Shown here in pieces: positions 1 through 64,000 of a stretch of 64,000 nucleotides of DNA. The DNA is from Nitrospirales bacterium (GTDB lineage Bacteria > Nitrospirota > Nitrospiria > Nitrospirales > UBA8639). How positions within the stretch are numbered: the first letter of the stretch is position 1; each line of letters starts with the position of its first letter. The notes under the pieces are model-generated. The model was not told the origin of the DNA, ran no database searches, and saw only the letters and a program-made list of their open reading frames with translations. The DNA lies in contig JAJDVY010000017.1 of the NCBI GenBank assembly GCA_022825885.1, positions 1-64,000 of the forward strand. The letters are read 5' to 3'. Made by a program: the position numbers and the translations under genes.

Positions 1-159
1 ATCGCCAATAAGGATACGGTCATCATGAAGGCCATCTCCCCGCCCTCGATGGACGAATTTTCCACCCTGATAGCAAACGCCAGAAAGCAGGCGAGAAAGG
101 CCGGCTTGAAGCGGGCCGAGGTCAAGTCCGTGATCTCGGAAGTACGCTCCGGGAAATGA
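1..159 (+). CDS. AbrB/MazE-type antitoxin, C-terminal part (5' end outside window)
   Basis: Frame 1 is open from the first base to a TGA at 157-159 and gives 53 residues. The visible part, with IMKAISPPSMDEF followed by a basic helix rich in K and R, resembles the C-terminal tail of SpoVT/AbrB-fold antitoxins, where a short beta-barrel DNA-binding domain is followed by a tail that covers the toxin. The DNA-binding domain itself would lie upstream and is not visible, so the family call rests only on the tail. A 4-base ATGA overlap at its stop opens a second reading frame that ends after 18 codons. Confidence 0.5.
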   Translation: MANKDTVIMKAISPPSMDEFSTLIANARKQARKAGLKRAEVKSVISEVRSGK

Positions 160-212
160 GCAAGTACCCTCTCAAGAATTTCTTGGTTCCAGTGTCCAGC
201 CTCTTTGTGTAG
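156..212 (+). pseudogene. Possible truncated partner gene overlapping the antitoxin stop
   Basis: The antitoxin stop is part of an ATGA overlap, the usual layout for a coupled antitoxin-toxin pair. The frame opened by this ATG encodes MSKYPLKNFLVPVSSLF and a few more residues and stops at 210-212, inside the 3' end of the opposite-strand gene. It may be the stump of a toxin gene cut off by the neighbouring cassette. Nothing in the 18 residues identifies a family, and chance is a real alternative. Confidence 0.2.
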
Positions 213-660
213 CCAACCTGGCAAGAGCTATCCTCAACAGTCTAAACGCTTTCTTTTTCTTGCTTTCAGATCCAAGAACTTTCGGCTCGACAACTATTCG
301 CGCATGGGCTTCATTCTTCTTAGGAATCGGATCCGCAGTTACATCAACGGCATGCTTGACTGGGCTCCCCTTATCGTCAAGGGTCCTAACATCACCAATC
401 TGTCGTAGCTCCTGGGTGATAAGGGTAACAATTCCATTATCTGCACTTATCCTAGATTGTTCCGGGTCAAAATCTTTTAATTTTGCGCGGTCGACGGAAG
501 GTTCTTTTTCTCTATCCTTGAAGGCCTGAGGCAGGAAAGTCACATCTCCGGTTGTAAGATCGTAGGAGTATTCGTCATAAACTAAATTTCCCCGAACATT
601 TCGGTAGAGTTGCTCTTCATCAGAGACGTAATCTTGAGTCACTCGCTCAACCAATCCCAC
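172..660 (-). CDS. Hypothetical protein, third gene of the TIGR04255-like cassette
   Basis: A 162-residue soluble protein with no signal peptide or membrane segment; I do not recognise its family. It is charged, with a lysine cluster (SKKKKAF) before a basic C-terminal helix. The listed start is a GTG at 658-660. A GTG at 640-642 would give a 4-base GTGA overlap with the preceding gene and is equally plausible, costing only six residues. It sits last in a minus-strand run of three tightly packed genes, so a shared function with the TIGR04255-like protein is inferred from position only. Confidence 0.6.
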   Translation of the reverse strand: MGLVERVTQDYVSDEEQLYRNVRGNLVYDEYSYDLTTGDVTFLPQAFKDREKEPSVDRAKLKDFDPEQSRISADNGIVTLITQELRQIGDVRTLDDKGSPVKHAVDVTADPIPKKNEAHARIVVEPKVLGSESKKKKAFRLLRIALARLATQRGWTLEPRNS

Positions 661-1130
661 AAGTTCAGGAAATCCTTTTCTTTCAGAATACCTAGGTGCA
701 TTTCATGCTCGATGTTTACACCCCAAACTTTAATATACTCGGTCTCTTCTTCGCCTATTTCTATATGAAGTTCATGGTCTCCATGGTTCCACTGCATTGT
801 GATATGGCCATCTTCATCGCTGGAAACAAACGGGGGATTCCAAAGTCGTCCACTATTTACGACTGAATATAAAAAATACTCCAGCGTAGTATGAGCTTGA
901 CTCAAAACAAGTGGGCTGGGCTTCTTTGATCCTTTTCCGTCCCAATTATCTTCACGTTCCGTTATCTTATGAAGTTTTTCTTTAAATGTTTCCAACAAGG
1001 ACGGGTAACAGTCTTGTTGCCATCTTCTATAAAGCTGTTCCTGCTGTGAAAGCTTGTGTTCTTCTGCCTTTGTTGAGTCTTCTTCACTGAGGATGACACT
1101 CTGATTCGAGAATGGAAACTCATCATCCAT
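639..1130 (-). CDS. Hypothetical protein, second gene of the TIGR04255-like cassette
   Basis: About 163 residues, acidic, without signal peptide or membrane segment. The conserved-looking core contains NWDGKGSKKPS, then an alternation of strands (PPFVSSDEDGHITMQW, HELHIEI) and ends LWDWLSE. This pattern is seen in small uncharacterised proteins often encoded beside TIGR04255 proteins, but I cannot name a function. The open frame extends to 1265, which would overlap the upstream gene by 113 bases. The ATG at 1128-1130 lies just after the upstream stop with GAGG in front, so I chose it. Confidence 0.6.
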   Translation of the reverse strand: MDDEFPFSNQSVILSEEDSTKAEEHKLSQQEQLYRRWQQDCYPSLLETFKEKLHKITEREDNWDGKGSKKPSPLVLSQAHTTLEYFLYSVVNSGRLWNPPFVSSDEDGHITMQWNHGDHELHIEIGEEETEYIKVWGVNIEHEMHLGILKEKDFLNLWDWLSE

Positions 1131-1152
1131 GTCCTCAGTGCCGCTGGCTCCC

Positions 1153-1959
1153 TCAGTTTTTTTCTGAGATTGGTCCCATGACTTCTCGTAGGGTATCGGT
1201 GATGCTCCGCTGGAAGATGTTTCGAATGTTTCCCTGATTGAAGGTTCTGCTTGTGATAATGGCATCTTCGACCTTCCGTTTTTTTTCAGTGGTATAGCAG
1301 TCTATATCAATTATATATGACTCTTCATCATTCAGGTTATAAATTCCATATTTTCCCGAGATTTCTCCATAAATGTAGCGTACGTTGACCGTGGAAGTTC
1401 CATCTTCTACGACAAGGAGTTTTTCAAATCCTTTTACTTTTATCTCATCTTCCGTAGATTCCTGAAGTTCCGGCGCTACTTCTAGAGGCACGAATTCCCG
1501 AATATCTCTATCCGTCACCAATATATTTTTGTTCGCCAAATTGCGATATCTGAGGCCGATACGGTTAAAGTAGTTGGGCTCATATTCCTGCCAAAAAACT
1601 TCCAACGTAGTTCTCAGGCGTTCCTCAAATTCAGTGTAATTTCTGTAGCCCGTACATTGCAGAGCAACAAAATCTTTCGTCAGGGTAATTTGCCACTTCC
1701 CATCTTCGGAAAAAAACATATATTCGTCATCACCTAATCCAGATACAGCCTTACGTATTTGCTCAGTGATAGGGATGGCAGCAGGAAAATCCAGTTTTTT
1801 TATTTTGGTTTCCGGGAACCCTTTTTTTCGTATTTGATCCTGAAAGTTAACGGGTTGCTCGTTTGAAATCTTCATGATCCGAGGGAAGCGAGCCTGAAAA
1901 ATAACCTCGAAGAGGATGTTGTTTTGATATTCAGTCCTTTGTTGTTTCGGAAGCTTCAT
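1153..1959 (-). CDS. TIGR04255-like family protein
   Basis: About 268 residues. The N-terminus (NNILFEVIFQARFP followed by a PVNFQDQIRKKGFP-like stretch) matches my memory of the sporadically distributed TIGR04255 family, whose members have 'LxEVIxQLRFP' then 'FQexir..FP'. The middle contains FWQEYEPNYFNRIGLRYRN, also typical. The biochemical role of the family is not known; its patchy distribution suggests mobile accessory genes. The frame continues to a TTG at 2032-2034, but the ATG at 1957-1959 gives the family's usual N-terminus. It heads a three-gene minus-strand set. Confidence 0.65.
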   Translation of the reverse strand: MKLPKQQRTEYQNNILFEVIFQARFPRIMKISNEQPVNFQDQIRKKGFPETKIKKLDFPAAIPITEQIRKAVSGLGDDEYMFFSEDGKWQITLTKDFVALQCTGYRNYTEFEERLRTTLEVFWQEYEPNYFNRIGLRYRNLANKNILVTDRDIREFVPLEVAPELQESTEDEIKVKGFEKLLVVEDGTSTVNVRYIYGEISGKYGIYNLNDEESYIIDIDCYTTEKKRKVEDAIITSRTFNQGNIRNIFQRSITDTLREVMGPISEKN

Positions 1960-2144
1960 AACTAAGAGCAGTCTATTCTTTAGAACAACTGAAATTTCAA
2001 GAACACCTGAAGAGAAATCAAAGCACGCACCCAATCCCCCTTTTTTTCAGGAGAGACTATTGAAGGTACCATGAAAACGACGGAGTGAAAATTGGTAAGA
2101 AAGCTAACCGTATTTGCGGCCATCTTTGCACAATCGTGACCGCG

Positions 2145-2888
2145 TCACATGAATTTCATGAACTTTTCCTTGGCTTCGTCCATGAGTTCGGCGGAGATGG
2201 TGGTCGCGCCGCGCTCCTGGGCCAACCGTTCGATTTCCTTGCGGGCCATGGGTTGAATGAAGTCCGGGATGTTGCTCAGCCGTTGCTCGGCTTCGGGCGA
2301 CCAGTTCATGCCATTTGACGAATTCTTGGAATCGTCCATGACTTGCAACGTGACGGTCGAATAGCCGTTCTTGCGCGCATATGTTTCCACGCTACCCTTG
2401 ACCATCGGCTGCACGAACGACGGCAGCTTGTCCAACCGTTCCTGCGCGTCGGGGCTCCATTGCAGCGCGGCCGGTTGGGTGCCGGCGGAGGACTCGCCGC
2501 TCGTCAACCCCATCTGCGAAACCATCGCGGAAAACGGACACCCGCCGGACTCGCCCTCTTTCGCAGGGGCACCGGCTGCGGGGGCCGCAGTCTGCCCGGC
2601 GTTGATTTTTTCGTTCAGATAGGCCGCCATGGACCCGGACGGCGCCGGAGCGCCGGCGTCTTCTTTGAGTGTGCCGCGCGTCATTTCCAATGGAGAAGGG
2701 TCCACCGTCCGGCCGCCAAGCTGCACACCCAGGGAACTGACCATTTGGGTTTCACCCGGATTCGTCACCATGGAAACCTTCGCCTCGCAGGCGGGGCAGG
2801 CGAAAAACACCCCGAGCGATCCTTCGGCGGGTTTTTCCACTTTTTCAAAACTCATATAGGTTTCACAGTTCAAGCAGACGAATTTCAT
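2145..2888 (-). CDS. Zinc-ribbon protein with two PCP reductase-type (PF08369-like) domains
   Basis: A 247-residue protein in three parts. Residues 1-45 hold two CxxC pairs (CLNC and CPAC) typical of a zinc ribbon. A low-complexity Ala/Gly/Pro linker follows. The C-terminal half carries two copies of a module starting WSPDAQERLDKLPSFVQPM and WSPEAEQRLSNIPDFIQPM, each continuing with a long helix and a small-residue turn. This module is the small helical domain found at the C-terminus of the light-independent protochlorophyllide reductase B subunit. There is no chlorophyll gene nearby, so a general metal or protein-binding role is more likely. It lies 70 bases downstream of the Mrp gene on the same strand, suggesting work in Fe-S metabolism. 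Confidence 0.75.
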   Translation of the reverse strand: MKFVCLNCETYMSFEKVEKPAEGSLGVFFACPACEAKVSMVTNPGETQMVSSLGVQLGGRTVDPSPLEMTRGTLKEDAGAPAPSGSMAAYLNEKINAGQTAAPAAGAPAKEGESGGCPFSAMVSQMGLTSGESSAGTQPAALQWSPDAQERLDKLPSFVQPMVKGSVETYARKNGYSTVTLQVMDDSKNSSNGMNWSPEAEQRLSNIPDFIQPMARKEIERLAQERGATTISAELMDEAKEKFMKFM

Positions 2889-2958
2889 AACGGCCTCACG
2901 CGGGAGAGTTAAAGGTAAAAGAAGGAAACCTCATCGTTCAATGGGCGGACACCGCCCC

Positions 2959-3882
2959 CTACAGCTTTTCGGCCAGGACTTTTTTGTAATCCAGCATCGA
3001 CTGGATCCGGCCGACAATATCCGTATAGCGCCGATTCGTGGGGTATTCCCCGTCCAGCAACGGGGTCCCCTTATCGAACGTCTTCGCAAAGTTCCGGTCA
3101 AATGGAATACGGCCCAACAACGGCAGGTTGAGGGCTTCACACATGCCTTCGGTGTTGCCCTCAAACAGTTCATTCTCGACGCCGCACGACGGGCACCGGT
3201 ATTGGCCCATGTTTTCCACGACCCCCAACACAGTAATCCCCAGTTCCGTGGCATAGCCGATCGACTTCTGGACCACGTTCGAGGCGACTTCCGACGGCGT
3301 GGTGACCACTACCGCGCCGGCCAGATCCGGCAGGAATCCGGCGATGACCGGCGGCTTATCCGCTGCGGCGCCCGGGGGAAGATCGGCCAACAGATAATCC
3401 AAATCGCCCCAAAGAATATCCGCCAGGAACTCGCGGATGACGTTCATTTCCATGAGCCCCAGCCACACGGGGCTCAAATCCATCGGGCCTTTCCACCGGA
3501 CGGGAGCCGTCTCATTGAGCAGAAAATCCATGGACGCCACTTTGATGCCATAAGGCCCTTCGGGCGGCCGCGCCCCATCCGGCGTGACCTCAAGCCCCTT
3601 GCCCAAAATCCCCATCATGCGGGGAACGCAAGGCCCGTTCAGGTCCACGTCGATGATCCCGACCTTGTGGCCTTGCCGTGCCAGGGCCAAGGCCAAATTG
3701 ACCGTGGTCATGCTTTTCCCGACTCCGCCCTTGCCACTCATCACCACGATCTTGTGCTTGATCCCCGACATACGGTCCTGCACCTGCCGGGTCTGCTGGG
3801 TAATCTGCTGGACGACCTTGGCGTCGTCGGTGTATTGCAATTTACCCAGAATGCTTTTCAGGTCTTTTTCCATAGAGTTCAT
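2959..3882 (-). CDS. mrp: Mrp/NBP35-family ATP-binding iron-sulfur cluster carrier
   Basis: A P-loop NTPase of about 307 residues from the chosen start. It has the deviant Walker A MSGKGGVGKS, switch I IIDVDLNGP, a DLPPG motif for Walker B, and a C-terminal CPSC pair that in this family bridges a transferable Fe4S4 cluster in the dimer. It would carry clusters to apo-proteins in the cytoplasm. The frame extends to 3918, but a TTGACT-17-TACGTT promoter-like pair covers that stretch and no Shine-Dalgarno sequence is seen there. The ATGs at 3880-3882 and 3871-3873 are better starts. The PCP_red-type gene follows. Confidence 0.85.
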   Translation of the reverse strand: MNSMEKDLKSILGKLQYTDDAKVVQQITQQTRQVQDRMSGIKHKIVVMSGKGGVGKSMTTVNLALALARQGHKVGIIDVDLNGPCVPRMMGILGKGLEVTPDGARPPEGPYGIKVASMDFLLNETAPVRWKGPMDLSPVWLGLMEMNVIREFLADILWGDLDYLLADLPPGAAADKPPVIAGFLPDLAGAVVVTTPSEVASNVVQKSIGYATELGITVLGVVENMGQYRCPSCGVENELFEGNTEGMCEALNLPLLGRIPFDRNFAKTFDKGTPLLDGEYPTNRRYTDIVGRIQSMLDYKKVLAEKL

Positions 3883-3908
3883 CTGCGAATGTTTCAGCCT
3901 AAACGGAA

Positions 3909-3937
3909 AACGTAGCATAGGGGTTTTGACCAGTCAA
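3909..3937 (-). promoter_or_regulatory. Candidate sigma70 promoter for the mrp gene
   Basis: On the minus strand TTGACT (complement of 3932-3937) is followed after exactly 17 bases by TACGTT (complement of 3909-3914). The -35 is close to consensus; the -10 matches at only three positions. Transcription would begin near 3902, upstream of the ATG at 3882. Seen only by eye, so weak. Confidence 0.3.
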
Positions 3938-4999
3938 TCAATGGGCGGGGGGAATGCCGGGGACGTGCGACAAGTCACCAATGACACGTGTCGTGGGCTT
4001 AGGCGGTGCAGGCAGCGCGGGGTTAAGAAGGGGAGAGAACGAGAAACTGGGAACCGGGTGAAGTCGGATCGTGATCGCGACGGCGTGCATGCGTTCCGCG
4101 CCGTAGACTTCCACGGCAGTCAGGTTGCCGGCCGAGCGGGGAAAAGGGTGAAAGACCCGGTACACGTGACTGTCCCCGAATAGCAGGATGACCGGTTTTC
4201 GAAACAACTTCGCCTGCCTGACGAGGGTTTCGGCGAAGCCCTTGAACCCGGAGGCAGGGTCAAAGGTTTCCTGTTGCGGATCGAATCCGTCCCCGAACAT
4301 GTCGGCGTGCATGGCAACCACCACAGCCTCGGCGCCCGCAGCCTCGGCCCTGTCGAAGGAGTCCGCGAGCCACGCCCGGTCCGCTTCGTCACGGGCGAGG
4401 AATTCCTCAGTGACACCGGACCCCTCGACGGCATCGAAGTTGTTGTTGGAGCCGACCACGTGCGCGGTCACGAACCACACGCCTCCCCAACTGAACCGGC
4501 TGTTCTCCACAAACGGCCCGAAACCCGGCATGAGGTCCGCCTGGCGCTCAAGGCGGATCGGCTGTCCGCCGAGACTCTCATCCGTCGGGAAATAATGTGC
4601 GCGAATGAAGGCCAGCCGGTCGAGCGGATCAAACCCTCCGGCCAGCAAGCGATGACAATCGGTCCATTCGTTGTCTCCCGGGGTGTAGACAAGGGCCGAC
4701 GCAAAGCGGTTCATGAAATCCCGCCGATCGAGCAACTCTTGGTCGGAGCAGGGTTCCAGGCCTGATTTGGTGTCGCCGAGGTGGATGACGAAGACGGGAG
4801 CCCGGCGGTTGATCTCCGCGATCAACGCCCGGAACTTGTCGTAATCCTGCTCACGAGAGCCATAAGGCATATCGCCCAGGACCACGAACGTGAACTCCGC
4901 GGCCGTCGCTGTGGTCCCCGTTGACAGGACGAAGCAAAGAACGACGGATGCCATTGCTAGCAGGGAACAACGATCGTTGTTCCCTACACATCTCATCAC
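3938..4999 (-). CDS. Secreted calcineurin-like metallophosphoesterase
   Basis: 353 residues beginning with a signal peptide (hydrophobic stretch around residues 12-30 ending in an Ala-rich cleavage region, TTATAAEF). The metal-binding motifs of the calcineurin-like fold appear in order: VVLGDMPYG, VIHLGDTKSG, YTPGDNEWTD, VVVAMHADMF and LLFGDSHVYR. The last one has GDSH where the family normally has GHxH. The substrate cannot be told; export to the periplasm or outside is expected. The GTG start at 4997-4999 overlaps the upstream stop by 4 bases (GTGA), with an ATG directly after it, so the two genes are translationally coupled. Confidence 0.8.
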   Translation of the reverse strand: MMRCVGNNDRCSLLAMASVVLCFVLSTGTTATAAEFTFVVLGDMPYGSREQDYDKFRALIAEINRRAPVFVIHLGDTKSGLEPCSDQELLDRRDFMNRFASALVYTPGDNEWTDCHRLLAGGFDPLDRLAFIRAHYFPTDESLGGQPIRLERQADLMPGFGPFVENSRFSWGGVWFVTAHVVGSNNNFDAVEGSGVTEEFLARDEADRAWLADSFDRAEAAGAEAVVVAMHADMFGDGFDPQQETFDPASGFKGFAETLVRQAKLFRKPVILLFGDSHVYRVFHPFPRSAGNLTAVEVYGAERMHAVAITIRLHPVPSFSFSPLLNPALPAPPKPTTRVIGDLSHVPGIPPAH

Positions 5000-5292
5000 C
5001 GGCGGCCCACCTCAAGCAACAACGCGCCCAATTGCTTGACCCGCTCGAAATAGTCCAGGGGTTCCTCGGTCAACTCCGGCAGTACGGTCTCCAAATCTGA
5101 AAGGCAATCTTCGAGGATCGCCACCCGTTGCGGATCAAGCTCATGCTCTTCGAAGAAATAGGCGGCGCACCCGCTGACGACTGTGTCCAGGGTCATGAGT
5201 TCGCCTTCACGGGAGCCCACCTCGACCGGCCATTCCGCCGCCTGATGGATATCCCACAACCGGGTCAGATCCTGGTTGTTCCTTTGAGTCAT
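4996..5292 (-). CDS. Small acidic hypothetical protein
   Basis: About 98 residues from the ATG at 5290-5292 (MTQRNNQDLTRLW), which has GAG nine bases upstream. It is acidic and helical, with no signal peptide, no membrane segment and no known motif. It lies between a small membrane protein gene and the secreted phosphoesterase gene, overlapping the latter by four bases, so all three appear to be one transcript. I do not recognise the family. Confidence 0.55.
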   Translation of the reverse strand: MTQRNNQDLTRLWDIHQAAEWPVEVGSREGELMTLDTVVSGCAAYFFEEHELDPQRVAILEDCLSDLETVLPELTEEPLDYFERVKQLGALLLEVGRR

Positions 5293-5302
5293 GGCGTCCA
5301 TC

Positions 5303-5689
5303 TCAGCCGTGGAGAATAAGGTCTGCGGCCAAGCCCACTGCCAAGGCCAGATCAAGCGTCCCGCCAACCCGGAACAACCACGGCGGCCACTTGTTGAGCC
5401 ATCCCAGCACCTGTTCCCGCCACAACGCCGGCGCCCCCAGCAACAGACAGGCCTTGATTGTAGCCAGCGCGCCGCACAACGCCCAAAGCCAAAACGCCGT
5501 GAGACCCGTGGTGCCGATCATCAACAGCAACCCGACCAGCAAGATCATCTGCCCGAACCAGAAGCGCGGCCAGGGATCCAGGAGAATCCGCCTGGCCCAG
5601 ACAAGCGCCACGGCGGGCACAATGGCGACCATCAACCCGGCCAATCCCCAAGCCAGGCCCGTCAATCCCATGAAGAGATCTGCCATCAA
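5303..5689 (-). CDS. Small integral membrane protein
   Basis: 128 residues with four likely membrane helices: residues about 5-28, 45-62, 63-80 and a weaker C-terminal one (FRVGGTLDLALAVGLAADLIL). Two tryptophan-rich loops (RILLDPWPRFWFGQ and WLNKWPPWLFR) sit at the membrane face. There are no catalytic-looking residues and no family I recognise. It is the first of three minus-strand genes ending with the secreted phosphoesterase. Confidence 0.6.
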   Translation of the reverse strand: MMADLFMGLTGLAWGLAGLMVAIVPAVALVWARRILLDPWPRFWFGQMILLVGLLLMIGTTGLTAFWLWALCGALATIKACLLLGAPALWREQVLGWLNKWPPWLFRVGGTLDLALAVGLAADLILHG

Positions 5690-5877
5690 CCCGTCAACGC
5701 CTTACTTTGACATCGCTGTGCTTGACCCGTCTGTTCTGTATCAGGATGGTATCAGAGAAATCGGCAAAGTAAGCCTGGCATTCACCGGGTTTCAGTGTCA
5801 AGCGAGGCGGTTGCCTCGACCACGTCCTGCTGCGTATGCTGCTTGGCGATTATCGAAAACCCTCGACCGAGCACGCC

Positions 5878-6375
5878 ATGACGGAACAAGCCCAAGAGAC
5901 CGCGAAAGCCCTCGTCCAACTCATCCCCCCGTCCGTCGCCCCCGATTTCCTCGAAGACTACGGACTGACTCTCACCACCCAACAGGCGCAAGCCGTCACC
6001 AAAGAGCTGTTGGCCCTGAGCCTGTATTGGATCACCTGCGCCGTGCGCGTGAGTATTCCCGAACCCGTTTGCAGCCGGATGCACCAAGCCATCCATGAAC
6101 GGGTCCGCGAGAAATGGCGTAGCCGGTTCGGGCTGGTTCACGTTCCCATCGATGAGTTTTATGCCGCGATGGAACACAAGCACCGGACATGGGAGGACAT
6201 CGCACAACAGGGAGGGGAACCCATTGCCGTCTTGAGTGACGCGGCCCGGGAATTGGAAGATGACCGCGTCATTGCCTCCCACGACCGGCAAAAACTCCTG
6301 GCGGTCCTGCTCGACCTGGTCCCGATCGACGAGATAGGAGACCTCGTCGCCGAACTGGAGGAAACCCTGAGATAG
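5878..6375 (+). CDS. Hypothetical helical cytoplasmic protein
   Basis: About 165 residues from the ATG at 5878 (MTEQAQETAKALVQLIPPS); the frame also allows an ATG at 5836. It is mostly helical and acidic, with no signal peptide, no membrane segment and no catalytic motif I can recognise. It stands alone, divergent from the membrane-protein operon on its left and convergent with gpmA on its right. Confidence 0.55.
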   Translation: MTEQAQETAKALVQLIPPSVAPDFLEDYGLTLTTQQAQAVTKELLALSLYWITCAVRVSIPEPVCSRMHQAIHERVREKWRSRFGLVHVPIDEFYAAMEHKHRTWEDIAQQGGEPIAVLSDAARELEDDRVIASHDRQKLLAVLLDLVPIDEIGDLVAELEETLR

Positions 6376-6456
6376 GGATCGTGGCGCGCCTGAAGAAGGG
6401 AACAGCCGCATAAGATAGGGCTGTTACGAAGACGGATAAGGTCCGTCCAACAAGAA

Positions 6457-7062
6457 TTACAAATACCGGTGGGACACGGTTTGGCCTTGGCCGTCCAGTT
6501 CATAGAGTAACGGGGCGCCGGTGGGGATGTTCAGGTCAAGGACTTCTTCTCGGGAGAGTTGGTCGAGGTGCATGACGAGGGCGCGCAGGCTGTTGCCATG
6601 GGCCACGACCAGGAGCGTCTCGCCATTTGCCAGGCGCGGCCATAGGTGGTCCCGGTAATAGGGCAGCACGCGCTCGGCCGTGTCTTGTAAGCTCTCTCCG
6701 CCGGGTGGCCGCACGTCGTAACTTCTCCTCCACAATTTCACTTGGGCTTCTCCGTATTGTTTTGCGGTTTCGGCCTTGTTAAGCCCTTGCAACTCGCCGT
6801 ACATGCGTTCGTTCAACGCCTGGTTCCGTTCGACCGGCAGCCCGGATTGGCCGATGGCGTGCAACACGATCTCCAAGGTTTTGATGGCCCGCGTCAACAC
6901 CGAGGTAAAGGCATGATCAAACCGGAAGGACCGGAGCTTCTCTCCTGCTTCCCGCGCTTCCTGCTCACCCCTGGGGCTGAGGGGAACGTCCACCCATCCG
7001 GTAAACCGGTTCTCGAGATTCCATTGTGATTCACCGTGGCGAATCAAGACGACGTGTTTCAT
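6457..7062 (-). CDS. gpmA: 2,3-bisphosphoglycerate-dependent phosphoglycerate mutase
   Basis: 201 residues, shorter than the usual 230-250. It interconverts 3- and 2-phosphoglycerate in glycolysis and gluconeogenesis. The catalytic RHGESQWN motif is at residues 8-15, followed by NRFTGWVDVPLS, the LNERMYGELQG region with the acid/base glutamate, RRSYDVRPPGGES, and the second histidine in VAHGNSLRALV. The C-terminal IPTGAPLLYEL is intact, so the short length reflects trimmed loops rather than truncation. The gene is alone on the minus strand, its start just left of an opposite-strand hypothetical. Confidence 0.92.
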   Translation of the reverse strand: MKHVVLIRHGESQWNLENRFTGWVDVPLSPRGEQEAREAGEKLRSFRFDHAFTSVLTRAIKTLEIVLHAIGQSGLPVERNQALNERMYGELQGLNKAETAKQYGEAQVKLWRRSYDVRPPGGESLQDTAERVLPYYRDHLWPRLANGETLLVVAHGNSLRALVMHLDQLSREEVLDLNIPTGAPLLYELDGQGQTVSHRYL

Positions 7063-7245
7063 ACCTCCTCCTCACGTACGAACCGGGCGAACACCCATTC
7101 ACTCCGCTCAGGGCAGGCTCCGGTTCGCCCCTACAGGCGACCCGTTTCGTTCCTCTTGCTTTGCCCGGCCGCACCTCGTACCATGCCAAGCACGTTCCGC
7201 TCCCCGTCAGATCCCCGACGGGATCACGCCTCCGAGACAACCGTC

Positions 7246-8082
7246 ATGCCGCCTATGACTCAACCCGACCGACCTCATCTTGACGCCCGGTGGTGGGTCG
7301 CGCTAGGGCAACGGCTCCACATCCGTGAGAAGGTCGAGCAATTCTTTGACAACGCGACCACGCCCAACAACGTACTGGACCGCGTGGCGGAAGTCGATGG
7401 GGATATGCCCTATATCCTGTTTGTCCTGGTGCGGCATTGGATCCCCATTGTGTTGCCCCCGCCGGGTCGTGAACGCATTTCCAAACACGATCCGGATTAC
7501 TGGCTGGAATCGGCACAGATCCTGAATGCCGCCGTGACGCGCCTGCGTGAATTAAAACCCCTGATCGACCTGCTGACCACGCCCAATCCCCTGGCCGGCC
7601 AAACGGCGCCTTCGGCTTCCCCGATCGTAGAAGTCGAGTTGGCCAACATGCTGCAGGACATCGCCAAGGTCGCGGGCAGTTACGGCGGGGCGGATTATAC
7701 GTCGATCATCAAAGACTTCGATCCCATTCCCCTGCGACAAACGCAACCCTTTAAACACAACAAGAAACACAGTGCCGAGCTGTGGGTCGTGTTTTTGCTC
7801 CGCGAACATTTTCGCACCCTGAACTTGGGAAAGGACCGCTATTGGCCGCTGCTCACCGACGTGATTACGGCTGCCGGCATTCGTCAACCCAACGATCATC
7901 CGTTTGCCCCGGGCGAACTCAAATCCTGGTGGACGAAGAACTGGCCCCGGACTTACACCCTGTTAAAGGAGAAAAGCGACGACGGCCTGCCCACCGTGCA
8001 TACGGCCTACCAAAGCGACTATGAGTGGTTCCAATCATGGTTCGGGTGGGAACTGTCGCAACCGGCCGGTCCCGGCCGCTGA
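7246..8082 (+). CDS. Hypothetical protein with long helical core
   Basis: About 278 residues from the ATG at 7246; the frame is open from 7036, but that region overlaps gpmA and reads like non-coding sequence, and another ATG lies at 7255. The protein is tryptophan-rich (DARWWVALGQRL, LKSWWTKNWPRTY, YEWFQSWFGWEL) and lacks membrane segments or a signal peptide. I do not recognise a family and see no catalytic motif. It converges with the DUF2628-like membrane gene. Confidence 0.55.
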   Translation: MPPMTQPDRPHLDARWWVALGQRLHIREKVEQFFDNATTPNNVLDRVAEVDGDMPYILFVLVRHWIPIVLPPPGRERISKHDPDYWLESAQILNAAVTRLRELKPLIDLLTTPNPLAGQTAPSASPIVEVELANMLQDIAKVAGSYGGADYTSIIKDFDPIPLRQTQPFKHNKKHSAELWVVFLLREHFRTLNLGKDRYWPLLTDVITAAGIRQPNDHPFAPGELKSWWTKNWPRTYTLLKEKSDDGLPTVHTAYQSDYEWFQSWFGWELSQPAGPGR

Positions 8083-8103
8083 TTCCCGGCTCGTTCACGG
8101 CCG

Positions 8104-8796
8104 TCACAGGAACATCCGGCGGCCCTCCGTCTCCTCCCCGCCCGGCTCCCCGTCAGGCAAGGGAAACTCCTCTTCGAGCGGCGCTTCGCCGAGCACGGCA
8201 AAGAAGACGCCGATCTTCAATAAGAATGACGCCGCCACCAACCAGAACACGTAGGATTGAACGCCCCCTTCATCCATGAGCTGCCGCATGCGGGTCGCGT
8301 GGTCCAGGCCGGCCCTGGCTTTCGCCTTCAGCAACAGGTCTCTCAGGTGCCAGTAATACACGTAATTGGCGCTCGCGCTGGCGATCATCGACCACACGAT
8401 CGGCACCGTGATGTCGCTCGTGATAAACACGGACACAATGGGGCCGATAAAATACACAAACGCAAACAGGTACATTTTGCGATACAGAAACCAGAGAAAG
8501 GGCTCGACCAAAAACGGTGCCCAGTTCCACGTGAGCGAAAAGCGGGGGCCTTGTGCGGTGTGAAACCGTTGAAACGCGCGTTGATAATAGTCCCACGCGG
8601 GTTTCCACGACCAACCCCCCCTCAACGTGAACTGGATGCACCGCCCGGGACCGATCAAGGTCCGCCAATACTGCTCCTCCTGATCCGTCTCGCTTTCAGC
8701 TTCAGCCGCCGCTTCCGCGGGAAACTCCTTGCCGCAACGCAGGCAAAATTGCGCATCATCGGGATTCTGTTGTTCGCAGGACTCGCAGGCTTTCAT
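8104..8796 (-). CDS. Zinc-ribbon plus DUF2628-like membrane protein
   Basis: 230 residues. The N-terminus carries a zinc ribbon with CESC and CLRC pairs (residues 4-22). After an acidic linker comes a region typical of DUF2628 proteins: aromatic-rich FSLTWNWAPFLVEPFLWFLYRKMY, then hydrophobic helices (LFAFVYFIGPIVSVFI, IVWSMIASASANYVYYW, YVFWLVAASFLLKIGVFF). It should sit in the inner membrane with the ribbon in the cytoplasm. Function is unknown for the family. It is a single gene. Confidence 0.7.
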   Translation of the reverse strand: MKACESCEQQNPDDAQFCLRCGKEFPAEAAAEAESETDQEEQYWRTLIGPGRCIQFTLRGGWSWKPAWDYYQRAFQRFHTAQGPRFSLTWNWAPFLVEPFLWFLYRKMYLFAFVYFIGPIVSVFITSDITVPIVWSMIASASANYVYYWHLRDLLLKAKARAGLDHATRMRQLMDEGGVQSYVFWLVAASFLLKIGVFFAVLGEAPLEEEFPLPDGEPGGEETEGRRMFL

Positions 8797-8864
8797 GGTT
8801 GGGGTTATACCATGCGACCATTCCCGAAGGCCACCGGGCGAGACAGGAAGGATCTCTTCGTTCC

Positions 8865-8896
8865 GTCATCCCCGACTCGATCGGGGATCCAGCGTC
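8865..8896. repeat. Dispersed palindromic repeat, family A, copy 1
   Basis: The unit reads TCATCCCCGACTCGATCGGG then GATCCAGCGTC; its core TCCCCGA...TCGGGGA is an inverted repeat around CTCGA. Near-identical units occur at 11250-11282 (opposite orientation) and 37155-37190, and a variant at 13049-13112. Confidence 0.75.
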
Positions 8897-8929
8897 GTTT
8901 TGTCTTTCGTTGATGAGGAGAAAAACCAT

Positions 8930-8963
8930 GGATTCTCGATTAAAGATATCGAGAATGACAGCT
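8930..8963. repeat. Dispersed repeat, family A variant
   Basis: GGATTCTCGATTAAAG followed by ATATCGAGAATGACAG. CTCGAT and ATCGAG form a short hairpin. It matches the variant at 13049-13112, which also has a GATTAAA loop and ends GATGACAG. Confidence 0.55.
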
Positions 8964-9217
8964 TAGGGGAAGATAGGCGGGGCTTGTCTGGAACAAACAG
9001 GGTGTTTATGCTTCATCATGTTCGCATATCGCCAAGGTTACTTGGCGGAAGGCATCTATCGAGCACTCTAACACATACGCCGCAAACAGGTCCGCAAACG
9101 CATGGCTGGTAGCGTAATTTTTGAAGACAGAAACACGGAAAAACAGATCCTTGACCGGACAGACAAGGTGCGGCTCTTGCCTCTGATCTAGCCCCATTTG
9201 TGGTAGGGGAGTGAGGA

Positions 9218-10933
9218 ATGCTCACAAAAATAACCATCCGAAATTTCAAGCTGTTTCAGGCCGTAGAAATACCGCTAGGAAACGGATTTGTGTTTATTGG
9301 TCCTAATAACAGTGGCAAGACTTCTGCTTTGCAGGCCCTGACTCTATGGCACACGGGTTTGCAGAAATGGGCGGAAAAACATGCCGCAAAGGACAAGCAT
9401 GAAATCCCGGCAAAACGTCCGGGCGTGACAGTCAACAGGCTGGATTTGGTGACGTTGCCTGTGGCGGAAGTGGATTTGATATGGTTTAACCGAAAGGTCC
9501 GTAAGGGTTCCAATAAAAACATCCGCATTGAATTGATCGTGGAAGGAATCAGCCAAGGGGAAACATGGAAGTGTGGGCTGGAGTTTGATTATGCCAATCA
9601 GGAAGCGTTCTTTTGTCGCCCCTTGAGAACAGGCACCAACAACAATCCCGGTCGCATGGAAGTCCCCAAAGGAGCGATAGATGTAAGACTGGCTTTTTTA
9701 CCGCCCATGTCCGGGCTTGCAACTGAAGAGGCGTTGATACAGGAAGGACGTATCAATGTCCTTGTTGGGCAAGGGCAAACGGCTGAGGTTTTGCGCAATC
9801 TCTGTTACAGGGTTTACGAAAAAAGCAAAGAAAATTGGCAATCTCTTGAACGGCATATCAAAGACCTATTTGGTGTCGTACTTGGAGAGCCAAGGTTTTT
9901 ATCGAATCGCGGCACGGTGGTCATGGACTATACCGCCAAAGACAGGATAACTTCCCTGGATTTATCCTCTTCTGGTAGGGGCATGCAGCAAGTGTTGTTG
10001 CTCCTAGCTCATCTATACGATAATCCTTCCAATACCGTGTTTCTGCTAGATGAACCCGATGCACATCTGGAGATTTTACGACAAAGACAGATATACAATC
10101 GTATAAACGAAGTCGCGGAAAAACAACATTCACAAATTATCTCCGCGAGCCACTCCGAACTGTTGTTGAGCGAAGCGGCACAACGTGAGTCGGCCGTTGC
10201 CTTTCTTGGTGCCCCGCATATCTTGGGGAAAAATAAACAGTCTCATTTAATGAATTCCTTGAGAGAAATCGGTTTTGAGTATTACTACGGGGCAGAGCAA
10301 AAAGGGTGGATACTCTATCTTGAAGGAGAAACAGATTTAAGAATCCTCCAGGCTTTTGCCGAACGATTGAACCATCCGTCAAAACAATTTCTTCAGGACC
10401 CTCTAGTGAAATATGTTGCCAACCTTCCCAATAAAGCCCGTGAACATTTTTATAGTTTGAAAGAGGCAAAGAATGATTTGCAAGGGTTCCTGTTGTTAGA
10501 CCGGACTGGCAAAGCATTAAAAAATGCGGAGGATTTGTCAGAGACTATGTGGGAAAAATCCGAGATAGAAAATTATTTGTGCAATAGGAATGCAATTCTA
10601 TCTTACGTCACCGAAGGGCTTGAGAGAGAAACTCTTTTTGGCAACTCTGAGATTGCGGAGCGTGAACGTACGATTAAAAAAGAAATAGAGAAATTGGAAG
10701 AAGCTTCTAAAATAATGAAGAAACCCGAACCGTTTTCGAACGATATCAAGGCATCGGATGATTTTCTTGTGCCTTTATTTGAAAATTTTAACGAGGCTTT
10801 GAATAAACCAAAATCAATGGCTCTGCAAAAAAAGGACTTTTACAAATTAGTTGAACATATTCCACCGGAAGAAATAGACGAAGAAGTTAAGCTTGTTTTG
10901 GACAAAATTGTGAAAGTAGCTAAATCAAAGTAA
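9218..10933 (+). CDS. OLD-like AAA ATPase with C-terminal Toprim-type domain
   Basis: 571 residues. The N-terminal ABC-type ATPase has Walker A GPNNSGKTS (about residue 29), a signature-like SSSGRGMQQVL, Walker B FLLDEPDAHLE and an H-loop in SASHSEL. The C-terminal part resembles the Toprim domain of OLD (overcoming lysogenization defect) nucleases: ILYLEGETDLRIL supplies the first glutamate and GFLLLDRTG the second acidic motif, although the DxD is reduced to a single Asp. OLD family proteins act in phage defence. There is no GajB-type helicase next to it, so it would be a stand-alone member. It is AT-richer than its neighbours, which suggests transfer. Confidence 0.8.
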   Translation: MLTKITIRNFKLFQAVEIPLGNGFVFIGPNNSGKTSALQALTLWHTGLQKWAEKHAAKDKHEIPAKRPGVTVNRLDLVTLPVAEVDLIWFNRKVRKGSNKNIRIELIVEGISQGETWKCGLEFDYANQEAFFCRPLRTGTNNNPGRMEVPKGAIDVRLAFLPPMSGLATEEALIQEGRINVLVGQGQTAEVLRNLCYRVYEKSKENWQSLERHIKDLFGVVLGEPRFLSNRGTVVMDYTAKDRITSLDLSSSGRGMQQVLLLLAHLYDNPSNTVFLLDEPDAHLEILRQRQIYNRINEVAEKQHSQIISASHSELLLSEAAQRESAVAFLGAPHILGKNKQSHLMNSLREIGFEYYYGAEQKGWILYLEGETDLRILQAFAERLNHPSKQFLQDPLVKYVANLPNKAREHFYSLKEAKNDLQGFLLLDRTGKALKNAEDLSETMWEKSEIENYLCNRNAILSYVTEGLERETLFGNSEIAERERTIKKEIEKLEEASKIMKKPEPFSNDIKASDDFLVPLFENFNEALNKPKSMALQKKDFYKLVEHIPPEEIDEEVKLVLDKIVKVAKSK

Positions 10934-11109
10934 CTCAACAAATTGCTGCAAACGTTCCTTGAACCCATAACCTAGAGTTTGAGTTACGTAGATCTCACCG
11001 ACAGATGTCACGCGTCGGCAACTGAAGGCTTCCCGAGGACAATGGCGCTTTCTAGATTGCATAGAACGGCGCATTTCTCCTGATTTTCAGCCCCTTCCGC
11101 ATCTCTAGT

Positions 11110-11162
11110 CCCCCTCACCCCAACCCCTTCGAGACAAGCTCAAGGCAGGCCCTCTCCCACTT
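11110..11162. repeat. Dispersed repeat, family B with family D insert
   Basis: CCCCCTCACCCCAACCCC leads into TTCGAGACAAGCTCAAGGC and then GGCCCTCTCCC. This composite of the CTCACCC/CTCTCCC unit with the GACAAGCTCA-GGCAGGC unit recurs at 27115-27182. Confidence 0.65.
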
Positions 11163-11249
11163 TAAGGAGCGGGAGAAAAGCGCCATAAGGCATGTCCCTC
11201 CCCACGAGCAGGGATGGCGCAGCTACCACTGTAAAAGAGAAAGGCAAAG

Positions 11250-11282
11250 ACACTGGATCCCCGATCGGGTCGGGGATGACAG
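11250..11282. repeat. Dispersed palindromic repeat, family A, copy 2 (inverted)
   Basis: ACTGGATCCCCGATCGGG then TCGGGGATGACAG, the reverse complement of the unit at 8865-8896 and of that at 37155-37190. Confidence 0.75.
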
Positions 11283-11309
11283 ATAAAGTCAGTTAAATGC
11301 CCGAACGCC

Positions 11310-11350
11310 TCCCCCACCCCGGCCCTCTCCCAGGGGGAGCGGGAGAAAAG
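11310..11350. repeat. Dispersed repeat, family B
   Basis: CTCCCCCACCCCGGCCCTC followed by TCCCAGGGGGAGCGGGAG. The two halves CTCTCCC and GGGAGCGGGAG can fold back on each other. Confidence 0.6.
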
Positions 11351-11357
11351 GGGGTAC

Positions 11358-11403
11358 AAACCGGATACATTGTTTACATTTTAAACCGGGGACATGGTTT
11401 ACA
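11358..11403. repeat. Pair of 21-base direct repeats, possible IS-end remnant
   Basis: Units at 11358-11378 and 11383-11403 share AAACCGG, ACAT and GTTTACA and differ at three of 21 positions (AT/GG and T/G). Their starts are 25 bases apart. Tandem motifs of this kind, with ATGGTTTACA, are familiar to me from the ends of transposons, but no transposase gene is present here and the assignment is a memory-based inference. Confidence 0.45.
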
Positions 11404-11572
11404 CTGGGAGACTCCACGGCAAAGGAAAGCCTGCCCATGCCGTGGAAAGTAAGGGGAGGCTGAGGCCAAAACCTGAAGAGAGTTTGCCCGATTTCGAAAG
11501 ATCAGCTACTTCTGTCCTTTGATGAAAAACACACTGACTCGGGTGTGTGCCCGAGCCAGCGTATCAAGTTCA

Positions 11573-12724
11573 TCACTCAAACCGTTCGGTGGCTCCGTAG
11601 AAAGCCCCTACGAATACGCCCTCAGTTTCTCCAGAAGTTGTGAAGGATGCGCGATTTGTTCCCGCGACGGCTCGCGGGTTGCCCGCAGGGTCATCGCTGA
11701 TTGAAAACCTACCCGCCCATGAGCCTTGCGAAGAGGTAATTTGAACTTGGGGATGTGTCAGCATTACACCTTGACCCTCAAAAGTTCCGGTCTGACTGAT
11801 GGGCACGGCCACCAGGATGCCTTCATAGTCTGTATCTCGCAAACTTGGATCATAGTCTGCTGTTCCATCAGGTTCGAGGGTACGGATGTTGTGCAATCCG
11901 ATATTGTCAATCCTTCCTGAGATTTGGCTAGACCCAAAATCGGCCGTCAGTCTGGTTCTTCCTGTATACTCACCTTGTTCCCATGTTCCTGAAGAAACAT
12001 CCGCGAAATCTGTTCCATATCTTACAATATACCCACCGTCTGCCCTGCCGGTATACGTGGCCGTGCCAGTAACAGGTACCTGTATGGGACTGTCAAACTC
12101 CGATCCGTCTATAAATGCCCCGATTTCAGCGCGTTGCGTACCAAGATCGGCATACACCCAATAGCCTCCAGACAGATAATCGGTAAAATCGGTGCTTGCC
12201 CATTCCACAGCCGCGCCCGCGCCTGTCAATGTAGACCCATTCAGCCTGTAGACATAGCCTTCCACAAGGTTTCTGTTGGTAACCGGATTGTCAGAAGGCG
12301 AAATATTCTCAACGTCAAGAGTCTCGTCGCGGTCAGTATCCAATGTGGTCGAACTTCCATCCTGACGATTGATTTGAAGGGTGAACCGGCTGCCATTAAA
12401 CGTCGTCTCGATCCCGGTTACACCGGAAAGCCTGGAAGACGTAAAAGCTTGAACAACGCTGCCAAAAATAGGGGTGCTGGATTGCTGACTGGCGTCTAGC
12501 AACGAACTGAGTGCAGGTTGAGTGAGCGCAGAGATATTCCTCGTTTCTGTCCCACTGAACGCAGTCTGTGTTTCTGAGGGTGGCGGTTGACTAGCAGGTG
12601 GCTGATCTCCTGTACCCATCATGCCATTCATAGGCCCTCCTCCACCGCCTCCACCACCGCCACCACAAGCACTGAGTAAAAGCCCGATACTGAGCGTGAT
12701 CGCTCCAAGATGTACATGTTTCAT
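11573..12724 (-). CDS. TbpB-like beta-barrel lipoprotein
   Basis: 383 residues. A signal sequence ends in the lipobox LLSAC (Cys near residue 20), followed by ten consecutive glycines and a Pro/Gly/Met linker, as for a surface-tethered lipoprotein. The C-terminal half has the repeated strand motifs of transferrin-binding protein-like barrels: GTATYTGRADGGY, GRTRLTADFGSSQISGRIDN, GSWAGRFS and GVFVGAFYGATERFE. Family members sit on the outer membrane; ligands are often unknown. A strong AAGGAG site precedes the ATG and a potentially structured leader lies upstream (12725-12931). The poly-Gly tract is a possible slippage site. Confidence 0.75.
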   Translation of the reverse strand: MKHVHLGAITLSIGLLLSACGGGGGGGGGGPMNGMMGTGDQPPASQPPPSETQTAFSGTETRNISALTQPALSSLLDASQQSSTPIFGSVVQAFTSSRLSGVTGIETTFNGSRFTLQINRQDGSSTTLDTDRDETLDVENISPSDNPVTNRNLVEGYVYRLNGSTLTGAGAAVEWASTDFTDYLSGGYWVYADLGTQRAEIGAFIDGSEFDSPIQVPVTGTATYTGRADGGYIVRYGTDFADVSSGTWEQGEYTGRTRLTADFGSSQISGRIDNIGLHNIRTLEPDGTADYDPSLRDTDYEGILVAVPISQTGTFEGQGVMLTHPQVQITSSQGSWAGRFSISDDPAGNPRAVAGTNRASFTTSGETEGVFVGAFYGATERFE

Positions 12725-12931
12725 GACGCACTCCTTATATTGAAGGTGACGAATGAGTGCCCGGTCCGCAAAGGTCGGGCCGTGTCTGCCTCACCAAAGC
12801 GTCTTGGAGACCCTGCGTATTTACCTTTTGGAATACAACATCGTCTGACGCGGGAGCTACCCACGTAGGCGATGCGAGGCTCTTATATTGAGCAGGCGAC
12901 CCGACAAGGGGTCGCTTTGATGAAGCAGACG
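12725..12931 (-). promoter_or_regulatory. Potentially structured 5' leader of the lipoprotein gene
   Basis: Read on the minus strand, two foldable domains precede the AAGGAG. The first (12842-12931) is closed by CGTCTG/CAGACG and contains a perfect 7-bp hairpin, GCGACCC-CTTGTC-GGGTCGC, at 12896-12915. The second (12745-12795) is closed by GGTGA/TCACC and contains a GC-rich hairpin around CTTTGC. It does not match the riboswitch classes I can recall (TPP, cobalamin, FMN, c-di-GMP-I), and no U-run follows the hairpins. Confidence 0.35.
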
Positions 12932-13048
12932 AAGGCACTATAGCGTAAACGGTCAGACGGTGTAAATGACGACCCTGGAATCGAGCGGGTCAGTTTACCT
13001 TCCCCAACCCTCTCACAAGGGGAGAGGTAGAAATACAAAAGACAAAAA

Positions 13049-13112
13049 CGCTGGATCCTCGATTAAAAATAGCCTGTCCTTGACGTTCTTAATCGAGGAT
13101 CGAGGATGACAG
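13049..13112. repeat. Dispersed repeat, family A variant, long form
   Basis: GCTGGATCCTCGATTAAAAA is followed after a short spacer by TTCTTAATCGAGGATCGAGG and ATGACAGG. The arms ATCCTCGATTAA and TTAATCGAGGAT are perfect inverted repeats of 12 bases. The same arms, shorter, occur at 8930-8963. Confidence 0.65.
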
Positions 13113-13255
13113 GAGGAGGAGTCGAGGAATTACTGAACACATACAAGGATGACAGATTAAAGGAGAGGGAAGTGGGCTGGAAAGCCACGGCCTGAGAGAT
13201 TGACAGCCGTTTGTCATTCCGTTATTTTCACGGTAAATTTAACGGAATTGACGGC

Positions 13256-14428
13256 ATGTATTCTCGAATACTCACATTACCCGAAAAGAGTTTTTTCCTG
13301 TTTGGCCCGAGAGGGACGGGAAAGTCTGTGTGGCTGGATCAACGTCTTGGCCATGCGGCCTTGAGTATCAACCTGCTGAAGTCCGGTGAATATCTTCGAT
13401 ATAAACGGGATCCGTCCCTGCTCGCCCAGGAAGTGGCGGCACTGAGAAACAGGAAGGCTTGGATCATTATCGACGAGGTCCAGAAACTTCCGGAATTATT
13501 GGATGAGGTGCATGCCCTGTTGTTCGAAAGCCGACACGGCTACCGGTTTGCCCTATCCGGTTCGAGCGCCCGGAAACTCAAGAGGTCCCATGCCAACATG
13601 CTGGCGGGCAGGGCCTTGTCAAAAAAGATGTTTCCGTTGAGCATGCTCGAGGTCGGCGAGGACTTCAGGTTGCAGGACGGTTTGCGCTACGGACAATTGC
13701 CTTTGAGCGTCACGTCGGCCACCAGCGAAGAGAAAATTGAATTTCTGGATGCGTATGTCGAGACCTACCTGAAAGAGGAAATTCAGCAGGAAGCCCTTGT
13801 CAGAAACCTCGACAGTTTCTACCGGTTTTTGTCCGTCACTGCCCTGATGAACGGGCAGATCTTGAACATCACCAACGTTGCCAGGGACGTGGGCGTCGCC
13901 CGGTCTACAGTCCAGGGGTATTTCAGTATCTTGGAAGACACGCTGCTAGGCTGGTATTTGCCTGCCTACCGCAACAAAGCCAAGGTCAAGGAGGTTGCCC
14001 ATCCCAAGTTCTATCTTTTCGATTGCGGGGTACAGCGCGCCTTGGCGGGTTTGCACCGGGACAAGCCTTCGGCAGATGAAACGGGCGTCCTGTTTGAAAC
14101 CTTTATTCTCAATGAGTTCAGGGCGCTCAATTCGTGGCGGTCTCACGGGGCGCAGTTTTTTTACTGGCGCACGGAATCCGGCAACGAAGTGGACCTGATT
14201 TGGAAAAGAGGCAGAAAGGCGGTCGGGTTTGAAATAAAATCTTCCGGTATCTGGAAAGAACGATTTAATAGAGGGCTGAACGTCCTGCTACGGTCCGGCG
14301 ATATCCGGCAAGCCTTTGGGGTGTATCGAGGCGAACGGGTGCTCAAGGTCGGAGACGTCACCGTTCTCCCTTATGAACAGGCTGTCGAGATGGCTTCGAA
14401 GGGGACCTTTCTTCCGCCCTCTTCGTAA
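13256..14428 (+). CDS. AAA ATPase with DUF4143 domain
   Basis: About 390 residues from the ATG at 13256 (MYSRILTLPEKSFF); the frame also runs back to a TTG at 13211. Walker A is GPRGTGKS, Walker B IIIDEVQKLPE, sensor region FALSGSSARKLK. The second half carries the DUF4143 features YVETYLKEEIQQEALVRNL, a winged-helix-like stretch (VARDVGVARSTVQGYFSILEDT) and a final restriction-nuclease-like fold with NEVDLIWKR and GFEIKSS. The family is widespread and patchy, with no proven general function. Repeats flank both sides, in keeping with a mobile accessory gene. Confidence 0.85.
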   Translation: MYSRILTLPEKSFFLFGPRGTGKSVWLDQRLGHAALSINLLKSGEYLRYKRDPSLLAQEVAALRNRKAWIIIDEVQKLPELLDEVHALLFESRHGYRFALSGSSARKLKRSHANMLAGRALSKKMFPLSMLEVGEDFRLQDGLRYGQLPLSVTSATSEEKIEFLDAYVETYLKEEIQQEALVRNLDSFYRFLSVTALMNGQILNITNVARDVGVARSTVQGYFSILEDTLLGWYLPAYRNKAKVKEVAHPKFYLFDCGVQRALAGLHRDKPSADETGVLFETFILNEFRALNSWRSHGAQFFYWRTESGNEVDLIWKRGRKAVGFEIKSSGIWKERFNRGLNVLLRSGDIRQAFGVYRGERVLKVGDVTVLPYEQAVEMASKGTFLPPSS

Positions 14429-14444
14429 ACGTTCACTCCATCCA

Positions 14445-14488
14445 CACCCCCTCACCCTGACCCTCTCCCGCCCATTGGGGAGAGGGAG
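14445..14488. repeat. Dispersed repeat, family B
   Basis: ACACCCCCTCACCCTGACCC then TCTCCCGCCCATTGGGGAGAG. CTCTCCC and GGGGAGAG form a hairpin. It lies between the DUF4143 gene and argD. Confidence 0.65.
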
Positions 14489-14562
14489 ACAGAACGCATT
14501 CCATTGCACCACTGAGAGGCCCTGTGCTAGATTCGCCTGTTTCTACGCGAGGTTTCGTTGCC

Positions 14563-15774
14563 ATGTTGACTGAAGATCTGCAACAGCGTTCCGCCCGGAC
14601 GATCATGGATACCTACGCCAGGCTCCCCGTCAGCCTGGTGCGGGGCAAGGGGTGCAAGGTCTATGACGCCGAGGATCGGGAATATTTGGATTTTGTTGCC
14701 GGAATCGCGGTCAATGCGCTGGGGCACGGGCATCCGGGCCTGGTCACGGCCATCGAGCGACAGGCGCGGCACCTCCTGCATACGTCGAACCTGTATTATT
14801 CCGAACCACAGGTACTGCTCGCCGAGCGGTTAGTGGCGCATTCCTTCGCCCATAAAGTATTCTTCTGCAACAGCGGAGCGGAGGCCAACGAAGCCGCGAT
14901 CAAGCTCGCCCGCAAATATTCGTTTGAAAAATACGGCCCGGACCGGCATGAGATCATCACCATGAATAATTCGTTTCATGGCCGGACCCTGGCGACCCTG
15001 ACCGCAACGGGACAGGCCAAAGTGCGGAAGGGATTCGCGCCGCTTCCGCCAGGCTTCAAGTACGCCGACTTCAACGACTTTTCTTCGATCGAACGCCAAA
15101 TGGATCAACGCACGGCCGCGGTCATGCTTGAACCCATTCAAGGCGAAGGGGGCGTGGTCGTGGCCGAGGAAGCCTTTTTAGAACAACTGCACGCGCTCTG
15201 TCGCGACCGCGACGTCCTGTTGATTTTCGACGAAGTCCAGACCGGCATGGGAAGAACCGGCACCCTCTTTGCGTATGAACACTACAACGTCCGGCCGGAT
15301 ATCATGACCCTGGCCAAGGGCTTGGGCGGCGGGCTTCCCATCGGTGCTTGTCTCGCCACCGACGACGTGGCTCAAGCATTCGGGCCGGGGTCCCATGCGT
15401 CCACGTTCGGTGGGAACCCCCTGGTTTGCGCCGCTGCCCTCACCGTGCTTACCGCCTTGCTGGATGACTCTCTGCTGGAACGCAGCCAGGCCGCAGGGGC
15501 TTACCTGCACAAAGGACTCCAATCCTTGCAGGACCGGTTGTCCGTGGTCACCGCGGTTCGCGGCCTGGGCCTCCTGCAAGGCATGGAACTTTCCATTGAC
15601 GGACAACCGGTCGTCCGGGACTGCCTGGCCCGGCGCATGTTGATTAACTGCACCATGGGCAACGTGCTTCGGTTCGTGCCGCCGTTGATCGTGACCCATG
15701 ACGAAATCGATCGGCTATTGGACGTGTTATTGGGGGTCTTGCAAAAACGACTTGAGACGCTTCCGCATTCATGA
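14563..15774 (+). CDS. argD: Acetylornithine aminotransferase
   Basis: 403 residues; class III PLP-dependent aminotransferase that makes N-acetylornithine (and often succinyl-diaminopimelate) by transamination with glutamate. Visible motifs: YLDFVAGIAVNALGHGHP, the cofactor-contacting FFCNSGAEANEAAIKLARK, LIFDEVQTGMGRTG, the Schiff-base lysine in TLAKGLGGGLPIGA and STFGGNPL. I chose the ATG at 14563, which has GCGAGG about ten bases upstream; the frame also opens with a GTG at 14524. It starts the argD-argF-argG-argH run, and its dual specificity would link the arginine and lysine blocks of this locus. Confidence 0.93.
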   Translation: MLTEDLQQRSARTIMDTYARLPVSLVRGKGCKVYDAEDREYLDFVAGIAVNALGHGHPGLVTAIERQARHLLHTSNLYYSEPQVLLAERLVAHSFAHKVFFCNSGAEANEAAIKLARKYSFEKYGPDRHEIITMNNSFHGRTLATLTATGQAKVRKGFAPLPPGFKYADFNDFSSIERQMDQRTAAVMLEPIQGEGGVVVAEEAFLEQLHALCRDRDVLLIFDEVQTGMGRTGTLFAYEHYNVRPDIMTLAKGLGGGLPIGACLATDDVAQAFGPGSHASTFGGNPLVCAAALTVLTALLDDSLLERSQAAGAYLHKGLQSLQDRLSVVTAVRGLGLLQGMELSIDGQPVVRDCLARRMLINCTMGNVLRFVPPLIVTHDEIDRLLDVLLGVLQKRLETLPHS

Positions 15775-15821
15775 AGACGGGCCACGATGAAGTTGCACCC
15801 CAATCGATTGGGAACTGACGC

Positions 15822-16838
15822 ATGACACTGTTGGGACAGTCCATTCCGGAACGCGGCGTTTCGGCGGCCCCGCCTGCGACGCAGCAGGACGGCACAAAAG
15901 ACTTGCTGGCCGTTGCCGACCTGACCGGCAGCCGGATCTTCCGCCTGTTCCGCGTTGCCCGCGAACTCAAGGCGGCCCCGCGACCCGGTCCGGCTTCGCA
16001 AGGGCTTTCGGGATCGACCTTGGGCCTGCTGTTCGAGAAACCCTCCACCCGCACACGGGTCTCCTTTGAAGCGGGCATGCATCAATTGGGAGGGCAATCT
16101 GTGTTCCTGCCGTCGGATACCATTCAACTCAGCCGGGGCGAAAGTCTCGGCGATACCGCCCTCGTGCTTTCCCGGTACCTCGACGGGCTCGTGATTCGCA
16201 CGTTCAAGCAGTCCACGTTGGAGGAATGGGCGCACCATGCGACCATTCCGGTCATCAACGGGCTGACGGACCTGTGTCATCCCTGCCAAGCCTTGGCGGA
16301 CCTGTTCACTCTCATGGAAGTCAAAGGATCTTTCGCCGAGGACGCGTTTCACGGGCTCAAACTCGGCTACGTGGGGGATGGCAACAACGTGGCGAATTCA
16401 TTGATCGAAGCCGGGGCGAAAGTGGGGATGCACGTCGTGATCGGATGCCCGCCGGAATACCAACCGGATCCCGGCATCGTCGAACGCAGCCGCGAGGAAG
16501 CCGCCCGCACGGGCGCGACCATCGAGATCGTGCATGACCCCGGCGAGGCCGCGGAGAACGCCGATGCGCTCTATACGGACGTCTGGACGAGTATGGGACA
16601 GGAGCAGGAACAGAATGAGCGAGTAAAGGTCTTGGCCCCCTACCAATTGAACGAACGACTGCTCAGCCTGGCCAAATCGTCGGCCATCGTGTTGCATTGT
16701 CTGCCGGCCCACCGGGGCGAGGAAATAACCGCGGCAGTGCTGGATGGCCCACAATCCGTAGTCCTGCAGCAGGCGGAAAACCGCCTGCACGTTCAAAAAG
16801 CGATCTTAATGGAGTGGCTCGGGCGACCCTGGCCCTGA
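15822..16838 (+). CDS. argF: Ornithine carbamoyltransferase
   Basis: 338 residues, about 25 longer at the N-terminus than typical enzymes, whose core starts near [10 protein letters not shown]. It condenses carbamoyl phosphate and ornithine to citrulline. Carbamoyl-phosphate site [21 protein letters not shown], the ornithine-side DVWTSMGQE and the [10 protein letters not shown] loop are all present. It follows argD after a short gap and precedes argG by 16 bases, so co-transcription is likely. Whether the N-terminal extension is translated is uncertain: no good Shine-Dalgarno precedes the listed ATG. Confidence 0.94.
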
Positions 16839-16854
16839 CCACTCTCACACCACG

Positions 16855-18111
16855 ATGCCGACACCTTCAATGCATTCCAACACGATCAGGAAAGTCGTTC
16901 TGGCCTATTCCGGCGGGCTTGATACCTCGGTGATCCTGCAATGGCTCCGGACGGAATATGAGGCCGACGTCATCGCCTTTTGCGCAGACCTCGGGCAAGG
17001 CGAGGATCTCCAAGCTATCAAGAGCAAGGCCCAAGCCGTCGGGGCTGCGAACGTGTACGTGGAGGATCTACGGGAAACATTCGTCAAGGACTACGTGTTC
17101 CCCATGCTCCGGGCCAATGCCGTATACGAGGGCTGCTATTTATTGGGCACCTCCATCGCGCGGCCGCTGATCGCCCGGCGCCAGATCGAGATCGCGCAAC
17201 AGGAAAAAGCCCAGGCCGTGAGTCACGGCGCCACGGGTAAAGGAAACGACCAGGTCCGGTTCGAACTCACGTATACGGCCATTAATCCCGACATCGCCAT
17301 CATCGCGCCGTGGCGGGAATGGACGTTTGAATCCCGCGGCCAGTTGATCCGGTATGCCCGCAAACACGGGATTCCCGTCACCGCCACCAAGGCCAAACCC
17401 TACAGCATGGACCTGAACCTGTTTCACGTGAGTTACGAAGGCGGGATCCTCGAAGACCCCTGGAAAGCCCCGCCTGAATCGATCTTTCAGATGACGGTTT
17501 CCCCGGAACGCGCGCCGGACAGGTCGCGACAGATAGAAATCACATTCGAGCGCGGAGACCCGGTTGCCGTGAATGGCCGGCGCCTGTCCCCGGCCAACCT
17601 CCTCGATTTCCTCAACAGGCTCGGAGGGCAACACGGCATCGGACGGGTGGACCTGGTGGAAAACCGCTACGTGGGCATCAAGTCGCGCGGGGTCTATGAA
17701 ACGCCGGGCGGCACGATCCTGCACGCGGCGCACCGCGGCATCGAATCCCTGACCATGGACCGGGAGGTGCTTCACTTGCGCGACAGCCTGATTGCACGGT
17801 ACGCGGAACTCGTGTATTACGGCTATTGGTTCGCTCCCGAACGCGTGATGCTGCAGAAACTCATGGATGAAGCCCAACGCGGGGTGAACGGCACGGTTCG
17901 GCTCAAATTGTACAAAGGGAACTGCACGGTCACGGGCCGGCGTTCCGAATCGTCGCTGTACCGGGAAGACCTCGCGACTTTCGAACAGGACCACGGGTAT
18001 CGGCAGCAGGATGCCGAAGGGTTTATCCGGCTCAATGCCTTGCGCCTGGCGATCATCAAATCCCGGAAAACGTCGCGGGCACGGAGCACATCCCGTCGAA
18101 AGGCACCGTGA
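16855..18111 (+). CDS. argG: Argininosuccinate synthase
   Basis: 418 residues. It joins citrulline and aspartate using ATP. The N-type ATP pyrophosphatase loop [15 protein letters not shown] lies near residue 15; [18 protein letters not shown] and the citrulline-binding stretch [18 protein letters not shown] follow. A short basic tail ([17 protein letters not shown]) extends the C-terminus beyond the usual end. Its stop overlaps the argH start by four bases (GTGA), indicating translational coupling. Confidence 0.95.
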
Positions 18112-19607
18112 CCGAAATGAACTCCGGCAAGCCTACACCACGTCGGTCATGCCCGAAGGCCGACACACAACCGCAGAGCGTGAGTGCCAACCACCGCTCC
18201 CCGTCAAAAAAAGGAGTGCCTTCAAAAGCCTGGACCGGTCGATTGACCGAACCGACGCATGAATTGGTCGAACGGTTTACGTCCTCCCTGCCGTTTGATC
18301 GACAATTGTTCGAATACGACATCCTGGGTAGCCTGGCCCACTGCCAAGCTCTGGAAAAAGCCAAAATTCTGACGCGGGCGGAACGTCGCGCCCTGGTGCG
18401 CGGGCTTGAACGGGTTCGGGACGAGCTTCGTGAGAACCGGTTCCCGTTCGCGGATTCGGATGAGGACATTCATATGGCGGTGGAACGCCGGCTGACGGAA
18501 CTCGTGGGTCCGGTGGGCGGAAAACTCCATACCGGCCGGAGCCGGAACGATCAGGTCACGCTGGATCTCCGTCTGTACCTGCGGGACCACCTTCAAACGT
18601 TGGAATCGCGCATTCAGGATTTACAGCGGGCCTTTCTCGGGCAGGCCCGCGAACACCTCAACGTGATTATTCCCGGGTATACCCACCTTCAACGCGCCCA
18701 GCCCGTCTCGCTGGCCCATCACTTTCTGGCGTACGTGGAAATGCTGGAACGCGACAATGCGCGTGTGCGGGACACGCTGAAACGCGTCAACGTGATGCCC
18801 CTGGGTTCGGGCGCGTTGGCCGGCAACAATTATCCGATCGACCGGGCCTTCATCGCGAAGCTGCTGGAATTTCCGGCCCTGACCCGCAACAGCCTGGACG
18901 GGGTCTCGGACCGGGATTACGTCGCGGAAACGCTCGGCGTTCTGGCCATCATCATGATGCACCTGTCCCGGTTGAGCGAAGAACTTGTGTTATGGGCGTC
19001 GTCCGAATTTTCCTTTGTGGACCTTCCGGACGGATTTTGTACGGGCAGCAGCATGCTGCCACAGAAAAAGAACCCGGACGTGCCCGAACTGGTCCGCGGC
19101 AAAACCGGCCGGGTCTACGGGCATCTTCTCTCGATCATGACGACCCTCAAGGGGCTCCCCCTGAGTTATAATCGGGACTTGCAAGAAGACAAGGAACCTC
19201 TTTTTGACGCCATGGGAACTGTGCTAGAGTCTCTCGTGGTCTATGCCGAGTTGATCAGGCGGCTTCGCATTCGCCGGGACGTACTCTCGGCAGCCGCGGG
19301 ATCGGGAGTTCTCCTGGCCACCGAATTGGCCGACTATCTGGTGAACAAGGGCGTGCCCTTTCGTGAAGCCCATGGCATCGTCGGTCAATTGGTGCGATAC
19401 TGCATAGAGCGCCGGATGGAATGGCATAACCTCTCATTGGCCGATCTCAGGGCCGCGTCCCCGCGTTTTTCCAAGGACGCGTTGCGGTTCCTGACCATTG
19501 AAGGGGCCGTTGACCGGAAGGCCCAGACCGGGGGCACCTCCCGAAAGCAGGTGACCCGCCAAATGAACGCATGGGAAGCGCGTCTGGCCAAGAAATTGAA
19601 AACCTAG
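18108..19607 (+). CDS. argH: Argininosuccinate lyase
   Basis: 499 residues against the usual 455-470; the first 40 or so residues are basic and poorly conserved in appearance. It splits argininosuccinate to arginine and fumarate. [39 protein letters not shown] and the fumarase/aspartase signature [15 protein letters not shown] are present. The GTG at 18108 overlaps the argG stop; an ATG three codons later is an alternative, and a start near the conserved core cannot be excluded. It ends three bases before the ATG of a small lipoprotein gene. Confidence 0.94.
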
Positions 19608-19609
19608 GC

Positions 19610-19933
19610 ATGTTGCACGATTCCCGACACCCGGCTCTTCCACGGACCTTTGTTATGGCACTGCTGTTTTCATTCGTAGCGGGCTGCGGAGTGGCCGGTT
19701 CGCCCATCGCACCGGAAGACATCGGGATCGAAGCCAAGATCCGGGCCCAACGACAAGCCGAAGAACAAACTTCGCCGCCGGAGGAACCGTGTAGGGAAGG
19801 ACCGGAGCCCGCCCTGCCCGCCCTGCCTGTCCTGCCTGTCCTGAGCGGAGCCGAAGGAAGCGGAGTCGAAGGAAGCGAAGCGAATGGGTGTCCGCCCTGG
19901 CTGCCCCCGCTTCAACCCGTGGGGACCCAATAA
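19610..19933 (+). CDS. Small LptM/YifL-like lipoprotein with repeat-derived tail
   Basis: About 107 residues from the ATG at 19610, two bases after the argH stop; an inner ATG at 19655 starts directly at the signal peptide (MALLFSFVAGCG). The lipobox is followed by GCGVAGSPIAPE, the GCGxxGxPxxP pattern of LptM-type lipoproteins, which in Enterobacteria help LptD assembly and lie next to lysine genes. Function here is inferred from this pattern and place. The last third (residues after EPALPALPVLPVL) is the translation of a dispersed repeat, so the original gene probably ended earlier. Confidence 0.6.
   Translation: MLHDSRHPALPRTFVMALLFSFVAGCGVAGSPIAPEDIGIEAKIRAQRQAEEQTSPPEEPCREGPEPALPALPVLPVLSGAEGSGVEGSEANGCPPWLPPLQPVGTQ
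19838..19889. repeat. Dispersed repeat, family D, inside the lipoprotein gene
   Basis: CCTGAGCGGAGCCGAAGG, AGCGGAGTCGAAGG and AGCGAAGCGAATGGG follow one another, three related GAGCGRAGYCGAA units. Single units occur at 24060-24115 and in altered form at 35160-35230. Confidence 0.6.
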
Positions 19934-20011
19934 CCGGCCTTGAGCGAAGCTACGTGATTCGGATAAGTTGCGCTAACCATTAACCCCGACGATACCAAGG
20001 GAGATTGTTGC

Positions 20012-21883
20012 ATGGACGCCAACGCAGCACGCGAGAAAACCCGGACGTTACTTCTTCTCGATCCCTACCCCAGGAACAATCCGTATCGCATGACCGCGAG
20101 CGAGCGCCGCTCCATCTGGTTTCCCAAACTCAGCTTGCCGGTGATTGCCGCGTACACGCCGCCCGATTGGGACGTGCAACTCGTGGACGAGGCGGTCCAG
20201 GAGATCGACTTCGAGCAACCCTGCGACCTGGTGGGTATCTCCGTGATGACCTGCTATGCCCCGCGGGCCTACGAACTCGCCACGGAATTTCGGAAACGCG
20301 GCAAAACCGTGGTGCTCGGCGGCGTCCACCCCACCTATTGTCCCGAGGAAGCCCTGCAATATTGCGACACCATTGTGTGCGGGGAAGCCGAAGACCTGTG
20401 GCCGCAAGCCATCGCGGACTTCGAGGCCGGGCGCATGAAACGTATCTACCGGATGGAGCAATTTCCCGCGCTGGACAACTACCGTGCCCCGAGGATCCAG
20501 CTCCTCAGCCCGGATTCCTACATGACGCGGCATTGTACGTTTACGACGCGCGGCTGCCATTTCGATTGCGAGTTTTGCAGCGTGTCGCCCTTCAACGGGA
20601 AAACAACCAGGCGGCGGCCGGTGCCGGAAGTCATCGAAGAAATCAGGAACGTCAAGGAATGGATACGGGCCGAATTGGTCGAACGCATGGCAACGGGAAC
20701 GTTGCGGGAAGCGATGACCATCGCCGCAAAAGTCTGGGTAGGCCTCGAAGAAGGATCGATCGTGGCCTTCGTGGACGACCTGCACAACAGTCACCGTGCG
20801 TATTGCCGGGAGTTATGGCAGGCCATGAAATCTCTGAACATCAAGTGGGGGTGCCAATCCACCCTGTTTTTGGGAGACGATCCGGAGATGGTCAAGCTGG
20901 CGGCGGACAGCGGCTGCATCTCGGTGTTCGTGGGCATGGAATCGATCTCAGATAATTCCCTGGCCGAAACCAACAAGGGCTTCAACCAGGTCAGAAAATT
21001 CGAAGACCAGATCAAGATGTTTCACGACCACGGGATCATGGTGAACCCGGGCATGGTCTTCGGGTTCGACAACGACGATGAATCCGTGTTCGAATCCACG
21101 CTGAATTTTCTCATCCGCAATCGCGTGGAGCTGGCGTATTTCAACGTCCTGACGCCCCTGCCCGGAACCGCCCTGTATGAACGGTATACCCGCGAAGGCC
21201 GGATCTTCGACCGGGACTGGGCGAAGTACGACGGCAAGCACGTGGTATTCCGCCCCAAACGGATGACGCCGGAACAACTGCAGGAAGGCTTCTTCTGGGT
21301 CAACCATGAGTTCTATTCGTTGCGCTCCATTTGGCATCGACTCCGGCATACCAGCCAGCGCCTGATCCCCCGCATCGAAATGAATTACGAATTTCGCAAG
21401 CTGGTCAAGCGCTCCTGTCCCCAGGGGACGCTCTCTCCCATTGCGGCCGTGCTTAAAAATCTCCAGGCGAAGCTGCCCTCGATGGATACCGGTTCGCTCA
21501 TTCCCAATGCCCTGCACAAGATCAAGGTCCCCGCGAAGCCGCACGAGTTGTTCCTGAACATCAAGGGCCGGCGTCACGATGCGCCCGTGGCGCTATTTAT
21601 CGACCTGGAAGGCACGCTGGATCACTTGAACGCCCGTGAACTCCTGAACCGCATCAAGGACGCCGCGCAAAAGGCCAGGATGGACATCGTCGTTAACTTC
21701 GAGCATCTCCGGCAGGCCACCCCCGGGGCAATTCAGATGCTCCTGGATCAGGACGTGCTCAAGGCGGTGACCCCCTATGCAAAGCTGCGTTACCGGAAAT
21801 TGAAAGACGCGTTTGACTCGGCCCTGGAAGGGTTGACGCTGTTCGACCCCGAACTGTTCGACGAGTTGCCGCAAGATGCATGA
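20012..21883 (+). CDS. B12-binding-type radical SAM protein with C-terminal STAS-like extension
   Basis: 623 residues; GGGAG lies upstream of the ATG. Residues about 10-140 form a cobalamin-binding-type Rossmann domain (LVGISVMTCYAPRAYEL, VLGGVHPTYCPEEAL, TIVCGEAEDLWP) without the His of DxHxxG. The radical SAM cluster motif is CHFDCEFC near residue 185. Between VPEVIEEIRNV and FVDDLHNSHRAYCREL lies an extra stretch of roughly 35 residues (KEWIRAELVERMATGTLRE...). The radical SAM part ends with LTPLPGTALYERY. The last 100 residues (VALFIDLEGTLDHLNAREL...DIVVNFEHLRQATPGAIQML) read like a STAS domain. Substrate unknown. It sits between the arg genes and lysA and overlaps lysA by eight bases. 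Confidence 0.82.
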   Translation: MDANAAREKTRTLLLLDPYPRNNPYRMTASERRSIWFPKLSLPVIAAYTPPDWDVQLVDEAVQEIDFEQPCDLVGISVMTCYAPRAYELATEFRKRGKTVVLGGVHPTYCPEEALQYCDTIVCGEAEDLWPQAIADFEAGRMKRIYRMEQFPALDNYRAPRIQLLSPDSYMTRHCTFTTRGCHFDCEFCSVSPFNGKTTRRRPVPEVIEEIRNVKEWIRAELVERMATGTLREAMTIAAKVWVGLEEGSIVAFVDDLHNSHRAYCRELWQAMKSLNIKWGCQSTLFLGDDPEMVKLAADSGCISVFVGMESISDNSLAETNKGFNQVRKFEDQIKMFHDHGIMVNPGMVFGFDNDDESVFESTLNFLIRNRVELAYFNVLTPLPGTALYERYTREGRIFDRDWAKYDGKHVVFRPKRMTPEQLQEGFFWVNHEFYSLRSIWHRLRHTSQRLIPRIEMNYEFRKLVKRSCPQGTLSPIAAVLKNLQAKLPSMDTGSLIPNALHKIKVPAKPHELFLNIKGRRHDAPVALFIDLEGTLDHLNARELLNRIKDAAQKARMDIVVNFEHLRQATPGAIQMLLDQDVLKAVTPYAKLRYRKLKDAFDSALEGLTLFDPELFDELPQDA

Positions 21884-23144
21884 TTTTCACTATCACGATG
21901 ATGGGCTCTTCTGTGAAGACGTCCCGCTCGAACGGCTGGCGAAGGAACAAGGCACGCCCTGCTACATCTACAGTCACGCGACGCTGACCCGCCATTTCCA
22001 GGCCTTCGACCAGGCCTTTGCGGCGGTTCCCCATCTCATCGCGTTTGCCATGAAGGCCAATTCGAACCTGGCCATTCTCCGGCTCATGGCGGCGCTCGGC
22101 AGCGGGGCCGACATCGTGTCGGGCGGCGAATTGTTTCGCGCGTTGCAAGCCGGCATCCCCTCAAACAAGATCGTGTTCGCCGGAGTCGGCAAGGATCCCG
22201 ACGAAATCGCGTATGCCCTGGACTCAGACATCCTGTTGTTCAACGTGGAATCGCCCGCGGAACTCCAGGCCATCAATGACGTGGCGAGAGGAAAAGGCCT
22301 GCGCGCGCGCGTGGCGCTCCGGGTCAACCCGGACATCGACCCCATGACCCATCCCTACATCACGACGGGGTTGAAAAAGAGTAAATTCGGTATCGGCGCG
22401 GACCGGGCCCTGGAAGAATTCACGACTGCGGCGTCGCTCCCCAACGTCGAGGTTATCGGGGTGCACGCGCACATCGGTTCTCAACTGACGCAGGTCAGTC
22501 CCTTTGTCGATTCCCTGAAAAGAGTGGTGGGGCTGATCGAGACCCTGAAAAGCCGCGGCATTCCAATCCGGTATCTCAACATCGGGGGAGGACTTGGCAT
22601 TACGTATTCTGACGAAACGCCGCCGCATCCCACGGAGTACGCCGAAGCGATCATGCCGCTCCTGCAAGCATCGCAGTGTGAAATCATCATGGAACCCGGC
22701 CGCGTAATTACGGGGAACGCCGGCGTCATGTTGACGCGCGTGCTCTACATCAAGGAGACCGGCGCAAAAAACTTCGCCATCGTGGACGCAGCCATGAACG
22801 ATCTGCTGCGGCCCAGCCTGTACCAGGCCCATCACGATATCCTGCCGGTTCGTCAGGTCCCGAATATCTCGACAGCGGTGTTCGACGTGGTGGGGCCCGT
22901 TTGCGAATCCGGAGATTTTCTTGCGCAAGGCCGGACCCTGCCCGTGGTGCAAGCCGGTGATCTCCTGGCGGTGATGTCCGCAGGGGCCTATGGGTTCACC
23001 ATGGCTTCCAATTACAATTCGAGGCCCCGGGCTCCGGAGATCCTGGTGAAGGGTGGGGAAAGTTTCGTGATCCGGGACCGCGAAACGTTCGACGATCTCG
23101 TGCGCGGGGAACGTATTCCGGCGTTTCTTGAGGCAAAAGCGTAA
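21876..23144 (+). CDS. lysA: Diaminopimelate decarboxylase
   Basis: 422 residues; fold type III PLP enzyme making lysine from meso-diaminopimelate. The PLP lysine is in AFAMKANSNLAIL, the glycine-rich HAHIGSQL and LNIGGGLGI segments bind phosphate, MEPGRVITGNAG and PVCESGDFLA complete the active site (the Cys comes from the other subunit), and the C-terminal AGAYGFTMASNYNSRPRAPE is canonical. It overlaps the radical SAM gene by eight bases and is followed by dapA after nine. Confidence 0.95.
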   Translation: MHDFHYHDDGLFCEDVPLERLAKEQGTPCYIYSHATLTRHFQAFDQAFAAVPHLIAFAMKANSNLAILRLMAALGSGADIVSGGELFRALQAGIPSNKIVFAGVGKDPDEIAYALDSDILLFNVESPAELQAINDVARGKGLRARVALRVNPDIDPMTHPYITTGLKKSKFGIGADRALEEFTTAASLPNVEVIGVHAHIGSQLTQVSPFVDSLKRVVGLIETLKSRGIPIRYLNIGGGLGITYSDETPPHPTEYAEAIMPLLQASQCEIIMEPGRVITGNAGVMLTRVLYIKETGAKNFAIVDAAMNDLLRPSLYQAHHDILPVRQVPNISTAVFDVVGPVCESGDFLAQGRTLPVVQAGDLLAVMSAGAYGFTMASNYNSRPRAPEILVKGGESFVIRDRETFDDLVRGERIPAFLEAKA

Positions 23145-23153
23145 GGACGCACG

Positions 23154-24026
23154 ATGTTTTCAGGATCCCTAGTCGCCATCGTCACTCCGCTGAAGAACGG
23201 CGCATTCGACGAAACCGCGTATCGCGAGTTGATTGAGTTTCAAATCGCCAACGGCACGCACGGCATCGTTCCCTGCGGGACCACGGGGGAATCCGCCACG
23301 CTCTCACACGAAGAACACGAGCACGTCGTGGCGTTTACCGTGGAGGTCGTGAACCGGCGGGTCCCGGTGATTGCCGGCACCGGCTCGAATGCCACGGACG
23401 AGGCGATTGCCTTCACCGCCCACGCCAAACGGGCCGGTGCGGACGGCGCGCTCCTCATCACGCCCTATTACAACAAGCCCACACAGGAAGGCCTGTATCA
23501 ACACTATGCGGCCGTGGCCCAAGCCGTGGATCTGCCCTTGATCCTCTACAACATTCCGGGCCGCACCAGCGTGAACATGACCCCGGCCACCATCGCCCGG
23601 ATCGCCAAACTCGACAACGTAGTGGGGATCAAGGAAGGCAGCGGGTCGTTGGGGCAGGTCTCCGAGGTCATTCACCTATGCGGCGACGATTTGACCGTGC
23701 TCTCCGGGGATGATTCGTTGACCCTGCCGATGATGGCGCTGGGGGCCAAGGGCGTGATTACGGTCACCGCCAACGTGGCGCCGAAAGACATGGCTGACCT
23801 GGTGAATGCGGCCCTGGCCGGGAACGTTGCCGACGCACGCGCCTCTCATTTCAAACTCGCGTCGCTGTTCAATGCCCTGTTCTATGAGACCAACCCCATC
23901 CCGGTCAAAGAAGCCCTGGCCATGATGAACAAAATCGAACCGGAACTCCGGCTCCCGCTCACGCCGATGTCGCCGGACAACCGTGAACAACTGCGGCAGG
24001 TCATGAAAGAGACCGGGTTGCTCTGA
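23154..24026 (+). CDS. dapA: 4-hydroxy-tetrahydrodipicolinate synthase
   Basis: 290 residues, normal length. It condenses pyruvate with aspartate semialdehyde, the first committed step to diaminopimelate. PCGTTGESATLSHEEH, the catalytic tyrosine in LILYNIPGRTSVNMTP and the Schiff-base lysine in VGIKEGSGSL are present. It lies directly after lysA on the same strand; a dispersed repeat separates it from dapB. Confidence 0.96.
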   Translation: MFSGSLVAIVTPLKNGAFDETAYRELIEFQIANGTHGIVPCGTTGESATLSHEEHEHVVAFTVEVVNRRVPVIAGTGSNATDEAIAFTAHAKRAGADGALLITPYYNKPTQEGLYQHYAAVAQAVDLPLILYNIPGRTSVNMTPATIARIAKLDNVVGIKEGSGSLGQVSEVIHLCGDDLTVLSGDDSLTLPMMALGAKGVITVTANVAPKDMADLVNAALAGNVADARASHFKLASLFNALFYETNPIPVKEALAMMNKIEPELRLPLTPMSPDNREQLRQVMKETGLL

Positions 24027-24059
24027 CACCATGACGGCATTCCGGTGTCCCGAGAGTTG

Positions 24060-24115
24060 TCATCCTGAGCTTGCCCTGAGCGAAGCGAATGGGCCTTGCG
24101 AAGGATCTCGTAGTT
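24060..24115. repeat. Dispersed repeat, family D, between dapA and dapB
   Basis: TCATCCTGAGCTTGCCCTG then AGCGAAGCGAATGGGCCTTG and CGAAGGATCTCGTAG. It combines the CCTGAGCTTG and GAGCGAAGCGAATGG units and occupies most of the 144-base gap. Confidence 0.65.
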
Positions 24116-24170
24116 TCCTAGGCGCCACCGAAGCGATCAGACTTCCTGGCCCCCATTACTCGATTGCGTT

Positions 24171-24986
24171 ATGAGTTCCCCGATCAACGTCACGGTTACC
24201 GGCGCCGCCGGACGAATGGGTAAACGCCTGGTTGCCTTGGTCAACGAATCCTCCAGTTTGCGACTGGCCGGCGCCACGGAAGCAAAAGGGCACCCGGCCC
24301 TCGGCAAAGACGCCGGGGAGGTGGCCGGCTGCGGACCCCTGGGTGTCGCGTTAACCGACGACCCGGCGCAGACCCTGGCCGTGAGCGACGTGGTCATCGA
24401 TTTCACCGTACCGGCCGCCACGCTGCACCATCTTTCACAAGCCGTCCAACTCAAACGCGCCGTGGTCATCGGCACCACGGGGTTGTCTCCCGATGAAATG
24501 GACCGGCTTCGCCAACATGCGGAGTCGATTCCCTGTGTTCAGGCTCCCAACATGAGCGTAGGGATCACGGTCCTGCTCCAGATTATCGGAAACGTGGCCC
24601 AAGCGCTCGGCGACAACTATGACCTGGAAATCATCGACGCGCACCATAACAAGAAGAAGGACGCGCCGAGCGGCACCGCGCTGAAACTCGCCGAAGTCCT
24701 GGCTGCGGCCAAAAATTGGGACCTGCAGGACGCCGGGGTCTACGCGCGTCACGGCCTCATCGGGGAACGGGCGAACAACGAAATCGGCATCCAGACCGTG
24801 CGAGCCGGGGACATCGTAGGCGATCATACCGTGCTCTATGCCGGTCCCGGCGAACGCATCGAGATCACGCACCGCGCCCACAATCGCGACCCGTTTGCGC
24901 ACGGAGCCCTGCGCGCCGCAGAATGGGTCGTGAATCAGCCCCCGGGCCTGTACGGCATGGCCGACGTGCTCGGATTATCCCGGTAA
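24171..24986 (+). CDS. dapB: 4-hydroxy-tetrahydrodipicolinate reductase
   Basis: 271 residues. NAD(P)H-dependent reduction in the diaminopimelate pathway. The dinucleotide loop VTGAAGRMGKRL is at the N-terminus, VIGTTGLSPDEM and APNMSVGITVL follow, and the active-site motif EIIDAHHNKKKDAPSGTAL is intact. It is the last biosynthetic gene of the lys-dap run; a small acidic protein gene follows 42 bases downstream. Confidence 0.96.
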   Translation: MSSPINVTVTGAAGRMGKRLVALVNESSSLRLAGATEAKGHPALGKDAGEVAGCGPLGVALTDDPAQTLAVSDVVIDFTVPAATLHHLSQAVQLKRAVVIGTTGLSPDEMDRLRQHAESIPCVQAPNMSVGITVLLQIIGNVAQALGDNYDLEIIDAHHNKKKDAPSGTALKLAEVLAAAKNWDLQDAGVYARHGLIGERANNEIGIQTVRAGDIVGDHTVLYAGPGERIEITHRAHNRDPFAHGALRAAEWVVNQPPGLYGMADVLGLSR

Positions 24987-25028
24987 CGCATTCATCTTTG
25001 TTTGTTCTTGAATAAGGAGGGTTGTGTC

Positions 25029-25271
25029 ATGGATATGTTTGGAAAGATTCCGCTCATTGAAATTCCGCTCCACGTAACACCCGACCAAAAAAAGTGGTTG
25101 GACAAGATGGTCGAAGAAGGCCGGATCGCGGTCCCGCCCGGCGGGACGCTGGAAAAAGGCTCCGTGATTTCGATGTTCATCCGGATGCTGATCCACAACG
25201 CCATGGAAGAACAAATGCGCCAAGCCGCACTCGAAGCCGAGGATGAGGACGATGATGATGACGATGAATAA
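25029..25271 (+). CDS. Small hypothetical protein with poly-acidic tail
   Basis: 80 residues from the ATG at 25029, which has a strong AAGGAGG eight bases upstream; an earlier in-frame start at 25002 lacks one. The body (KIPLIEIPLHVTPDQKKWLDKMVEEG) is amphipathic and the last ten residues are almost all Asp/Glu. No motif or membrane segment is visible and I do not recognise the family. It follows dapB on the same strand. Confidence 0.65.
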   Translation: MDMFGKIPLIEIPLHVTPDQKKWLDKMVEEGRIAVPPGGTLEKGSVISMFIRMLIHNAMEEQMRQAALEAEDEDDDDDDE

Positions 25272-25304
25272 ACAAGGCGGGAGTGGTTTCCACCCGTAAG
25301 TGAG

Positions 25305-25790
25305 GTGAAATGCCTCCGCAAAGATACCACACAAGAAAACCCTCTCCCTCTGGGAGAGGGTGGCCGAAGGCCGGGTGAGGGGAAAAAGTCCATCGACCCC
25401 CATCTTCTCACTCTTGCACGCCACCTCCGCAAAGAACAGACCGACGCCGAAGAACTCCTCTGGCTATTGCTGCGCAACAGGCAATTCTGCGGACTGAAAT
25501 TCAGACGCCAGCATCCGATGGCTCCATATGTATTGGACTTCTATTGCCGGGAAGAACGGTTGGGCATAGAATTGGACGGCGGACAACACAACGAACCTGA
25601 CAAAAAACAAACTGACAAAAAGCGGACGGCATTTCTCAAAGGAAAAGGTATAAAGATCATCCGTTTTTGGAACAACGAAGTTCTACAGGAAACCGAAGTT
25701 GTGCTGGAGCACTTGTATAATTCTATCCATTCTCTCAGCCCGTCTTCCCTCACCCCAACCCTCTCCCAGAGGGAGAGGGAATTAGGTTAA
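25305..25790 (+). CDS. DUF559-family (Vsr-like) endonuclease-fold protein
   Basis: 161 residues from a GTG. The core matches DUF559 proteins, which share the fold of very short patch repair endonucleases: LARHLRKEQTDAEELLWLLLR, GLKFRRQHPMAPYVLDFYC, LGIELDGGQH and IIRFWNNEVL. These include the D/E...E and RFW signatures of the family. Both ends are translations of dispersed repeats: NPLPLGEGGRRPGEG near the N-terminus and SLTPTLSQRERELG at the C-terminus. The gene is thus wrapped by two inverted family B repeats and its stop overlaps hemL's stop region by four bases. Confidence 0.75.
   Translation: MKCLRKDTTQENPLPLGEGGRRPGEGKKSIDPHLLTLARHLRKEQTDAEELLWLLLRNRQFCGLKFRRQHPMAPYVLDFYCREERLGIELDGGQHNEPDKKQTDKKRTAFLKGKGIKIIRFWNNEVLQETEVVLEHLYNSIHSLSPSSLTPTLSQRERELG
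25339..25383. repeat. Dispersed repeat, family B, left of the DUF559 core
   Basis: CCCTCTCCCTCTGGGAGAGG then GTGGCCGAAGGCCGGGTGAGG. CCTCTCCC/GGGAGAGG and GGCC..GGCC fold into hairpins. It lies in reverse orientation to the copy at 25747-25788. Confidence 0.75.
25747..25788. repeat. Dispersed repeat, family B, right of the DUF559 core
   Basis: TCCCTCACCCCAACCCTCTC then CCAGAGGGAGAGGGA. It forms the 3' end of the DUF559 frame and reaches the hemL stop codon. Confidence 0.75.
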
Positions 25791-27070
25791 CACCGCTTAA
25801 ACGCTTCGTGTGCAGTCTTGACGGTTTGTTCAATATCTGCCGCGGTGTGCGCAGTGGAGACGAAGGTGGCTTCGAATTGGGAGGGGGCGAAGTAGGACCC
25901 GCGTTTCAACGTGTGGTGAAAGAATTTGGCGTATCGGGCCGTATCGGATTTCTTGGCTGATTGGTAATCCACTACCGGGCCTTCCGTAAAGAATCCGCCC
26001 AGCAGGGAACCGACCCGCGTTTGATAAAAGGGCACGTTGGCCCGTCTGGCGGCCTGCGCCAGGCCTTCCGCCAACTGGTTCCCGCGCCGATCCAATTTTT
26101 TGTACACGCCGGAGGTCTTGAGTTTTTTCAACGTTTCGATTCCGGCGGTCACGGCCAAGGGATTCCCTGACAGGGTCCCGGCCTGGTACACGGGGCCTGC
26201 CGGCGCCACCATCTCCATGATCTGATTTGACCCGCCGTAGGCGCCCACCGGCAGTCCGCCGCCGATGATTTTCCCCAGACACGTGAGGTCGGGAGCAATG
26301 CCATACAGGGTCTGTGCTCCTCCATAGGCTACCCGAAATCCGGAAATCACTTCGTCAAAGATCAGGAGGATGCCGTGTTTTCTGGTGAGCGTGCGCAATT
26401 GCCGGAGAAAATCAGGTTGAGGCAACACGACGCCCATGTTGCCCGCGATCGGTTCGACAATGATACAGGCCAGGTTTCGCCAATGCTTTTGTACCAAACG
26501 CTTGACCGACGCGATGTCATTATAGGGCGCGGTCAGCGTCTGGCCGGCCGCAACCTTGGGCACACCCGGGCTGTCGGGAAGGCCCAGTGTCGCAGCCCCG
26601 GACCCCGCCTTGACCAACAGATGATCCGCGTGGCCATGGTAGCACCCTTCAAATTTGAGGATGGCATCCCGTTTGGTGAAGCCGCGCGCCATCCGGATGG
26701 CGCTCATCACCGCTTCGGTGCCGGAACTCACGAGTCGAACCTTTTCGACGGAGGGGAACGCATCGCAAATCGTCCGCGCCAACTCCAGTTCCTGTTGGGT
26801 CGGCGCACCGTAGCTCGTCCCTGCGCCGGCGGCCCGCTGAATGGCCCGCACTACGGACGGATGGGCATGCCCCAAGATCATAGGTCCCCACGACGCCACG
26901 TAATCGAGATACGTGTTGCCGTCCACGTCGGTCACGGTGGCTCCCTGCGCACGTTTGATGAACAACGGATGCCCCCCGACCGATCGAAACGCGCGGACCG
27001 GGCTGTTCACCCCGCCGGGGATATACTTTTGTGAACGGGCAAATAGCGTTTTCGACGTGGCGCTCTTCAT
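25787..27070 (-). CDS. hemL: Glutamate-1-semialdehyde 2,1-aminomutase
   Basis: 427 residues, normal length. It makes 5-aminolevulinate for tetrapyrrole synthesis by the C5 pathway. FARSQKYIPGGVNSPVRAF, YVASWGPMILGHAHP, VSSGTEAVMSAIRMAR, LLIFDEVISGFRVAYGG, the PLP lysine in LTCLGKIIGGGLPVGAYGG and AGTLSGNPLA are all present. GAGAGG precedes the ATG by nine bases. It is convergent with the DUF559 gene. Confidence 0.96.
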   Translation of the reverse strand: MKSATSKTLFARSQKYIPGGVNSPVRAFRSVGGHPLFIKRAQGATVTDVDGNTYLDYVASWGPMILGHAHPSVVRAIQRAAGAGTSYGAPTQQELELARTICDAFPSVEKVRLVSSGTEAVMSAIRMARGFTKRDAILKFEGCYHGHADHLLVKAGSGAATLGLPDSPGVPKVAAGQTLTAPYNDIASVKRLVQKHWRNLACIIVEPIAGNMGVVLPQPDFLRQLRTLTRKHGILLIFDEVISGFRVAYGGAQTLYGIAPDLTCLGKIIGGGLPVGAYGGSNQIMEMVAPAGPVYQAGTLSGNPLAVTAGIETLKKLKTSGVYKKLDRRGNQLAEGLAQAARRANVPFYQTRVGSLLGGFFTEGPVVDYQSAKKSDTARYAKFFHHTLKRGSYFAPSQFEATFVSTAHTAADIEQTVKTAHEAFKRC

Positions 27071-27114
27071 GACAAGTTACCTCTCTCCGACTCGCTTTTT
27101 TAAACTTCTATTTT

Positions 27115-27182
27115 GTCCTCTCCCCTCACTCCAGCCCCTTCGACAGGCTCGGGCAGGCTCTCTCCCTCAAGGGGCGAGGGAG
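27115..27182. repeat. Dispersed repeat, families B and D combined
   Basis: CCTCTCCCCTCACTCCAGCC, CCTTCGACAGGCTCGGGCAG and GCTCTCTCCCTCAAGGGGCG follow one another upstream of hemL, the same composite as at 11110-11162. Confidence 0.65.
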
Positions 27183-27211
27183 TTGTGAGACAGGAATGCC
27201 AGATAACACGG

Positions 27212-27424
27212 CTACTCGGGATCGCTGAAACGCTGGCCTTCCTCGCCGGACCAGCGCACAATGCCGATTTCTTCCGATTCCCACAATTTTTGTTGTTCTT
27301 CTGCAGCCATGTCCGCTTCTTTCATTTTGTCTTCAGCAGACGCTGCGTCCTGTTCACGGGCGGAAACCCACCCCGGCGGTTTTTCTCCCTTGGGGATATC
27401 CTTGCGAAGCACGTTAACCGGCAT
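27212..27424 (-). CDS. Small charged hypothetical protein
   Basis: 70 residues from the ATG at 27422-27424 (MPVNVLRKDIPKGEKPPGWV), which has a very strong AAGGAGGG six bases upstream. It is highly charged and helical (DAASAEDKMKEADMAAEEQQKLWESEE) and ends RWSGEEGQRFSDPE. No family recognised. It lies between the methyltransferase gene and hemL on the same strand. Confidence 0.6.
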   Translation of the reverse strand: MPVNVLRKDIPKGEKPPGWVSAREQDAASAEDKMKEADMAAEEQQKLWESEEIGIVRWSGEEGQRFSDPE

Positions 27425-27500
27425 CTGATCCCTCCTTGTCAGCCGCAATGGTTCCGGCACCATTGCGTTCGAACCTTACCCATGCGGCCAAGGCATAGGC

Positions 27501-28286
27501 CTAGCTGCGAAGGCCACGCTTTGTCAAGGGGTGCTGGACCCGATAGGCATAGAGCGCCATGCTCGCGGCGATGACGGCATTGAGGGACTCGACCGAATCG
27601 GTCATGGGAACGGCGAGCCGTGTGCCGGATGGGAGAGGCGGAAGACCCGGCCCTTCTTCACCCACCAATAATCGAATGGCCTCCGGCCATTGAAACGCTG
27701 GCAAACTTTCACCCTGCGTATCAAGGGTGACCCAAGTGGCGGGTTCCGGCAACTCGCGGATCGAAGGTCCCTGCATCAGGGACACCTTGAACACCGTTCC
27801 GCTAGCCGCACGGACCGCTTTCGGATGATAGGGATGGGCCGATTCCTTGAGCAGGATGACTCGCTCGACACCCATGGCCGCCGCGGTTCGGATCAAGGCC
27901 CCCACGTTCGCCGGATCCCCCAAGGGGCAAAGGATTTCGAAGCCCCGCGGTCGGCCCTCAAGGTCTGAACAGGGAAAAGGCCGGGCCTCGCAGACCAATA
28001 TCGGAGCCCCCGTGCCGAAGAGATCGATCTTCTCAAAGAGCGGCGCGGACAGGGCATAGGGTGCGACGTGGGCCGGAATGGAAAACGGCACGGGCGTTCC
28101 GGCGCGGTGGATGAGTTCGAGGCACTGCGCAGGGTGCCGCTCCAGAGTTTCCTGAACGACTTTTTCCCCCGGGACGAGGCACTGTCGAAACCGTTCAATC
28201 CCGCGAGCCTCCTGCAACGCCGCCCATCGCTTCACGTGGGCATTCTGCGCACTACTGATGGATCGGGTCCTTGAGGGCGACGTCAT
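27501..28286 (-). CDS. TrmH/SpoU-family RNA 2'-O-methyltransferase
   Basis: 261 residues. An N-terminal substrate-binding region (SSAQNAHVKRWAALQEARG) precedes the SPOUT catalytic domain with its three knot motifs: LGDPANVGALIRTAAAMG (motif 1 with N and R), LLVGEEGPGLP (motif 2) and VPMTDSVESLNAVIAASMALY (motif 3). It methylates rRNA or tRNA ribose, but the exact target cannot be read from sequence; rRNA enzymes of the RlmB/TsnR type are the nearest guess. Confidence 0.85.
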   Translation of the reverse strand: MTSPSRTRSISSAQNAHVKRWAALQEARGIERFRQCLVPGEKVVQETLERHPAQCLELIHRAGTPVPFSIPAHVAPYALSAPLFEKIDLFGTGAPILVCEARPFPCSDLEGRPRGFEILCPLGDPANVGALIRTAAAMGVERVILLKESAHPYHPKAVRAASGTVFKVSLMQGPSIRELPEPATWVTLDTQGESLPAFQWPEAIRLLVGEEGPGLPPLPSGTRLAVPMTDSVESLNAVIAASMALYAYRVQHPLTKRGLRS

Positions 28287-28336
28287 AGGTTATGTGTAAC
28301 TGCCGGCAGCCGGACGTAGCGTCGTTGACCCTCCCC

Positions 28337-29437
28337 TTAAAATGAAGAGAAGGATTTCCCTTTTCCGCGGAGGCACACGTCAGGGGTTTGGATCACGACT
28401 TCCCAATCCTCAGGGTCCCTGCCGGTCACGTGCCCGAGCCGGCACGCTTTTTTCCCGAACCTGCCCACCAGTTCAAGCGTCCTGTCCGTTTGGTTTTCGG
28501 GGACCACCAGGCAGAAGCCGATCCCCATGTTGAACACTTCGAACATTTCCGGGTCGGCGATGCCGCCGAGTTCTTGAATGATGGAGAAGACCGGAGGCGG
28601 TGCAGGGAACGTTTCGATCACAAACGTGACACGGGAGGGTACGCGGCTCAGGTTCAGGAACCCGTCGCCGGTAATGTGGAACAGGGCCTTGACGTCAATG
28701 TTCGAATCCGTTGCGAGGAGAGGAAGGATTTCCCGCGTGTAGAGATGCGTCGGCTGGAGTAATTCTTCGCCCAAGGACCGGCCAAGTTCGGGGAACGGTT
28801 TTTCATACAAGGAGACGTCCTGTTCAATCGCCTTTCGGGCCAGGGTGAACCCGTTACTATGCACCCCGTTACTTTCAATGCCGATGATCGCGTCGCCTGC
28901 GCGAACGCGCTCCCCAATGATGATCCTGTCCAAATCCACGATCCCGATAGCCGACCCCGCCAGATCGAACCCTTCTCCCTCCTTACCCGTTTCACTCTTG
29001 ATGACGTCCTTGACTTGGGCGATTTCGCCGCCCGGGATCGAGATGCCGGCACGCAGGGCTCCCTCGGTTAGTCCCTTTGCCAGTTCCCCCAGGCAGTCCG
29101 GATCAAGGGTCTGCACCGCGATATAGTCCACCATGGCCAACGGGGTCGCCCCCACGCAGAGCAGGTCATTCACGTTCATGGCAATGCAGTCAATGCCGAC
29201 CGTGTCGTATTTGCCCATGCGCTGGGCCACGAGGACCTTCGACCCCACGCCGTCCGTGGTCATGGCGATGCCCTTGTTGTTGCCGATCTCGATAATGTTG
29301 GCGAACAACCCGAAGTCCAGACGGACACTGCCGGTTTTTCCTTTGGGGACGGTCCACGTCTGGCGGAGCTGCTCGGTAATATCGGCCAGGGATTGCACGA
29401 CTTGATCGGTATCAACCCCGGACCCTTGATAGGTCAT
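28337..29437 (-). CDS. purM: Phosphoribosylformylglycinamidine cyclo-ligase (AIR synthase)
   Basis: About 366 residues from the ATG at 29435-29437 (MTYQGSGVDTDQ); a TTG six codons earlier is possible. It closes the imidazole ring in purine synthesis using ATP. YQGSGVDTD, TTDGVGSKVLVAQ, GIDCIAMNVNDLLCVGATPLAMVDYIA and GVHSNGFTLAR are typical of the family. It stands in a minus-strand run with the methyltransferase gene. Confidence 0.93.
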   Translation of the reverse strand: MTYQGSGVDTDQVVQSLADITEQLRQTWTVPKGKTGSVRLDFGLFANIIEIGNNKGIAMTTDGVGSKVLVAQRMGKYDTVGIDCIAMNVNDLLCVGATPLAMVDYIAVQTLDPDCLGELAKGLTEGALRAGISIPGGEIAQVKDVIKSETGKEGEGFDLAGSAIGIVDLDRIIIGERVRAGDAIIGIESNGVHSNGFTLARKAIEQDVSLYEKPFPELGRSLGEELLQPTHLYTREILPLLATDSNIDVKALFHITGDGFLNLSRVPSRVTFVIETFPAPPPVFSIIQELGGIADPEMFEVFNMGIGFCLVVPENQTDRTLELVGRFGKKACRLGHVTGRDPEDWEVVIQTPDVCLRGKGKSFSSF

Positions 29438-29529
29438 GCCTGAGGAATCACTCAACGTTCAGGCCCTTTCCTTCTATATGACGGTCACCTTGTTTCATAT
29501 GATAAAGCCTTATACAGTGGAAGTCATCA

Positions 29530-29955
29530 ATGATTGTGAGGTTGAAACGGAAGGACCCAACGACCTGCACAACCACGAAAGTCGAGAATCTGTCTTTCAC
29601 CAATTGCAAGAATGGGGTTTCCGGTTTTGGTGTAACGTCGGGCCGGACCACCTTTCACCAATTCAATGATGGAAGCACGAGCATGACGAACTCGTTCGGT
29701 AATACCAGTTTTTCCAGCGGCAACCGTCCACACCTGCGTGGGACCAACCAATCAATCAATGAGGATACAGGGATTTCCCAATGGAATAACAGCGTAACCG
29801 GCGTCCACCAGCGTGCGGGCAACGTGCAAGTGGACAGTTACAGTGACGGCACCACCTGTACGACCTACACGGCGGGCGTCACGAGTCTCACAAACTGTAA
29901 CGGGGAATCGAAAGACGCGGCACAGCGCAACGCGATTATTGGCACGAAGGAATAA
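29530..29955 (+). CDS. Hypothetical repeat protein, possibly a gene remnant
   Basis: 141 residues, rich in Thr, Ser, Asn and Gly. Two cysteine-containing units resemble each other: PTTCTTTKVENLSFTNC near residue 11 and GTTCTTYTAGVTSLTNC near residue 107, spaced by strand-like text. No signal peptide precedes this frame although such Thr/Asn repeats are usual in exported proteins, so the start of the gene may have been lost. It lies between purM and tRNA-Gln. Confidence that it is expressed is low. Confidence 0.4.
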   Translation: MIVRLKRKDPTTCTTTKVENLSFTNCKNGVSGFGVTSGRTTFHQFNDGSTSMTNSFGNTSFSSGNRPHLRGTNQSINEDTGISQWNNSVTGVHQRAGNVQVDSYSDGTTCTTYTAGVTSLTNCNGESKDAAQRNAIIGTKE

Positions 29956-29969
29956 GCCCAGACCAAAAA

Positions 29970-30043
29970 TGGCTGGGGGACCAGGAATCGAACCTGGGTT
30001 CACAGATCCAAAATCTGTTGTCTTGCCCCTAGACGATCCCCCA
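29970..30043 (-). tRNA. tRNA-Gln (anticodon TTG)
   Basis: On the minus strand the 7-bp acceptor stem TGGGGGA/TCCCCCA closes a normal cloverleaf. The anticodon arm is ACAGA-TTTTGGA-TCTGT with anticodon TTG. The T arm is CCAGG-TTCGATT-CCTGG. The discriminator is G and CCA is encoded. No integrase or duplicated 3' end is visible beside it. Confidence 0.93.
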
Positions 30044-30108
30044 GCCGGGGAGTCTCACCTTACCCAGCCCATCTTCATTCAGTCAAGACCGTTGATGTAT
30101 GGCGGCCG

Positions 30109-30768
30109 CTAGTACACACGGCCGGATACGACCCAATGCCGGTCGTCGGGCACGTCGATCAGCAGACGGCTCATATACATTTCCGCCAACTGAGCGGCGA
30201 TCTCGTCTTCGGTGAACGCGCTCAACAGGGAATGATAAAAATCGTGGCGCAGTTGTTCCGGCTCATCAGCCGCGTATTGGTCTACCAAGGCCCGGGCGTC
30301 TTCCGTGGTGTCGGGTCGCAACAAGTCCATGACGAGTACGGGCGCCCCGGGCTTAGCCAGGTTTTTCACGGCGTACCAAAACTGAAAGGCATTAGGTACA
30401 TGATGAACCAGGCTGTTGGAGATGACGGCATCAGCCGGTGGGGCCAATTCAAGATCCTGGAACCTCTTGTACATGAGTTGGATTCGATCCTCAAATCCCG
30501 CCTGGCGAATGGCGTCATCGGCCCACTGCATCATGGGGCCGGATGCGTCCACGGCAATAACGTGAAGGGTCGGACGGCTCCAGAGAAGCCGGATTGGAAT
30601 ATCCGCGGGACCACACCCCAAATCCAGCACGGTTCCTTCCTGGAGATCGGGATATAAGGCTAAGAACTGATCGACGAACCCCTGATTCTCTTCGGCGAAA
30701 TCGGCATTTGCATACACCTTGGCCTGCTCTTCCCCATCCATGATTTCCGGTTCAAGAATCCGTTCCAT
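30109..30768 (-). CDS. Class I SAM-dependent methyltransferase
   Basis: 219 residues. The Rossmann methyltransferase motifs are clear: VLDLGCGPADIPIRL (motif I, SAM-binding), VIAVDASGPMMQWA (acidic residue contacting the ribose), DAVISNSLVHHVPN (motif IV) and PGAPVLVMDLLRP. The substrate cannot be inferred; small molecules are more likely than nucleic acid. It is followed by tRNA-Gln and is divergent from apaH. Confidence 0.85.
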   Translation of the reverse strand: MERILEPEIMDGEEQAKVYANADFAEENQGFVDQFLALYPDLQEGTVLDLGCGPADIPIRLLWSRPTLHVIAVDASGPMMQWADDAIRQAGFEDRIQLMYKRFQDLELAPPADAVISNSLVHHVPNAFQFWYAVKNLAKPGAPVLVMDLLRPDTTEDARALVDQYAADEPEQLRHDFYHSLLSAFTEDEIAAQLAEMYMSRLLIDVPDDRHWVVSGRVY

Positions 30769-30937
30769 ATCAACTCTTCCTTTTCATGGCTATCTCCACG
30801 TCCGTCAATTGCGTCCGTGTGATCGTACCTAGCCCCACCAGCGGGATTCAAGGTGAAGTGGCCGACGCTAAATTCTCCTTGCACCATTCCCGGGTTCTGG
30901 CTAAGGTCTGACGAAGGATACGCTGGAAGGAACACGT

Positions 30938-31738
30938 ATGGCGACGTATGCATTCGGCGATATTCAGGGATGCCTGACACCCCTCCAGAAACTGCTGGAG
31001 CGCATTCGATTCGATCCGTCCTCGGACCGGCTCTGGTTTGTCGGCGATCTGGTCAATCGCGGCCCTCATTCACTGGAAGTGTTACGCTTCATTAAAGGTC
31101 TCGAAGGACGCTGCGTGGTCGTGCTGGGCAACCACGATTTGCATCTATTGGCGATCCACTGCGGCGTCGCGCAGATGCGGAAACAGGATACGATTCAACC
31201 CGTCCTGGAGGCGCCTGACGCAGAAGAATTGCTGGACTGGCTGCGTTGGCAATCCATGCTCCATCGTGAAGGGGACTATGTGTTGGTCCACGCCGGCATC
31301 CTTCCCCAGTGGTCCGTCGACCAGGCCGTGTCATTGGCCGGTGAAGTGGAGGATGCCCTCAGATCCGACCAGTATCAAACGCTTTTACCGTTCATTTACC
31401 GGAGCGAAGAGATCCATTGGTCCGGCGACATGACGTCCCCGGCCCGACTCGGCATGATCACCAACGTCCTGACCAGAATGCGGATGTGTTCCCGGGAAGG
31501 TCTTATCGACCTTGCGTTCAAAGGCCCGCCGGACCAGGCACCGGCCGGCCTCGCACCCTGGTTTCGTCTGCCCCCCCGCACCCGACGAACAGAAACCGTG
31601 ATTTTCGGGCATTGGTCCGCCCTGGGGGTGTGCGTAGACGAAGGCGTGATTGCGTTGGACGGCGGGTGCGTCTGGGGACACGAAATGGCCTGTGTTCGAC
31701 TGGAAGACCGGAAACTGTATACGATCGCGTGTCGCTGA
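30938..31738 (+). CDS. apaH: Symmetrical bis(5'-nucleosyl)-tetraphosphatase
   Basis: 266 residues. It hydrolyses Ap4A to two ADP. Metallophosphoesterase motifs are in place: YAFGDIQGCLTPL, LWFVGDLVNRGPHSLEVLR, VVLGNHDLHLLAI and VHAGILPQW, with GHWSALG and ALDGGCVWG at the C-terminus. The GDIQGC and GNHDLHLLA signatures separate ApaH from PrpE/Shp phosphatases. The gene precedes the sensor kinase gene by 71 bases on the same strand. Confidence 0.94.
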   Translation: MATYAFGDIQGCLTPLQKLLERIRFDPSSDRLWFVGDLVNRGPHSLEVLRFIKGLEGRCVVVLGNHDLHLLAIHCGVAQMRKQDTIQPVLEAPDAEELLDWLRWQSMLHREGDYVLVHAGILPQWSVDQAVSLAGEVEDALRSDQYQTLLPFIYRSEEIHWSGDMTSPARLGMITNVLTRMRMCSREGLIDLAFKGPPDQAPAGLAPWFRLPPRTRRTETVIFGHWSALGVCVDEGVIALDGGCVWGHEMACVRLEDRKLYTIACR

Positions 31739-31809
31739 GCCGGCCCCTAGTAGCCTGGTAGTTTGCGGCAAACCGGGCATCCGCGTCCGGCACCCCTGCG
31801 AGTGGCTCC

Positions 31810-33579
31810 ATGAAGCTGCTTTCCAAAGAGCATTCCATTCTTGAAAGACCCATCATGCAATTTCGCCCGTTCGGCGTGACCCCGGATGGACGGAAAATCC
31901 GCGACGTGAGCGGAATTACGATCAAGGCGAACGTCGAATATCTGGAAGAAGTCGTCGGCAGGAAAAACGGAGACGCCGCCGGTCGTCAAGCCATCGACCG
32001 CCTCTGCGATTCCCTGAATGCCCGGATCAGCGATCCCTCCTACCACGTCACCCCGGAATTCTTACAAAATATCTGGCACAGCTATTCCTATGAATTCGCG
32101 GTTTACCTCGGGGAGTTCTGCATCCTGATCTCCGGGGATCCCAACTTTCAATTCGAAATGGGGAAACACAAATTCATTTCTCCCGTCATGCAAACCCTGG
32201 GGCGCCCATTTTCCGTTGCGCAAATCTTCGAACTGTTCCCACGCTTTGGAGAAAAGTTTGCCAAAGACTCCCTACGGTTCAGCGTTCGCAACGTGACCAA
32301 TGGTTCCGCCGTTCTGGGCATGACCCTGACCGAACACGTGGCTCGACAGTTCGGTCCCTACCGCAACCGATGCGCCGACATCATCTGCCAGGCATCGAAG
32401 GCCGGCCTCCTAGCCGTACCGCAACAGGTTCACCACCTGGGATTCGCCAGCGTCCGCGATCTCCGCTGTATGGCGGACGGGGACGAGTCCTGCGAATGGG
32501 AATTCCATTGGCCCGTCCAGCCGTTCTCTGAAACCCGTGGATGGGTCGTGAGCGGGACCGTGGCATGCGCGAGCATCCTGGCCTTCCTCTACGTCCATTG
32601 GGCGCATCCTGAATTCTCCTGGTTGGAGGCAAGCTTCTGGATCCTCTTTCCGGGCTTGGCCTCCTGGTTCGTCTGGAATTGGTATCGACTCAAGAAGAAA
32701 GTGCAAGAACGGGAAAGCTTGCTTAAGGAACAAGTGGATTCCGTGGATGCCCGTCACGAAGAGCTTCGAGAAGCCTATCTTGAACAGGAACGCACCGTTG
32801 TGGAACTCCGTACATTGAACGCCGACCTGGAAAACCGGATCCGGGAACGAACGCGCTCCCTCGCCGTCGCCAACGAACGGCTCCGCGAACTCGATGAACG
32901 CAAATCCGCCTTCGTCTCCATTGCGTCACACGAAATACGCACGCCCCTGACCTCCATGAAAGGCTTCGTGGAAAACATGCTGGCCGGCGTGACCGGGGAC
33001 TTGCGTGAGCGACAGGCCCTGTATCTCACGCGGGTCAAATATAACATCGAACGATTGACGCGAACGCTGAACGACCTGCTGGATTTGTCCCGTATCGAAG
33101 CCGGCCACGTGGAATTACGGTTGGCCGACGTCTCGCTGACCGAAGTCACCGCGGAAGCCTTGGACAATTTACGTCCCCAAGCGGAGGCGAAATCCCTCGT
33201 GCTGGAGACCACGGCTCCTTCGCCGCTTGCGCCGGTGCGGGGAGACCGGGACAAGATTCTTCAGATTCTGACGAATCTTATTCACAACGCCATAAAATTT
33301 ACGCCTTCATCCGGACGCATTTTGATTTCGCTCACGGCGGTGGAAAATTCCGCGATCCAAGTGTGCGTCGCCGACACGGGCTGTGGCATCGCTGCCGAAG
33401 AGGTGCCCAACGTATTCGATCGCTTTTACCGGAGCGATAGCGGGACGACGGAGACGCGTGGAGCAGGCCTGGGATTGGCGATTACAAAAAGTCTGGTGGA
33501 CCTGCATCGAGGACGGATCTGGGTGGAAAGCACGGTAGGCAGCGGGAGCCGATTCTCTTTTACGCTTCCCACGCGTTGA
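31810..33579 (+). CDS. Membrane-bound sensor histidine kinase with unusual N-terminal sensor
   Basis: 589 residues. Residues 1 to about 235 form a soluble domain I cannot name with certainty; its end (CADIICQASKAGLLAV...DLRCMADGDESCEWEFHW) resembles V4R-type ligand domains. Two membrane helices follow (WVVSGTVACASILAFLYV and ASFWILFPGLASWFVW) with only a short loop between them, so sensing is cytoplasmic. After a coiled coil comes the HisKA motif IASHEIRTPLTSMKGF, then N box LIHNAIKFTPSSG, G1 VADTGCGIA, and G2 GAGLGLAITKSL. An ATG at 31855 is an alternative start. It converges with the sigma54 response regulator gene, the likely partner. Confidence 0.85.
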   Translation: MKLLSKEHSILERPIMQFRPFGVTPDGRKIRDVSGITIKANVEYLEEVVGRKNGDAAGRQAIDRLCDSLNARISDPSYHVTPEFLQNIWHSYSYEFAVYLGEFCILISGDPNFQFEMGKHKFISPVMQTLGRPFSVAQIFELFPRFGEKFAKDSLRFSVRNVTNGSAVLGMTLTEHVARQFGPYRNRCADIICQASKAGLLAVPQQVHHLGFASVRDLRCMADGDESCEWEFHWPVQPFSETRGWVVSGTVACASILAFLYVHWAHPEFSWLEASFWILFPGLASWFVWNWYRLKKKVQERESLLKEQVDSVDARHEELREAYLEQERTVVELRTLNADLENRIRERTRSLAVANERLRELDERKSAFVSIASHEIRTPLTSMKGFVENMLAGVTGDLRERQALYLTRVKYNIERLTRTLNDLLDLSRIEAGHVELRLADVSLTEVTAEALDNLRPQAEAKSLVLETTAPSPLAPVRGDRDKILQILTNLIHNAIKFTPSSGRILISLTAVENSAIQVCVADTGCGIAAEEVPNVFDRFYRSDSGTTETRGAGLGLAITKSLVDLHRGRIWVESTVGSGSRFSFTLPTR

Positions 33580-33593
33580 ACCGTGAAACGGTC

Positions 33594-35009
33594 TTACCCA
33601 TCCTGCTTTTCCGCTTCCGCCTGTTTCTGTTTGAGAACGCGCGCGAGGTATGAGCGCTGGAGCCCCAGTGCTTCCGCGGCTTTGGTCTGATTCCCATGGG
33701 CGCGTTTCAGGGCTTGCTCGATTAGAAAATACCGGTGGTGTTCCATCGCTTCATGGTAAGACAAATCGCTTGCCTCCCGGACCTGAGGCTCTTCTTCCTG
33801 ACCGGAAGCGAGGCGTAAATACTCCGGACCAATCTCGCGGTCCGTGCTCAAGACCACGGCCCGGGCCACGGCGTTCTCCAACTCACGCACGTTGCCCGGC
33901 CACGGGTACCGTTGCATGGCCCTGAGCGCGGCTTCCGTCAATCGCAGGCCCGGCTTTCCCATCTCCTTGGTATAGCGTCGAAGGAACAGGTCAGCCAAAT
34001 GGGGGATCTCATCGGGCCGGTCGCGTAAGGGTGGGATGGAAAAACTGATCACGTTCAACCGGTGAAATAAGTCTTCACGGAACGTGCCTTCTTTCACGGC
34101 CTTTGACAGATCCCGATTCGTCGCGGCGATCACCCGAAGGTTGACGCGAACCAGGCGCGTCCCGCCCACGCGATGAAATTCCCGATCCTGCAAAAGGCGC
34201 AACAATTTGGCCTGCAGGTCCGGAGCCATGTCTCCGATCTCGTCCAGGAAAAGGGTGCCGTCATCGGCCAGTTCGACTTTGCCCTTTTGTTGCGTGGTCG
34301 CGCCCGTGAACGCACCTTTTTCGTGACCGAACAATTCGTTTTCGAGCAGGGTCTCGGTCAAGGCCACACAATTAATCACGACGAACGGATTCTGGATCCG
34401 CCTGCTCCATTGATGGATGGATCTGGCGAACAGTTCCTTGCCTGTCCCGCTTTCCCCCAGCAACAGCACGGTGGCATCCGAATCCGCCGCACGTTTGACC
34501 AAATCGACGAGGGACGCCATGGCCGGCGTGTCCGCTACGATGGTGCCGTACCGGGAATCGACTTCCTCGCGCAGGACGGCGACCTGCCGTTTCAACGCCT
34601 CCCGTTCCAGAGCCTTTTGTATGACCAAGATGAGTTGATCGACGTCCAGGGGTTTCGTAAGAAAATCCAAAGCTCCGTGTTTCATGGCTTCCACGGCCCG
34701 TTCAATCGTCCCATGGGCCGTCATCACAATCACCGGAGGACGATTCGACAGAATCACCGGCCCTGCGGTGCCGGGAGACTGCGAGGCCGCCTGCTCCTGC
34801 CGGGCCAGGTGTTCCAGGACTTCAAGGCCCGTCATCCGGGGCATTTCCAAATCAAGCAGAACGAGTCCGGGTTCCTCGGATTCCAGGAGTTCGAGCGCGC
34901 GCTGTCCGTCGACGGCGGACAGCGTGGCATAGCCCAATGACTCCAAACGATCCGTCAACATCAACACGATGTCGGGATCATCATCGACGACGAGAATTTT
35001 TTTCTGCAT
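33594..35009 (-). CDS. NtrC-family sigma54-dependent response regulator
   Basis: About 471 residues from the ATG at 35007-35009 (MQKKILVVDDDPDI); the frame is open to 35114 but the receiver domain begins here. The phosphorylation site is in LVLLDLEMPRMTGLEV. The AAA+ domain has LLGESGTGKE (Walker A), EKGAFTGATTQ (the GAFTGA loop that touches sigma54), LFLDEIGDM (Walker B) and RLNVISFSIPPLRDRPDEI. The C-terminal Fis-type helix-turn-helix is AHGNQTKAAEALGLQRSYL. It should activate sigma54 promoters in answer to the convergent kinase gene, whose stop is 14 bases away. Confidence 0.93.
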   Translation of the reverse strand: MQKKILVVDDDPDIVLMLTDRLESLGYATLSAVDGQRALELLESEEPGLVLLDLEMPRMTGLEVLEHLARQEQAASQSPGTAGPVILSNRPPVIVMTAHGTIERAVEAMKHGALDFLTKPLDVDQLILVIQKALEREALKRQVAVLREEVDSRYGTIVADTPAMASLVDLVKRAADSDATVLLLGESGTGKELFARSIHQWSRRIQNPFVVINCVALTETLLENELFGHEKGAFTGATTQQKGKVELADDGTLFLDEIGDMAPDLQAKLLRLLQDREFHRVGGTRLVRVNLRVIAATNRDLSKAVKEGTFREDLFHRLNVISFSIPPLRDRPDEIPHLADLFLRRYTKEMGKPGLRLTEAALRAMQRYPWPGNVRELENAVARAVVLSTDREIGPEYLRLASGQEEEPQVREASDLSYHEAMEHHRYFLIEQALKRAHGNQTKAAEALGLQRSYLARVLKQKQAEAEKQDG

Positions 35010-35117
35010 GGGCAACTCAACGAACGTTGGTCCTGGCAAGCAACCCCAGAGGAAACGAGGCCTCAGTTCGGATTTCGTCCCGGCGATTCTAGGCTCACCT
35101 CCCGCAAATCTCAAGAA

Positions 35118-35143
35118 TTTATAACGATTGGTTTATAACGATT
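35118..35143. repeat. Perfect 12-base tandem repeat upstream of the response regulator
   Basis: TTTATAACGATT occurs at 35118-35129 and again at 35132-35143, separated by GG. It lies about 110 bases upstream of the response regulator start and 220 bases upstream of the CARF gene. It could be an operator for either, or a source of -10-like TATAA elements. Confidence 0.5.
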
Positions 35144-35159
35144 CCCGCCTTTCTTCATC

Positions 35160-35230
35160 ACTTCCTCCTTGAGGGGGAGTCGGACAACCAAGAGCCTGCC
35201 CTGAGCTTGCCGAAGGGGCGTAGCCCGCCG
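35160..35230. repeat. Dispersed repeat, families B and D
   Basis: CTTCCTCCTTGAGGGGGAGTC precedes GAGCCTGCCCTGAGCTTGCC and GAAGGGGC. This is the CCTGCCCTGAGCTTG-CGAAGGGG unit seen in altered form at 11110-11162, 24060-24115 and 27115-27182. Confidence 0.6.
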
Positions 35231-35360
35231 GCGAACCGGTGGGGGCTGTAGGGAGAGGCCCTGTACTTGCCCTCTGGCCGATTCGGGACGGCACGGGGGT
35301 CGTCCCCTGCCCAGCCGGCACTTGGAGTTTGCCGGAGGGCGATGCTATAGTCTCGCCGTC

Positions 35361-36644
35361 ATGAGCGGGGAATATCGGACCAAAGCCTTACTCATAGCGG
35401 TTTCCAGTGACCCTGTCCCCGTACAGGCGTGCATCAACCGGCTCGCCCCGGAGTTCCTCTGCTTCGTCGCCTCCGAGTCCCGCAAAGCCTTGATCGAAGC
35501 CGACGTGCAACCGGCCATCACCACAATGCCGCAACGGTGGGATTGGATTCTCGCGGAAGAGTCCGAGAGTTTTACCGCGGTCCATCGCACGTTAACCAAA
35601 AGCCTGCCCGACATGTTGAAGACCTGGGGCCTGCAACCCGGAGAGCTCGTCGTGGATTTCAGCCGGGCCACGCCGGCCATCGCCGCAGCCATGGCGCTCG
35701 CCAGCCGGCCGTGGACCTCGCAAGTCGTTGGCTTGACCGAGCCGGAGAGCAACACGGACAAGCCCGCCCCGAGCGGAGCCGAAAGGCGTGACGTGGTGGC
35801 GGTCGGAGACCGGACCTTTGCCTGGGAGGAAGGGAACCCTTGGAACGGAGAAGCCGCACCGGCCCGGCGGGAAGCAGCCCTGTTATTCAATCAAGGAGCG
35901 TTTTCACCGGCAGCCAAACGGTTTCGACGAATCGAATCGTTGGTCGGAGGAAGCCTCAAACCGCTGTATCACGCTCTGGCTGATTTGGCCGATGGCTATG
36001 ACGCCTGGGAAGGCTTCAAGTACCGGGACGCCTGGGACAAACTCAAAACCGCGCACAAAGCCTTGGAATTGGCCTCGGTGTGGGGCGGACCACCCGGCAT
36101 GTCCTCTCTACTGTCCGGGGTCAAACACAACCTGAAATTTTTGGAAAGCATCGTCATGAACCCGGACGATGTCAAACTCCCCGTCGCGCATGATTTGCTT
36201 GCCCATGCCAAACGACGCGCGGAACGGGACCAGCAGATCGACTCGGCCCTTCAACTGTTGTTGCGAGCCCTGGAAGCCTATACCCAGTACCACTTGTGGA
36301 AACAGTATCGCATCAAGAGCTGGGACGTGCAGGTCGAGCAGTTACCACAGGACCTGCAGGAACCCTGCCGCACCTGTTATACCAGCGACGTGGACGGCAA
36401 GTTCCATCTCCCGCTTCAGGCCCAATTCCGTGCCCTGGCCGGGCTGGGGCATCCCATGGGGCAAACCTTCGTGACCGAGTGGACCAAGCTCAAAACCCTG
36501 TGGGATGCGGCCCATCAGAGCGTCCTGGGTCACGGATTCCAAGCCACGAAAGCCGACCGGTTTCATCAGTTCCATGCCGCGACCATCAAGCTGACCAACG
36601 TTGCCGAACCCAACTTGCCGGTCTTCCCGAAGATGACGCTGTAA
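35361..36644 (+). CDS. CARF-domain protein of the Cas02710 (PF09670/TIGR02710-like) family, without CRISPR locus
   Basis: About 427 residues from the ATG at 35361. The N-terminal 130 residues have the CARF layout: KALLIAVSSDPVPVQACIN, FLCFVASESRKALI, and VVDFSRATPAIAAAMALAS where CARF proteins normally have a D-x-T-G-G-T-K-x-M ligand-binding loop. The rest matches the Cas02710 helical region: ALLFNQGAFSPAAKRF, LADGYDAWEGFKYRDAWDKL and DSALQLLLRALEAYTQYHL. CARF proteins bind cyclic oligoadenylate made by type III CRISPR complexes; nothing of that kind is in the window. There is no recognisable HEPN RxxxxH motif. The YbgC-like gene follows after five bases. Confidence 0.75.
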   Translation: MSGEYRTKALLIAVSSDPVPVQACINRLAPEFLCFVASESRKALIEADVQPAITTMPQRWDWILAEESESFTAVHRTLTKSLPDMLKTWGLQPGELVVDFSRATPAIAAAMALASRPWTSQVVGLTEPESNTDKPAPSGAERRDVVAVGDRTFAWEEGNPWNGEAAPARREAALLFNQGAFSPAAKRFRRIESLVGGSLKPLYHALADLADGYDAWEGFKYRDAWDKLKTAHKALELASVWGGPPGMSSLLSGVKHNLKFLESIVMNPDDVKLPVAHDLLAHAKRRAERDQQIDSALQLLLRALEAYTQYHLWKQYRIKSWDVQVEQLPQDLQEPCRTCYTSDVDGKFHLPLQAQFRALAGLGHPMGQTFVTEWTKLKTLWDAAHQSVLGHGFQATKADRFHQFHAATIKLTNVAEPNLPVFPKMTL

Positions 36645-36649
36645 CGCCG

Positions 36650-37030
36650 GTGGACGTCAAAATCTATTATGAGGACACCGACTGCGGCGGCGTGGTGTAT
36701 TACGCCAACTACCTCAAATATTTTGAACGGGCGAGAACCGAATACCTGCTCGCACACGGGATCTCCGTTGCGGAGCTTCAGCAGCAAGGCATCTACTTCC
36801 TGGTCACCCATGCGGAAGTCTTCTACCGCTCGGCGGCGCATTACGGAGAAACCCTCCACGTCGGAACGGTCGCCGCGGCATCACGCAAAACCGCCGTCAC
36901 CTTCTCCCACACGATTCGAGAAACAACCAGCCAACGCCTGATCGTCGAAGGTTCCGCCACCCTCGTCACAGTCGACGCGAAGGGGAAAATCATCAAGCGC
37001 CCACCCCAATTGCAGGCGATGTTTGAGTAG
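36650..37030 (+). CDS. YbgC/FadM-family acyl-CoA thioesterase
   Basis: About 126 residues from the GTG at 36650, five bases after the CARF gene stop. The hot-dog fold signature with catalytic aspartate is YYEDTDCGGVVYYANYLKYFERAR, followed by FLVTHAEVFYRSAAHYGETL. The length and motif fit the YbgC family often linked to the Tol-Pal system, but no tol genes are near. The frame continues upstream inside the CARF gene, where it is a shadow. Tight spacing implies co-expression with the CARF protein. Confidence 0.85.
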   Translation: MDVKIYYEDTDCGGVVYYANYLKYFERARTEYLLAHGISVAELQQQGIYFLVTHAEVFYRSAAHYGETLHVGTVAAASRKTAVTFSHTIRETTSQRLIVEGSATLVTVDAKGKIIKRPPQLQAMFE

Positions 37031-37373
37031 CCCATTCCCCCGTAGCCGCGCGATCTTATCGCGCTTGTCGTTTCCCCTCTTTTGTAAGGAGGGGTGAAGG
37101 GGAGGTAGAGGCATCCGCCTTCCCTCGCTATCCCGCTTTTGCTGTTTCTTTTTTCTGTCATCCCCGACCCGATCGGGGATCCAGTGTCTTTGCTCCTCCT
37201 GACCGGTATAACGATCAACTCAACTGCGTTTAGGAACCTCTGATTTATGGTGATAGCGGGATGCAAGGCAAGGCGTCCCGCAGCGAGGCCCGAGGCTTAT
37301 CAACCAGATAGGCGAGGGTTGAGCGAGGACACAACGCCGCCATGCGCCCGATAGCGCCATAAGGCAGAGGGTC
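37031..37373. other. Gene-free region with a family A repeat
   Basis: 343 bases between two convergent genes. It contains a family B-like stretch near 37070-37105 (CCCCTCTTTTGTAAGGAGGG), the family A unit at 37155-37190, and a GC-rich stretch around 37255-37365 with no gene. Nothing else is recognised. Confidence 0.55.
37155..37190. repeat. Dispersed palindromic repeat, family A, copy 3
   Basis: CTGTCATCCCCGACCCGATC then GGGGATCCAGTGTCTT. Except for one base it matches the reverse complement of 11250-11282 over the core and is nearly identical to 8865-8896. Confidence 0.75.
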
Positions 37374-37724
37374 CTAGGGCTTTTCCCGAAACACCCACGC
37401 CAAATACATCCCGCCGATCGCGATCGTCACCAGTTCCACGGTCTGGAGGATGCGGCTCACCACAGCCTCAGGCTCCGGCGGCGACAGGATGAAATGCATA
37501 CCCAGGTAGGCAGGAGGAGAACCCGGCGGCGATTCCCACGGCGGAAAGAGGACAGCCAACACCAACAGCCCCGCCATGACGTACAAGATCCGAAGATTCA
37601 GGATTTCCTTGGCTCGATCCTCAGTCTGTGACTCCCGAACAAGCCGCTTCCCGCAACCGGTGCAAAACCGGGCCTCCGCAGCCAATTCATGCCCGCAAAC
37701 CTGACACGTCTGCCCGTTCATCAC
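37374..37724 (-). CDS. Zinc-ribbon membrane protein
   Basis: 116 residues. The N-terminal zinc ribbon has CQVCG and CTGCGKRL pairs. Two membrane helices follow: ILYVMAGLLVLAVLF and VELVTIAIGGMYLAWVF, separated by a Pro-rich loop (PPWESPPGSPPAY). Function unknown. It is a single gene on the left edge of the defence island. Confidence 0.65.
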   Translation of the reverse strand: MMNGQTCQVCGHELAAEARFCTGCGKRLVRESQTEDRAKEILNLRILYVMAGLLVLAVLFPPWESPPGSPPAYLGMHFILSPPEPEAVVSRILQTVELVTIAIGGMYLAWVFREKP

Positions 37725-37916
37725 GTTAGATTATAAACGAGCGTAGAGAAATTGCCAGCGGGGAAAAGTAAGAGCCAAGGCCGTCGGGGTCGGTGCCTGT
37801 CGGGAAACGGTTTCAAAAGAGTCGCCTGGCGGGGTAAGATTGCAATACAATCGTATCAAGGGAGCAGGCTAAATCCCATGACAATCTGGTCGATATACTA
37901 GCAAGGAGTGATAACG

Positions 37917-38975
37917 ATGTTAATGAGCCTCAACATAAACAATTATCGCATATTTAACGAATTAGAAATGAACCGCTTGGACCGCATTAACCTCATAGTC
38001 GGCAGAAACAACTCCGGCAAGACGACATTGCTCGAAGCGATCTTTCTGCTAGCTGGAGCTGGGAATGCCGAAATGGCCCTGAATACCTATGTCATTCGTG
38101 GCCCAGACCAAGGTGTCCCAATCAACCAAAAGACTGGTCAGACCTTTTGGAAGCCGATGTTCTCCGCACTCAACACGAGCAATCCTGTGCAAATCACCGG
38201 GCATGATGTAGTACACGGCCCCTTGACCCTAGACATTACCTCGGAGCGGCAAGAACAAGGTACTATTGAGTTTCCTATAGATGGTCCCGATAGTGATCCT
38301 GTGGCAGACCTTCTTGGCCACCGTTCGCTTGTGTTTCACTATAGAGGCTCTGGAAACAAACAAGTCGAAAGCCGCATACGTACAAAGAAACAAGAATTCG
38401 AACTCAAGCAAGGTAATATAGAGCCACCATTTTTGGCCGCAATTGTCGAACCTCGTGCAGGGAATACCCATGAAGACGCTATTCGGCTGGGAACGCTGAG
38501 GAGGCAGAAACAGGGCCATGTGCTCCTGAAAGCCCTCAAGGTTATTGAGCCGAAACTCCAAAGCATCGAGGACAATTCGTCCAGTGGGGCTCCCATGATC
38601 TGGGGAGATGTCGGTTTATCCGAACTGATACCTTTACCGACAATGGGTGAAGGCATGACTCGGATCGCCAGAATTGTTCTAGCCATAGCCGCCTCGCCTG
38701 ATGGCATAGTCCTGTTGGATGAGATCGAAACAGGACTACATCATTCCGTGTTACCTAAAGTCTGGGAAGTCATTGATACTGCCGCAAAGCAGTTTAATGC
38801 ACAGATATTTGCGACCACACACAGCTTCGAATGTGTAGAAGCGGCACACCAATCTTTGGGAATGAATGATTTTCTCCTGCACCGGCTCGAAGCCAACGGC
38901 GCGGAGAATCGTTGCGTGACTTATGAACCAGAAGCAATCACTGCTGCACTCCAACACCCCCTGGAGATTCGTTAA
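37917..38975 (+). CDS. AAA family ATPase (AAA_15/AAA_21-like), first gene of a putative defence pair
   Basis: About 352 residues from the ATG at 37917, which has AAGGAG eight bases upstream; an earlier GTG overlaps that site. The SMC/ABC-type ATPase has MSLNINNYRIFNELE, Walker A VGRNNSGKTT, a signature-like PLPTMGEGMTRIARIVLAI, Walker B IVLLDEIETGLHH and the switch histidine in FATTHSFEC. It encodes no nuclease domain itself. The next gene, two bases downstream, is DUF3226 Toprim-like, so together they look like a split OLD/PARIS-type system. The region is AT-richer than its surroundings. Confidence 0.8.
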   Translation: MLMSLNINNYRIFNELEMNRLDRINLIVGRNNSGKTTLLEAIFLLAGAGNAEMALNTYVIRGPDQGVPINQKTGQTFWKPMFSALNTSNPVQITGHDVVHGPLTLDITSERQEQGTIEFPIDGPDSDPVADLLGHRSLVFHYRGSGNKQVESRIRTKKQEFELKQGNIEPPFLAAIVEPRAGNTHEDAIRLGTLRRQKQGHVLLKALKVIEPKLQSIEDNSSSGAPMIWGDVGLSELIPLPTMGEGMTRIARIVLAIAASPDGIVLLDEIETGLHHSVLPKVWEVIDTAAKQFNAQIFATTHSFECVEAAHQSLGMNDFLLHRLEANGAENRCVTYEPEAITAALQHPLEIR

Positions 38976-38977
38976 TC

Positions 38978-39601
38978 ATGACAGAACAAAAACCACGGAT
39001 TCCGCAAATCTCCTCAAATATCCAACTTCTCGTCGAGGGTAACGATCACAAGAATTTCTTTGGAGCGTTTCTCGAACATCTCTCTCTTGTGGATGTCCAA
39101 ATTCATGATTTCGGAGGAGTTAATAACCTGCGTAATTTCTTGCTTGCGCTTGTTAGAGCGGAAAGGTTTCGTGAGACCGTTCAGACTATCGGCATCGTTC
39201 GTGATGCAGAGGAGGACGAGAATGCGGCGTTCCAAAGCGTACAGTCTTCGCTACGGAATGCCAAATTATCGGTGCCAAATCGTCACGGAGAACGTACTGA
39301 AGACAGTCCTGCGGTAACGGTGCTGATCTTGCCAGGCGATGGCCGCGAAGGAATGCTGGAAACCCTGCTTTGTCAGAGCATTGAAGACAGTCCGGAGAAA
39401 ACCTGCATCGACACCTTCTTGAAGTGTATCAGCAAGTTACATGGTGAGGATATCAAACGACCAGACAAAGCCTTCGTTCATGCCTACTTGGCAAGCCGCC
39501 CCGACCCTCATGTCTCCGTTGGTGTGGCGGCGAAAAAGAAGTATTGGGATTTGGACCATAGCGTGCTTGATGGCATTAGACGCTTTCTGCGTCAACTGTA
39601 A
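38978..39601 (+). CDS. DUF3226-like Toprim-type protein, second gene of the pair
   Basis: 207 residues, starting two bases after the ATPase stop. The N-terminal QLLVEGNDHKNFFGAFLEH supplies the first acidic residue of a Toprim fold, and IGIVRDAEEDENAAF the second acidic cluster, as in DUF3226 proteins. VTVLILPGDGREGMLETLL follows. Toprim partners of such ATPases are nucleases in OLD and PARIS. This pairing therefore suggests an effector, but activity is not shown by sequence alone. Confidence 0.75.
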   Translation: MTEQKPRIPQISSNIQLLVEGNDHKNFFGAFLEHLSLVDVQIHDFGGVNNLRNFLLALVRAERFRETVQTIGIVRDAEEDENAAFQSVQSSLRNAKLSVPNRHGERTEDSPAVTVLILPGDGREGMLETLLCQSIEDSPEKTCIDTFLKCISKLHGEDIKRPDKAFVHAYLASRPDPHVSVGVAAKKKYWDLDHSVLDGIRRFLRQL

Positions 39602-39704
39602 ACAATGGGGTGGCGTCTTCAGTTTTGGAAGAAGCGAGAGCGTGCGAGACCTTTCTGTAGGCCATAGTTTCCCTTTTATGTATACAAACCCATAAGACCC
39701 CATC

Positions 39705-42473
39705 ATGGACCATGCGAATCAAACCCCGGAACAAAAAGCCCGGGACAACATTGATAGGATGTTGGGTGATGCGGGCTGGGTCGTACAAGACAAAGAACAT
39801 ATCAACTTTAATGTTGGGCAAGGGGTGGCCATCAGAGAATATCAGACAGATATTGGCCCGGCGGATTATGTGCTGTTTGTGGATCGTCAACCGGTAGGGA
39901 TTATTGAGGCCAAGAAAGAAGAAGAAGGGCATGCCCTCACTTGGGCGGAAACACAGGCCAAGGATTACGCCAAGGCAAAATTAAAATGGATTGCCAAGGG
40001 CAAACCCCTTCCCTTCATCTATGAAAGCACGGGTATCCTGACACGATTCCGAGACGAGCGCGATCCGAAACCCCGGTCCCAGCCGGCATTTTCGTTTCAC
40101 CGACCCGAAACATTCAAGACATGGATTTCACAGCCTAAGACTCTGCGTTCCCGCTTATTGGATCTTCCCGTTCTCAATACTGAAGGATTGCGGGACTGCC
40201 AGATTAAGGCGATCAATAATCTGGAAACATCTTTCAAAGAGAACCACCCGCGCGCCTTGATCCAGATGGCCACCGGCTCTGGGAAGACCTTTACGGCCAT
40301 CACGTTCATCTACCGATTGCTCAAATTTGCCGATGCGAAACGAATCCTCTTTCTGGTGGATACCAAAAATCTTGGCGAGCAGGCTGAACAGGAGTTCATG
40401 GCCTATGAGCCCAATGATGACAATCGGACATTCACTGAGTTGTATAACGTGCAGCGCCTTAAATCCGGTTATATAGCTTCAGATATTCAGGTTTGTATCA
40501 GCACCATTCAGCGGCTGTACTCTATCCTGAAGGGGGAGCCGTTAGAGGAGACCGCTGAACTGGAAAATCCTGCCGAACGTGTTGAATCTAAGCCTCCCAT
40601 GCCCGTGATTTATAACGGGAAGATTCCTATTGAGTTCTTTGATTTCGTCGTCATTGATGAGTGTCATCGGTCGATCTACAACCTCTGGCAGCAGGTTTTG
40701 GAGTATTTTGATACGTTTCTTATTGGCTTAACCGCAACCCCAGACAAGCGCACCTTCGGTTTCTTCAATGAAAATATCGTCAGTGAATATGCCCATGAAG
40801 AGGCCGTGGCTGATGGCGTGAATGTGGGATACGACGTTTACACCATCGAAACGGAAATTACCCGAAGAGGGGCGAGTATGACGGCCAAGGAATATGTGGA
40901 GATGCGGGACCGTTTGACCCGAAAAAAACGATGGGAGGAGTTAGACGAAGAAGTCGAATATTTACCCAGGGATTTGGACAGGGACGTGGTCAATCCCAGC
41001 CAGATCCGAAACGTCATTCGGACGTTCCGTGAGAAACTTCCTGAAATTTTCCCAGGACGGAAAGAGATCCCCAAAACTCTGATCTTTGCCAAGACCAATA
41101 GCCATGCCGACGATATTATCCAGATCGTTCGGGAGCAGTTTGGGGAAGACAACGAATTCTGCAAAAAAGTGACGTATCAGACGGAAGAAGACCCAAAATC
41201 CGTTTTGGCTCAATTTCGAAATGATTTCAATCCCCGTATTGCGGTGACTGTAGACATGATCGCGACGGGGACCGATGTCAAACCACTGGAATGCTTGCTC
41301 TTCATACGCGACGTGAAAAGCCGCAACTACTTCGAACAAATGAAGGGACGGGGAACTCGCATCCTGGAGTATGACGACCTCAAAAAAGTGACACCTTCAA
41401 CGCACAGCGCCAAGACCCACTTTGTGATTGTGGATGCCGTTGGTGTGACGAAATCCCTGAAAACGGATAGCCGGCCACTGGAGAAAAAACCTAGCGTGCC
41501 CCTGAAAGATCTTCTCTCTGCCGTCATGATGGGGGCACGGGATGAAGAAACCATTTCTTCCCTGGCTAACCGCCTAGCCCGGCTTTCCAAACAACTAAGT
41601 GACGACGAACACAAACAGATAGCAGAAAAGACCGAGGGCAAGACCATCAATCACGTTGTGCGTGGCTTACTCGATGCCCTTAATCCTGACACACAGGAGA
41701 AAAAGGCCCGTGAGGTGAATAACCTCGCTTCCAACCAAGTTCCTTCGGAAGGACAGCTCAAAACAGCTAAGGAAGAACTGCTGAAAGAGGCCACAAGCGT
41801 TTTTACCGGTGAACTGAATACGTTGTTTGAAAATATCCGCCGAAGCCACGAACAAATCATTGATACGGCGAACATAGACACGGTGGAATTTGCCGGGTGG
41901 GATAAAGAGGCCAAGGAGAAAGCCCAGGCACTCATACAGGATTTCACGTCTTACCTCGAAGCACACAAGGATGAGATCACGGCGCTACGTATCTTCTATA
42001 ACCAGCCTTACCGACGACGAGAATTGACGTATCAGATGATCAAGGATGTTCTGGAACGGCTGAAGCAGGAGAAGCCCAACCTCGCACCGCTACGGGTCTG
42101 GCAGGCCTATAAACAATTGGACGACTATAAAGGCCAAGAGCCGGTGAGTGAGCTGACGGCCCTCGTGGCACTGATCCGGCGTGCCTGCGGCATTGATGCC
42201 AACCTTTCACCCTATTCGGACACCGTTCGCCGGAACTTTCAGAACTGGATCATGCAGCGCCATAGTGGGTCAGGCACGAAATTCAATGAAGAACAGATGC
42301 ACTGGTTGCATATGATCCGCGACCATATTGCCGGTTCTTTTCATCTGGATCGAGAGGATCTTGATTATGCTCCATTTGACGCCCAGGGTGGCTTGGGGCG
42401 CATGGCGCAGTTGTTCGGTGATGAGATGATGAATCAGGTGATTGAAGAGATGAATGAGGCGTTAGTGGCATGA
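39705..42473 (+). CDS. hsdR: Type I restriction enzyme, restriction subunit HsdR (EcoEI-like)
   Basis: 922 residues. The N-terminal nuclease region has IGPADYVLFVDRQPVGIIEAKKEEEG, a PD-(D/E)xK motif. The helicase motor follows: QMATGSGKTFTAITF (Walker A), VVIDECHRSIYN (DECH), LIGLTATPDKRTFGFF, and motif VI near QMKGRGTRILEY. The C-terminus (DLDYAPFDAQGGLGRM...MNEALVA) matches EcoEI-type HsdR. It translocates DNA and cuts it when the recognition site is unmethylated. Its stop overlaps the hsdS start (ATGA). Confidence 0.95.
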   Translation: MDHANQTPEQKARDNIDRMLGDAGWVVQDKEHINFNVGQGVAIREYQTDIGPADYVLFVDRQPVGIIEAKKEEEGHALTWAETQAKDYAKAKLKWIAKGKPLPFIYESTGILTRFRDERDPKPRSQPAFSFHRPETFKTWISQPKTLRSRLLDLPVLNTEGLRDCQIKAINNLETSFKENHPRALIQMATGSGKTFTAITFIYRLLKFADAKRILFLVDTKNLGEQAEQEFMAYEPNDDNRTFTELYNVQRLKSGYIASDIQVCISTIQRLYSILKGEPLEETAELENPAERVESKPPMPVIYNGKIPIEFFDFVVIDECHRSIYNLWQQVLEYFDTFLIGLTATPDKRTFGFFNENIVSEYAHEEAVADGVNVGYDVYTIETEITRRGASMTAKEYVEMRDRLTRKKRWEELDEEVEYLPRDLDRDVVNPSQIRNVIRTFREKLPEIFPGRKEIPKTLIFAKTNSHADDIIQIVREQFGEDNEFCKKVTYQTEEDPKSVLAQFRNDFNPRIAVTVDMIATGTDVKPLECLLFIRDVKSRNYFEQMKGRGTRILEYDDLKKVTPSTHSAKTHFVIVDAVGVTKSLKTDSRPLEKKPSVPLKDLLSAVMMGARDEETISSLANRLARLSKQLSDDEHKQIAEKTEGKTINHVVRGLLDALNPDTQEKKAREVNNLASNQVPSEGQLKTAKEELLKEATSVFTGELNTLFENIRRSHEQIIDTANIDTVEFAGWDKEAKEKAQALIQDFTSYLEAHKDEITALRIFYNQPYRRRELTYQMIKDVLERLKQEKPNLAPLRVWQAYKQLDDYKGQEPVSELTALVALIRRACGIDANLSPYSDTVRRNFQNWIMQRHSGSGTKFNEEQMHWLHMIRDHIAGSFHLDREDLDYAPFDAQGGLGRMAQLFGDEMMNQVIEEMNEALVA

Positions 42474-44029
42474 TTATAAAACACCAGACGATTCCTACTA
42501 ACTGGGTCATGGCGCCTTTGTGTGAAGTGGCAGAAATTAACCCTAGATTAGACAAATCAGCCTTTGCAGAGGATGTGAAAGTTTCATTCGTTCCTATGCC
42601 AGCGGTTGAGGCGGAGTCAGGAAAGATAGATGTAAGCCAAATAAGGACATTTGGTGAGGTGAAAAAAGGGTATACACCTTTTAAAAAGGAAGATGTTCTT
42701 TTTGCAAAAATCACGCCCTGTATGGAAAACGGTAAAATGGCCGTAGTTCCAGACCTCCACAATAGCATTGGTTTTGGTTCAACGGAATTCCATGTTTTGC
42801 GTTCTAACCGTGGCATAGAACCAAATTTTCTATACTACTTTGTCTCTTCAAAACGTTTCCGATTTGACGCTGAGCATAATATGGCAGGCGCAGTTGGCCA
42901 GAAACGGGTTCCTACCATCTATCTGAAAAGTTGTAACATTCCGTTACCTCCTAGCATTGAACAGCGGCGCATCGTTTCCAAACTTGAAGAGTTGTTATCC
43001 GAACTGGAAAAAGGGATTGAATCCTTCAAAACGGCACGCGAGCAGTTAATAGTTTATCGTCAGACGGTTCTGAAACACGCTTTTGAAGGCAGGCTGACCG
43101 AAGAATGGCGCAAGAAACACGCCGATGAACTGGAGCCCGCTGAAATACTGCTGGAGAAAATCAAAGCCGAGCGCGAACAACGCTACCGCCAACAGCTAAA
43201 AGACTGGAACCGAGCGGTCAAAGCCTGGGAGGCCGGTGGCAAGGAAGGCAAAAAACCCACGAAACCCGGTAAGCCCAAGGAACTCCCCCCGCTCACAGAA
43301 GCAGAATTATCAGAGCTACCGAAACTGCCTGGCTGTTATTTGTATTCATATCTTGCAGCTCTTGGCGTTCTCGCGAGAGGGAAATCGAAACATAGGCCAC
43401 GAAACGACCCAAAGCTATTTGGTGGGAGGTATCCTTTTATACAGACAAGTGAAGTAAAAGCAGCAAACCAGAAAATCCGTAGTCATTCGCAAACATATAA
43501 CGAGACTGGATTGGCACAAAGCAAGCTCTGGCCTAAGGGAACGCTGTGTATAACCATTGCTGCAAATATTGCCGAAACCGCATTCTTAGACATAGAAGCA
43601 TGTTTTCCAGATAGTATAGTTGGATTTACCGAGTTTCCTGACATTACCAATTCAAAATATATTGAACTTTTCTTCAGATTCGCGCGCAAAAAAATCGAGG
43701 CCTATGCGCCTGCTACAGCTCAAAAGAATATAAATCTTACAACTCTAGAAAATTTGATCATTCCCTATTGTTCAATAAATGAGCAACAACAAATCGTTCA
43801 ACAAATTGCATCCCGCCTCTCTGTCGTAGAAAAACTGGAACAAGACATTGAGGATGGCCTGAAACAAGCTGAAGCCCTACGGCAAAGCCTTTTGAAGAAG
43901 GCCTTTGAGGGCAAGCTAGTACCGCAAGATCCTAATGATGAACCTGCTAGTATTTTGCTAGAGCGGATCAAGGCTGAGAAGGCCAAGCTGAAAAGGAAAG
44001 CCTTGAAAAAGAAGACCGTAGCTGTATGA
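42470..44029 (+). CDS. hsdS: Type I restriction enzyme, specificity subunit HsdS
   Basis: 519 residues, longer than the usual 400-450. Two target recognition domains are visible: the first from WVMAPLCEVAEINPRLDK to IPLPPSIEQRRIVSKLEELLSELEKGIESF, and the second around PFIQTSEVKAANQKI to ENLIIPYCSINEQQQIVQQIASRLSVVEKLEQDIEDG. Each ends in a conserved coiled-coil helix. A charged segment of about 70 residues between them (EKIKAEREQRYRQQLKDWN...KPTKPGKPKELPPL) accounts for the extra length. It overlaps hsdR and hsdM by four bases at each end, so the three are one operon. Confidence 0.93.
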   Translation: MIIKHQTIPTNWVMAPLCEVAEINPRLDKSAFAEDVKVSFVPMPAVEAESGKIDVSQIRTFGEVKKGYTPFKKEDVLFAKITPCMENGKMAVVPDLHNSIGFGSTEFHVLRSNRGIEPNFLYYFVSSKRFRFDAEHNMAGAVGQKRVPTIYLKSCNIPLPPSIEQRRIVSKLEELLSELEKGIESFKTAREQLIVYRQTVLKHAFEGRLTEEWRKKHADELEPAEILLEKIKAEREQRYRQQLKDWNRAVKAWEAGGKEGKKPTKPGKPKELPPLTEAELSELPKLPGCYLYSYLAALGVLARGKSKHRPRNDPKLFGGRYPFIQTSEVKAANQKIRSHSQTYNETGLAQSKLWPKGTLCITIAANIAETAFLDIEACFPDSIVGFTEFPDITNSKYIELFFRFARKKIEAYAPATAQKNINLTTLENLIIPYCSINEQQQIVQQIASRLSVVEKLEQDIEDGLKQAEALRQSLLKKAFEGKLVPQDPNDEPASILLERIKAEKAKLKRKALKKKTVAV

Positions 44030-45501
44030 ATACCCAAGCCATTGTCTCGAAAGTCTGGAGTTATTGTAACGTTCTATTGGATGCGGGGGTCAGCTACAGC
44101 GATTATCTGGAACAATTGACCTACCTGATTTTCCTCAAGATGGCGGATGAGTACAGCAAGCCGCCCTATAATCGCGATGTCGGCATTCCCGCTGAATACG
44201 ATTGGCCAACATTAAAGGCTAAGAAAGGCGCTGAACTGGATAGGTTCTATATCGAGTTGCTGCGCGAACTGGGCAAAAAGAAAGGGATGCTGGGGCAAAT
44301 CTTCACCAAAGCCCAAAACAAGATCCAGGACCCGGCAATGCTCTTCCGGGTTATCGACATGATTGATACGGAATCCTGGGTCATGATGGGCGCGGATATC
44401 AAAGGCGATATTTACGAAGGCCTCCTGGAGAAAAACGCAGAGGATACCAAGAGCGGCGCAGGGCAATACTTTACCCCCCGCGCTCTGATTAAAGCCATAG
44501 TCGCTTGCGTACGTCCGGAGCCGGGCAAATCTATTGCCGATCCTGCTTGTGGTACGGGCGGGTTCTTTCTGGCCAGTTACGATTTTCTTGTGAGCGAGCA
44601 CAAACTGGACAAGGCACAAAAAACCTTTCTGAAACACCAAACCTTTCACGGCAATGAAATTGTCGCCAATACCCGACGCCTTTGTCTCATGAACATGTTC
44701 CTGCACAACATTGGTGAGATCAATGGCGTGTCTACCGTGTTATCAACCGACTCCCTGATTGCCGATAGTGGTAACCGTTATGACTATGTGCTGGCTAATC
44801 CGCCCTTCGGGAAGAAAAGCAGCAGGACGGCTACTAATGAAGAAGGCGAACTGGAAAAAGAAGATTTCACCTACAACCGCCAAGATTTTTGGGCCACCAC
44901 GTCCAACAAGCAACTCAACTTTGTCCAACACATTCGCACTATGTTGAAAACCACGGGCCAAGCCGCGGCTGTGGTTCCCGATAACGTGTTGTTCGAGGGA
45001 GGAGCGGGGGAAACGGTTCGCAAGAAGCTCCTGCAAAATACCGACTTGCACACCATCCTGCGGTTGCCTACCGGTATCTTCTATAAGCCAGGCGTCAAAG
45101 CGAATGTCCTGTTTTTCGACAACAAACCCGCAAGCCCCAATCCTTGGACGAAAGAGGTTTGGTACTACGATTACCGCACCAATATCCATCATACCCTGAA
45201 GAAAAAACCCATGCGATTTGATGATTTGAAGAATTTCATCGGATGCTATAACCCTCAGAACCGCCATGATCGTGCGGAAACATGGTCGGGAGAACAGCCT
45301 GAGGGCCGGTGGCGAAAATTCACCTACGACGAAATTGTCGCGCGCGACAAAACCAGCCTGGATATTTTCTGGCTCAAGGATAAAAGTCTGACTGATTTGG
45401 ACAACCTCCCGGAACCCGACGATCTGGCCGAAGCCATCATTGAAAACGTCGAAGCCGGACTGAACAGTTTCAGAGAAATTGCTGCCAGACTGGAGTCTTG
45501 A
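44026..45501 (+). CDS. hsdM: Type I restriction enzyme, N6-adenine methyltransferase subunit HsdM
   Basis: 491 residues. The N-terminal helical domain (DAGVSYSDYLEQLTYLIFLKMADE) is followed by the SAM-binding ADPACGTGGFFLASYDFL and the catalytic motif VLANPPFGKKS, typical of gamma-class N6-adenine methyltransferases. With two HsdM and one HsdS it protects the host site. The R-S-M gene order, with the methylase last, differs from the usual R-M-S or M-S-R order. Confidence 0.95.
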   Translation: MNTQAIVSKVWSYCNVLLDAGVSYSDYLEQLTYLIFLKMADEYSKPPYNRDVGIPAEYDWPTLKAKKGAELDRFYIELLRELGKKKGMLGQIFTKAQNKIQDPAMLFRVIDMIDTESWVMMGADIKGDIYEGLLEKNAEDTKSGAGQYFTPRALIKAIVACVRPEPGKSIADPACGTGGFFLASYDFLVSEHKLDKAQKTFLKHQTFHGNEIVANTRRLCLMNMFLHNIGEINGVSTVLSTDSLIADSGNRYDYVLANPPFGKKSSRTATNEEGELEKEDFTYNRQDFWATTSNKQLNFVQHIRTMLKTTGQAAAVVPDNVLFEGGAGETVRKKLLQNTDLHTILRLPTGIFYKPGVKANVLFFDNKPASPNPWTKEVWYYDYRTNIHHTLKKKPMRFDDLKNFIGCYNPQNRHDRAETWSGEQPEGRWRKFTYDEIVARDKTSLDIFWLKDKSLTDLDNLPEPDDLAEAIIENVEAGLNSFREIAARLES

Positions 45502-45569
45502 TAGCAATAGGTTTGGGATAATCTATGAAACAGAAATAGAGATCATTCTGTGCGAAAGAAGATATTAAG

Positions 45570-47012
45570 ATGAGCAAGAACATTCTGGAAATTATTAGCG
45601 AGAAAGCAGAGAAATTGGGACATCTGCGTGCCAATTGTACCGGACGGCTGCAAGCACTTGCAGGTAAAAATGGGGAGAAGCTCAATTTTACAAAGCCCAT
45701 TCCTGAAATTGAAGAAGGCATAGGAGACATTGATACGAGGGTTTTAGGGTTGATCGGTTTGGTAACAGGATTGAATGGCGAGGTGAATTTGGGCCTCGTT
45801 CCTAAGAGTCTTGTAAATGGGCTTGCTTCTCAGTTCTCCAAGTTAACCGAACGGTATCAGAATCTTAAAAACGAATTGGATGGTCTCGATAGTGATGGTG
45901 GCATTGGGAATCTGGATCAAAATGATTTTGCCATCCAAAGCCAGAATGGACAAATAAACCTCCAACTTAGAGAGTTTTTCCAGCCAATACAGGACTCCGT
46001 CGAAAGTGCGTTGGCATCCTACTATCGGCTAGCAAGTATTTTAAGAGGAACGTCATTTTATGATTTCTCTGAGGCTTTTCGTGAATTATCCAGGCAACTT
46101 TCTGAAGCCCAGAAAACTCAAGCAAATCTGTCTAAATTGGTTGCAGATGAAGAAAAGGCTCAAAAGCAAATTCAATCTCTCCGGAAACAGGCGGATATTC
46201 TGAAAGAAGAATTAGACCGTCTTAAAGTAGAAGGAGAGAAGGACCGAAAAACGATAACGGAATATGCCGAGGAGAGTACCCAAAAAGTAACGGCCATTCG
46301 TGCGACCAATGAGCAGGCCGAACAAGTGCAGGCTGCTGTTCAGAATTATCAATCCGATTTTAATGTTTTTCAGAAAGAACTAGAAAAGCGAGAAACGACT
46401 TTCAAAACAGGGAAGGAACAACAAGAAAATCTTATTAAAGAACTTAAGCAGACAAAAGCAGAGATTGAAGAGCATAAAGAACAGGCTGAAAAGATGCTGG
46501 CTGGTGCTACAGTCGCAGGACTAGCAGGGTCCTTTGCTGCAATAAGAGATAAACTCGAAAAAGAGCTTGAAGGAGCCAGACGGATTTTCTACTTGGCTGT
46601 TTTTCTGTTGTTTTTGTCAGTGCTTCCTCTTTTTGTTTACATTCTTCCTGGTGTTGAATGGATGTCCGGTAAAAAGGAAGAGGTGAATTCCCTGGAATTA
46701 GTCGGACAGATTATTATCCGCGCTTTGCTTCTACTTCCAGCCGCGTGGTTCGCAAAGTTTGCGGCTGCCCGTCATGCAGCTTTATTTCGTCTAAAAGAGA
46801 ACTATGCTTATAAATATTCCGTAGCTTCGTCTGTTGACGGATTTAAAAAGCAGGCTGAGCCTTTTAAGGACGCCATAGCAGCAGCAACATTTTTCGAATT
46901 GACGTTCAATCCAGCAGACCGAATGGAGAGTAAAGGCCATGAAGAAAGGCACCCCAATCCAGCCATGGAATGGCTGATGAAGAAACTTGGGGCTACATAT
47001 GATGGAAAATAG
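45570..47012 (+). CDS. Coiled-coil membrane protein of unknown function in the restriction locus
   Basis: 480 residues. Residues 1-160 are mixed and acidic. Residues about 165-325 form a long coiled coil (EEKAQKQIQSLRKQADILKE, ENLIKELKQTKAEIEEHKE). Two membrane helices follow at about 341-362 (YLAVFLLFLSVLPLFVYIL) and 376-400 (LVGQIIIRALLLLPAAWFA), then a conserved-looking tail: ARHAALFRLKENYAYKYSVA and FFELTFNPADRM. No enzymatic motif is visible. It lies 68 bases after hsdM in the same direction and shares the AT-rich composition, so it seems part of the island. Its architecture would suit a membrane-associated sensor or effector; that is inference. Confidence 0.7.
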   Translation: MSKNILEIISEKAEKLGHLRANCTGRLQALAGKNGEKLNFTKPIPEIEEGIGDIDTRVLGLIGLVTGLNGEVNLGLVPKSLVNGLASQFSKLTERYQNLKNELDGLDSDGGIGNLDQNDFAIQSQNGQINLQLREFFQPIQDSVESALASYYRLASILRGTSFYDFSEAFRELSRQLSEAQKTQANLSKLVADEEKAQKQIQSLRKQADILKEELDRLKVEGEKDRKTITEYAEESTQKVTAIRATNEQAEQVQAAVQNYQSDFNVFQKELEKRETTFKTGKEQQENLIKELKQTKAEIEEHKEQAEKMLAGATVAGLAGSFAAIRDKLEKELEGARRIFYLAVFLLFLSVLPLFVYILPGVEWMSGKKEEVNSLELVGQIIIRALLLLPAAWFAKFAAARHAALFRLKENYAYKYSVASSVDGFKKQAEPFKDAIAAATFFELTFNPADRMESKGHEERHPNPAMEWLMKKLGATYDGK

Positions 47013-47054
47013 GTCGCAACACGTTTTAGTTTCCGCCTTGCCATACTGAAAGCC

Positions 47055-48104
47055 ATGACGATTTCTCTGCCTGCCATTCATACTGCATCCGTTATTGGAG
47101 CGGGGGCTTGGGGCACTACGCTCGCCCGGCATCTGGTGAACCGGGGGCTCACCGTCAAGCTCTGGGCTTATGAAAACGAAGTCGTCGAGCGTATCAATCT
47201 CAAACGGGAAAATGCCCTGTTTTTGCCGGGGATCATCCTGCCCAAGGCGCTCTCGGCCACGCATTCTCTTCAGGACGTGGTCATTGACACCGGCTTGATC
47301 GTGCTGGCCGTGCCTTCGCATGCCATGCGACCGGTGGTGCGGCAACTGATCTCTTCTCTTTCCGAACCTGTTCCGATTGTCGTGGCGTCAAAGGGGATTG
47401 AAGAAGAAACGCATCAATTGATGTCCCAGGTCCTCGACGAACTGCTACCCTCCGACTGGGCGAATGGGACCGCCGTACTCACGGGACCCAGTTTTGCCGC
47501 TGAAGTGAGCCGGGACAAGCCCACGACCATTCTGTTGGCCGGTCAGGATGCCGGCCTTGCGGCACACCTGCAAACGGTGTTCATATCCGCAGCCTTCCGG
47601 GTGTACACCGGAACGGATCTTATCGGGGCGCAATTGGGAGGGGCGCTCAAAAACGTCATGGCGATTGCGGCCGGTGTGGTGGATGGCCTGGAGTTGGGAC
47701 TGAATGCCCGGGCCGCGCTGATCACGCGAGGGTTGGCCGAGGTGATTCGCCTGGGCGTCGCACTGGGGGCCGACGTGCATACGTTCTACGGTCTTTCCGG
47801 CCTGGGGGATCTGGTGCTCACCTGTACAGGTGCCTTGAGTCGCAACCATGCCGTGGGACTGCAATTGGGCCAGGGCCGGCGGTTGGAGGATATTCTGAAC
47901 GAAACGGTCACGGTGGCCGAAGGCGTTCGCACCACCAAGGCCGCCATGGCGTTGGCTCGGCAGTTTCAAGTGGAGATGCCGATTGTTCAAGGCGTCCACG
48001 CGATGTTGTTCGAAGGGAAACCACCCCGGCAAATCGTCGCCGATCTGATGTCACGATCAGCCAAAGAAGAAATTCCTTTCGCGCATTCCGGACGCCCACG
48101 CTGA
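47055..48104 (+). CDS. gpsA: Glycerol-3-phosphate dehydrogenase [NAD(P)+]
   Basis: 349 residues. It reduces dihydroxyacetone phosphate to sn-glycerol 3-phosphate for phospholipids. The dinucleotide loop VIGAGAWGTTLARHL, KGIEEETHQLMSQVL, LTGPSFAAEVSRDKPT, the catalytic lysine in GALKNVMAIAAGVVDGLELG and FYGLSGLGDLVLTCTG are intact. It marks the return to core genes right of the defence island; composition is GC-rich again. larB follows after six bases. Confidence 0.96.
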   Translation: MTISLPAIHTASVIGAGAWGTTLARHLVNRGLTVKLWAYENEVVERINLKRENALFLPGIILPKALSATHSLQDVVIDTGLIVLAVPSHAMRPVVRQLISSLSEPVPIVVASKGIEEETHQLMSQVLDELLPSDWANGTAVLTGPSFAAEVSRDKPTTILLAGQDAGLAAHLQTVFISAAFRVYTGTDLIGAQLGGALKNVMAIAAGVVDGLELGLNARAALITRGLAEVIRLGVALGADVHTFYGLSGLGDLVLTCTGALSRNHAVGLQLGQGRRLEDILNETVTVAEGVRTTKAAMALARQFQVEMPIVQGVHAMLFEGKPPRQIVADLMSRSAKEEIPFAHSGRPR

Positions 48105-48110
48105 TTCCTC

Positions 48111-48869
48111 ATGAACCCTTCAGTCCTCGAGTCTCTGTTGCGGTCGGTGCAAGCCGGATCCACGTCGATTGCGGACGCGCTTGAACGACTGCGCACCCTT
48201 CCCTATGAAGATTTGGAATTTGCCAAGCTGGATCACCATCGCACGTTGCGTCACGGTTCGCCGGAGGTGATTCTTTGTGAAGGGAAAACCGAGAAGCAGA
48301 TCGTCACGCTGACCCGGGACCTGCTCAAACACAAACAGCCGGTGCTCGCAACGCGCGCCGATACCGCCGTCGCGCGTGCGCTCAAACGAGTGAGCCGGAA
48401 GGCCGTGTATCATCAAGCGGCGCGAGTCGTGGTCATTCAACCGTCCACGCCAAAAATCTTGAAGGGCGATATCGTGATTGTGACCGCCGGCACCGCGGAT
48501 ATCCCGGTCGCGGAAGAAGCCAAAGTGACCGCCATGACGATGGGGAGTGCGGTGGAGACGATCTTTGACGTGGGGGTAGCCGGGGTCCACCGGTTGTTCG
48601 ATCAGGTTGATCGTCTCCAACGCGCGCGCGTGCTGATTGTCGTCGCGGGCATGGATGGCGTCCTGCCGAGCGTGGTGGGCGGTCTGGTGCAGACCCCGCT
48701 CATTGCCGTGCCCACCAGCAAGGGCTACGGCGCAAACTTCGGCGGCCTGGCCCCGCTACTCACGATGCTGAATGCGTGTTCCGGCGGGATTGGCGTGGTG
48801 AATATTGACAACGGGTTTGGAGCCGGACATCTGGCACATCGCATCAATGCCCTGGTCGACCGGCCGTAA
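48111..48869 (+). CDS. larB: Nickel pincer cofactor biosynthesis protein LarB
   Basis: 252 residues. The N-terminal YEDLEFAKLDHHRTLRHGSPEVILCEGKTEKQIV is typical of LarB, and the rest is an AIR-carboxylase-like (PurE-type) domain with VTAGTADIPVAEEA and VAGMDGVLPSVVGGLV. LarB carboxylates and hydrolyses nicotinic acid adenine dinucleotide to begin the nickel pincer nucleotide used by LarA-type racemases. larC lies 0.8 kb downstream; larE and larA are not in the window. Confidence 0.93.
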   Translation: MNPSVLESLLRSVQAGSTSIADALERLRTLPYEDLEFAKLDHHRTLRHGSPEVILCEGKTEKQIVTLTRDLLKHKQPVLATRADTAVARALKRVSRKAVYHQAARVVVIQPSTPKILKGDIVIVTAGTADIPVAEEAKVTAMTMGSAVETIFDVGVAGVHRLFDQVDRLQRARVLIVVAGMDGVLPSVVGGLVQTPLIAVPTSKGYGANFGGLAPLLTMLNACSGGIGVVNIDNGFGAGHLAHRINALVDRP

Positions 48870-48920
48870 TCACCGGCGCACGGTATTCACGGCTCACCCT
48901 TTTCTGCCGCCCCCGCATCC

Positions 48921-49535
48921 TCAAGGCTGATCGGAATCGGATGTGCCGGGATCTTCGCCTTCTTCATTCAAGGGGTCGGAACCCGCCTCATCCGAAACGA
49001 ACGGCACGTGTTCCAAATGCGGGGCTTCCCGGGCCCGCGTTTGGGGAGAAAACACGTCGAGCTTTCCTCTTGCATACGGCGAGACGATTTTCGCCTTGGT
49101 AAATCCATCCTCATGGGCCATCAACTTGGCTTTGGCTTCATAGGAATACGTGCCTTGCGGTACATACTGCCGGGTCTGGTCTCTCCCATCCCAGAGCAGG
49201 GCAACCGTCATGCGAGACTTGCCGTTCCCGACAACGACCGCGCTCAAAAGCTGTCGTCGCACCAGGAATCGAATGGAGCGCCTGGTCGGCAGGCTGATAA
49301 GCGACGAGACTTCGAGCAAATCGAACTGATCCAGCTTTTTCGGCAACTCCACGGTCACCGTGATGGTCATGGGCTCACGCCCCGGAGCAAACGGCACAGG
49401 TGAGGCCGTAATGTCCACGATCTTAAGTGGAGGCGGCTGAGACCGCTTTTTCCGTTTGGCATCGAGAGCCGCCGGAGCCAACACAAAAGCCAGAAGCGTG
49501 AGCAGGCTGATAAAGCTTAGACGAGAAGAGATCAT
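48921..49535 (-). CDS. Exported hypothetical protein with Ig-like domain
   Basis: About 204 residues from the ATG at 49533-49535. A signal peptide (LSFISLLTLLAFVLAPAALDA) is followed by a basic patch and strand-rich sequence: ITASPVPFAPGREPMTITVTVELPK, MTVALLWDGRDQTRQYVPQGTYSYEAKA. The WDGRD...VPxGTYxYxxxA pattern is that of FlgD-type immunoglobulin-like modules found in many exported proteins. The C-terminus is acidic. It lies opposite to and between larB and larC. The frame upstream of this start is a family C repeat. Confidence 0.6.
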   Translation of the reverse strand: MISSRLSFISLLTLLAFVLAPAALDAKRKKRSQPPPLKIVDITASPVPFAPGREPMTITVTVELPKKLDQFDLLEVSSLISLPTRRSIRFLVRRQLLSAVVVGNGKSRMTVALLWDGRDQTRQYVPQGTYSYEAKAKLMAHEDGFTKAKIVSPYARGKLDVFSPQTRAREAPHLEHVPFVSDEAGSDPLNEEGEDPGTSDSDQP

Positions 49536-49551
49536 TCGGATCTTTGACTTC

Positions 49552-49619
49552 GGATTGTGGACTGTTTGTTTCGGATTGCAGAGGAGTGTGGATTGACAAT
49601 CCATAATCCGCAATCCACC
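49552..49619. repeat. Dispersed repeat, family C, copy 1
   Basis: CGGATTGTGGACTGTTTG, TTTCGGATTGCAGAGG and GTGGATTGACAATCCATAAT lead to CCGCAATCCACCA. GGATTGC/GCAATCC arms can pair. Related copies lie at 51909-51944 and 55557-55610. Confidence 0.65.
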
Positions 49620-49691
49620 ATGTGCCTACATACAGTGACGCGGATGGCTCGTCAAGGGCTTTTCAATCAGAACGAGGCGTGAAGGATCGCC

Positions 49692-50885
49692 ATGCATCTT
49701 CACTTCGATTGCTTTTCCGGTATCAGCGGAGACATGACGTTAGGAGCCCTCGTGGACGCCGGGCTTTCGCCGAGAGCTCTGCGCCAAAGACTGAAGGCGC
49801 TTCCTCTATCCGGATACCGCCTCAAAGTTTCAAAAGTCCGCCGCGGGGCGGTCCATGCGACGAAGGTAGACGTGGTCATTTCCAAGGTGGCGGAGAAACG
49901 CCGCTCCTGGCCGCAAATCCGGCGGCTTCTGTCCGCGAGCCATCTGCCTCCCACCGTCAAAAAGCAGGCACTCGCCGTCTTCGAACGCCTGGCCACGGCA
50001 GAAGGAAAGGTGCATGGGCAAGACCCCGCCCTTGTCTCGTTTCATGAAGTGGGGGCGATCGATGCCCTGGTCGATATCGTGGGCGGGCTGCTCGGATGTC
50101 ATGAATTGGGGGTGAAAACCTTCAGCGCATCTTCTGTCAACGTGGGATCGGGAACGATCGACGGGACCCACGGCATGTTGCCGGTTCCCGGACCCGCGGT
50201 TGCCGAACTGGCAAAAGGGTATCCCATTTATTCCCAAGGTCCCGCCGTGGAATTGGCCACTCCCACCGGGATGGCCCTGCTGACCACCCTGACACAAACC
50301 TTCGACCGGCTACCCCCTCTGGTGACCGGTTCCGTGGGGTACGGGGCAGGCACAGCCAATCCACCAGACTGGCCGAACGTGTTGCGCGTGTTTCTTACCA
50401 CTCCCGTCCCTACCTCTTCTCTTCTCCTGGGAGAAGAGAGGATTGAGGCGGACCAAGTCATCCAGTTGGAAACCAACATCGACGACATGAACCCTCAATT
50501 GTATGAAGTAGTCATGGAACGCCTGTTCGAGAACGGCGCCCTTGACGTCAGCATGACCCCGACCATCATGAAGCGCAACCGGCCGGGAATCATCCTCACG
50601 GTGTTGGCCAAGCCCGAACACGCAGGGATGTTGACGCAACTGCTTTTTCGTGAAACGACCACCCTCGGAGTGCGAAGCCAACTCATTAGCCGGACCACGC
50701 TCGCCCGGTCAATGCAAACCATCCGCCTGCCGCAAGGTCGCGTCCGGGTGAAAAGCGTTCACGCGGGTAAGATCCTCAAGCATCGGCCCGAATTTCAGGA
50801 CTGCCAGGCCATCGCCAAGAAGACCGGCATCCCGGTGCAAGAGGTCATCGAACGAGTGATGCAAGCCATCCGGGACAGGGATTAA
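49692..50885 (+). CDS. larC: Nickel pincer cofactor biosynthesis protein LarC
   Basis: 397 residues. It inserts nickel into the pincer nucleotide using CTP. HLHFDCFSGISGDMTLGALVDAGL at the N-terminus, VSFHEVGAIDALVDIVGG, GMLPVPGPAVAELAKGYPI and the C-terminal-domain start LETNIDDMNPQLYEVVMERLFENGALDV are characteristic. It is full length (no split larC1/larC2 frameshift, which occurs in lactobacilli). pdxA follows after three bases. Confidence 0.93.
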   Translation: MHLHFDCFSGISGDMTLGALVDAGLSPRALRQRLKALPLSGYRLKVSKVRRGAVHATKVDVVISKVAEKRRSWPQIRRLLSASHLPPTVKKQALAVFERLATAEGKVHGQDPALVSFHEVGAIDALVDIVGGLLGCHELGVKTFSASSVNVGSGTIDGTHGMLPVPGPAVAELAKGYPIYSQGPAVELATPTGMALLTTLTQTFDRLPPLVTGSVGYGAGTANPPDWPNVLRVFLTTPVPTSSLLLGEERIEADQVIQLETNIDDMNPQLYEVVMERLFENGALDVSMTPTIMKRNRPGIILTVLAKPEHAGMLTQLLFRETTTLGVRSQLISRTTLARSMQTIRLPQGRVRVKSVHAGKILKHRPEFQDCQAIAKKTGIPVQEVIERVMQAIRDRD

Positions 50886-50888
50886 CCC

Positions 50889-51911
50889 ATGCCGAATACC
50901 CCAACAGGACAAAAGCCCTTGCTCGCCGTGACCATGGGTGACGCGGCCGGCATCGGTCCCGAGGTGATTGTCAAGGCACTGGAGGCTCCCGCTGTGTGGC
51001 GAGTGTGTCGTCCTATTGTGATCGGGTCGGTTCCGGTGCTCCAACGGGAAACCCGTCGTCTGTCCTCCTCTCTCACGGTCCTCCCCATACAAGGTGATCA
51101 CGGACGAAGACCGGCCATTCGCAGAGGCCACGTTCCGGTCTTTGATCCTTTGAAAACGCCATTGGGTCGCATTCGGGCAGGCCGGCCCGCCCAAGGCCCC
51201 GGAGCGGCTTCGGTCGAGTTCATCAAAACGGCCGTCCGGTGGGCGCAGAGCGGTTGCGTCTCAGGAATGGTCACGGCGCCGATCAATAAAGAATCGCTTC
51301 ACTTGGCCGGGTATCCATACCCCGGACATACGGAACTCCTGGCCGACCTGACGGGCACCAAACGGTTCGGGATGATGTTAATGGGCGGGCCATTGAAAAT
51401 CCTGTTTGTGACCACGCACTTGGCGCTCAAGGACGTTCCGGGCGCCTTGACGACCCCCCGCGTGTTGCAGGCTATTCGACTCGCTCATCGAGCCATGAAG
51501 GACTATTTCAGAATCCCGAACCCCCGGATCGGCGTGGCAGCCCTCAACCCTCATGCGGGCGAGCACGGATTGTTCGGCAGCGAAGAACAGGCCTGCATTG
51601 CGCCGGCCGTGCGTCTGGCCAGACGCGCCCGCATTCAAGCCTCCGAGCCGCTTCCGGCCGATACCCTGTTCGGCGCCGCGGTCCGCGGAGCCTATCACGT
51701 CGTGGTGGCCATGTATCACGATCAAGGGCTCATCCCTCTCAAGACCGTGGCCTTTGGACGCTGCGTCAACGTCACGGTCGGCCTGCCGATCATTCGCACC
51801 TCGGTGGATCACGGTACGGCCTATGACATCGTGGGTAAAGGCAAGGCCGATCCCCAAAGCCTCGTGGAAGCCATCAAACTGGGTGCGGATTTGGCAATGA
51901 AGCATTGCTGA
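50889..51911 (+). CDS. pdxA: 4-hydroxythreonine-4-phosphate dehydrogenase
   Basis: 340 residues. It oxidises 4-phosphohydroxy-L-threonine in pyridoxal 5'-phosphate synthesis. AVTMGDAAGIGPEVIVKAL, TAPINKESLHLAGYPYPGHTELLADL (metal-binding His), MLMGGPLKILFVTTHLALKDVP, LNPHAGEHGLFGSEE and YHDQGLIPLKTVAFG are present. It lies three bases after larC, and its stop runs into a family C repeat preceding rsmB. Confidence 0.95.
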   Translation: MPNTPTGQKPLLAVTMGDAAGIGPEVIVKALEAPAVWRVCRPIVIGSVPVLQRETRRLSSSLTVLPIQGDHGRRPAIRRGHVPVFDPLKTPLGRIRAGRPAQGPGAASVEFIKTAVRWAQSGCVSGMVTAPINKESLHLAGYPYPGHTELLADLTGTKRFGMMLMGGPLKILFVTTHLALKDVPGALTTPRVLQAIRLAHRAMKDYFRIPNPRIGVAALNPHAGEHGLFGSEEQACIAPAVRLARRARIQASEPLPADTLFGAAVRGAYHVVVAMYHDQGLIPLKTVAFGRCVNVTVGLPIIRTSVDHGTAYDIVGKGKADPQSLVEAIKLGADLAMKHC

Positions 51912-51944
51912 TTGAAAATTCACAATCCAAAATCTGCAATCTAA
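51909..51944. repeat. Dispersed repeat, family C, copy 2
   Basis: TGATTGAAAATTCACAATCC then AAAATCTGCAATCTAAA. It fills the gap between the pdxA stop and the rsmB start. Confidence 0.55.
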
Positions 51945-51945
51945 A

Positions 51946-53301
51946 ATGCGTCCCCGTACCTGTCGAAGCCTGGCCCTTCAAACTCTCCTGGCCGTGGAAC
52001 GGGAAACCTGTTTTGCCGACGACGCGTTCACCAGATTCGCCACGCACGCGAAGCTGCCCCCCGAAGACCAAGCCCTGGCTTTCGAACTCGTGTACGGAGT
52101 GCTCCGCCAACGGGCGATGCTGGATTGGCAATTGAATGCCGTCGCCAGCCGTCCCGTTCACCGGCTGCCGGCAGTCGTGGCCATCATCCTCCGTCTCGGT
52201 GCCTATCAAATGCGCCATCTGGACCGTATCCCGGTTTCCGCCGCGGTGAACGAATCGGTCAAACTCGCCAAAGGAGTCAAAGGCCGGGACTGGAGCGGCG
52301 TGGTGAACGGCATCCTTCGGAACTTGGACCGGAGGGAAATCGAGTGGCCGGATATGGCTCACGATCCCGTGAACGGAATGTCCGTTACGTACTCCTGCCC
52401 GAACTGGTTGGTGCAACGCTGGATCGACCTTTGGGGACTCGAGACGGCGGAAGCCATGTGCCGGCAGACCCTCACCATTCCGCCTCTGACACTACGAACG
52501 AACACGCTCCGCTGTTCTCGCGAGCAACTCGAAGCCAGACTCGGTGCAGAAGGGTATACGGTATCCAGGACGTCCGTCAGCTCCCAGGGACTCATTCTGG
52601 AGAAATGCGGGTCGTTACAGGATTTGTCCGTGTTGCAGGAGGGTTGGTGTTACGTCGAGGACGAGGCCGCCCAGTTGGTCCCCCTTCTGTTGGACGCCAA
52701 ACCCGGACAGCGTGTCCTGGACGCATGTGCGGCTCCCGGAGGCAAATGTTCGCACATCGCGGCGTTGATGGAGAACCAAGGGGAGATCGTGGCCACCGAT
52801 CCGGAACCCCGGCGCCTGAAACACCTGGAAGCGAATCTGCGCACGCTGGGGATCACGTGCGTGGAAACGGTCGAGACTGCCCACGAGGCGGACCGTGCCT
52901 CTTCCTGGTTTCAAGACCAACAAGGCTTTGATCGGATCCTGGTGGATGCGCCCTGTTCGGGATTGGGCGTGCTTCGTCGCCATCCCGAAGCGAAATGGCA
53001 GAAGACGTCCTCGCAACTCGACCGCCACGGCGAACGACAAGCAGGCATTCTGGAACGGGTGGCTCGTTACTTGAGACCGGGCGGAATCTTGGTCTATAGT
53101 GCGTGCTCAACGGAGCCTGAGGAAACCACACAGGTCGTTTCTCGCTTTTGTCAAGACCACCCGGAATTTTGCCGCGAATCGTCGGCACGGTGGCTTCCTC
53201 CACATGCGCATTCCCTGACGAATCCTGACGGAGATTTCCTCACGTCCGGCTTCCGCTACAATATGGACGGGTTCTTTGCCGCACGACTTCGACGAACGTA
53301 G
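51946..53301 (+). CDS. rsmB: 16S rRNA (cytosine-967-C5)-methyltransferase
   Basis: 451 residues. An N-terminal NusB-like RNA-binding domain (LALQTLLAVERETCFADDAF, LGAYQMRHLDRIPVSAAVNESVKLAK) precedes the RsmB/NOP methyltransferase domain. The SAM site is LDACAAPGGKCSHIAAL, the general-acid cysteine lies in VDAPCSGLGVLRRHPEAKW and the nucleophile cysteine in LVYSACSTEPEE. It is followed by rpe after three bases. The 5' untranslated stretch is a family C repeat. Confidence 0.94.
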   Translation: MRPRTCRSLALQTLLAVERETCFADDAFTRFATHAKLPPEDQALAFELVYGVLRQRAMLDWQLNAVASRPVHRLPAVVAIILRLGAYQMRHLDRIPVSAAVNESVKLAKGVKGRDWSGVVNGILRNLDRREIEWPDMAHDPVNGMSVTYSCPNWLVQRWIDLWGLETAEAMCRQTLTIPPLTLRTNTLRCSREQLEARLGAEGYTVSRTSVSSQGLILEKCGSLQDLSVLQEGWCYVEDEAAQLVPLLLDAKPGQRVLDACAAPGGKCSHIAALMENQGEIVATDPEPRRLKHLEANLRTLGITCVETVETAHEADRASSWFQDQQGFDRILVDAPCSGLGVLRRHPEAKWQKTSSQLDRHGERQAGILERVARYLRPGGILVYSACSTEPEETTQVVSRFCQDHPEFCRESSARWLPPHAHSLTNPDGDFLTSGFRYNMDGFFAARLRRT

Positions 53302-53304
53302 ACG

Positions 53305-53985
53305 ATGAGTTCCGCGACCGTACACATTGCGCCTTCGATTCTCTCCGCCGATTTCGCACACTTGGCCGATGAAATCGCCGCGGTGGAAGCCGCGGGAGCC
53401 GACCTGCTGCACGTGGACGTGATGGACGGGCATTTCGTGCCGAACCTCACGATCGGCCCCCCCATTGTCGAATCGTTGCGAAAAGTCACGGCCCTGCCCC
53501 TGGACGTTCATCTCATGGTGACAAATCCGGACGCCGTCATTCCCGACTTTGCCCAGGCCGGAGCCAACTATCTCACGGTGCACACGGAAACCTGTCCCCA
53601 TCTGCACCGTACCATCCAGCGCATCAAAGAGCATGAGGTCAAGGCCGGGGTGACGCTCAACCCGTCGACCTCCTTGAGCGCCCTCGAAGAAGTCGTCGCG
53701 GACGTGGACCTGGTGCTGATCATGTCGGTCAATCCCGGATTCGGGGGACAGACCTTTATCCCCGCTTGTTTGGATAAACTACGGCGAGCCAGGCAACTCA
53801 TCGACCGGACCGGCAGCCGGGCCCTGCTCGAAGTGGACGGCGGTATCAAAATCGAGAACGCCGGAGACGTCCTCCAAGCCGGGGCCAACGTCCTGGTCGC
53901 GGGGTCGGCGATTTTTCGCAGTCCGAATTACACCGACACGATTGCCGCGTTCCGCACCGTTGCCCGAGAACTCCAACCGCGTTAA
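53305..53985 (+). CDS. rpe: Ribulose-phosphate 3-epimerase
   Basis: 226 residues, normal size. It interconverts ribulose 5-phosphate and xylulose 5-phosphate. [64 protein letters not shown] and [12 protein letters not shown] match the TIM-barrel family. It is four bases upstream of the chosen pheS start. Confidence 0.96.
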
Positions 53986-53989
53986 ATCC

Positions 53990-55552
53990 ATGCAGACCAC
54001 GGCTGTGTATGACAGTTTGCATCCTCTCGAAATCAACCTGCTGGCGGCTTTCAGCCAATCCGCGGATAAGCCGGTCTCCGATTCGTCTTTGCAGGAACTC
54101 TCCCAACTAGAGCCGTCACAAGTCAGCATGGCCCTGGGGTGGCTTCAAGCCAAACAGCTCGTCAGCATCCATTCCGAAATCGTCACGGCCTGGGTGGGGT
54201 TGACGGAAGTCGGACACCGGTATGTGGCTGACGGGTCTCCACCCGAGTGGATCATCAGGACGTGCAAACAAGGGGCCGGAGAGGGACGATCGTTCACGGT
54301 AAAAGAATTGCAGAACCTGAACGCGTTCCCTCCCACGGATCTCAGTCGAGCCTTCGGTCTGCTCAAAAAAGAGGGCGCCATCGCCTTGGGAGCCGGAGGC
54401 CGCATAGAACCCACGGAGACGCCGAGTCCCACGGTCGAGAAGCTGCGCGCGCTCCTGCACGAGTTGAAGAAGAACCGCCAGGAACTGCTCTCGTTTTCGC
54501 CGGAGCAACAAACCCTTTTGCGCCAATACGCAGTCAAACGGGGAAGCGCCCAGGAACCGTTTCGGGTCGAGGAACGGATTCACCGCGAATATACCCTGAC
54601 CGAAACCGGAAAGGCGGTGGCGGAACGTTGCCATGCCGGCGCCGTCGAAGAAGTTTCCCAACTGACGTCCGACATGCTCAAGGACGGCTCGTGGCGCAAC
54701 AAGCGTTTCCGGAAATACACCATTACCCTGAGACCCCCGAGGGTCGCGCCCGGACGGCGGCATCCGTACAGGGAGTTTCTGGACCTGGTCAAACACAAAT
54801 TGGTCGGCATGGGCTTTCAGGAGATGCGCGGCCCGCTGGTCGAGACCGAATTCTGGAACATGGATGCCCTGTTCATGCCTCAATTCCATCCGGCACGGGC
54901 CATTCACGACGTCTACTTCGTGAAAACCCCGACCCATGCGGAGACGATCGCCGAACCGTTTCTTTCTCAAGTGGCCGAGACCCATGAGACCGGCGGGGCC
55001 ACCGGTTCCAGCGGGTGGGGGTACCGCTATGACAAGGAACGGGCCCGTCGCCTGATTCTGCGCAGCCAGGGCACGGCCGTGTCGGCTCGCACCCTGGCGT
55101 CGAATCCCCTGATCCCGGGCAAATATTTTTCCATGGCCCGGTGTTTTCGCTACGACCAGGTCGATGCCACCCATGCCACGGACTTCTTTCAGATCGAAGG
55201 GATCGTGCTGGGCGAAGAGATCAATTTTCGCACGCTGCTGGGCCTGCTCACCATCTTTGCCAAGGAAATGGCACAGGCGCAGGAGAGCAAATTTTTCCCG
55301 GCCTATTTTCCTTTTACGGAACCGTCCGTGGAATTGCACGTCCGGCATCCGAAACTCGGGTGGATGGAACTGGGCGGCGCAGGCTTGTTCCGGCCGGAAG
55401 TCACCCAACCCCTGGGGGTCACGGTACCGGTGATCGCGTGGGGTTTGGGTCTGGATCGCATGGCCATGGTGGCCTTGGGCATTCATGATATTCGTGAACT
55501 CTTTTCCGTGGACCTGGAAAAAGTGCGCACCTTGCGCGGACGGTTTGCATAA
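53990..55552 (+). CDS. pheS: Phenylalanyl-tRNA synthetase alpha subunit, archaeal/eukaryotic type
   Basis: About 520 residues from the ATG at 53990, against roughly 330-350 in most bacteria. The extra N-terminal half carries winged-helix-type modules (LGWLQAKQLVSI...WVGLTEVGHRYV, LSRAFGLLKKEGAIAL), as in archaeal and eukaryotic cytosolic enzymes. The class II core is also archaeal in style: FQEMRGPLVETEFWNMDALFMPQFHPARAIHDVY, RSQGTAVSARTL, FRYDQVDATHATDFFQIEG and GLGLDRMAMVALGIHDIRELF. pheT follows after a family C repeat. It is the only PheRS gene set visible here. Confidence 0.92.
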   Translation: MQTTAVYDSLHPLEINLLAAFSQSADKPVSDSSLQELSQLEPSQVSMALGWLQAKQLVSIHSEIVTAWVGLTEVGHRYVADGSPPEWIIRTCKQGAGEGRSFTVKELQNLNAFPPTDLSRAFGLLKKEGAIALGAGGRIEPTETPSPTVEKLRALLHELKKNRQELLSFSPEQQTLLRQYAVKRGSAQEPFRVEERIHREYTLTETGKAVAERCHAGAVEEVSQLTSDMLKDGSWRNKRFRKYTITLRPPRVAPGRRHPYREFLDLVKHKLVGMGFQEMRGPLVETEFWNMDALFMPQFHPARAIHDVYFVKTPTHAETIAEPFLSQVAETHETGGATGSSGWGYRYDKERARRLILRSQGTAVSARTLASNPLIPGKYFSMARCFRYDQVDATHATDFFQIEGIVLGEEINFRTLLGLLTIFAKEMAQAQESKFFPAYFPFTEPSVELHVRHPKLGWMELGGAGLFRPEVTQPLGVTVPVIAWGLGLDRMAMVALGIHDIRELFSVDLEKVRTLRGRFA

Positions 55553-55556
55553 AATA

Positions 55557-55610
55557 TTGCGGATTGCTGATTTCTGATTTGGAAATCCGCAATCCAAAAT
55601 TGAAAATCCT
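55557..55610. repeat. Dispersed repeat, family C, copy 3
   Basis: ATTGCGGATTGCTGATTTC then TGATTTGGAAATCCGCAATC and CAAAATTGAAAATCC. GCGGATT and AATCCGC form the arms of a hairpin between pheS and pheT. Confidence 0.65.
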
Positions 55611-55613
55611 CTG

Positions 55614-57311
55614 ATGCCCACCATTTCCTTTTTTCAGAAAGACCTGGAAGATCTGCTCGGTCGAACGGCTCCGCCTGAACAACTGGAGTCGTGGCTGCCG
55701 CTGGTCAAAGGGGAATTGAAGGACGTGACCCAGGCCACCGGCGAAATCCGGGTTGAGCTCCAGGACAGCAACCGGCCTGACTTGTGGAGCGTGGAAGGGA
55801 TCGCCCGACAGATTCGGATCAAATTACAAGAGGCGCCGCCGGCCTATCCTTTTCTGCACACCAAGACCAAGCCCAAACGGCGCATCCTGGTGGCCGAAGG
55901 ACTTGAGCAGGTGCGACCGTACGTGGCGGCCTGTACGGCCACGGGATACACCGTCACCGAGGAAAGCCTGGCGCAACTCATTCAGGCACAGGAGAAACTT
56001 GCCGACCTGTATGGGCATAAACGAAAAACCGTCTCGATCGGGTTGTACCGGCTCCCCAGTATTCACTTCCCCGTCACCTATGGATTGGTGAAACCCACGG
56101 AAGCCCGATTCACGCCCCTTGGCTTTTCCGAAAAACTCACTCTTCAGGAAATCCTGACGGTTCATTCCAAGGGCATGGAGTACGGCTCTATTCTGGCCAA
56201 TCAGCCCCTGCTGCCGTTGCTGTGGGATACGGAAGGCCAGATCTTATCCTTTCCCCCCATCATCAACAGTCAGGACATCGGCCAAGTGCATGCCGGCGAT
56301 TCAGCCCTGTTGGTCGAAGTCACGGGCACGGATATGCGAATGGTGCTCCTGACCCTCAATATTTTTGCCACGAACCTGGCCGACCGGGGGGCCGTCATCG
56401 ATCCTATCGAGGTGCAATATCCGTATGACACGGGGTGGGGCAAATCGATCAGAACCCCTTGCGACATCAGCACCGTGCATAAAATTCCGCTGAAAGCCAT
56501 TGAATCCGCCCTCGGGCTCCCCATCGACGCCGAATTGGTGCAACAAACCTTGCGGGCGTATGGGTATGAAGTGAAAGCGAGTCGCCATACCCTCGCGGTG
56601 CGGTTACCGCATTATCGCAGCGATCTCATGCACCCGGTGGACGTGGCGGAAGACGTGGCGATCAGTCGCGGGTACGACTCGTTCGTTCCGGTGATGCCGG
56701 CCCAATTCACCGTGGGTTCACTATCGGCTCTGGAAATGACGTCCGACTACATTCGTGAACACATGATCGGGCAGGGATTTCAGGAAATTTTTTCCAATAT
56801 TCTGTTGTCTCATGAGGAACTCGTTGAACGGATGAGACTCCCCGCGGACGAGCACGTCGTGGAAGTGGACAACGTCATGTCGCAAAGCTTCTCCTGTCTC
56901 CGGTCCTGGATTGTGCCGTCGCTGTTACGCGTCGAGACGGCCTCGCCTCGCGCGTTTTACCCGCACCGGCTTTTCGAAATCGGCGAAGTCGCGATTCCCG
57001 ATTCAAGCCGGGAACTCGGATCGCGCACCGCCATTCGACTCGGGATCGTCATTGCCCATCCCCATGCGAACTTTTCCGAAGTGCATACCTGCCTGGACGT
57101 TCTCATGTTTTATCTGGTGAAGGACTACGAACTCGAACCCCTGAGTCACGGCTCCTTCCTCGACGGCCGAGCGGGCACCATTCTTTCCCAGGGACAACCC
57201 GTCGGGTTGATCGGCGAACTCCATCCGGAAGTCTTGGAGAAATGGGGCATCTCCGTCCCCATCTCGGTGGTCGAACTCGACGTGGACTGGTTGTGTGGCG
57301 ACGGCTCGTAA
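55614..57311 (+). CDS. pheT: Phenylalanyl-tRNA synthetase beta subunit, archaeal/eukaryotic type
   Basis: 565 residues, against about 800 in bacterial-type enzymes: the tRNA-binding OB and anticodon-binding end domains are absent, as in archaea. The start MPTISFFQKDLEDLLGR, VELQDSNRPDLWSVEGIARQIR, TVHSKGMEYGSIL, the core HPVDVAEDVAISRGYDSFVP and the C-terminal GQPVGLIGELHPEVLEKWGI are typical of the archaeal form. Its last 120 bases have a degenerate second copy at 61187-61295. Confidence 0.92.
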   Translation: MPTISFFQKDLEDLLGRTAPPEQLESWLPLVKGELKDVTQATGEIRVELQDSNRPDLWSVEGIARQIRIKLQEAPPAYPFLHTKTKPKRRILVAEGLEQVRPYVAACTATGYTVTEESLAQLIQAQEKLADLYGHKRKTVSIGLYRLPSIHFPVTYGLVKPTEARFTPLGFSEKLTLQEILTVHSKGMEYGSILANQPLLPLLWDTEGQILSFPPIINSQDIGQVHAGDSALLVEVTGTDMRMVLLTLNIFATNLADRGAVIDPIEVQYPYDTGWGKSIRTPCDISTVHKIPLKAIESALGLPIDAELVQQTLRAYGYEVKASRHTLAVRLPHYRSDLMHPVDVAEDVAISRGYDSFVPVMPAQFTVGSLSALEMTSDYIREHMIGQGFQEIFSNILLSHEELVERMRLPADEHVVEVDNVMSQSFSCLRSWIVPSLLRVETASPRAFYPHRLFEIGEVAIPDSSRELGSRTAIRLGIVIAHPHANFSEVHTCLDVLMFYLVKDYELEPLSHGSFLDGRAGTILSQGQPVGLIGELHPEVLEKWGISVPISVVELDVDWLCGDGS

Positions 57312-57341
57312 ACGAAAAACGCAACTTTTCTGGAGACATTT

Positions 57342-59135
57342 ATGCCCATCCAACGTTATTCAGTAAACCAGCATCCTATCGAGACACTACTAACATGGAT
57401 CAAATCCGGTGAGATTGCCATTCCCGAGATTCAGCGTCCTTTCGTATGGAACGGAGCAAAGGTGCGCGATTTCATTGACTCGCTCTATTGCGGCTATCCG
57501 GTAGGGTATCTTATCGCTTGGCGGAACCCGGACATCCGCCTGAAGGACGGCACTCAATCAACGGGTAAGCGCGTCTTGATCGACGGACAGCAGCGCGTGA
57601 CCGCACTTCTGGCGGCATTACTGGGTCAGCAAATCGTTGGCAAAGATTATAAGAGGAAATGCATTACAATAGCATTTCATCCCGGCGAAGAAAAATTTGA
57701 GGTGACCAACCCCGCCATACGGCGGGACCGAGGATGGATCGCCGACATCGCTAGTGTCTTTGCTCCCGACACTCGAATGCGTCAACTCGTAGACAAGTAT
57801 TGCGAGGTTAATCCAGAGGCGAATAAGTATGATATTGACGAACATCTGGACCGCCTTCGCGGTATTCGTAACAACTCCCTTGGCCTTATCGAACTGAACG
57901 CTGACTTGGACGTGGAGACTGTGGCGGAGATATTCGTTCGCATCAACTCTCAGGGCGTCCCACTGAACGCGGCTGATTTCGCCATGTCCAAGATGGCTGC
58001 CAGCGAGAAATACAATGGACACCAACTACGCAAGGGTATCGACTACTTCTGCCATCTTGCCATTGCACCGGAAGCACACGGCGACTTGGCCAAGGACGAT
58101 GAGTTCGTCAATACGAAATATTTCCGCGCTATGGAGTGGCTGAAGCACGAAAAGGAAGACCTCTACGATCCTTCCTATACCGACATGCTCCGGGTGGCTT
58201 TCACCTCGGAGTTCAAGCGCGGGCGATTGGAGGACTTGGTCGCTCTGCTTTCTGGTCGCAATTTCGAGACGCGCGCATTTGAGGAAGCCATCGCGGAGAA
58301 CTCCTTTCACAGGCTTGAAGAAGCGATTTTACGCTATATGAACGAGACGGATTTCAAACACTTCATCATGATTCTGCGCTCGGCGGGATTTGTAGACGTT
58401 TCAATGATCAGGTCACAGAATACCGTCAATTTTGCCTATATCCTGTATTTGACGTTACGCGCGAAGGGTACGAAGCCCGCTGAGATCGAGACGCTGGTGC
58501 GGCGATGGTTCGTGATGTCCGTCCTGACAGGGAGATACACTGGTTCACCGGAAACCGCCTTTGGCCTCGATATCCGTAACATTGAGGAACAGAACGCGTC
58601 TGCATATCTAGACACCATGGAACGGGCGGAGCTTTCGGATGCTTTCTGGGACGTTGGCCTTCCACAGCAGATGGATACGCCGGTCGCCAGCAGCCCCTAC
58701 TTCAATGTCTTTCTGGCAAGCCAAGTAAAGGCAAACGACAAGGGGTTCCTTTCACGTGATCATACTGTGCAAAACCTTCTTGAGGGTCTCTCACATATTC
58801 ACCATGTCTTCCCGCGTGCGTATCTCAAGAAGAATGGCCTCTCGCGGAACCGCTACAATCAGATTGCGAACTATGTCGTCATGCAGAGCGAGATCAACAT
58901 CGCAATCCGCGACGATCCACCGGAAACCTACTTTCAAGCACTATGGAAGCAATGTGAAGGCGGAAAACCTCAATTTGGTGGGATCACAGACGCCGACCAA
59001 TTACGCGCCAATCTCGCGGCGCATTGCATCCCTCAAGGAATGGAAGAGGCAAGCATTCACGACTATGATAAGTTTCTCCAAGAACGTAGAGCCCTGATGG
59101 CCGCCAAAATTCGAGACTACTACAGGGCGTTATGA
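57342..59135 (+). CDS. DUF262 protein with C-terminal HNH-type domain (GmrSD-like)
   Basis: 597 residues. The N-terminal DUF262 domain has [44 protein letters not shown] and [16 protein letters not shown], including the DGQQR motif. The C-terminal part has [16 protein letters not shown] followed by [17 protein letters not shown], as in the DUF1524-like HNH nuclease of GmrD. A fused DUF262-HNH protein is the layout of type IV (modification-dependent) restriction systems such as GmrSD. It starts 30 bases after pheT, in the segment flanked by the two copies of the pheT 3' end, and precedes a toxin-antitoxin pair. Confidence 0.82.
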
Positions 59136-59187
59136 GCGACCTGTTACGAAAGCTGGCGCTGTCAAAAGAAAGGAGGGGGGGCACACC

Positions 59188-59412
59188 ATGAACCATCCCA
59201 GAATTGCCGATCTGACGGTCGCTGAATTCAAGGAACTCCTTCGCGAAACAATGACGCAGTCGTTCGCCGAGGCGCTCGGTGACCCTGATGAAGGCTTAGA
59301 ACTACGTGAGGATTTTGCCGAAGAGCTACGACGTTCCCTCGCCGATGTCAGGACGGAGGGACAAACGTCGAGCCTGACGGACGTCGTAGGCAGACTCGAG
59401 TCGAACGAATGA
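59188..59412 (+). CDS. Putative antitoxin of a RelBE/ParDE-type pair
   Basis: 74 residues, acidic. AAAGGAGG lies upstream of the ATG. The sequence (IADLTVAEFKELLRETMTQSFAEALGDPDEGLELREDF) shows an N-terminal region without a clear DNA-binding motif and a negatively charged middle. Its stop overlaps the start of the toxin gene by four bases (ATGA), which together with the RelE-like partner identifies it as the antitoxin. Confidence 0.75.
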   Translation: MNHPRIADLTVAEFKELLRETMTQSFAEALGDPDEGLELREDFAEELRRSLADVRTEGQTSSLTDVVGRLESNE

Positions 59413-59681
59413 CCTATGACGTTGTACTGACCCCAACAGCAGAAGCCGACCTCCGACGCTTGGACTCAGCGATTGCGCGCCGCGTGATCGAGAAGCTTCA
59501 GTGGCTGGCTGACAAAATCGAGACGATCAGGCTTGAGACATTGACGGGCTCGTGGTCAGGTGTGTTCAAACTCAGAATCGGGCATTACCGTGTGCTCTAC
59601 ACCCGTGAAGCAGCAAAGCAAAAGATTGTCGTTCACTTCATTAGACATCGGCGTGACGTGTACAAGAAAGTGGGGGATTGA
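59409..59681 (+). CDS. RelE/ParE-family toxin
   Basis: 90 residues. YDVVLTPTAEADLRRLDSAIARRVIEKLQWLAD, the middle LTGSWSGVFKLRIGHYRVLYTRE and the end VVHFIRHRRDVYKK follow the RelE/ParE fold, with the conserved KLRIGxYRVLY strand. It may cut mRNA on the ribosome or poison gyrase; sequence alone does not decide. It is coupled to the antitoxin gene. Confidence 0.88.
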   Translation: MTYDVVLTPTAEADLRRLDSAIARRVIEKLQWLADKIETIRLETLTGSWSGVFKLRIGHYRVLYTREAAKQKIVVHFIRHRRDVYKKVGD

Positions 59682-59977
59682 CGCCGTTAATATGCACCGC
59701 TGCAACGAACGTGGGACTTCGATGCCCGGACGAAAAAGCAACATGACTAGCGCTGTATTTCTCCTCTGCGTAGGGTCACGTCTCCGCAACTTTTCCGGAA
59801 CAAGGTAGTACCCCGCCACCCCGATTCCATTCACCCGTAGCCATGGAAGCCGGCCTTGTGCAGGGGTTCCTACGTTCAGCCGGTTGTTTCCCATAGCGCC
59901 ACGGCGCTACAATTTGCACCACTGGGGTTCGTCGTCGGACTGTCCTTTTTTCTCCACAATCACCCGCGGGAGTTTTT

Positions 59978-61186
59978 ATGCTGGAAGCCGGCATTGCCAT
60001 CATCAGTCTTGTGATCGGCGTCATCATCGGCTGGTGGGGCCGGTCAACGTCATCCCCGGATGAAAAAATCGCCCGCCTGGAAACGGAATTGCAGGAGGCG
60101 AAGGCCTCTGAAGTCCAAGCGAGAACCTCTTTGGCGCATCTGCAAACCCAGTTTGAAACGGAAAAGAAACGCCTCGAGGAAATTCGCGGCACCATGGAGA
60201 ATTCCTTCAAGGCCATGGCCGCCGACATCGCCCGGGACAATTCCCAAACGTTTCTCCAGCAGGCCGGCGAGCAGTTCAAGTCTCTCAAGGAAAGTTCGGA
60301 AAAGGATCTGGATGAAAAGAAGAAACTCATCGACAAAAGCCTATCCGGGATGAACGACAAACTGGAATTGATTCAGAAGCAATCGACGGAACTGAAGACC
60401 AGCATCGACACCAGCCGGCAAACCACCGAAGCCCTCAGCGAACATACCGCCCGCCTGCGGGAAATTCTGTCCTCCTCACAAAAACGCGGCCAATGGGGCG
60501 AGCGCATGGTCGAGGACATCCTGCAATTTGTCGGCCTCCTGGAAACAGTGAATTACACCAGGCAGGACCAAGTCGAATCCGGCCAGCGCCCCGATTACAC
60601 CTTCCTTCTCCCCCAGGAAAAGAAGTTGAACATGGACGTGAAATTTCCCTTAGACCACTATGAACGCTATCTCTGTGCGCAAGACGAGGAAAGCCGCACC
60701 CAGGCGAAAAAGACCTTTTTGCAGCAACTTCGCAACCACGTCAAAACCGTGAGCGGACGCGAATATATCAATCCCGCCGAGGGGACGCTGGAGTACGTGA
60801 TGCTGTTTATTCCCAATGAATCCATTTATGGGTTTATCAATCGCGAGGACAGCGAACTGATCGATTTCGCCCTGGGAAACCGCGTACTCTTGTGTTCACC
60901 TTTGACCCTGTATGCAGTGCTCTCACTGGTCCACCAGGCCACGCGTAATTTCATCATGAACGAGCGTGCCTCGGAGGTGATGAATTTGGTGGGGCAATTC
61001 AGAGATCAATGGAAAAAATACATCGACCAAATGGACAAACTGGGGCGGCGGATTGAAGGACTGAGCGGCGATTATCGCGACCTGGTCACCACCCGAACCC
61101 GCAGCTTGGAGCGGCCTCTCGACAAGATCGAGAATATTTCCCTGGCGGGCTCGGAAGACCATCCTGAAGTGCTGGAACAGCAATGA
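59978..61186 (+). CDS. rmuC: DNA recombination protein RmuC
   Basis: 402 residues. An N-terminal membrane anchor (AGIAIISLVIGVIIGWWG) precedes a coiled coil (residues 25-130) and the RmuC nuclease-like domain: KRGQWGERMVEDILQFVGLLE, YTRQDQVESGQRPDYTFLLP, NMDVKFPLDHYERYL and LFIPNESIYGFI. RmuC limits short inverted-repeat rearrangement in E. coli. The gene ends exactly where the degenerate pheT 3' copy begins. The 296 bases upstream hold no gene. Confidence 0.93.
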   Translation: MLEAGIAIISLVIGVIIGWWGRSTSSPDEKIARLETELQEAKASEVQARTSLAHLQTQFETEKKRLEEIRGTMENSFKAMAADIARDNSQTFLQQAGEQFKSLKESSEKDLDEKKKLIDKSLSGMNDKLELIQKQSTELKTSIDTSRQTTEALSEHTARLREILSSSQKRGQWGERMVEDILQFVGLLETVNYTRQDQVESGQRPDYTFLLPQEKKLNMDVKFPLDHYERYLCAQDEESRTQAKKTFLQQLRNHVKTVSGREYINPAEGTLEYVMLFIPNESIYGFINREDSELIDFALGNRVLLCSPLTLYAVLSLVHQATRNFIMNERASEVMNLVGQFRDQWKKYIDQMDKLGRRIEGLSGDYRDLVTTRTRSLERPLDKIENISLAGSEDHPEVLEQQ

Positions 61187-61295
61187 GGGGCAGCCTGTCG
61201 GGTCGATCGGAGCACTCCATCCCGAAGTCCTGGAAAATTGATCCATCTCGGTCTTCGAGTTCGATCTAGAATGGTTATGTGCCGAAAGTCCGTAA
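61187..61295 (+). pseudogene. Degenerate second copy of the pheT 3' end
   Basis: Directly after the rmuC stop, 109 bases align with the end of pheT (57191-57311). In the pheT frame they read GQPVGSIGALHPEVLEN, then an in-frame TGA in place of the Trp codon, a 12-base deletion, and SISVFEFDLEWLCAESP before a stop at the matching position. About two thirds of the aligned residues are identical to pheT. It has no start and cannot be functional. Confidence 0.85.
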
Positions 61296-61403
61296 CAAGG
61301 GAACTGACAGGAAGACAATAAGCCGGCAATCGACCATGTGATCGGTTATCCGTAGCCAAGTATTACTTGCAATCTTCAGGAAATTAGAAACAGCCAGGCG
61401 ATA

Positions 61404-62369
61404 ATGGATGGATTGTGGACAAACAGAAGAGCATCAAAAGACCCTTTCGAAGATGCACTGAGCAGGTACTGGTCCTCTGCATCGGCAATTGATATTGCGG
61501 TTGCATTCTTTACAGATGAGGCAATCGTTGAGGATCTGATTTCAGAAAATGGCTGCCACGTCAGAATGGTCGTGAGATTGGGATTTCCGACCAAACCGCC
61601 TGCGCTTCGTGCATTAATCAAAAAACGAGATGTAGAATTAAGGTACTATTCTGATTCGGCTTTTCATCCTAAGCTCTATATTTTTGATGACAAAATCGCC
61701 CTATTGGGCTCTGCCAACTTAACCCAAAAGGCACTCCGCTCAAACCAGGAAATAATGATCTCCATTAAATCAGAAGATCCAAGATTTGGGGAACTTACAG
61801 GGCTTTTTTCTGATTATTGGGATAATTCTCAAGTCCTTACTACGGAATCCCTTAAGGCTTATGAAAAAATCTATAAAGAATATGGAAGAGCTATTGATGA
61901 TATCAATCGCATTGATGAGGCAGTTCAATCCAAAATAGGTAAAACCGGTTTTCCTAACATAGATAGGGACAAGCCAACAGAATCAAGAACGAATATCCCG
62001 ACTGCGATGCAAGAACTGGTACACATCGATCTCAGAGGGAATATGGTATCTGGTACCCCACCCCAACCAGACTACCGCAGAATGCCGAAGGGGAAAATAG
62101 CGAGGAAGATCGAGCTTGATTCGGTTTGTATCGGATCGGTTTGTAGACTCAATGACGGACTCTATAGAGTGACGCTTCGTAAGAAGAAGACGTTTAAGCA
62201 GCTTAAGGCTCTAAAGTTTCAAATCACTCTTGCTGAGTATAAAGGTGATTATGAAAAGATCCTCAGAATGAGATGCGATTCTCAAGAAGAAGCTGGCCAG
62301 AATTTTGAAAAGTATTTGCGATCTTTTCCTGATTTTGATTTACAGACTTTGCACTTCAGTTCAGTTTAG
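61404..62369 (+). CDS. Phospholipase D-family protein with one HKD motif
   Basis: 321 residues. One PLD catalytic motif is present: FHPKLYIFDDKIALLGSANLTQKAL (H-x-K with downstream GSxN), preceded by AIDIAVAFFTDEAIVEDLI. Single-motif members such as Nuc act as homodimers and are often nucleases or restriction-related. The C-terminal 120 residues (GKIARKIELDSVCIGSVCRLNDGLYRVTLRKKKTFKQL) show no family I know. The gene is AT-rich compared with the neighbours. Possible roles are DNA cleavage in defence or phosphodiester chemistry; undecided. Confidence 0.75.
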   Translation: MDGLWTNRRASKDPFEDALSRYWSSASAIDIAVAFFTDEAIVEDLISENGCHVRMVVRLGFPTKPPALRALIKKRDVELRYYSDSAFHPKLYIFDDKIALLGSANLTQKALRSNQEIMISIKSEDPRFGELTGLFSDYWDNSQVLTTESLKAYEKIYKEYGRAIDDINRIDEAVQSKIGKTGFPNIDRDKPTESRTNIPTAMQELVHIDLRGNMVSGTPPQPDYRRMPKGKIARKIELDSVCIGSVCRLNDGLYRVTLRKKKTFKQLKALKFQITLAEYKGDYEKILRMRCDSQEEAGQNFEKYLRSFPDFDLQTLHFSSV

Positions 62370-62691
62370 GACGCGCCGAAGAGATTATGCACGATGGTCG
62401 CGAGACGCTACGGGCGCTCGCCAAGTGAGCGCCTCAGCTTCGACCCCTTGGATGCGAAGGTGTGAGACCAACGCGCCAAAGGGCGTCCCTATCGCGTTTC
62501 CTGACCACTCAAACCATCGGGCGATAAAAGCTGTTGCGCAACCGGCAGTTAGCTCGAGCGGCAGCGTCCGCCGCGCACTTGCGGAGACAGTTCCCGAACC
62601 GTATCGCATGGACGCACGGTGTACTCGTTACCGCTCCACAGCGGCGGTGGTGGACGCTTGCGGCGCGTAACGTTTCGCGCTACAGTAAATC
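62370..62691. other. GC-rich region without a recognisable gene
   Basis: 322 bases between the AT-rich PLD gene and a GC-rich toxin-antitoxin pair. Composition changes sharply at about 62370. Small frames occur on both strands, but none has coding character or a ribosome-binding site. It may be the debris of a recombination boundary. Confidence 0.4.
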
Positions 62692-62964
62692 ATGAGGATC
62701 AGGCACAAGGGGCTCCGGGCGCTGCACGAGCGAGACGACGCTATGCGGCTGCCCACCGGTCTCGTGCCACGGCTTCGGCGTATCCTGTTCCGACTGCAAG
62801 AGGCGACGCATCCGGGAAGCGCCGATGCGCCGGGTTTCCGGCTGCATCCCCTGAAGGGCGACCGCGCAGGTCAGTGGAGCGTCCGCGTCTCCGGCAACTG
62901 GCGCGTGGTGTTCCGCTTCGAGGGCGACGAGGCCGTGGACGTGGACCTGATCGACTACCACTGA
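62692..62964 (+). CDS. higB: HigB/RelE-family toxin
   Basis: 90 residues. IRHKGLRALHERDDAMRLPTGL, GFRLHPLKGDRAGQWSVRVSGNWRVVFRFE and DVDLIDYH match the HigB family, with the LHPLKGDRAGxWSVRVSGNWRVVF strand being its hallmark. It would cleave ribosome-bound mRNA. The toxin gene precedes the antitoxin, as in higBA. Confidence 0.92.
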   Translation: MRIRHKGLRALHERDDAMRLPTGLVPRLRRILFRLQEATHPGSADAPGFRLHPLKGDRAGQWSVRVSGNWRVVFRFEGDEAVDVDLIDYH

Positions 62965-62983
62965 CCGCAGAGGAGTGCTGACC

Positions 62984-63298
62984 ATGAACGACATTGCAAA
63001 CGATCGCGTCGGCCCTATGGCCAACCCGCCGCACCTGGGCGAACTCATCCGCGAGAGCATGGACGATGTTGGCTGGAACGTGACCGAGACGGCTACGCGT
63101 CTCGGCTGCGAGCGCGGAACGCTGTCGCGCCTGCTGAATGGCAAGGCGGGTGTGTCGGCGAACATGGCGTTGGCGTTGGAGGATATCGGCTGGGGCACCG
63201 CCGAGCACTGGATGCGGATGCAGGCGAGCTACGAGCTTGCGCTGGCACGCCGGGACCGAACCGCAGCCGAACGGCGCGCTGGCGCGCTACACGTATGA
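62984..63298 (+). CDS. higA: HigA-type antitoxin
   Basis: 104 residues from the ATG at 62984, eight bases after GAGGAG; a GTG at 62975 overlaps that site. The helix-turn-helix is NVTETATRLGCERGTLSRLLNGKAGVSANMALALEDIG, in the XRE/HigA family (PPHLGELIRESMDDVGW at the start is typical). It neutralises the toxin and represses the operon. Confidence 0.92.
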   Translation: MNDIANDRVGPMANPPHLGELIRESMDDVGWNVTETATRLGCERGTLSRLLNGKAGVSANMALALEDIGWGTAEHWMRMQASYELALARRDRTAAERRAGALHV

Positions 63299-63619
63299 CC
63301 GGGACTCACGCCAGCACTGGCGGGCGAGGCACTGTGCCACCTGCTGTCGTTCTTTCTTGAAAATACTGGGCGAAATAATAGAAATGGTGGATGAAGTCAG
63401 GACGCCTATGACGTATCCTACCTTATCGGCCGCTTCGACCAGATGCGCATCGGCAAGGTGAGCGTAGCTCACCGTGGGCGGGAAATGAGCTTGCTGGTGT
63501 CGCTGGCGGTCGGATCAGCGAAGACTCGCTCGCCGAATGGTTCCGCCAGGATCTGTAAACTACGTTATGAAAGAATCGTTCCAGGTGACGAGGAAACCTT
63601 CGTCACCCGTCAGACACGT
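63299..63619. other. Gene-free region with possible remnant coding sequence
   Basis: 321 bases between higA and the 3' end of rplT. The stretch 63395-63560 reads partly like coding sequence in two frames (AYDVSYLIGRFDQMRIGKVS, then SEDSLAEWFRQDL before a TAA), suggesting a frameshifted gene end. I cannot name the family. Confidence 0.3.
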
Positions 63620-63973
63620 TTAGGCCGCGGCCTTTGCCAGGTCCGTCAGGGATTTAAACCCTTCAGGATCGTGAATGGCCATTTCCGACAGCATCTTCCG
63701 GTTCAAGGTGATGTTGGCTTTGGTCAACTCATGGATAAACCGGCTGTAGGATAACCCGTGCGCTTTGACCGCAGCCGAGATCCTGGCAATCCAGAGTCTC
63801 CGGAAATCTCTTTTCCGATGTCGCCGGCCGATGTACGCGTAGACTTGGCCCTTATCGACTGATTCCGTCGCCGCCCGAAACAGTTTGCTTCTGCCCCCAT
63901 ATTGCCCCTTGGCTAATTTCAGCCGTTTTTTTCTTCGGCGACGGGTTTGAGGGCCTCCTTTGACACGTGGCAT
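63620..63973 (-). CDS. rplT: 50S ribosomal protein L20
   Basis: 117 residues, full length. It binds 23S rRNA early in large-subunit assembly. MPRVKGGPQTRRRRKKRLKLAKGQYGGRSKLFR, AYIGRRHRKRDFRRLWIARI and KANITLNRKMLSEMAI are characteristic. AAGGAG lies nine bases upstream of the ATG. Its 3' end faces the accessory zone; rpmI and infC would be expected to the right. Confidence 0.97.
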   Translation of the reverse strand: MPRVKGGPQTRRRRKKRLKLAKGQYGGRSKLFRAATESVDKGQVYAYIGRRHRKRDFRRLWIARISAAVKAHGLSYSRFIHELTKANITLNRKMLSEMAIHDPEGFKSLTDLAKAAA

Positions 63974-64000
63974 GACTTAGAACTCCTTCGTTATCGTTAT

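What the first reader, a model, noticed from the sequence alone, without database searches (positions are those of the whole stretch)
172..1959. Three-gene cassette of TIGR04255-like plus two unknown proteins next to a cut antitoxin operon
The genes are packed on the minus strand with overlaps and AT-rich composition. The opposite-strand antitoxin gene ends 13 bases away, and its coupled ATGA start opens into the cassette and dies after 18 codons. This looks like insertion of the cassette into a toxin gene. TIGR04255 proteins have no known role, and the two partners may complete an undescribed system.
Basis: partly seen in the sequence, partly recalled or inferred. Interest (0 to 1): 0.5.

Follow-up and report, generated by a model that had tools for sequence, protein, structure and literature searches.

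The report
Three-gene toxin-antitoxin-like cassette replacing a toxin
A three-gene cassette sits where related bacteria keep a toxin gene, and relatives of its first gene (a family of unknown function) lead operons that end in a range of unrelated toxin genes, so it probably belongs to a little-described three-part class of bacterial self-poisoning (toxin-antitoxin) systems.

Summary
In detail: three overlapping minus-strand genes (172-1959) abut an AbrB/MazE-type antitoxin whose ATGA-coupled toxin start dies after 18 codons. Three same-genus genomes carry the antitoxin plus an intact PIN toxin here; in the window shared sequence stops at the ATGA and no PIN remnant was found, so the toxin was replaced, not split. 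The antitoxin's missing 5' part is a contig break. The trio recurs in the same order under purifying selection, and the maf gap it occupies is a hot spot whose other cargo is mostly ordinary TA operons. More important, TIGR04255 (gene 1) heads operons whose genes 2 and 3 vary: gene 3 is a PIN domain (3 cases), zeta toxin (2), HEPN (4; one clearly, one barely over Pfam's cut-off), HicA-like (weak), DUF7689, or unnamed families including the window's. I read TIGR04255 as the constant accessory part of modular tripartite TA-like systems (gene 2 antitoxin, gene 3 toxin). The window's gene 2, and relatives of its gene 3, resemble PADLOC's phage-defence candidate PDC-M32. A relative's predicted fold gave TBP/phosphagen-kinase-like matches and no SecB row. 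Toxicity is untested; searches found no paper naming TIGR04255.

The parts
1..159 (+). 3' part (codons 43-94) of an AbrB/MazE-type antitoxin gene; 5' part lies at the end of contig C7
   Evidence: the homologue in G003 matches Pfam MazE_antitoxin E 3.5e-8
156..212 (+). 18-codon stub opened by the former toxin's coupled start codon; the PIN coding sequence is missing from codon 2
   Evidence: intact PIN in G003, G009, G013
160..165 (.). junction: sequence shared with the antitoxin-toxin relatives ends at 159, homology to the G015 cassette starts at 166
166..2020 (.). cassette, 72.7% identical to the copy in G015 at the same site, 42% GC
172..660 (-). gene 3 (C family, 'HAxI'): inferred toxin/effector; no Pfam family
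   Evidence: 3 of 15 family members match PADLOC PDC-M32B, P0003 itself does not
639..1265 (-). gene 2 (B family, 'NWDG' domain): inferred antitoxin
   Evidence: C-terminal part matches PADLOC PDC-M32A E 1.9e-4, 10 of 13 family members match
1153..1959 (-). gene 1: TIGR04255 family protein, inferred accessory component
   Evidence: NCBIfam TIGR04255 E 3.9e-29
2145..2888 (-). right flank: conserved zinc-ribbon/PCP-reductase-like gene (name recalled), fixed edge of the hot spot
2959..3918 (-). right flank: ApbC/Mrp-like ATPase (name recalled)

Best explanation
The cassette is a tripartite toxin-antitoxin-like module. Gene 3 (172-660) is the toxin/effector, gene 2 (639-1265) its antitoxin, and gene 1 (TIGR04255, 1153-1959) an accessory protein, made first, that binds the antitoxin and conditions its activity (adaptor or chaperone-like). 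TIGR04255 is the constant part; antitoxin-toxin pairs are exchanged behind it. The module lives in a chromosomal hot spot (maf | zinc-ribbon gene) that otherwise mostly carries classical TA operons, and here it displaced the PIN toxin of an AbrB-PIN pair. Shown by sequence: trio order and recurrence, site sharing, toxin replacement, and known toxin domains at gene 3 in other TIGR04255 operons. Inferred: which gene is toxin and which antitoxin in the window, and the biochemical role of TIGR04255.
For: (1) 83 TIGR04255 loci were examined, of which 78 hold an ORF of 180 aa or more. Behind these 78: window-type B and/or C 37 (both 30, C only 4, B only 3), 'SQ-x-CD' 11 (three similarity groups of 8, 2 and 1 that I joined by eye), DUF7689 4, HicA-like 4, PIN 3, HEPN 3, zeta 1, nothing recognised 13, contig end 2. 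(2) Pfam on gene 3: PIN 4.1e-12, 1.9e-6, 1.6e-16 and HEPN 1.8e-4 (just over cut-off); zeta toxin 5.6e-10 and, on a Vibrio plasmid outside the 78, 3.1e-12; HEPN on a Thermus plasmid, also outside the 78, 4.2e-6. (3) PIN at that distance is expected 0.06-0.10 times among 76 modules; 3 seen. (4) Tight coupling: gene 1-2 overlap in 58 of 68, exactly 4 nt in 34; gene 2-3 within 30 nt in 57 of 59 (genes 2 and 3 were picked by proximity, so this is descriptive). (5) Modularity: gene 2 partners of a PIN (L173) and of an SQ-x-CD protein (L182) share residues 1-77 (30%, E 8e-5) although their gene 3s fall in different similarity groups. (6) Of 13 occupied hot-spot gaps, 9 hold classical TA genes (one of them, G005, with a broken HigB), 2 the trio, 2 other genes. 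(7) In 59 genomes (own and relatives), 16 of 18 B matches and 17 of 22 C matches lie just behind a TIGR04255 match (the models were built from such neighbours). (8) B and C families match PADLOC candidate defence proteins PDC-M32A and PDC-M32B.
Against: No toxicity or neutralisation data. The window's gene 3 has no known toxin domain. 13 of 78 TIGR04255 genes have no recognised partner, including five from one genus where it appears solo (L038, L039, L041, L053, L054). HicA assignments stay below Pfam's cut-off (or without a match, L206), as do two of the three HEPN proteins among the 78; the HEPN proteins lack the RX4HXY motif (motif recalled; read by eye), and the L234 gene-3 protein, HEPN-like by eye, has no Pfam match. 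No SecB row appeared among the fold matches. A search for a shared gene-2 N-terminal motif gave no clear signal over shuffles. The window's gene 3 protein does not match PDC-M32B. B and C also occur without TIGR04255 (2 of 18 and 5 of 22 matches).
Confidence: 0.58

Rival explanations
1. TIGR04255 is the operon's DNA-binding autoregulator (as omega is for epsilon-zeta), needed because window-type gene 2 carries no obvious DNA-binding domain.
For: First gene of the operon; Foldseek places TATA-binding protein among the best matches of the predicted fold; the window's gene 2 has no HTH match.
Against: Other TIGR04255 operons have gene 2 proteins with HTH-like regions (weak, below cut-off: L178, L165, L197), which would make a second regulator redundant; the TBP matches have low TM-scores (0.21-0.43) and 6-9% identity.
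Confidence: 0.17
2. It is primarily an anti-phage defence system in which TIGR04255 is a sensor and genes 2-3 are effector parts, not a TA pair.
For: Genes 2 and 3 belong to families that resemble PADLOC phage-defence candidate PDC-M32 A and B; copies lie on IMG/VR viral contigs (L224, L225), next to an hsdM-like gene (by eye) in G033, and a TIGR04255 gene lies next to a multiubiquitin/ThiF set on a Rhizobium plasmid.
Against: PDC-M32 is itself only a candidate; PIN, zeta and HEPN proteins at gene 3 argue for a TA logic, though TA systems can also serve defence.
Confidence: 0.15
3. Independent genes brought together by a recombination-prone TA/defence hot spot; TIGR04255 has no functional link with its neighbours.
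For: The maf gap is such a hot spot, with 85%-identical 218-bp direct repeats around the G015 copy and scattered fragments of flanking genes.
Against: Same order and mostly overlapping starts in other families and phyla and on plasmids, at unrelated sites; most B and C matches directly follow TIGR04255.
Confidence: 0.07

Closest known systems
TAC (toxin-antitoxin-chaperone) systems with SecB-like chaperones (HigBA, MqsRA, HicAB; PMC5105189 and PMC6377645, passages seen)
   Same: One shared third protein accompanies unrelated toxin-antitoxin families; the antitoxins carry extra, variable extensions.
   Different: Third gene is TIGR04255, placed first, with no SecB row among its fold matches; toxins here are PIN, HEPN, zeta and unnamed families; chaperone dependence not shown.
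PDC-M32 (PADLOC phage-defence candidate, proteins A and B; named in PMC12429752, passages seen)
   Same: Gene 2 matches the C-terminal part of PDC-M32A; some gene 3 relatives match PDC-M32B.
   Different: The N-terminal ~250 positions of PDC-M32A are not matched by gene 2 and a separate TIGR04255 gene stands in front; the window's gene 3 does not match PDC-M32B.
omega-epsilon-zeta tripartite TA (recalled)
   Same: Three genes including zeta toxin and an accessory gene.
   Different: omega is a small RHH repressor (recalled); TIGR04255 is ~250 aa with another predicted fold and also precedes non-zeta toxins.
AbrB/MazE-PIN and HigBA/VapBC operons at the same hot spot
   Same: Occupy the same chromosomal gap in close relatives.
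   Different: Two-gene systems without TIGR04255.

Membership tests
TIGR04255 (NCBIfam sporadTIGR04255) | score above the curated cut-off over the whole model | tested here: met
   102.2 bits vs 30, residues 11-260 on model 2-250 of 252
TAC (SecB-type tripartite TA) | third gene in an operon with a toxin-antitoxin pair | tested here: met
   For TIGR04255 relatives with PIN, zeta, HEPN at gene 3; for the window by position only
TAC (SecB-type tripartite TA) | SecB-fold chaperone | tested here: inconclusive
   Model of a relative (L229, pLDDT 83.7) gave AdoMetDC, TBP and phosphagen-kinase rows; SecB not among the rows shown
TAC (SecB-type tripartite TA) | antitoxin extension that makes it depend on the third protein | tested here: inconclusive
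   Shared N-terminus of gene 2 between a PIN and an SQ-x-CD module, but no clear common motif over 69 N-termini
TAC (SecB-type tripartite TA) | toxin inhibition requires the third protein | not testable with these tools
   needs experiment
PDC-M32 (PADLOC) | PDC-M32A protein, full length (375 positions) | tested here: not met
   P0002 matches positions 255-350 only (E 1.9e-4)
PDC-M32 (PADLOC) | PDC-M32B protein | tested here: not met
   P0003: 0 families at E<=1; 3 of 15 relatives match, best 1.6e-4
Type II toxin-antitoxin | recognised toxin domain in the cassette itself | tested here: not met
   P0002, P0003: no Pfam/NCBIfam family over cut-off
Type II toxin-antitoxin | toxicity of one gene, neutralisation by its neighbour | not testable with these tools
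   needs experiment

The most novel reading that the evidence does not exclude
TIGR04255 defines a new class of modular tripartite toxin-antitoxin systems. One non-SecB accessory protein of TBP/phosphagen-kinase-like architecture is the constant first gene, and unrelated antitoxin-toxin pairs (PIN, HEPN, zeta, HicA-like, PDC-M32-like, SQ-x-CD, DUF7689) are plugged in behind it. A stretch of the antitoxin binds TIGR04255 and the rest fits the toxin.
Probability: 0.45. Interest if true: 0.75.

Novelty: new variant of a known kind. Interest (0 to 1): 0.6.

Why it matters
TIGR04255 is a curated family without a known function. It matched 20 of 59 genomes of the own and close lineages and 56 of 295 genomes drawn from this phylum, and occurs on plasmids of Proteobacteria, Cyanobacteria and Thermus. 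Placing it at the head of operons that end in known toxins gives it a testable role and predicts several new toxin families (the HAxI, SQ-x-CD and DUF7689 proteins). It would be a non-SecB parallel to toxin-antitoxin-chaperone systems and would suggest that control of a toxin by a third protein has arisen more than once.

Tried and rejected
Rejected: (a) that the cassette truncated the antitoxin; the truncation is a contig end. (b) A simple insertion into the PIN gene; no remnant. (c) SecB-like fold of TIGR04255: not seen among the fold matches shown, which does not exclude it. (d) Phosphagen-kinase/McsB-like enzyme: Z up to 9.4 (188 aligned, 4.1 A) is only slightly above the usual background of 7-8 stated by the tool, and the CP[ST]NxG signature (recalled) is in 0 of 78 sequences. 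(e) A common short motif in gene 2 N-termini: EM over 69 sequences scored 222 with 25 starts, but 201.1 with 8 starts against 190 (sd 5, max 201.2) for 12 shuffles with 8 starts, so no clear signal. (f) Relatives among solved structures by sequence, profiles of genes 1, 2 and 3: none at a meaningful E-value. (g) tblastn of the L186 gene 2, whose C-terminus looks VapB-like, against plasmids: no match, so the VapB resemblance stays recalled. (h) First structure job on P0001 alone: pLDDT 36, useless. (i) TIGR04255 in viral contigs: 8 scans, 4 with relatives (only repeated the loci of 73), 4 with none; phage records: 1 match for P0001, none for the L225 protein. Rows dropped: five TIGR04255 loci (L042, L058, L059, L060, L217) hold only ORFs under 180 aa and were left out of the 78; L002, L003 and L005-L032 duplicate fetched regions. 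G006, G008 and G011 were not in the hot-spot count (G006's contig ends in the gap, no maf was found near the gene in the G011 stretch, G008 was not fetched). The PIN/HEPN/zeta/HicA/SQ-x-CD/DUF7689 labels in the tally come from models built from the same loci; Pfam was run only on the representatives named. HigBA was checked by Pfam in G012 only and AbrB-PIN in G003 only; the others rest on DNA similarity and tblastn.

Full report
WHERE IT IS. The window is the first 64 kb of contig C18 of a 2.38-Mb, 50-contig genome. The finding sits at the contig's edge. The three ORFs exist as described. Gene 1 is TIGR04255 (E 3.9e-29); genes 2 and 3 have no Pfam or NCBIfam family over a cut-off.

THE CUT ANTITOXIN. 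Codons 43-94 of an AbrB/MazE-type antitoxin occupy 1-159. Its first 34 codons, with maf and dusB upstream (names recalled), end exactly at the end of contig C7, so the 'cut' is an assembly gap of about 25 bases on the relatives' sequence. In G003, G009 and G013 (same genus) the same antitoxin overlaps a PIN gene by ATGA, with the 134-aa PIN protein covered over 133-134 residues (Pfam PIN_3 E 1.2e-21 and MazE 3.5e-8 in G003). Aligned at the junction, relatives and window agree to ...CTCCGGGAAATGA and then diverge. Homology to the G015 cassette starts at window 166. No PIN remnant is detectable in window 1-9000 or at the C7 end (best E 0.8), and the relatives' PIN gene has no DNA match in the genome. 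The toxin was therefore replaced, not split. Other PIN genes exist in this genome (22 matches); one, with a VapB-like partner, lies just upstream of dusB on C7 but is not detectably similar to the lost one (tblastn E 1.7 or worse).

A HOT SPOT. I compared the gap between maf and the zinc-ribbon gene in 19 genomes. The cargo is: the trio in 2 (G000, G015); AbrB-PIN in 3 (G003, G009, G013); HigBA in 4 (G001, G010, G012 and, with a broken HigB, G005); two HigBA-like pairs in 1 (G019); VapBC in 1 (G016); other genes in 2 (G020, G002); nearly nothing (23-199 bp) in 6 (G004, G007, G014, G017, G018, G021). Pfam confirmed HigB (1.6e-19, G012), one Gp49/HTH pair over cut-off and one HTH plus YafQ/ParE-like pair with the toxin below cut-off (G019), and PIN with PSK_trans_fac (G016). 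In G005 the PIN gene is cut to about its first 24-30 codons, a second independent case of toxin loss at this antitoxin. The G015 trio is bracketed by 218-bp direct repeats at 85% identity; fragments of maf and of the zinc-ribbon gene lie scattered in four gaps (G001, G013; G005, G019).

THE TRIO RECURS. Those in G030 and G033 sit at other sites, beside a recR-like and an hsdM-like gene (by eye). The own genome has a second, diverged trio on contig C29. In 59 genomes (own included), TIGR04255 occurs in 20; 16 of 18 B-family matches and 17 of 22 C-family matches lie directly behind a TIGR04255 match (the models were built from such neighbours). Invariant residues in the alignments used are W108, D109, P145, G153 in gene 2 (13 sequences) and A46, H119, I122 in gene 3 (15 sequences).

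GENE 1 IS CONSTANT, GENES 2 AND 3 ARE EXCHANGED. I took 83 TIGR04255 loci from the relatives and from 295 genomes of the phylum (56 positive). Of these, 78 hold an ORF of 180 aa or more. What follows them: B and/or C 37, 'SQ-x-CD' 11 (groups of 8, 2 and 1, joined by eye; separate by blastp), DUF7689 4, HicA-like 4, PIN 3, HEPN 3, zeta 1, nothing recognised 13, contig end 2. Pfam on representatives: PIN 4.1e-12, 1.9e-6, 1.6e-16; HEPN 1.8e-4 (22.1 bits against a cut-off of 22), two more HEPN below cut-off; DUF7689 6e-43; zeta 5.6e-10; HicA 0.016-0.055, below cut-off, in three and no match in the fourth. Outside this set: a Vibrio plasmid has TIGR04255 + 215 aa + zeta toxin (3.1e-12), a Thermus plasmid TIGR04255 + unknown + HEPN (4.2e-6), a Chroococcidiopsis plasmid TIGR04255 + annotated transcriptional regulator + SQ-x-CD-like (by eye), a Rhizobium plasmid TIGR04255 + two hypothetical genes beside multiubiquitin/ThiF/DUF6527 genes, and IMG/VR viral contigs L224, L225, L229, L231, L232 TIGR04255 + B-like + C-like (by eye). 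Against a background of 108 PIN matches in 28.8 Mb (10 genomes), 0.06-0.10 PIN genes would be expected at this position in 76 modules; 3 were seen (P about 3e-5 to 1.5e-4). Genes 1 and 2 overlap in 58 of 68 modules, by exactly 4 nt in 34; gene 2-3 gaps are 30 nt or less in 57 of 59 (candidates were chosen by proximity, so these are descriptive).

MODULARITY INSIDE GENE 2. The gene 2 of a PIN module (L173) and that of an SQ-x-CD module (L182) align over residues 1-77 (30%, E 8e-5), while their gene 3s fall in different similarity groups; gene 2 of a zeta module (L197) shares an HTH-like stretch with an SQ-x-CD-like module (L178, E 3e-5). This fits an antitoxin with one part for TIGR04255 and another for its toxin, but a common N-terminal motif over all types was not found.

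FOLD OF TIGR04255. The window protein alone gave no usable model (pLDDT 36). A relative (L229) with nine others, the window's protein among them, gave pLDDT 83.7 and pTM 0.82: two halves of beta strands followed by a long helix. Foldseek's best PDB rows are AdoMetDC/prozyme (6.7e-5) and TATA-binding proteins, at low TM-score; VIA-align's are phosphagen kinases (Z 9.4, 188 aligned, 4.1 A), with Mediator subunits (8.6, 8.4) and McsB (8.3). These Z values are only slightly above the usual background, so I read this as an arrangement and not a family. No SecB row was shown.

MECHANISM. I commit to a tripartite TA-like module: gene 3 toxin, gene 2 antitoxin, TIGR04255 an accessory adaptor or chaperone-like protein made first. 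Shown: gene content, order, site, replacement of a toxin, and known toxin domains at gene 3 in sister operons. Inferred: roles in this cassette. The parallel is TAC, where SecB-like chaperones go with HigA, MqsA and HicB antitoxins (PMC5105189 passages; PMC6377645 passages). It works like a TAC by architecture, but the defining SecB fold was not found, so I do not file it as one. Gene 2 and the gene 3 family are related to PADLOC's PDC-M32A (C-terminal part; 10 of 13 members, best 1.2e-11) and PDC-M32B (3 of 15, best 1.6e-4; not the window's own protein), a two-protein phage-defence candidate named in PMC12429752 (passages). The N-terminal part of PDC-M32A is found in G009 in a 308-aa protein overlapping a 139-aa protein that looks like a PIN toxin (PIN by eye), which suggests that such accessory domains are themselves interchangeable. 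B and C also occur behind other first genes (L140, L156).

LITERATURE. Full-text searches for TIGR04255 returned no paper. A search for tripartite TA with PIN, HEPN and zeta terms listed 8 papers, of which I saw passages of one (PMC2701414, found by other terms). Most subscription papers and preprints are not held.

VERDICT. Confirmed observation; interpretation partly right (replacement, not insertion; contig break, not a cut antitoxin). The wider result, TIGR04255 as the constant gene of exchangeable toxin operons, is a new variant of a known kind (tripartite TA) and directly testable.

Noticed in passing
L035 (G015) and window gap maf|2145: 218-bp direct repeats (85% identical) flank the trio in G015; maf 3' fragments (G001, G013) and zinc-ribbon-gene 3' fragments (G005, G019) are scattered in the same gap, suggesting a recurrent recombination site.
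   Followed up: partly
L103 (G005) 4360-4443: PIN gene truncated to about 24-30 codons beside a HigA gene with a broken HigB: a second independent loss of the toxin at this antitoxin.
   Followed up: partly
L102 (own contig C7) 655-1298: A VapB-like/PIN pair lies directly upstream of dusB-maf in the own genome, on the other side of the orphan antitoxin; its PIN is not detectably similar to the lost one.
   Followed up: partly
L061 (own contig C29) 3316-5259: Second, diverged TIGR04255 trio in the own genome, with PIN matches also on the same contig.
   Followed up: partly
L140 (own contig C14) 940-2153: B-family gene followed by a degraded C-like frame (by eye), preceded by a different 112-aa first gene instead of TIGR04255; a PIN-like ORF lies upstream.
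   Followed up: no
L156 (G002:C2) 90-1914: B-like and C genes led by an unrelated 217-aa first gene with ATGA overlap, followed by what looks by eye like a type I restriction HsdR gene.
   Followed up: no
L235 (G009:C2) 836-2178: 308-aa protein matching the N-terminal 220 positions of PDC-M32A, overlapping a PIN-like gene (PIN by eye): another candidate accessory-plus-toxin pair.
   Followed up: partly
window 1153-1265: 113-nt out-of-frame overlap of genes 1 and 2, of similar size (104-125 nt) in G015, G030, G033, Rhizobium and viral contig L222; whether gene 2 really starts that early is open.
   Followed up: no
window 1180-1332: Residues 210-260 of TIGR04255 weakly match the C-terminus of PADLOC RT_UG17 (E 0.0025).
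   Followed up: no

Follow-up and report, generated by a model that had tools for sequence, protein, structure and literature searches.

Displaced gene ends and stacked accessory genes point to one-sided recombination between pheT and rplT in Nitrospirales

We analyzed a 64,000-nt stretch of a Nitrospirales genome (the window) in which a decayed second copy of the pheT 3' end lies among accessory genes, between the intact pheT and the convergent gene rplT. We interpret the gap between these two genes as a hotspot of gene exchange that works without an integrase, and in which one-sided recombination, anchored by homology, would have stacked different alleles in the window. We give this interpretation a probability of roughly 0.7. 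Among the mechanisms put forward when the sequence was first read on its own (hereafter, the sequence-only reading), recombination between related genomes, which had been listed there as an alternative, is the one that our comparisons support best.

The displaced pheT end and the genes around it

The occupied gap in the window is 6.3 kb long, and accessory genes continue past the displaced copy up to rplT. The features are as follows, with the evidence for each in parentheses.

55614..57311, + strand: pheT, archaeal-type PheRS beta, 565 aa, intact, left flank of the hotspot (Pfam tRNA_synthFbeta and B5; NCBIfam TIGR00471 over cut-off)
57191..57311, + strand: intact 3' end of pheT, to which the displaced copy corresponds (alignment)
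57342..59135, + strand: DUF262/GmrSD_N protein, 597 aa, candidate type IV-like restriction nuclease, block 1 (Pfam E 2.9e-29; PADLOC HEC-05)
59188..59412, + strand: small putative antitoxin, 74 aa, block 1 (operon position before ParE; 81% homologue at the same place in G009)
59409..59681, + strand: ParE/RelE-superfamily toxin, block 1 (Pfam ParE_toxin E 1.1e-10)
59723..59753, no strand: junction of block 1 (G009-like) with block 2 (the rmuC block) (blastn limits; alignment)
59978..61186, + strand: rmuC, block 2 (Pfam RmuC E 1e-68; G003, G004, and G005 have 89-93% homologues between pheT and rplT)
61187..61197, no strand: junction microhomology GGGGCAGCCTG, found both in the 3' flank of rmuC and at codons 527-530 of pheT (blastn limits; alignment)
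61187..61295, + strand: displaced, decayed pheT 3' end, read as a recombination scar (alignment; direct-repeat scan; genome protein search)
61404..62369, + strand: PLD-family nuclease, block 3 (Pfam PLDc_2 E 4e-18)
62692..62964, + strand: HigB-like toxin, block 3 (Pfam E 1.6e-12)
62975..63298, + strand: HigA antitoxin, block 3 (NCBIfam TIGR02607 over cut-off)
63620..63973, - strand: rplT (L20), convergent, right flank of the hotspot (Pfam E 4.1e-45)

Pairwise alignment of 57191-57311 with 61187-61295 yields 83 identical bases out of 109 (76%). Relative to the last 121 nt of pheT, the copy has a 12-nt deletion and a single in-frame TGA, with the position of the stop unchanged. Both the existence of a degenerate copy at this place and the preservation of its frame apart from these two lesions had been claimed from the sequence alone, and both are confirmed. 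The pair forms the longest direct repeat within 55.5-64 kb. In a whole-genome protein search, the copy was the sole other PheT match in the 2.38-Mb genome (E 2.8e-6), and a query with the C-terminal part of PheT matched it at E 2.8e-8, so that the resemblance is not due to chance. Furthermore, the copy sits in the middle of a 171-kb contig and differs from the intact end by 24%, which excludes an assembly echo. Its divergence lies inside the variation of the window's genus.

The exact start of the copy is informative. The genomes G003, G004, and G005 have a short 3' flank with a hairpin after rmuC. After the rmuC stop, G005 reads TGA GGGACAGCCTG CTCG and the window reads TGA GGGGCAGCCTG TCGGGTCGATCGG; the pheT of relatives at the corresponding point reads GGGACAACCCG TCGGG..ATCGG. 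The first ~11 nt of the copy (GGGGCAGCCTG) are closer to the native rmuC 3' flank (G005: GGGACAGCCTG) than to pheT, which places the true junction near 61187-61198. The rmuC flank and pheT have about 12 nearly identical bases in common, within which the sequence changes over from the flank to pheT. That the copy abuts the rmuC stop is thus explained by chance similarity at the joint. This refines the sequence-only reading, in which the copy began directly after this stop. The similarity of a few bases (AGGGACAGCCTG versus AGGGACAACCCG) applies to the joint in the window only, with G005 as a stand-in for the parent, whose rmuC 3' flank would continue with GGG(A/G)CAGCCTGC and then the hairpin.

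The cargo is a stack of at least three blocks, since there is, in addition to the joint of the copy, a second joint at 59723-59753, between a G009-type GmrSD and toxin-antitoxin (TA) block and the rmuC block. The sequence-only reading had described a 3.9-kb cargo segment between the two copies. The genes are there, but a further block with the PLD nuclease and HigBA lies beyond the copy, which extends the gap to its full length. The same reading had called the first gene DUF262/HNH. DUF262, which is GmrSD_N, stands, but HNH is represented only by an HHVFP-like motif visible in the sequence, and no profile for a C-terminal HNH/GmrSD_C domain matched the 57342-59135 protein at E<=0.001. Its RelBE-like pair and rmuC were correctly recognized, the pair being a ParE/RelE-superfamily toxin with a small antitoxin ORF upstream (59188..59412, without a Pfam match) and RmuC being assigned by Pfam. 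A search of 235 further genomes of the order gave no homologue of the PLD nuclease (61404-62369) at E<=1e-15, and so this gene is probably a recent arrival.

Blocks found in the window recur in other arrangements. The GmrSD-TA block also adjoins pheT in G009, and the rmuC block comes directly after pheT in G003 and G004 (about 20 nt past the pheT stop in G003) and lies further right in G005. The pheT-adjacent GmrSD gene of G009 (L040) has a large internal deletion that joins residues 1-41 to about 532-597, and the antitoxin and ParE matches there are full length. Between rmuC and rplT, G005 (L032:4733-4840) has a piece that matches the window's antitoxin gene at 64% over 36 residues. G003 and G009 have shorter DNA matches to that gene, and the order of the blocks is permuted relative to the window. 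A distant rmuC (24-29% identity) is found elsewhere in eight other members of the genus and is absent from the window's own genome (G000), G003, G004, and G005. The gap-type and distant forms look mutually exclusive, and G011 retains a gap-type remnant. PheS and PheT of the window (53942-57311) are of archaeal type, with TIGR00471 and PRK04172 over cut-off and the bacterial pheT model far below; the other Nitrospirales searched have PheS/PheT homologues of equal length.

Empty sites and recurrent scars across the order

Our comparison covered 110 distinct pheT-rplT loci of the order Nitrospirales. The window's genus is known from metagenome-assembled genomes, with Nitrospira sp. bin75, SB0662_bin_26, SB0677_bin_15, and RHO3_bin_20 among the named relatives. 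In 72 of the 110 loci, pheT and rplT are convergent with a spacer of <200 bp, that is, an empty site. The sequence-only reading had pointed to this interval in related genomes, and empty sites do exist there at the level of the order. The spacer is larger or the gap unresolved in the other 38 loci, where the cargo is mostly unrelated. Every member of the window's genus with a resolved gap carries 1.5-6.3 kb of cargo, and none has an empty site. The genes in the gap vary from genome to genome and are often restriction, toxin-antitoxin, or Abi-like genes. For example, G010 has a NotI-like nuclease with a DNA methylase and HigBA; G006, DUF4276 together with an AAA ATPase similar to MAD3; G011, Fic; G012, a DUF5615 protein of the PIN-like kind; G146, Rhs proteins with DUF4279; and G035, cytochromes with a histidine kinase.

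No tyrosine or serine integrase was present among the ~39 proteins scanned, which came from the longer ORFs and were mainly the cargo and flanks of larger gaps. Across whole genomes of the genus, tyrosine-recombinase matches lie elsewhere, and none on a contig with pheT is closer to it than about 66 kb. The absence of a visible integrase gene, as first remarked for the window, thus extends to the occupied intervals scanned. With the same flanking core genes, unrelated and fast-changing cargo, and no integrase found in the gap, the interval fits an integrase-less hotspot on these three points.

When all pheT and rplT ends were compared with 99 kb of occupied intervals, displaced gene ends were found at exactly five loci. 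These are remnants of pheT in the window, G035, and L136 (the same genome as G105), and of rplT in G012 and G122. All five are in the orientation of the gene and each has a true 3' terminus. In G035, the remnant, the spacer, and rplT line up in unchanged order with the G150 empty site (356 bp, 89.9% identity). Its displaced end bears the ancestral spacer and stop of empty-site relatives; its present pheT end does not, ending instead with LLS and a stop followed by different downstream sequence, which is common to G098 (the coding end also to G107). The sequence-only reading had proposed that a displaced end might match an empty site better than the present end, and this relative bears it out. 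On the other flank, pheT, the spacer, and an rplT remnant (the last ~53 codons) of G122 match 452 bp of the L133 empty site at 88%, and the full rplT comes after 3 kb of cargo. The rplT scars begin at codons ~48 and ~65. In L136, the remnant is interrupted by a run of N, and the displaced end bears the post-stop sequence seen after the present pheT of G035 and G098, which indicates two successive events.

The three pheT remnants are about 95-121 nt long and start at codons about 527-533, within about 20 nt of each other, in two families. These starts are more clustered than expected from random joints. In blastn comparisons, the best match of a remnant was never the intact gene of its own genome, and the "own" and "best other" matches differ by a few bases only. 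We disregarded a ranking by gap-excluded identity for the window's copy because it was inflated by gappy alignments. In G035 (L049:9800-9876), the joint to the displaced pheT end is marked by a transposase C-terminal stump (FYNRHRLHQNLGYLSPLEF), which we take to be from an IS3-like element.

Affinities of the two pheT ends and alternative explanations

The two ends in the window have different affinities. The upstream part of pheT is nearest to G003, G005, G009, and G012 (91, 91, 90, and 90% identity), and the last 121 nt are nearest to G006 (90%). The present end departs from the genus majority at six sites; of these, the copy agrees with the majority at four and with the present end at one. 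This pattern would fit an end that has been replaced in the window, but the displaced end could equally have come with the right-hand partner. A tree of the 121 nt and the AU test gave no significant placement of either the copy or the present end. A sharp breakpoint, as a crossover core would leave, was absent from pheT, where divergence climbs by degrees across the final 60-120 nt. In close pairs, pheT is more divergent at its 3' end than upstream, including pairs in which both sites are empty (-0.031 versus -0.051), so weaker constraint can account for part of this rise. When occupied and empty pairs were compared for recombination, the difference was weak.

An argument can be made for site-specific insertion, in which an element attaches in the pheT 3' end, supplies a replacement end, and later loses its integrase. 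Replacement of a gene end is typical of site-specific integrative elements, and the three pheT remnants do start at neighboring codons. Nevertheless, we regard this explanation as unlikely. The scan of cargo and flanking proteins contained no integrase and the genus has its integrase matches elsewhere; the two ends are 76% alike, and there is no identical long core at both. The start of the window's copy is accounted for by similarity to the rmuC flank, and remnant starts vary by lineage and by flank. Because junction points differ and scars are found on both flanks, with mirror scars in rplT, an integrase site in pheT is unlikely. The original proposal that a segment entered the 3' end of pheT and stranded the old end thus survives in part: the collinearity of G035 with G150 argues for it, but the missing integrase, the varying junctions, and the mirror scars in rplT argue against a dedicated mobile element.

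Explanations that dispense with foreign ends or invoke insertion sequences fare slightly worse. The copy is in the same orientation as pheT and 4 kb downstream, as expected if the pheT end had been duplicated locally in tandem and later modified by insertions and deletions within one lineage. Yet it sides with the genus majority at most of the diagnostic sites and with the present end at only one, and in G035 it is the displaced end that has the ancestral spacer and stop, which makes such a history doubtful. We attach a similarly small weight to the idea that insertion sequences made the joints and later decayed. The stump exactly at the G035 joint and a transposase with an rve domain in L134 are in its favor, but the joint in the window has no transposase trace, only a short similarity. 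Finally, the 24% divergence of the copy equals the level between species, and it might in principle have been the end of another, distantly related pheT paralogue with no connection to any insertion, an outcome that the sequence-only reading had named as fatal to its proposal. We consider this virtually excluded, as there are empty sites, none of the order's resolved genomes has a second pheT, and the copy falls inside genus variation. Second pheT matches in G234 and G141 were at contig ends and were dismissed as evidence.

Proposed mechanism and relation to known systems

In the one-sided recombination that we favor, DNA from a relative would recombine through homology in one flanking gene only, either pheT or rplT, and the other end would join illegitimately at a few similar bases. 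Alternatively, a circularized fragment may integrate by a single crossover. If the non-homologous joint fell upstream of the end of the recipient gene, the old end would stay behind as a short remnant and the gene would acquire the incoming end. For the window, we infer that two alleles were joined at a short similarity just past the rmuC stop, one with pheT-GmrSD-TA-rmuC and the other contributing its pheT end along with PLD-HigBA-rplT, which would have stacked both cargos and left 61187-61295 as a scar; the route of entry, the recipient partner, and the order of events all belong to this inferred part. The postulated allele pheT-PLD-HigBA-rplT was absent from the genomes searched, and the two parents of the window were not seen together. 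One joint in homologous sequence would be consistent with the chimeric gene ends. In addition, short remnants would survive preferentially since longer repeats recombine away, which may explain why the three pheT remnants are all of similar, short length. Uptake of DNA in the genus is plausible given that comEC is found in 13 of 14 members.

The hotspot has counterparts in other bacteria. Integrase-less hotspots have been described in which exchange occurs by double homologous recombination at flanking core genes and leaves no trace (Oliveira et al. 2017, PMC5635113). The pheT-rplT gap resembles them in its variable cargo between the same core genes, its high turnover, the lack of any integrase found, and the presumed sufficiency of flank homology. 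However, that model is free of scars, whereas events in the pheT-rplT gap are one-sided and leave remnants of gene ends. Homology-facilitated illegitimate recombination has been proposed for the T6SS effector/immunity arrays of Vibrio cholerae (Kirchberger et al. 2017, PMC5361080). There too, homology anchors one side, old 3' ends and genes are shifted downstream, and modules are stacked; in the pheT-rplT gap, by contrast, the anchor is a housekeeping gene, the cargo is unrelated, and scars occur at both convergent flanks. In Escherichia coli, gene-end duplications of 109-950 bp followed conjugation (Amarir-Bouhram et al. 2011, PMC3240628). As in our case, foreign DNA is flanked by a duplicated gene end, although the E. 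coli example is a laboratory construct produced by a single crossover with a circle. The pheT-rplT scars are thus a new, well-documented case of an already known kind of process. We see little reason to favor something as yet undescribed, namely small integrase-free cassettes that enter preferentially at the 3' ends of pheT and rplT, carry their own copy of a housekeeping gene end, and build ordered stacks with the newest beside the anchor gene.

Displaced gene ends can be read as oriented scars of one-sided recombination. Under this interpretation, such scars show how defense and toxin-antitoxin genes would build up at a fixed spot in uncultured bacteria without the enzyme of a mobile element. 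With five scars on both flanks, together with empty sites, the stacking model is testable through sequence search alone.
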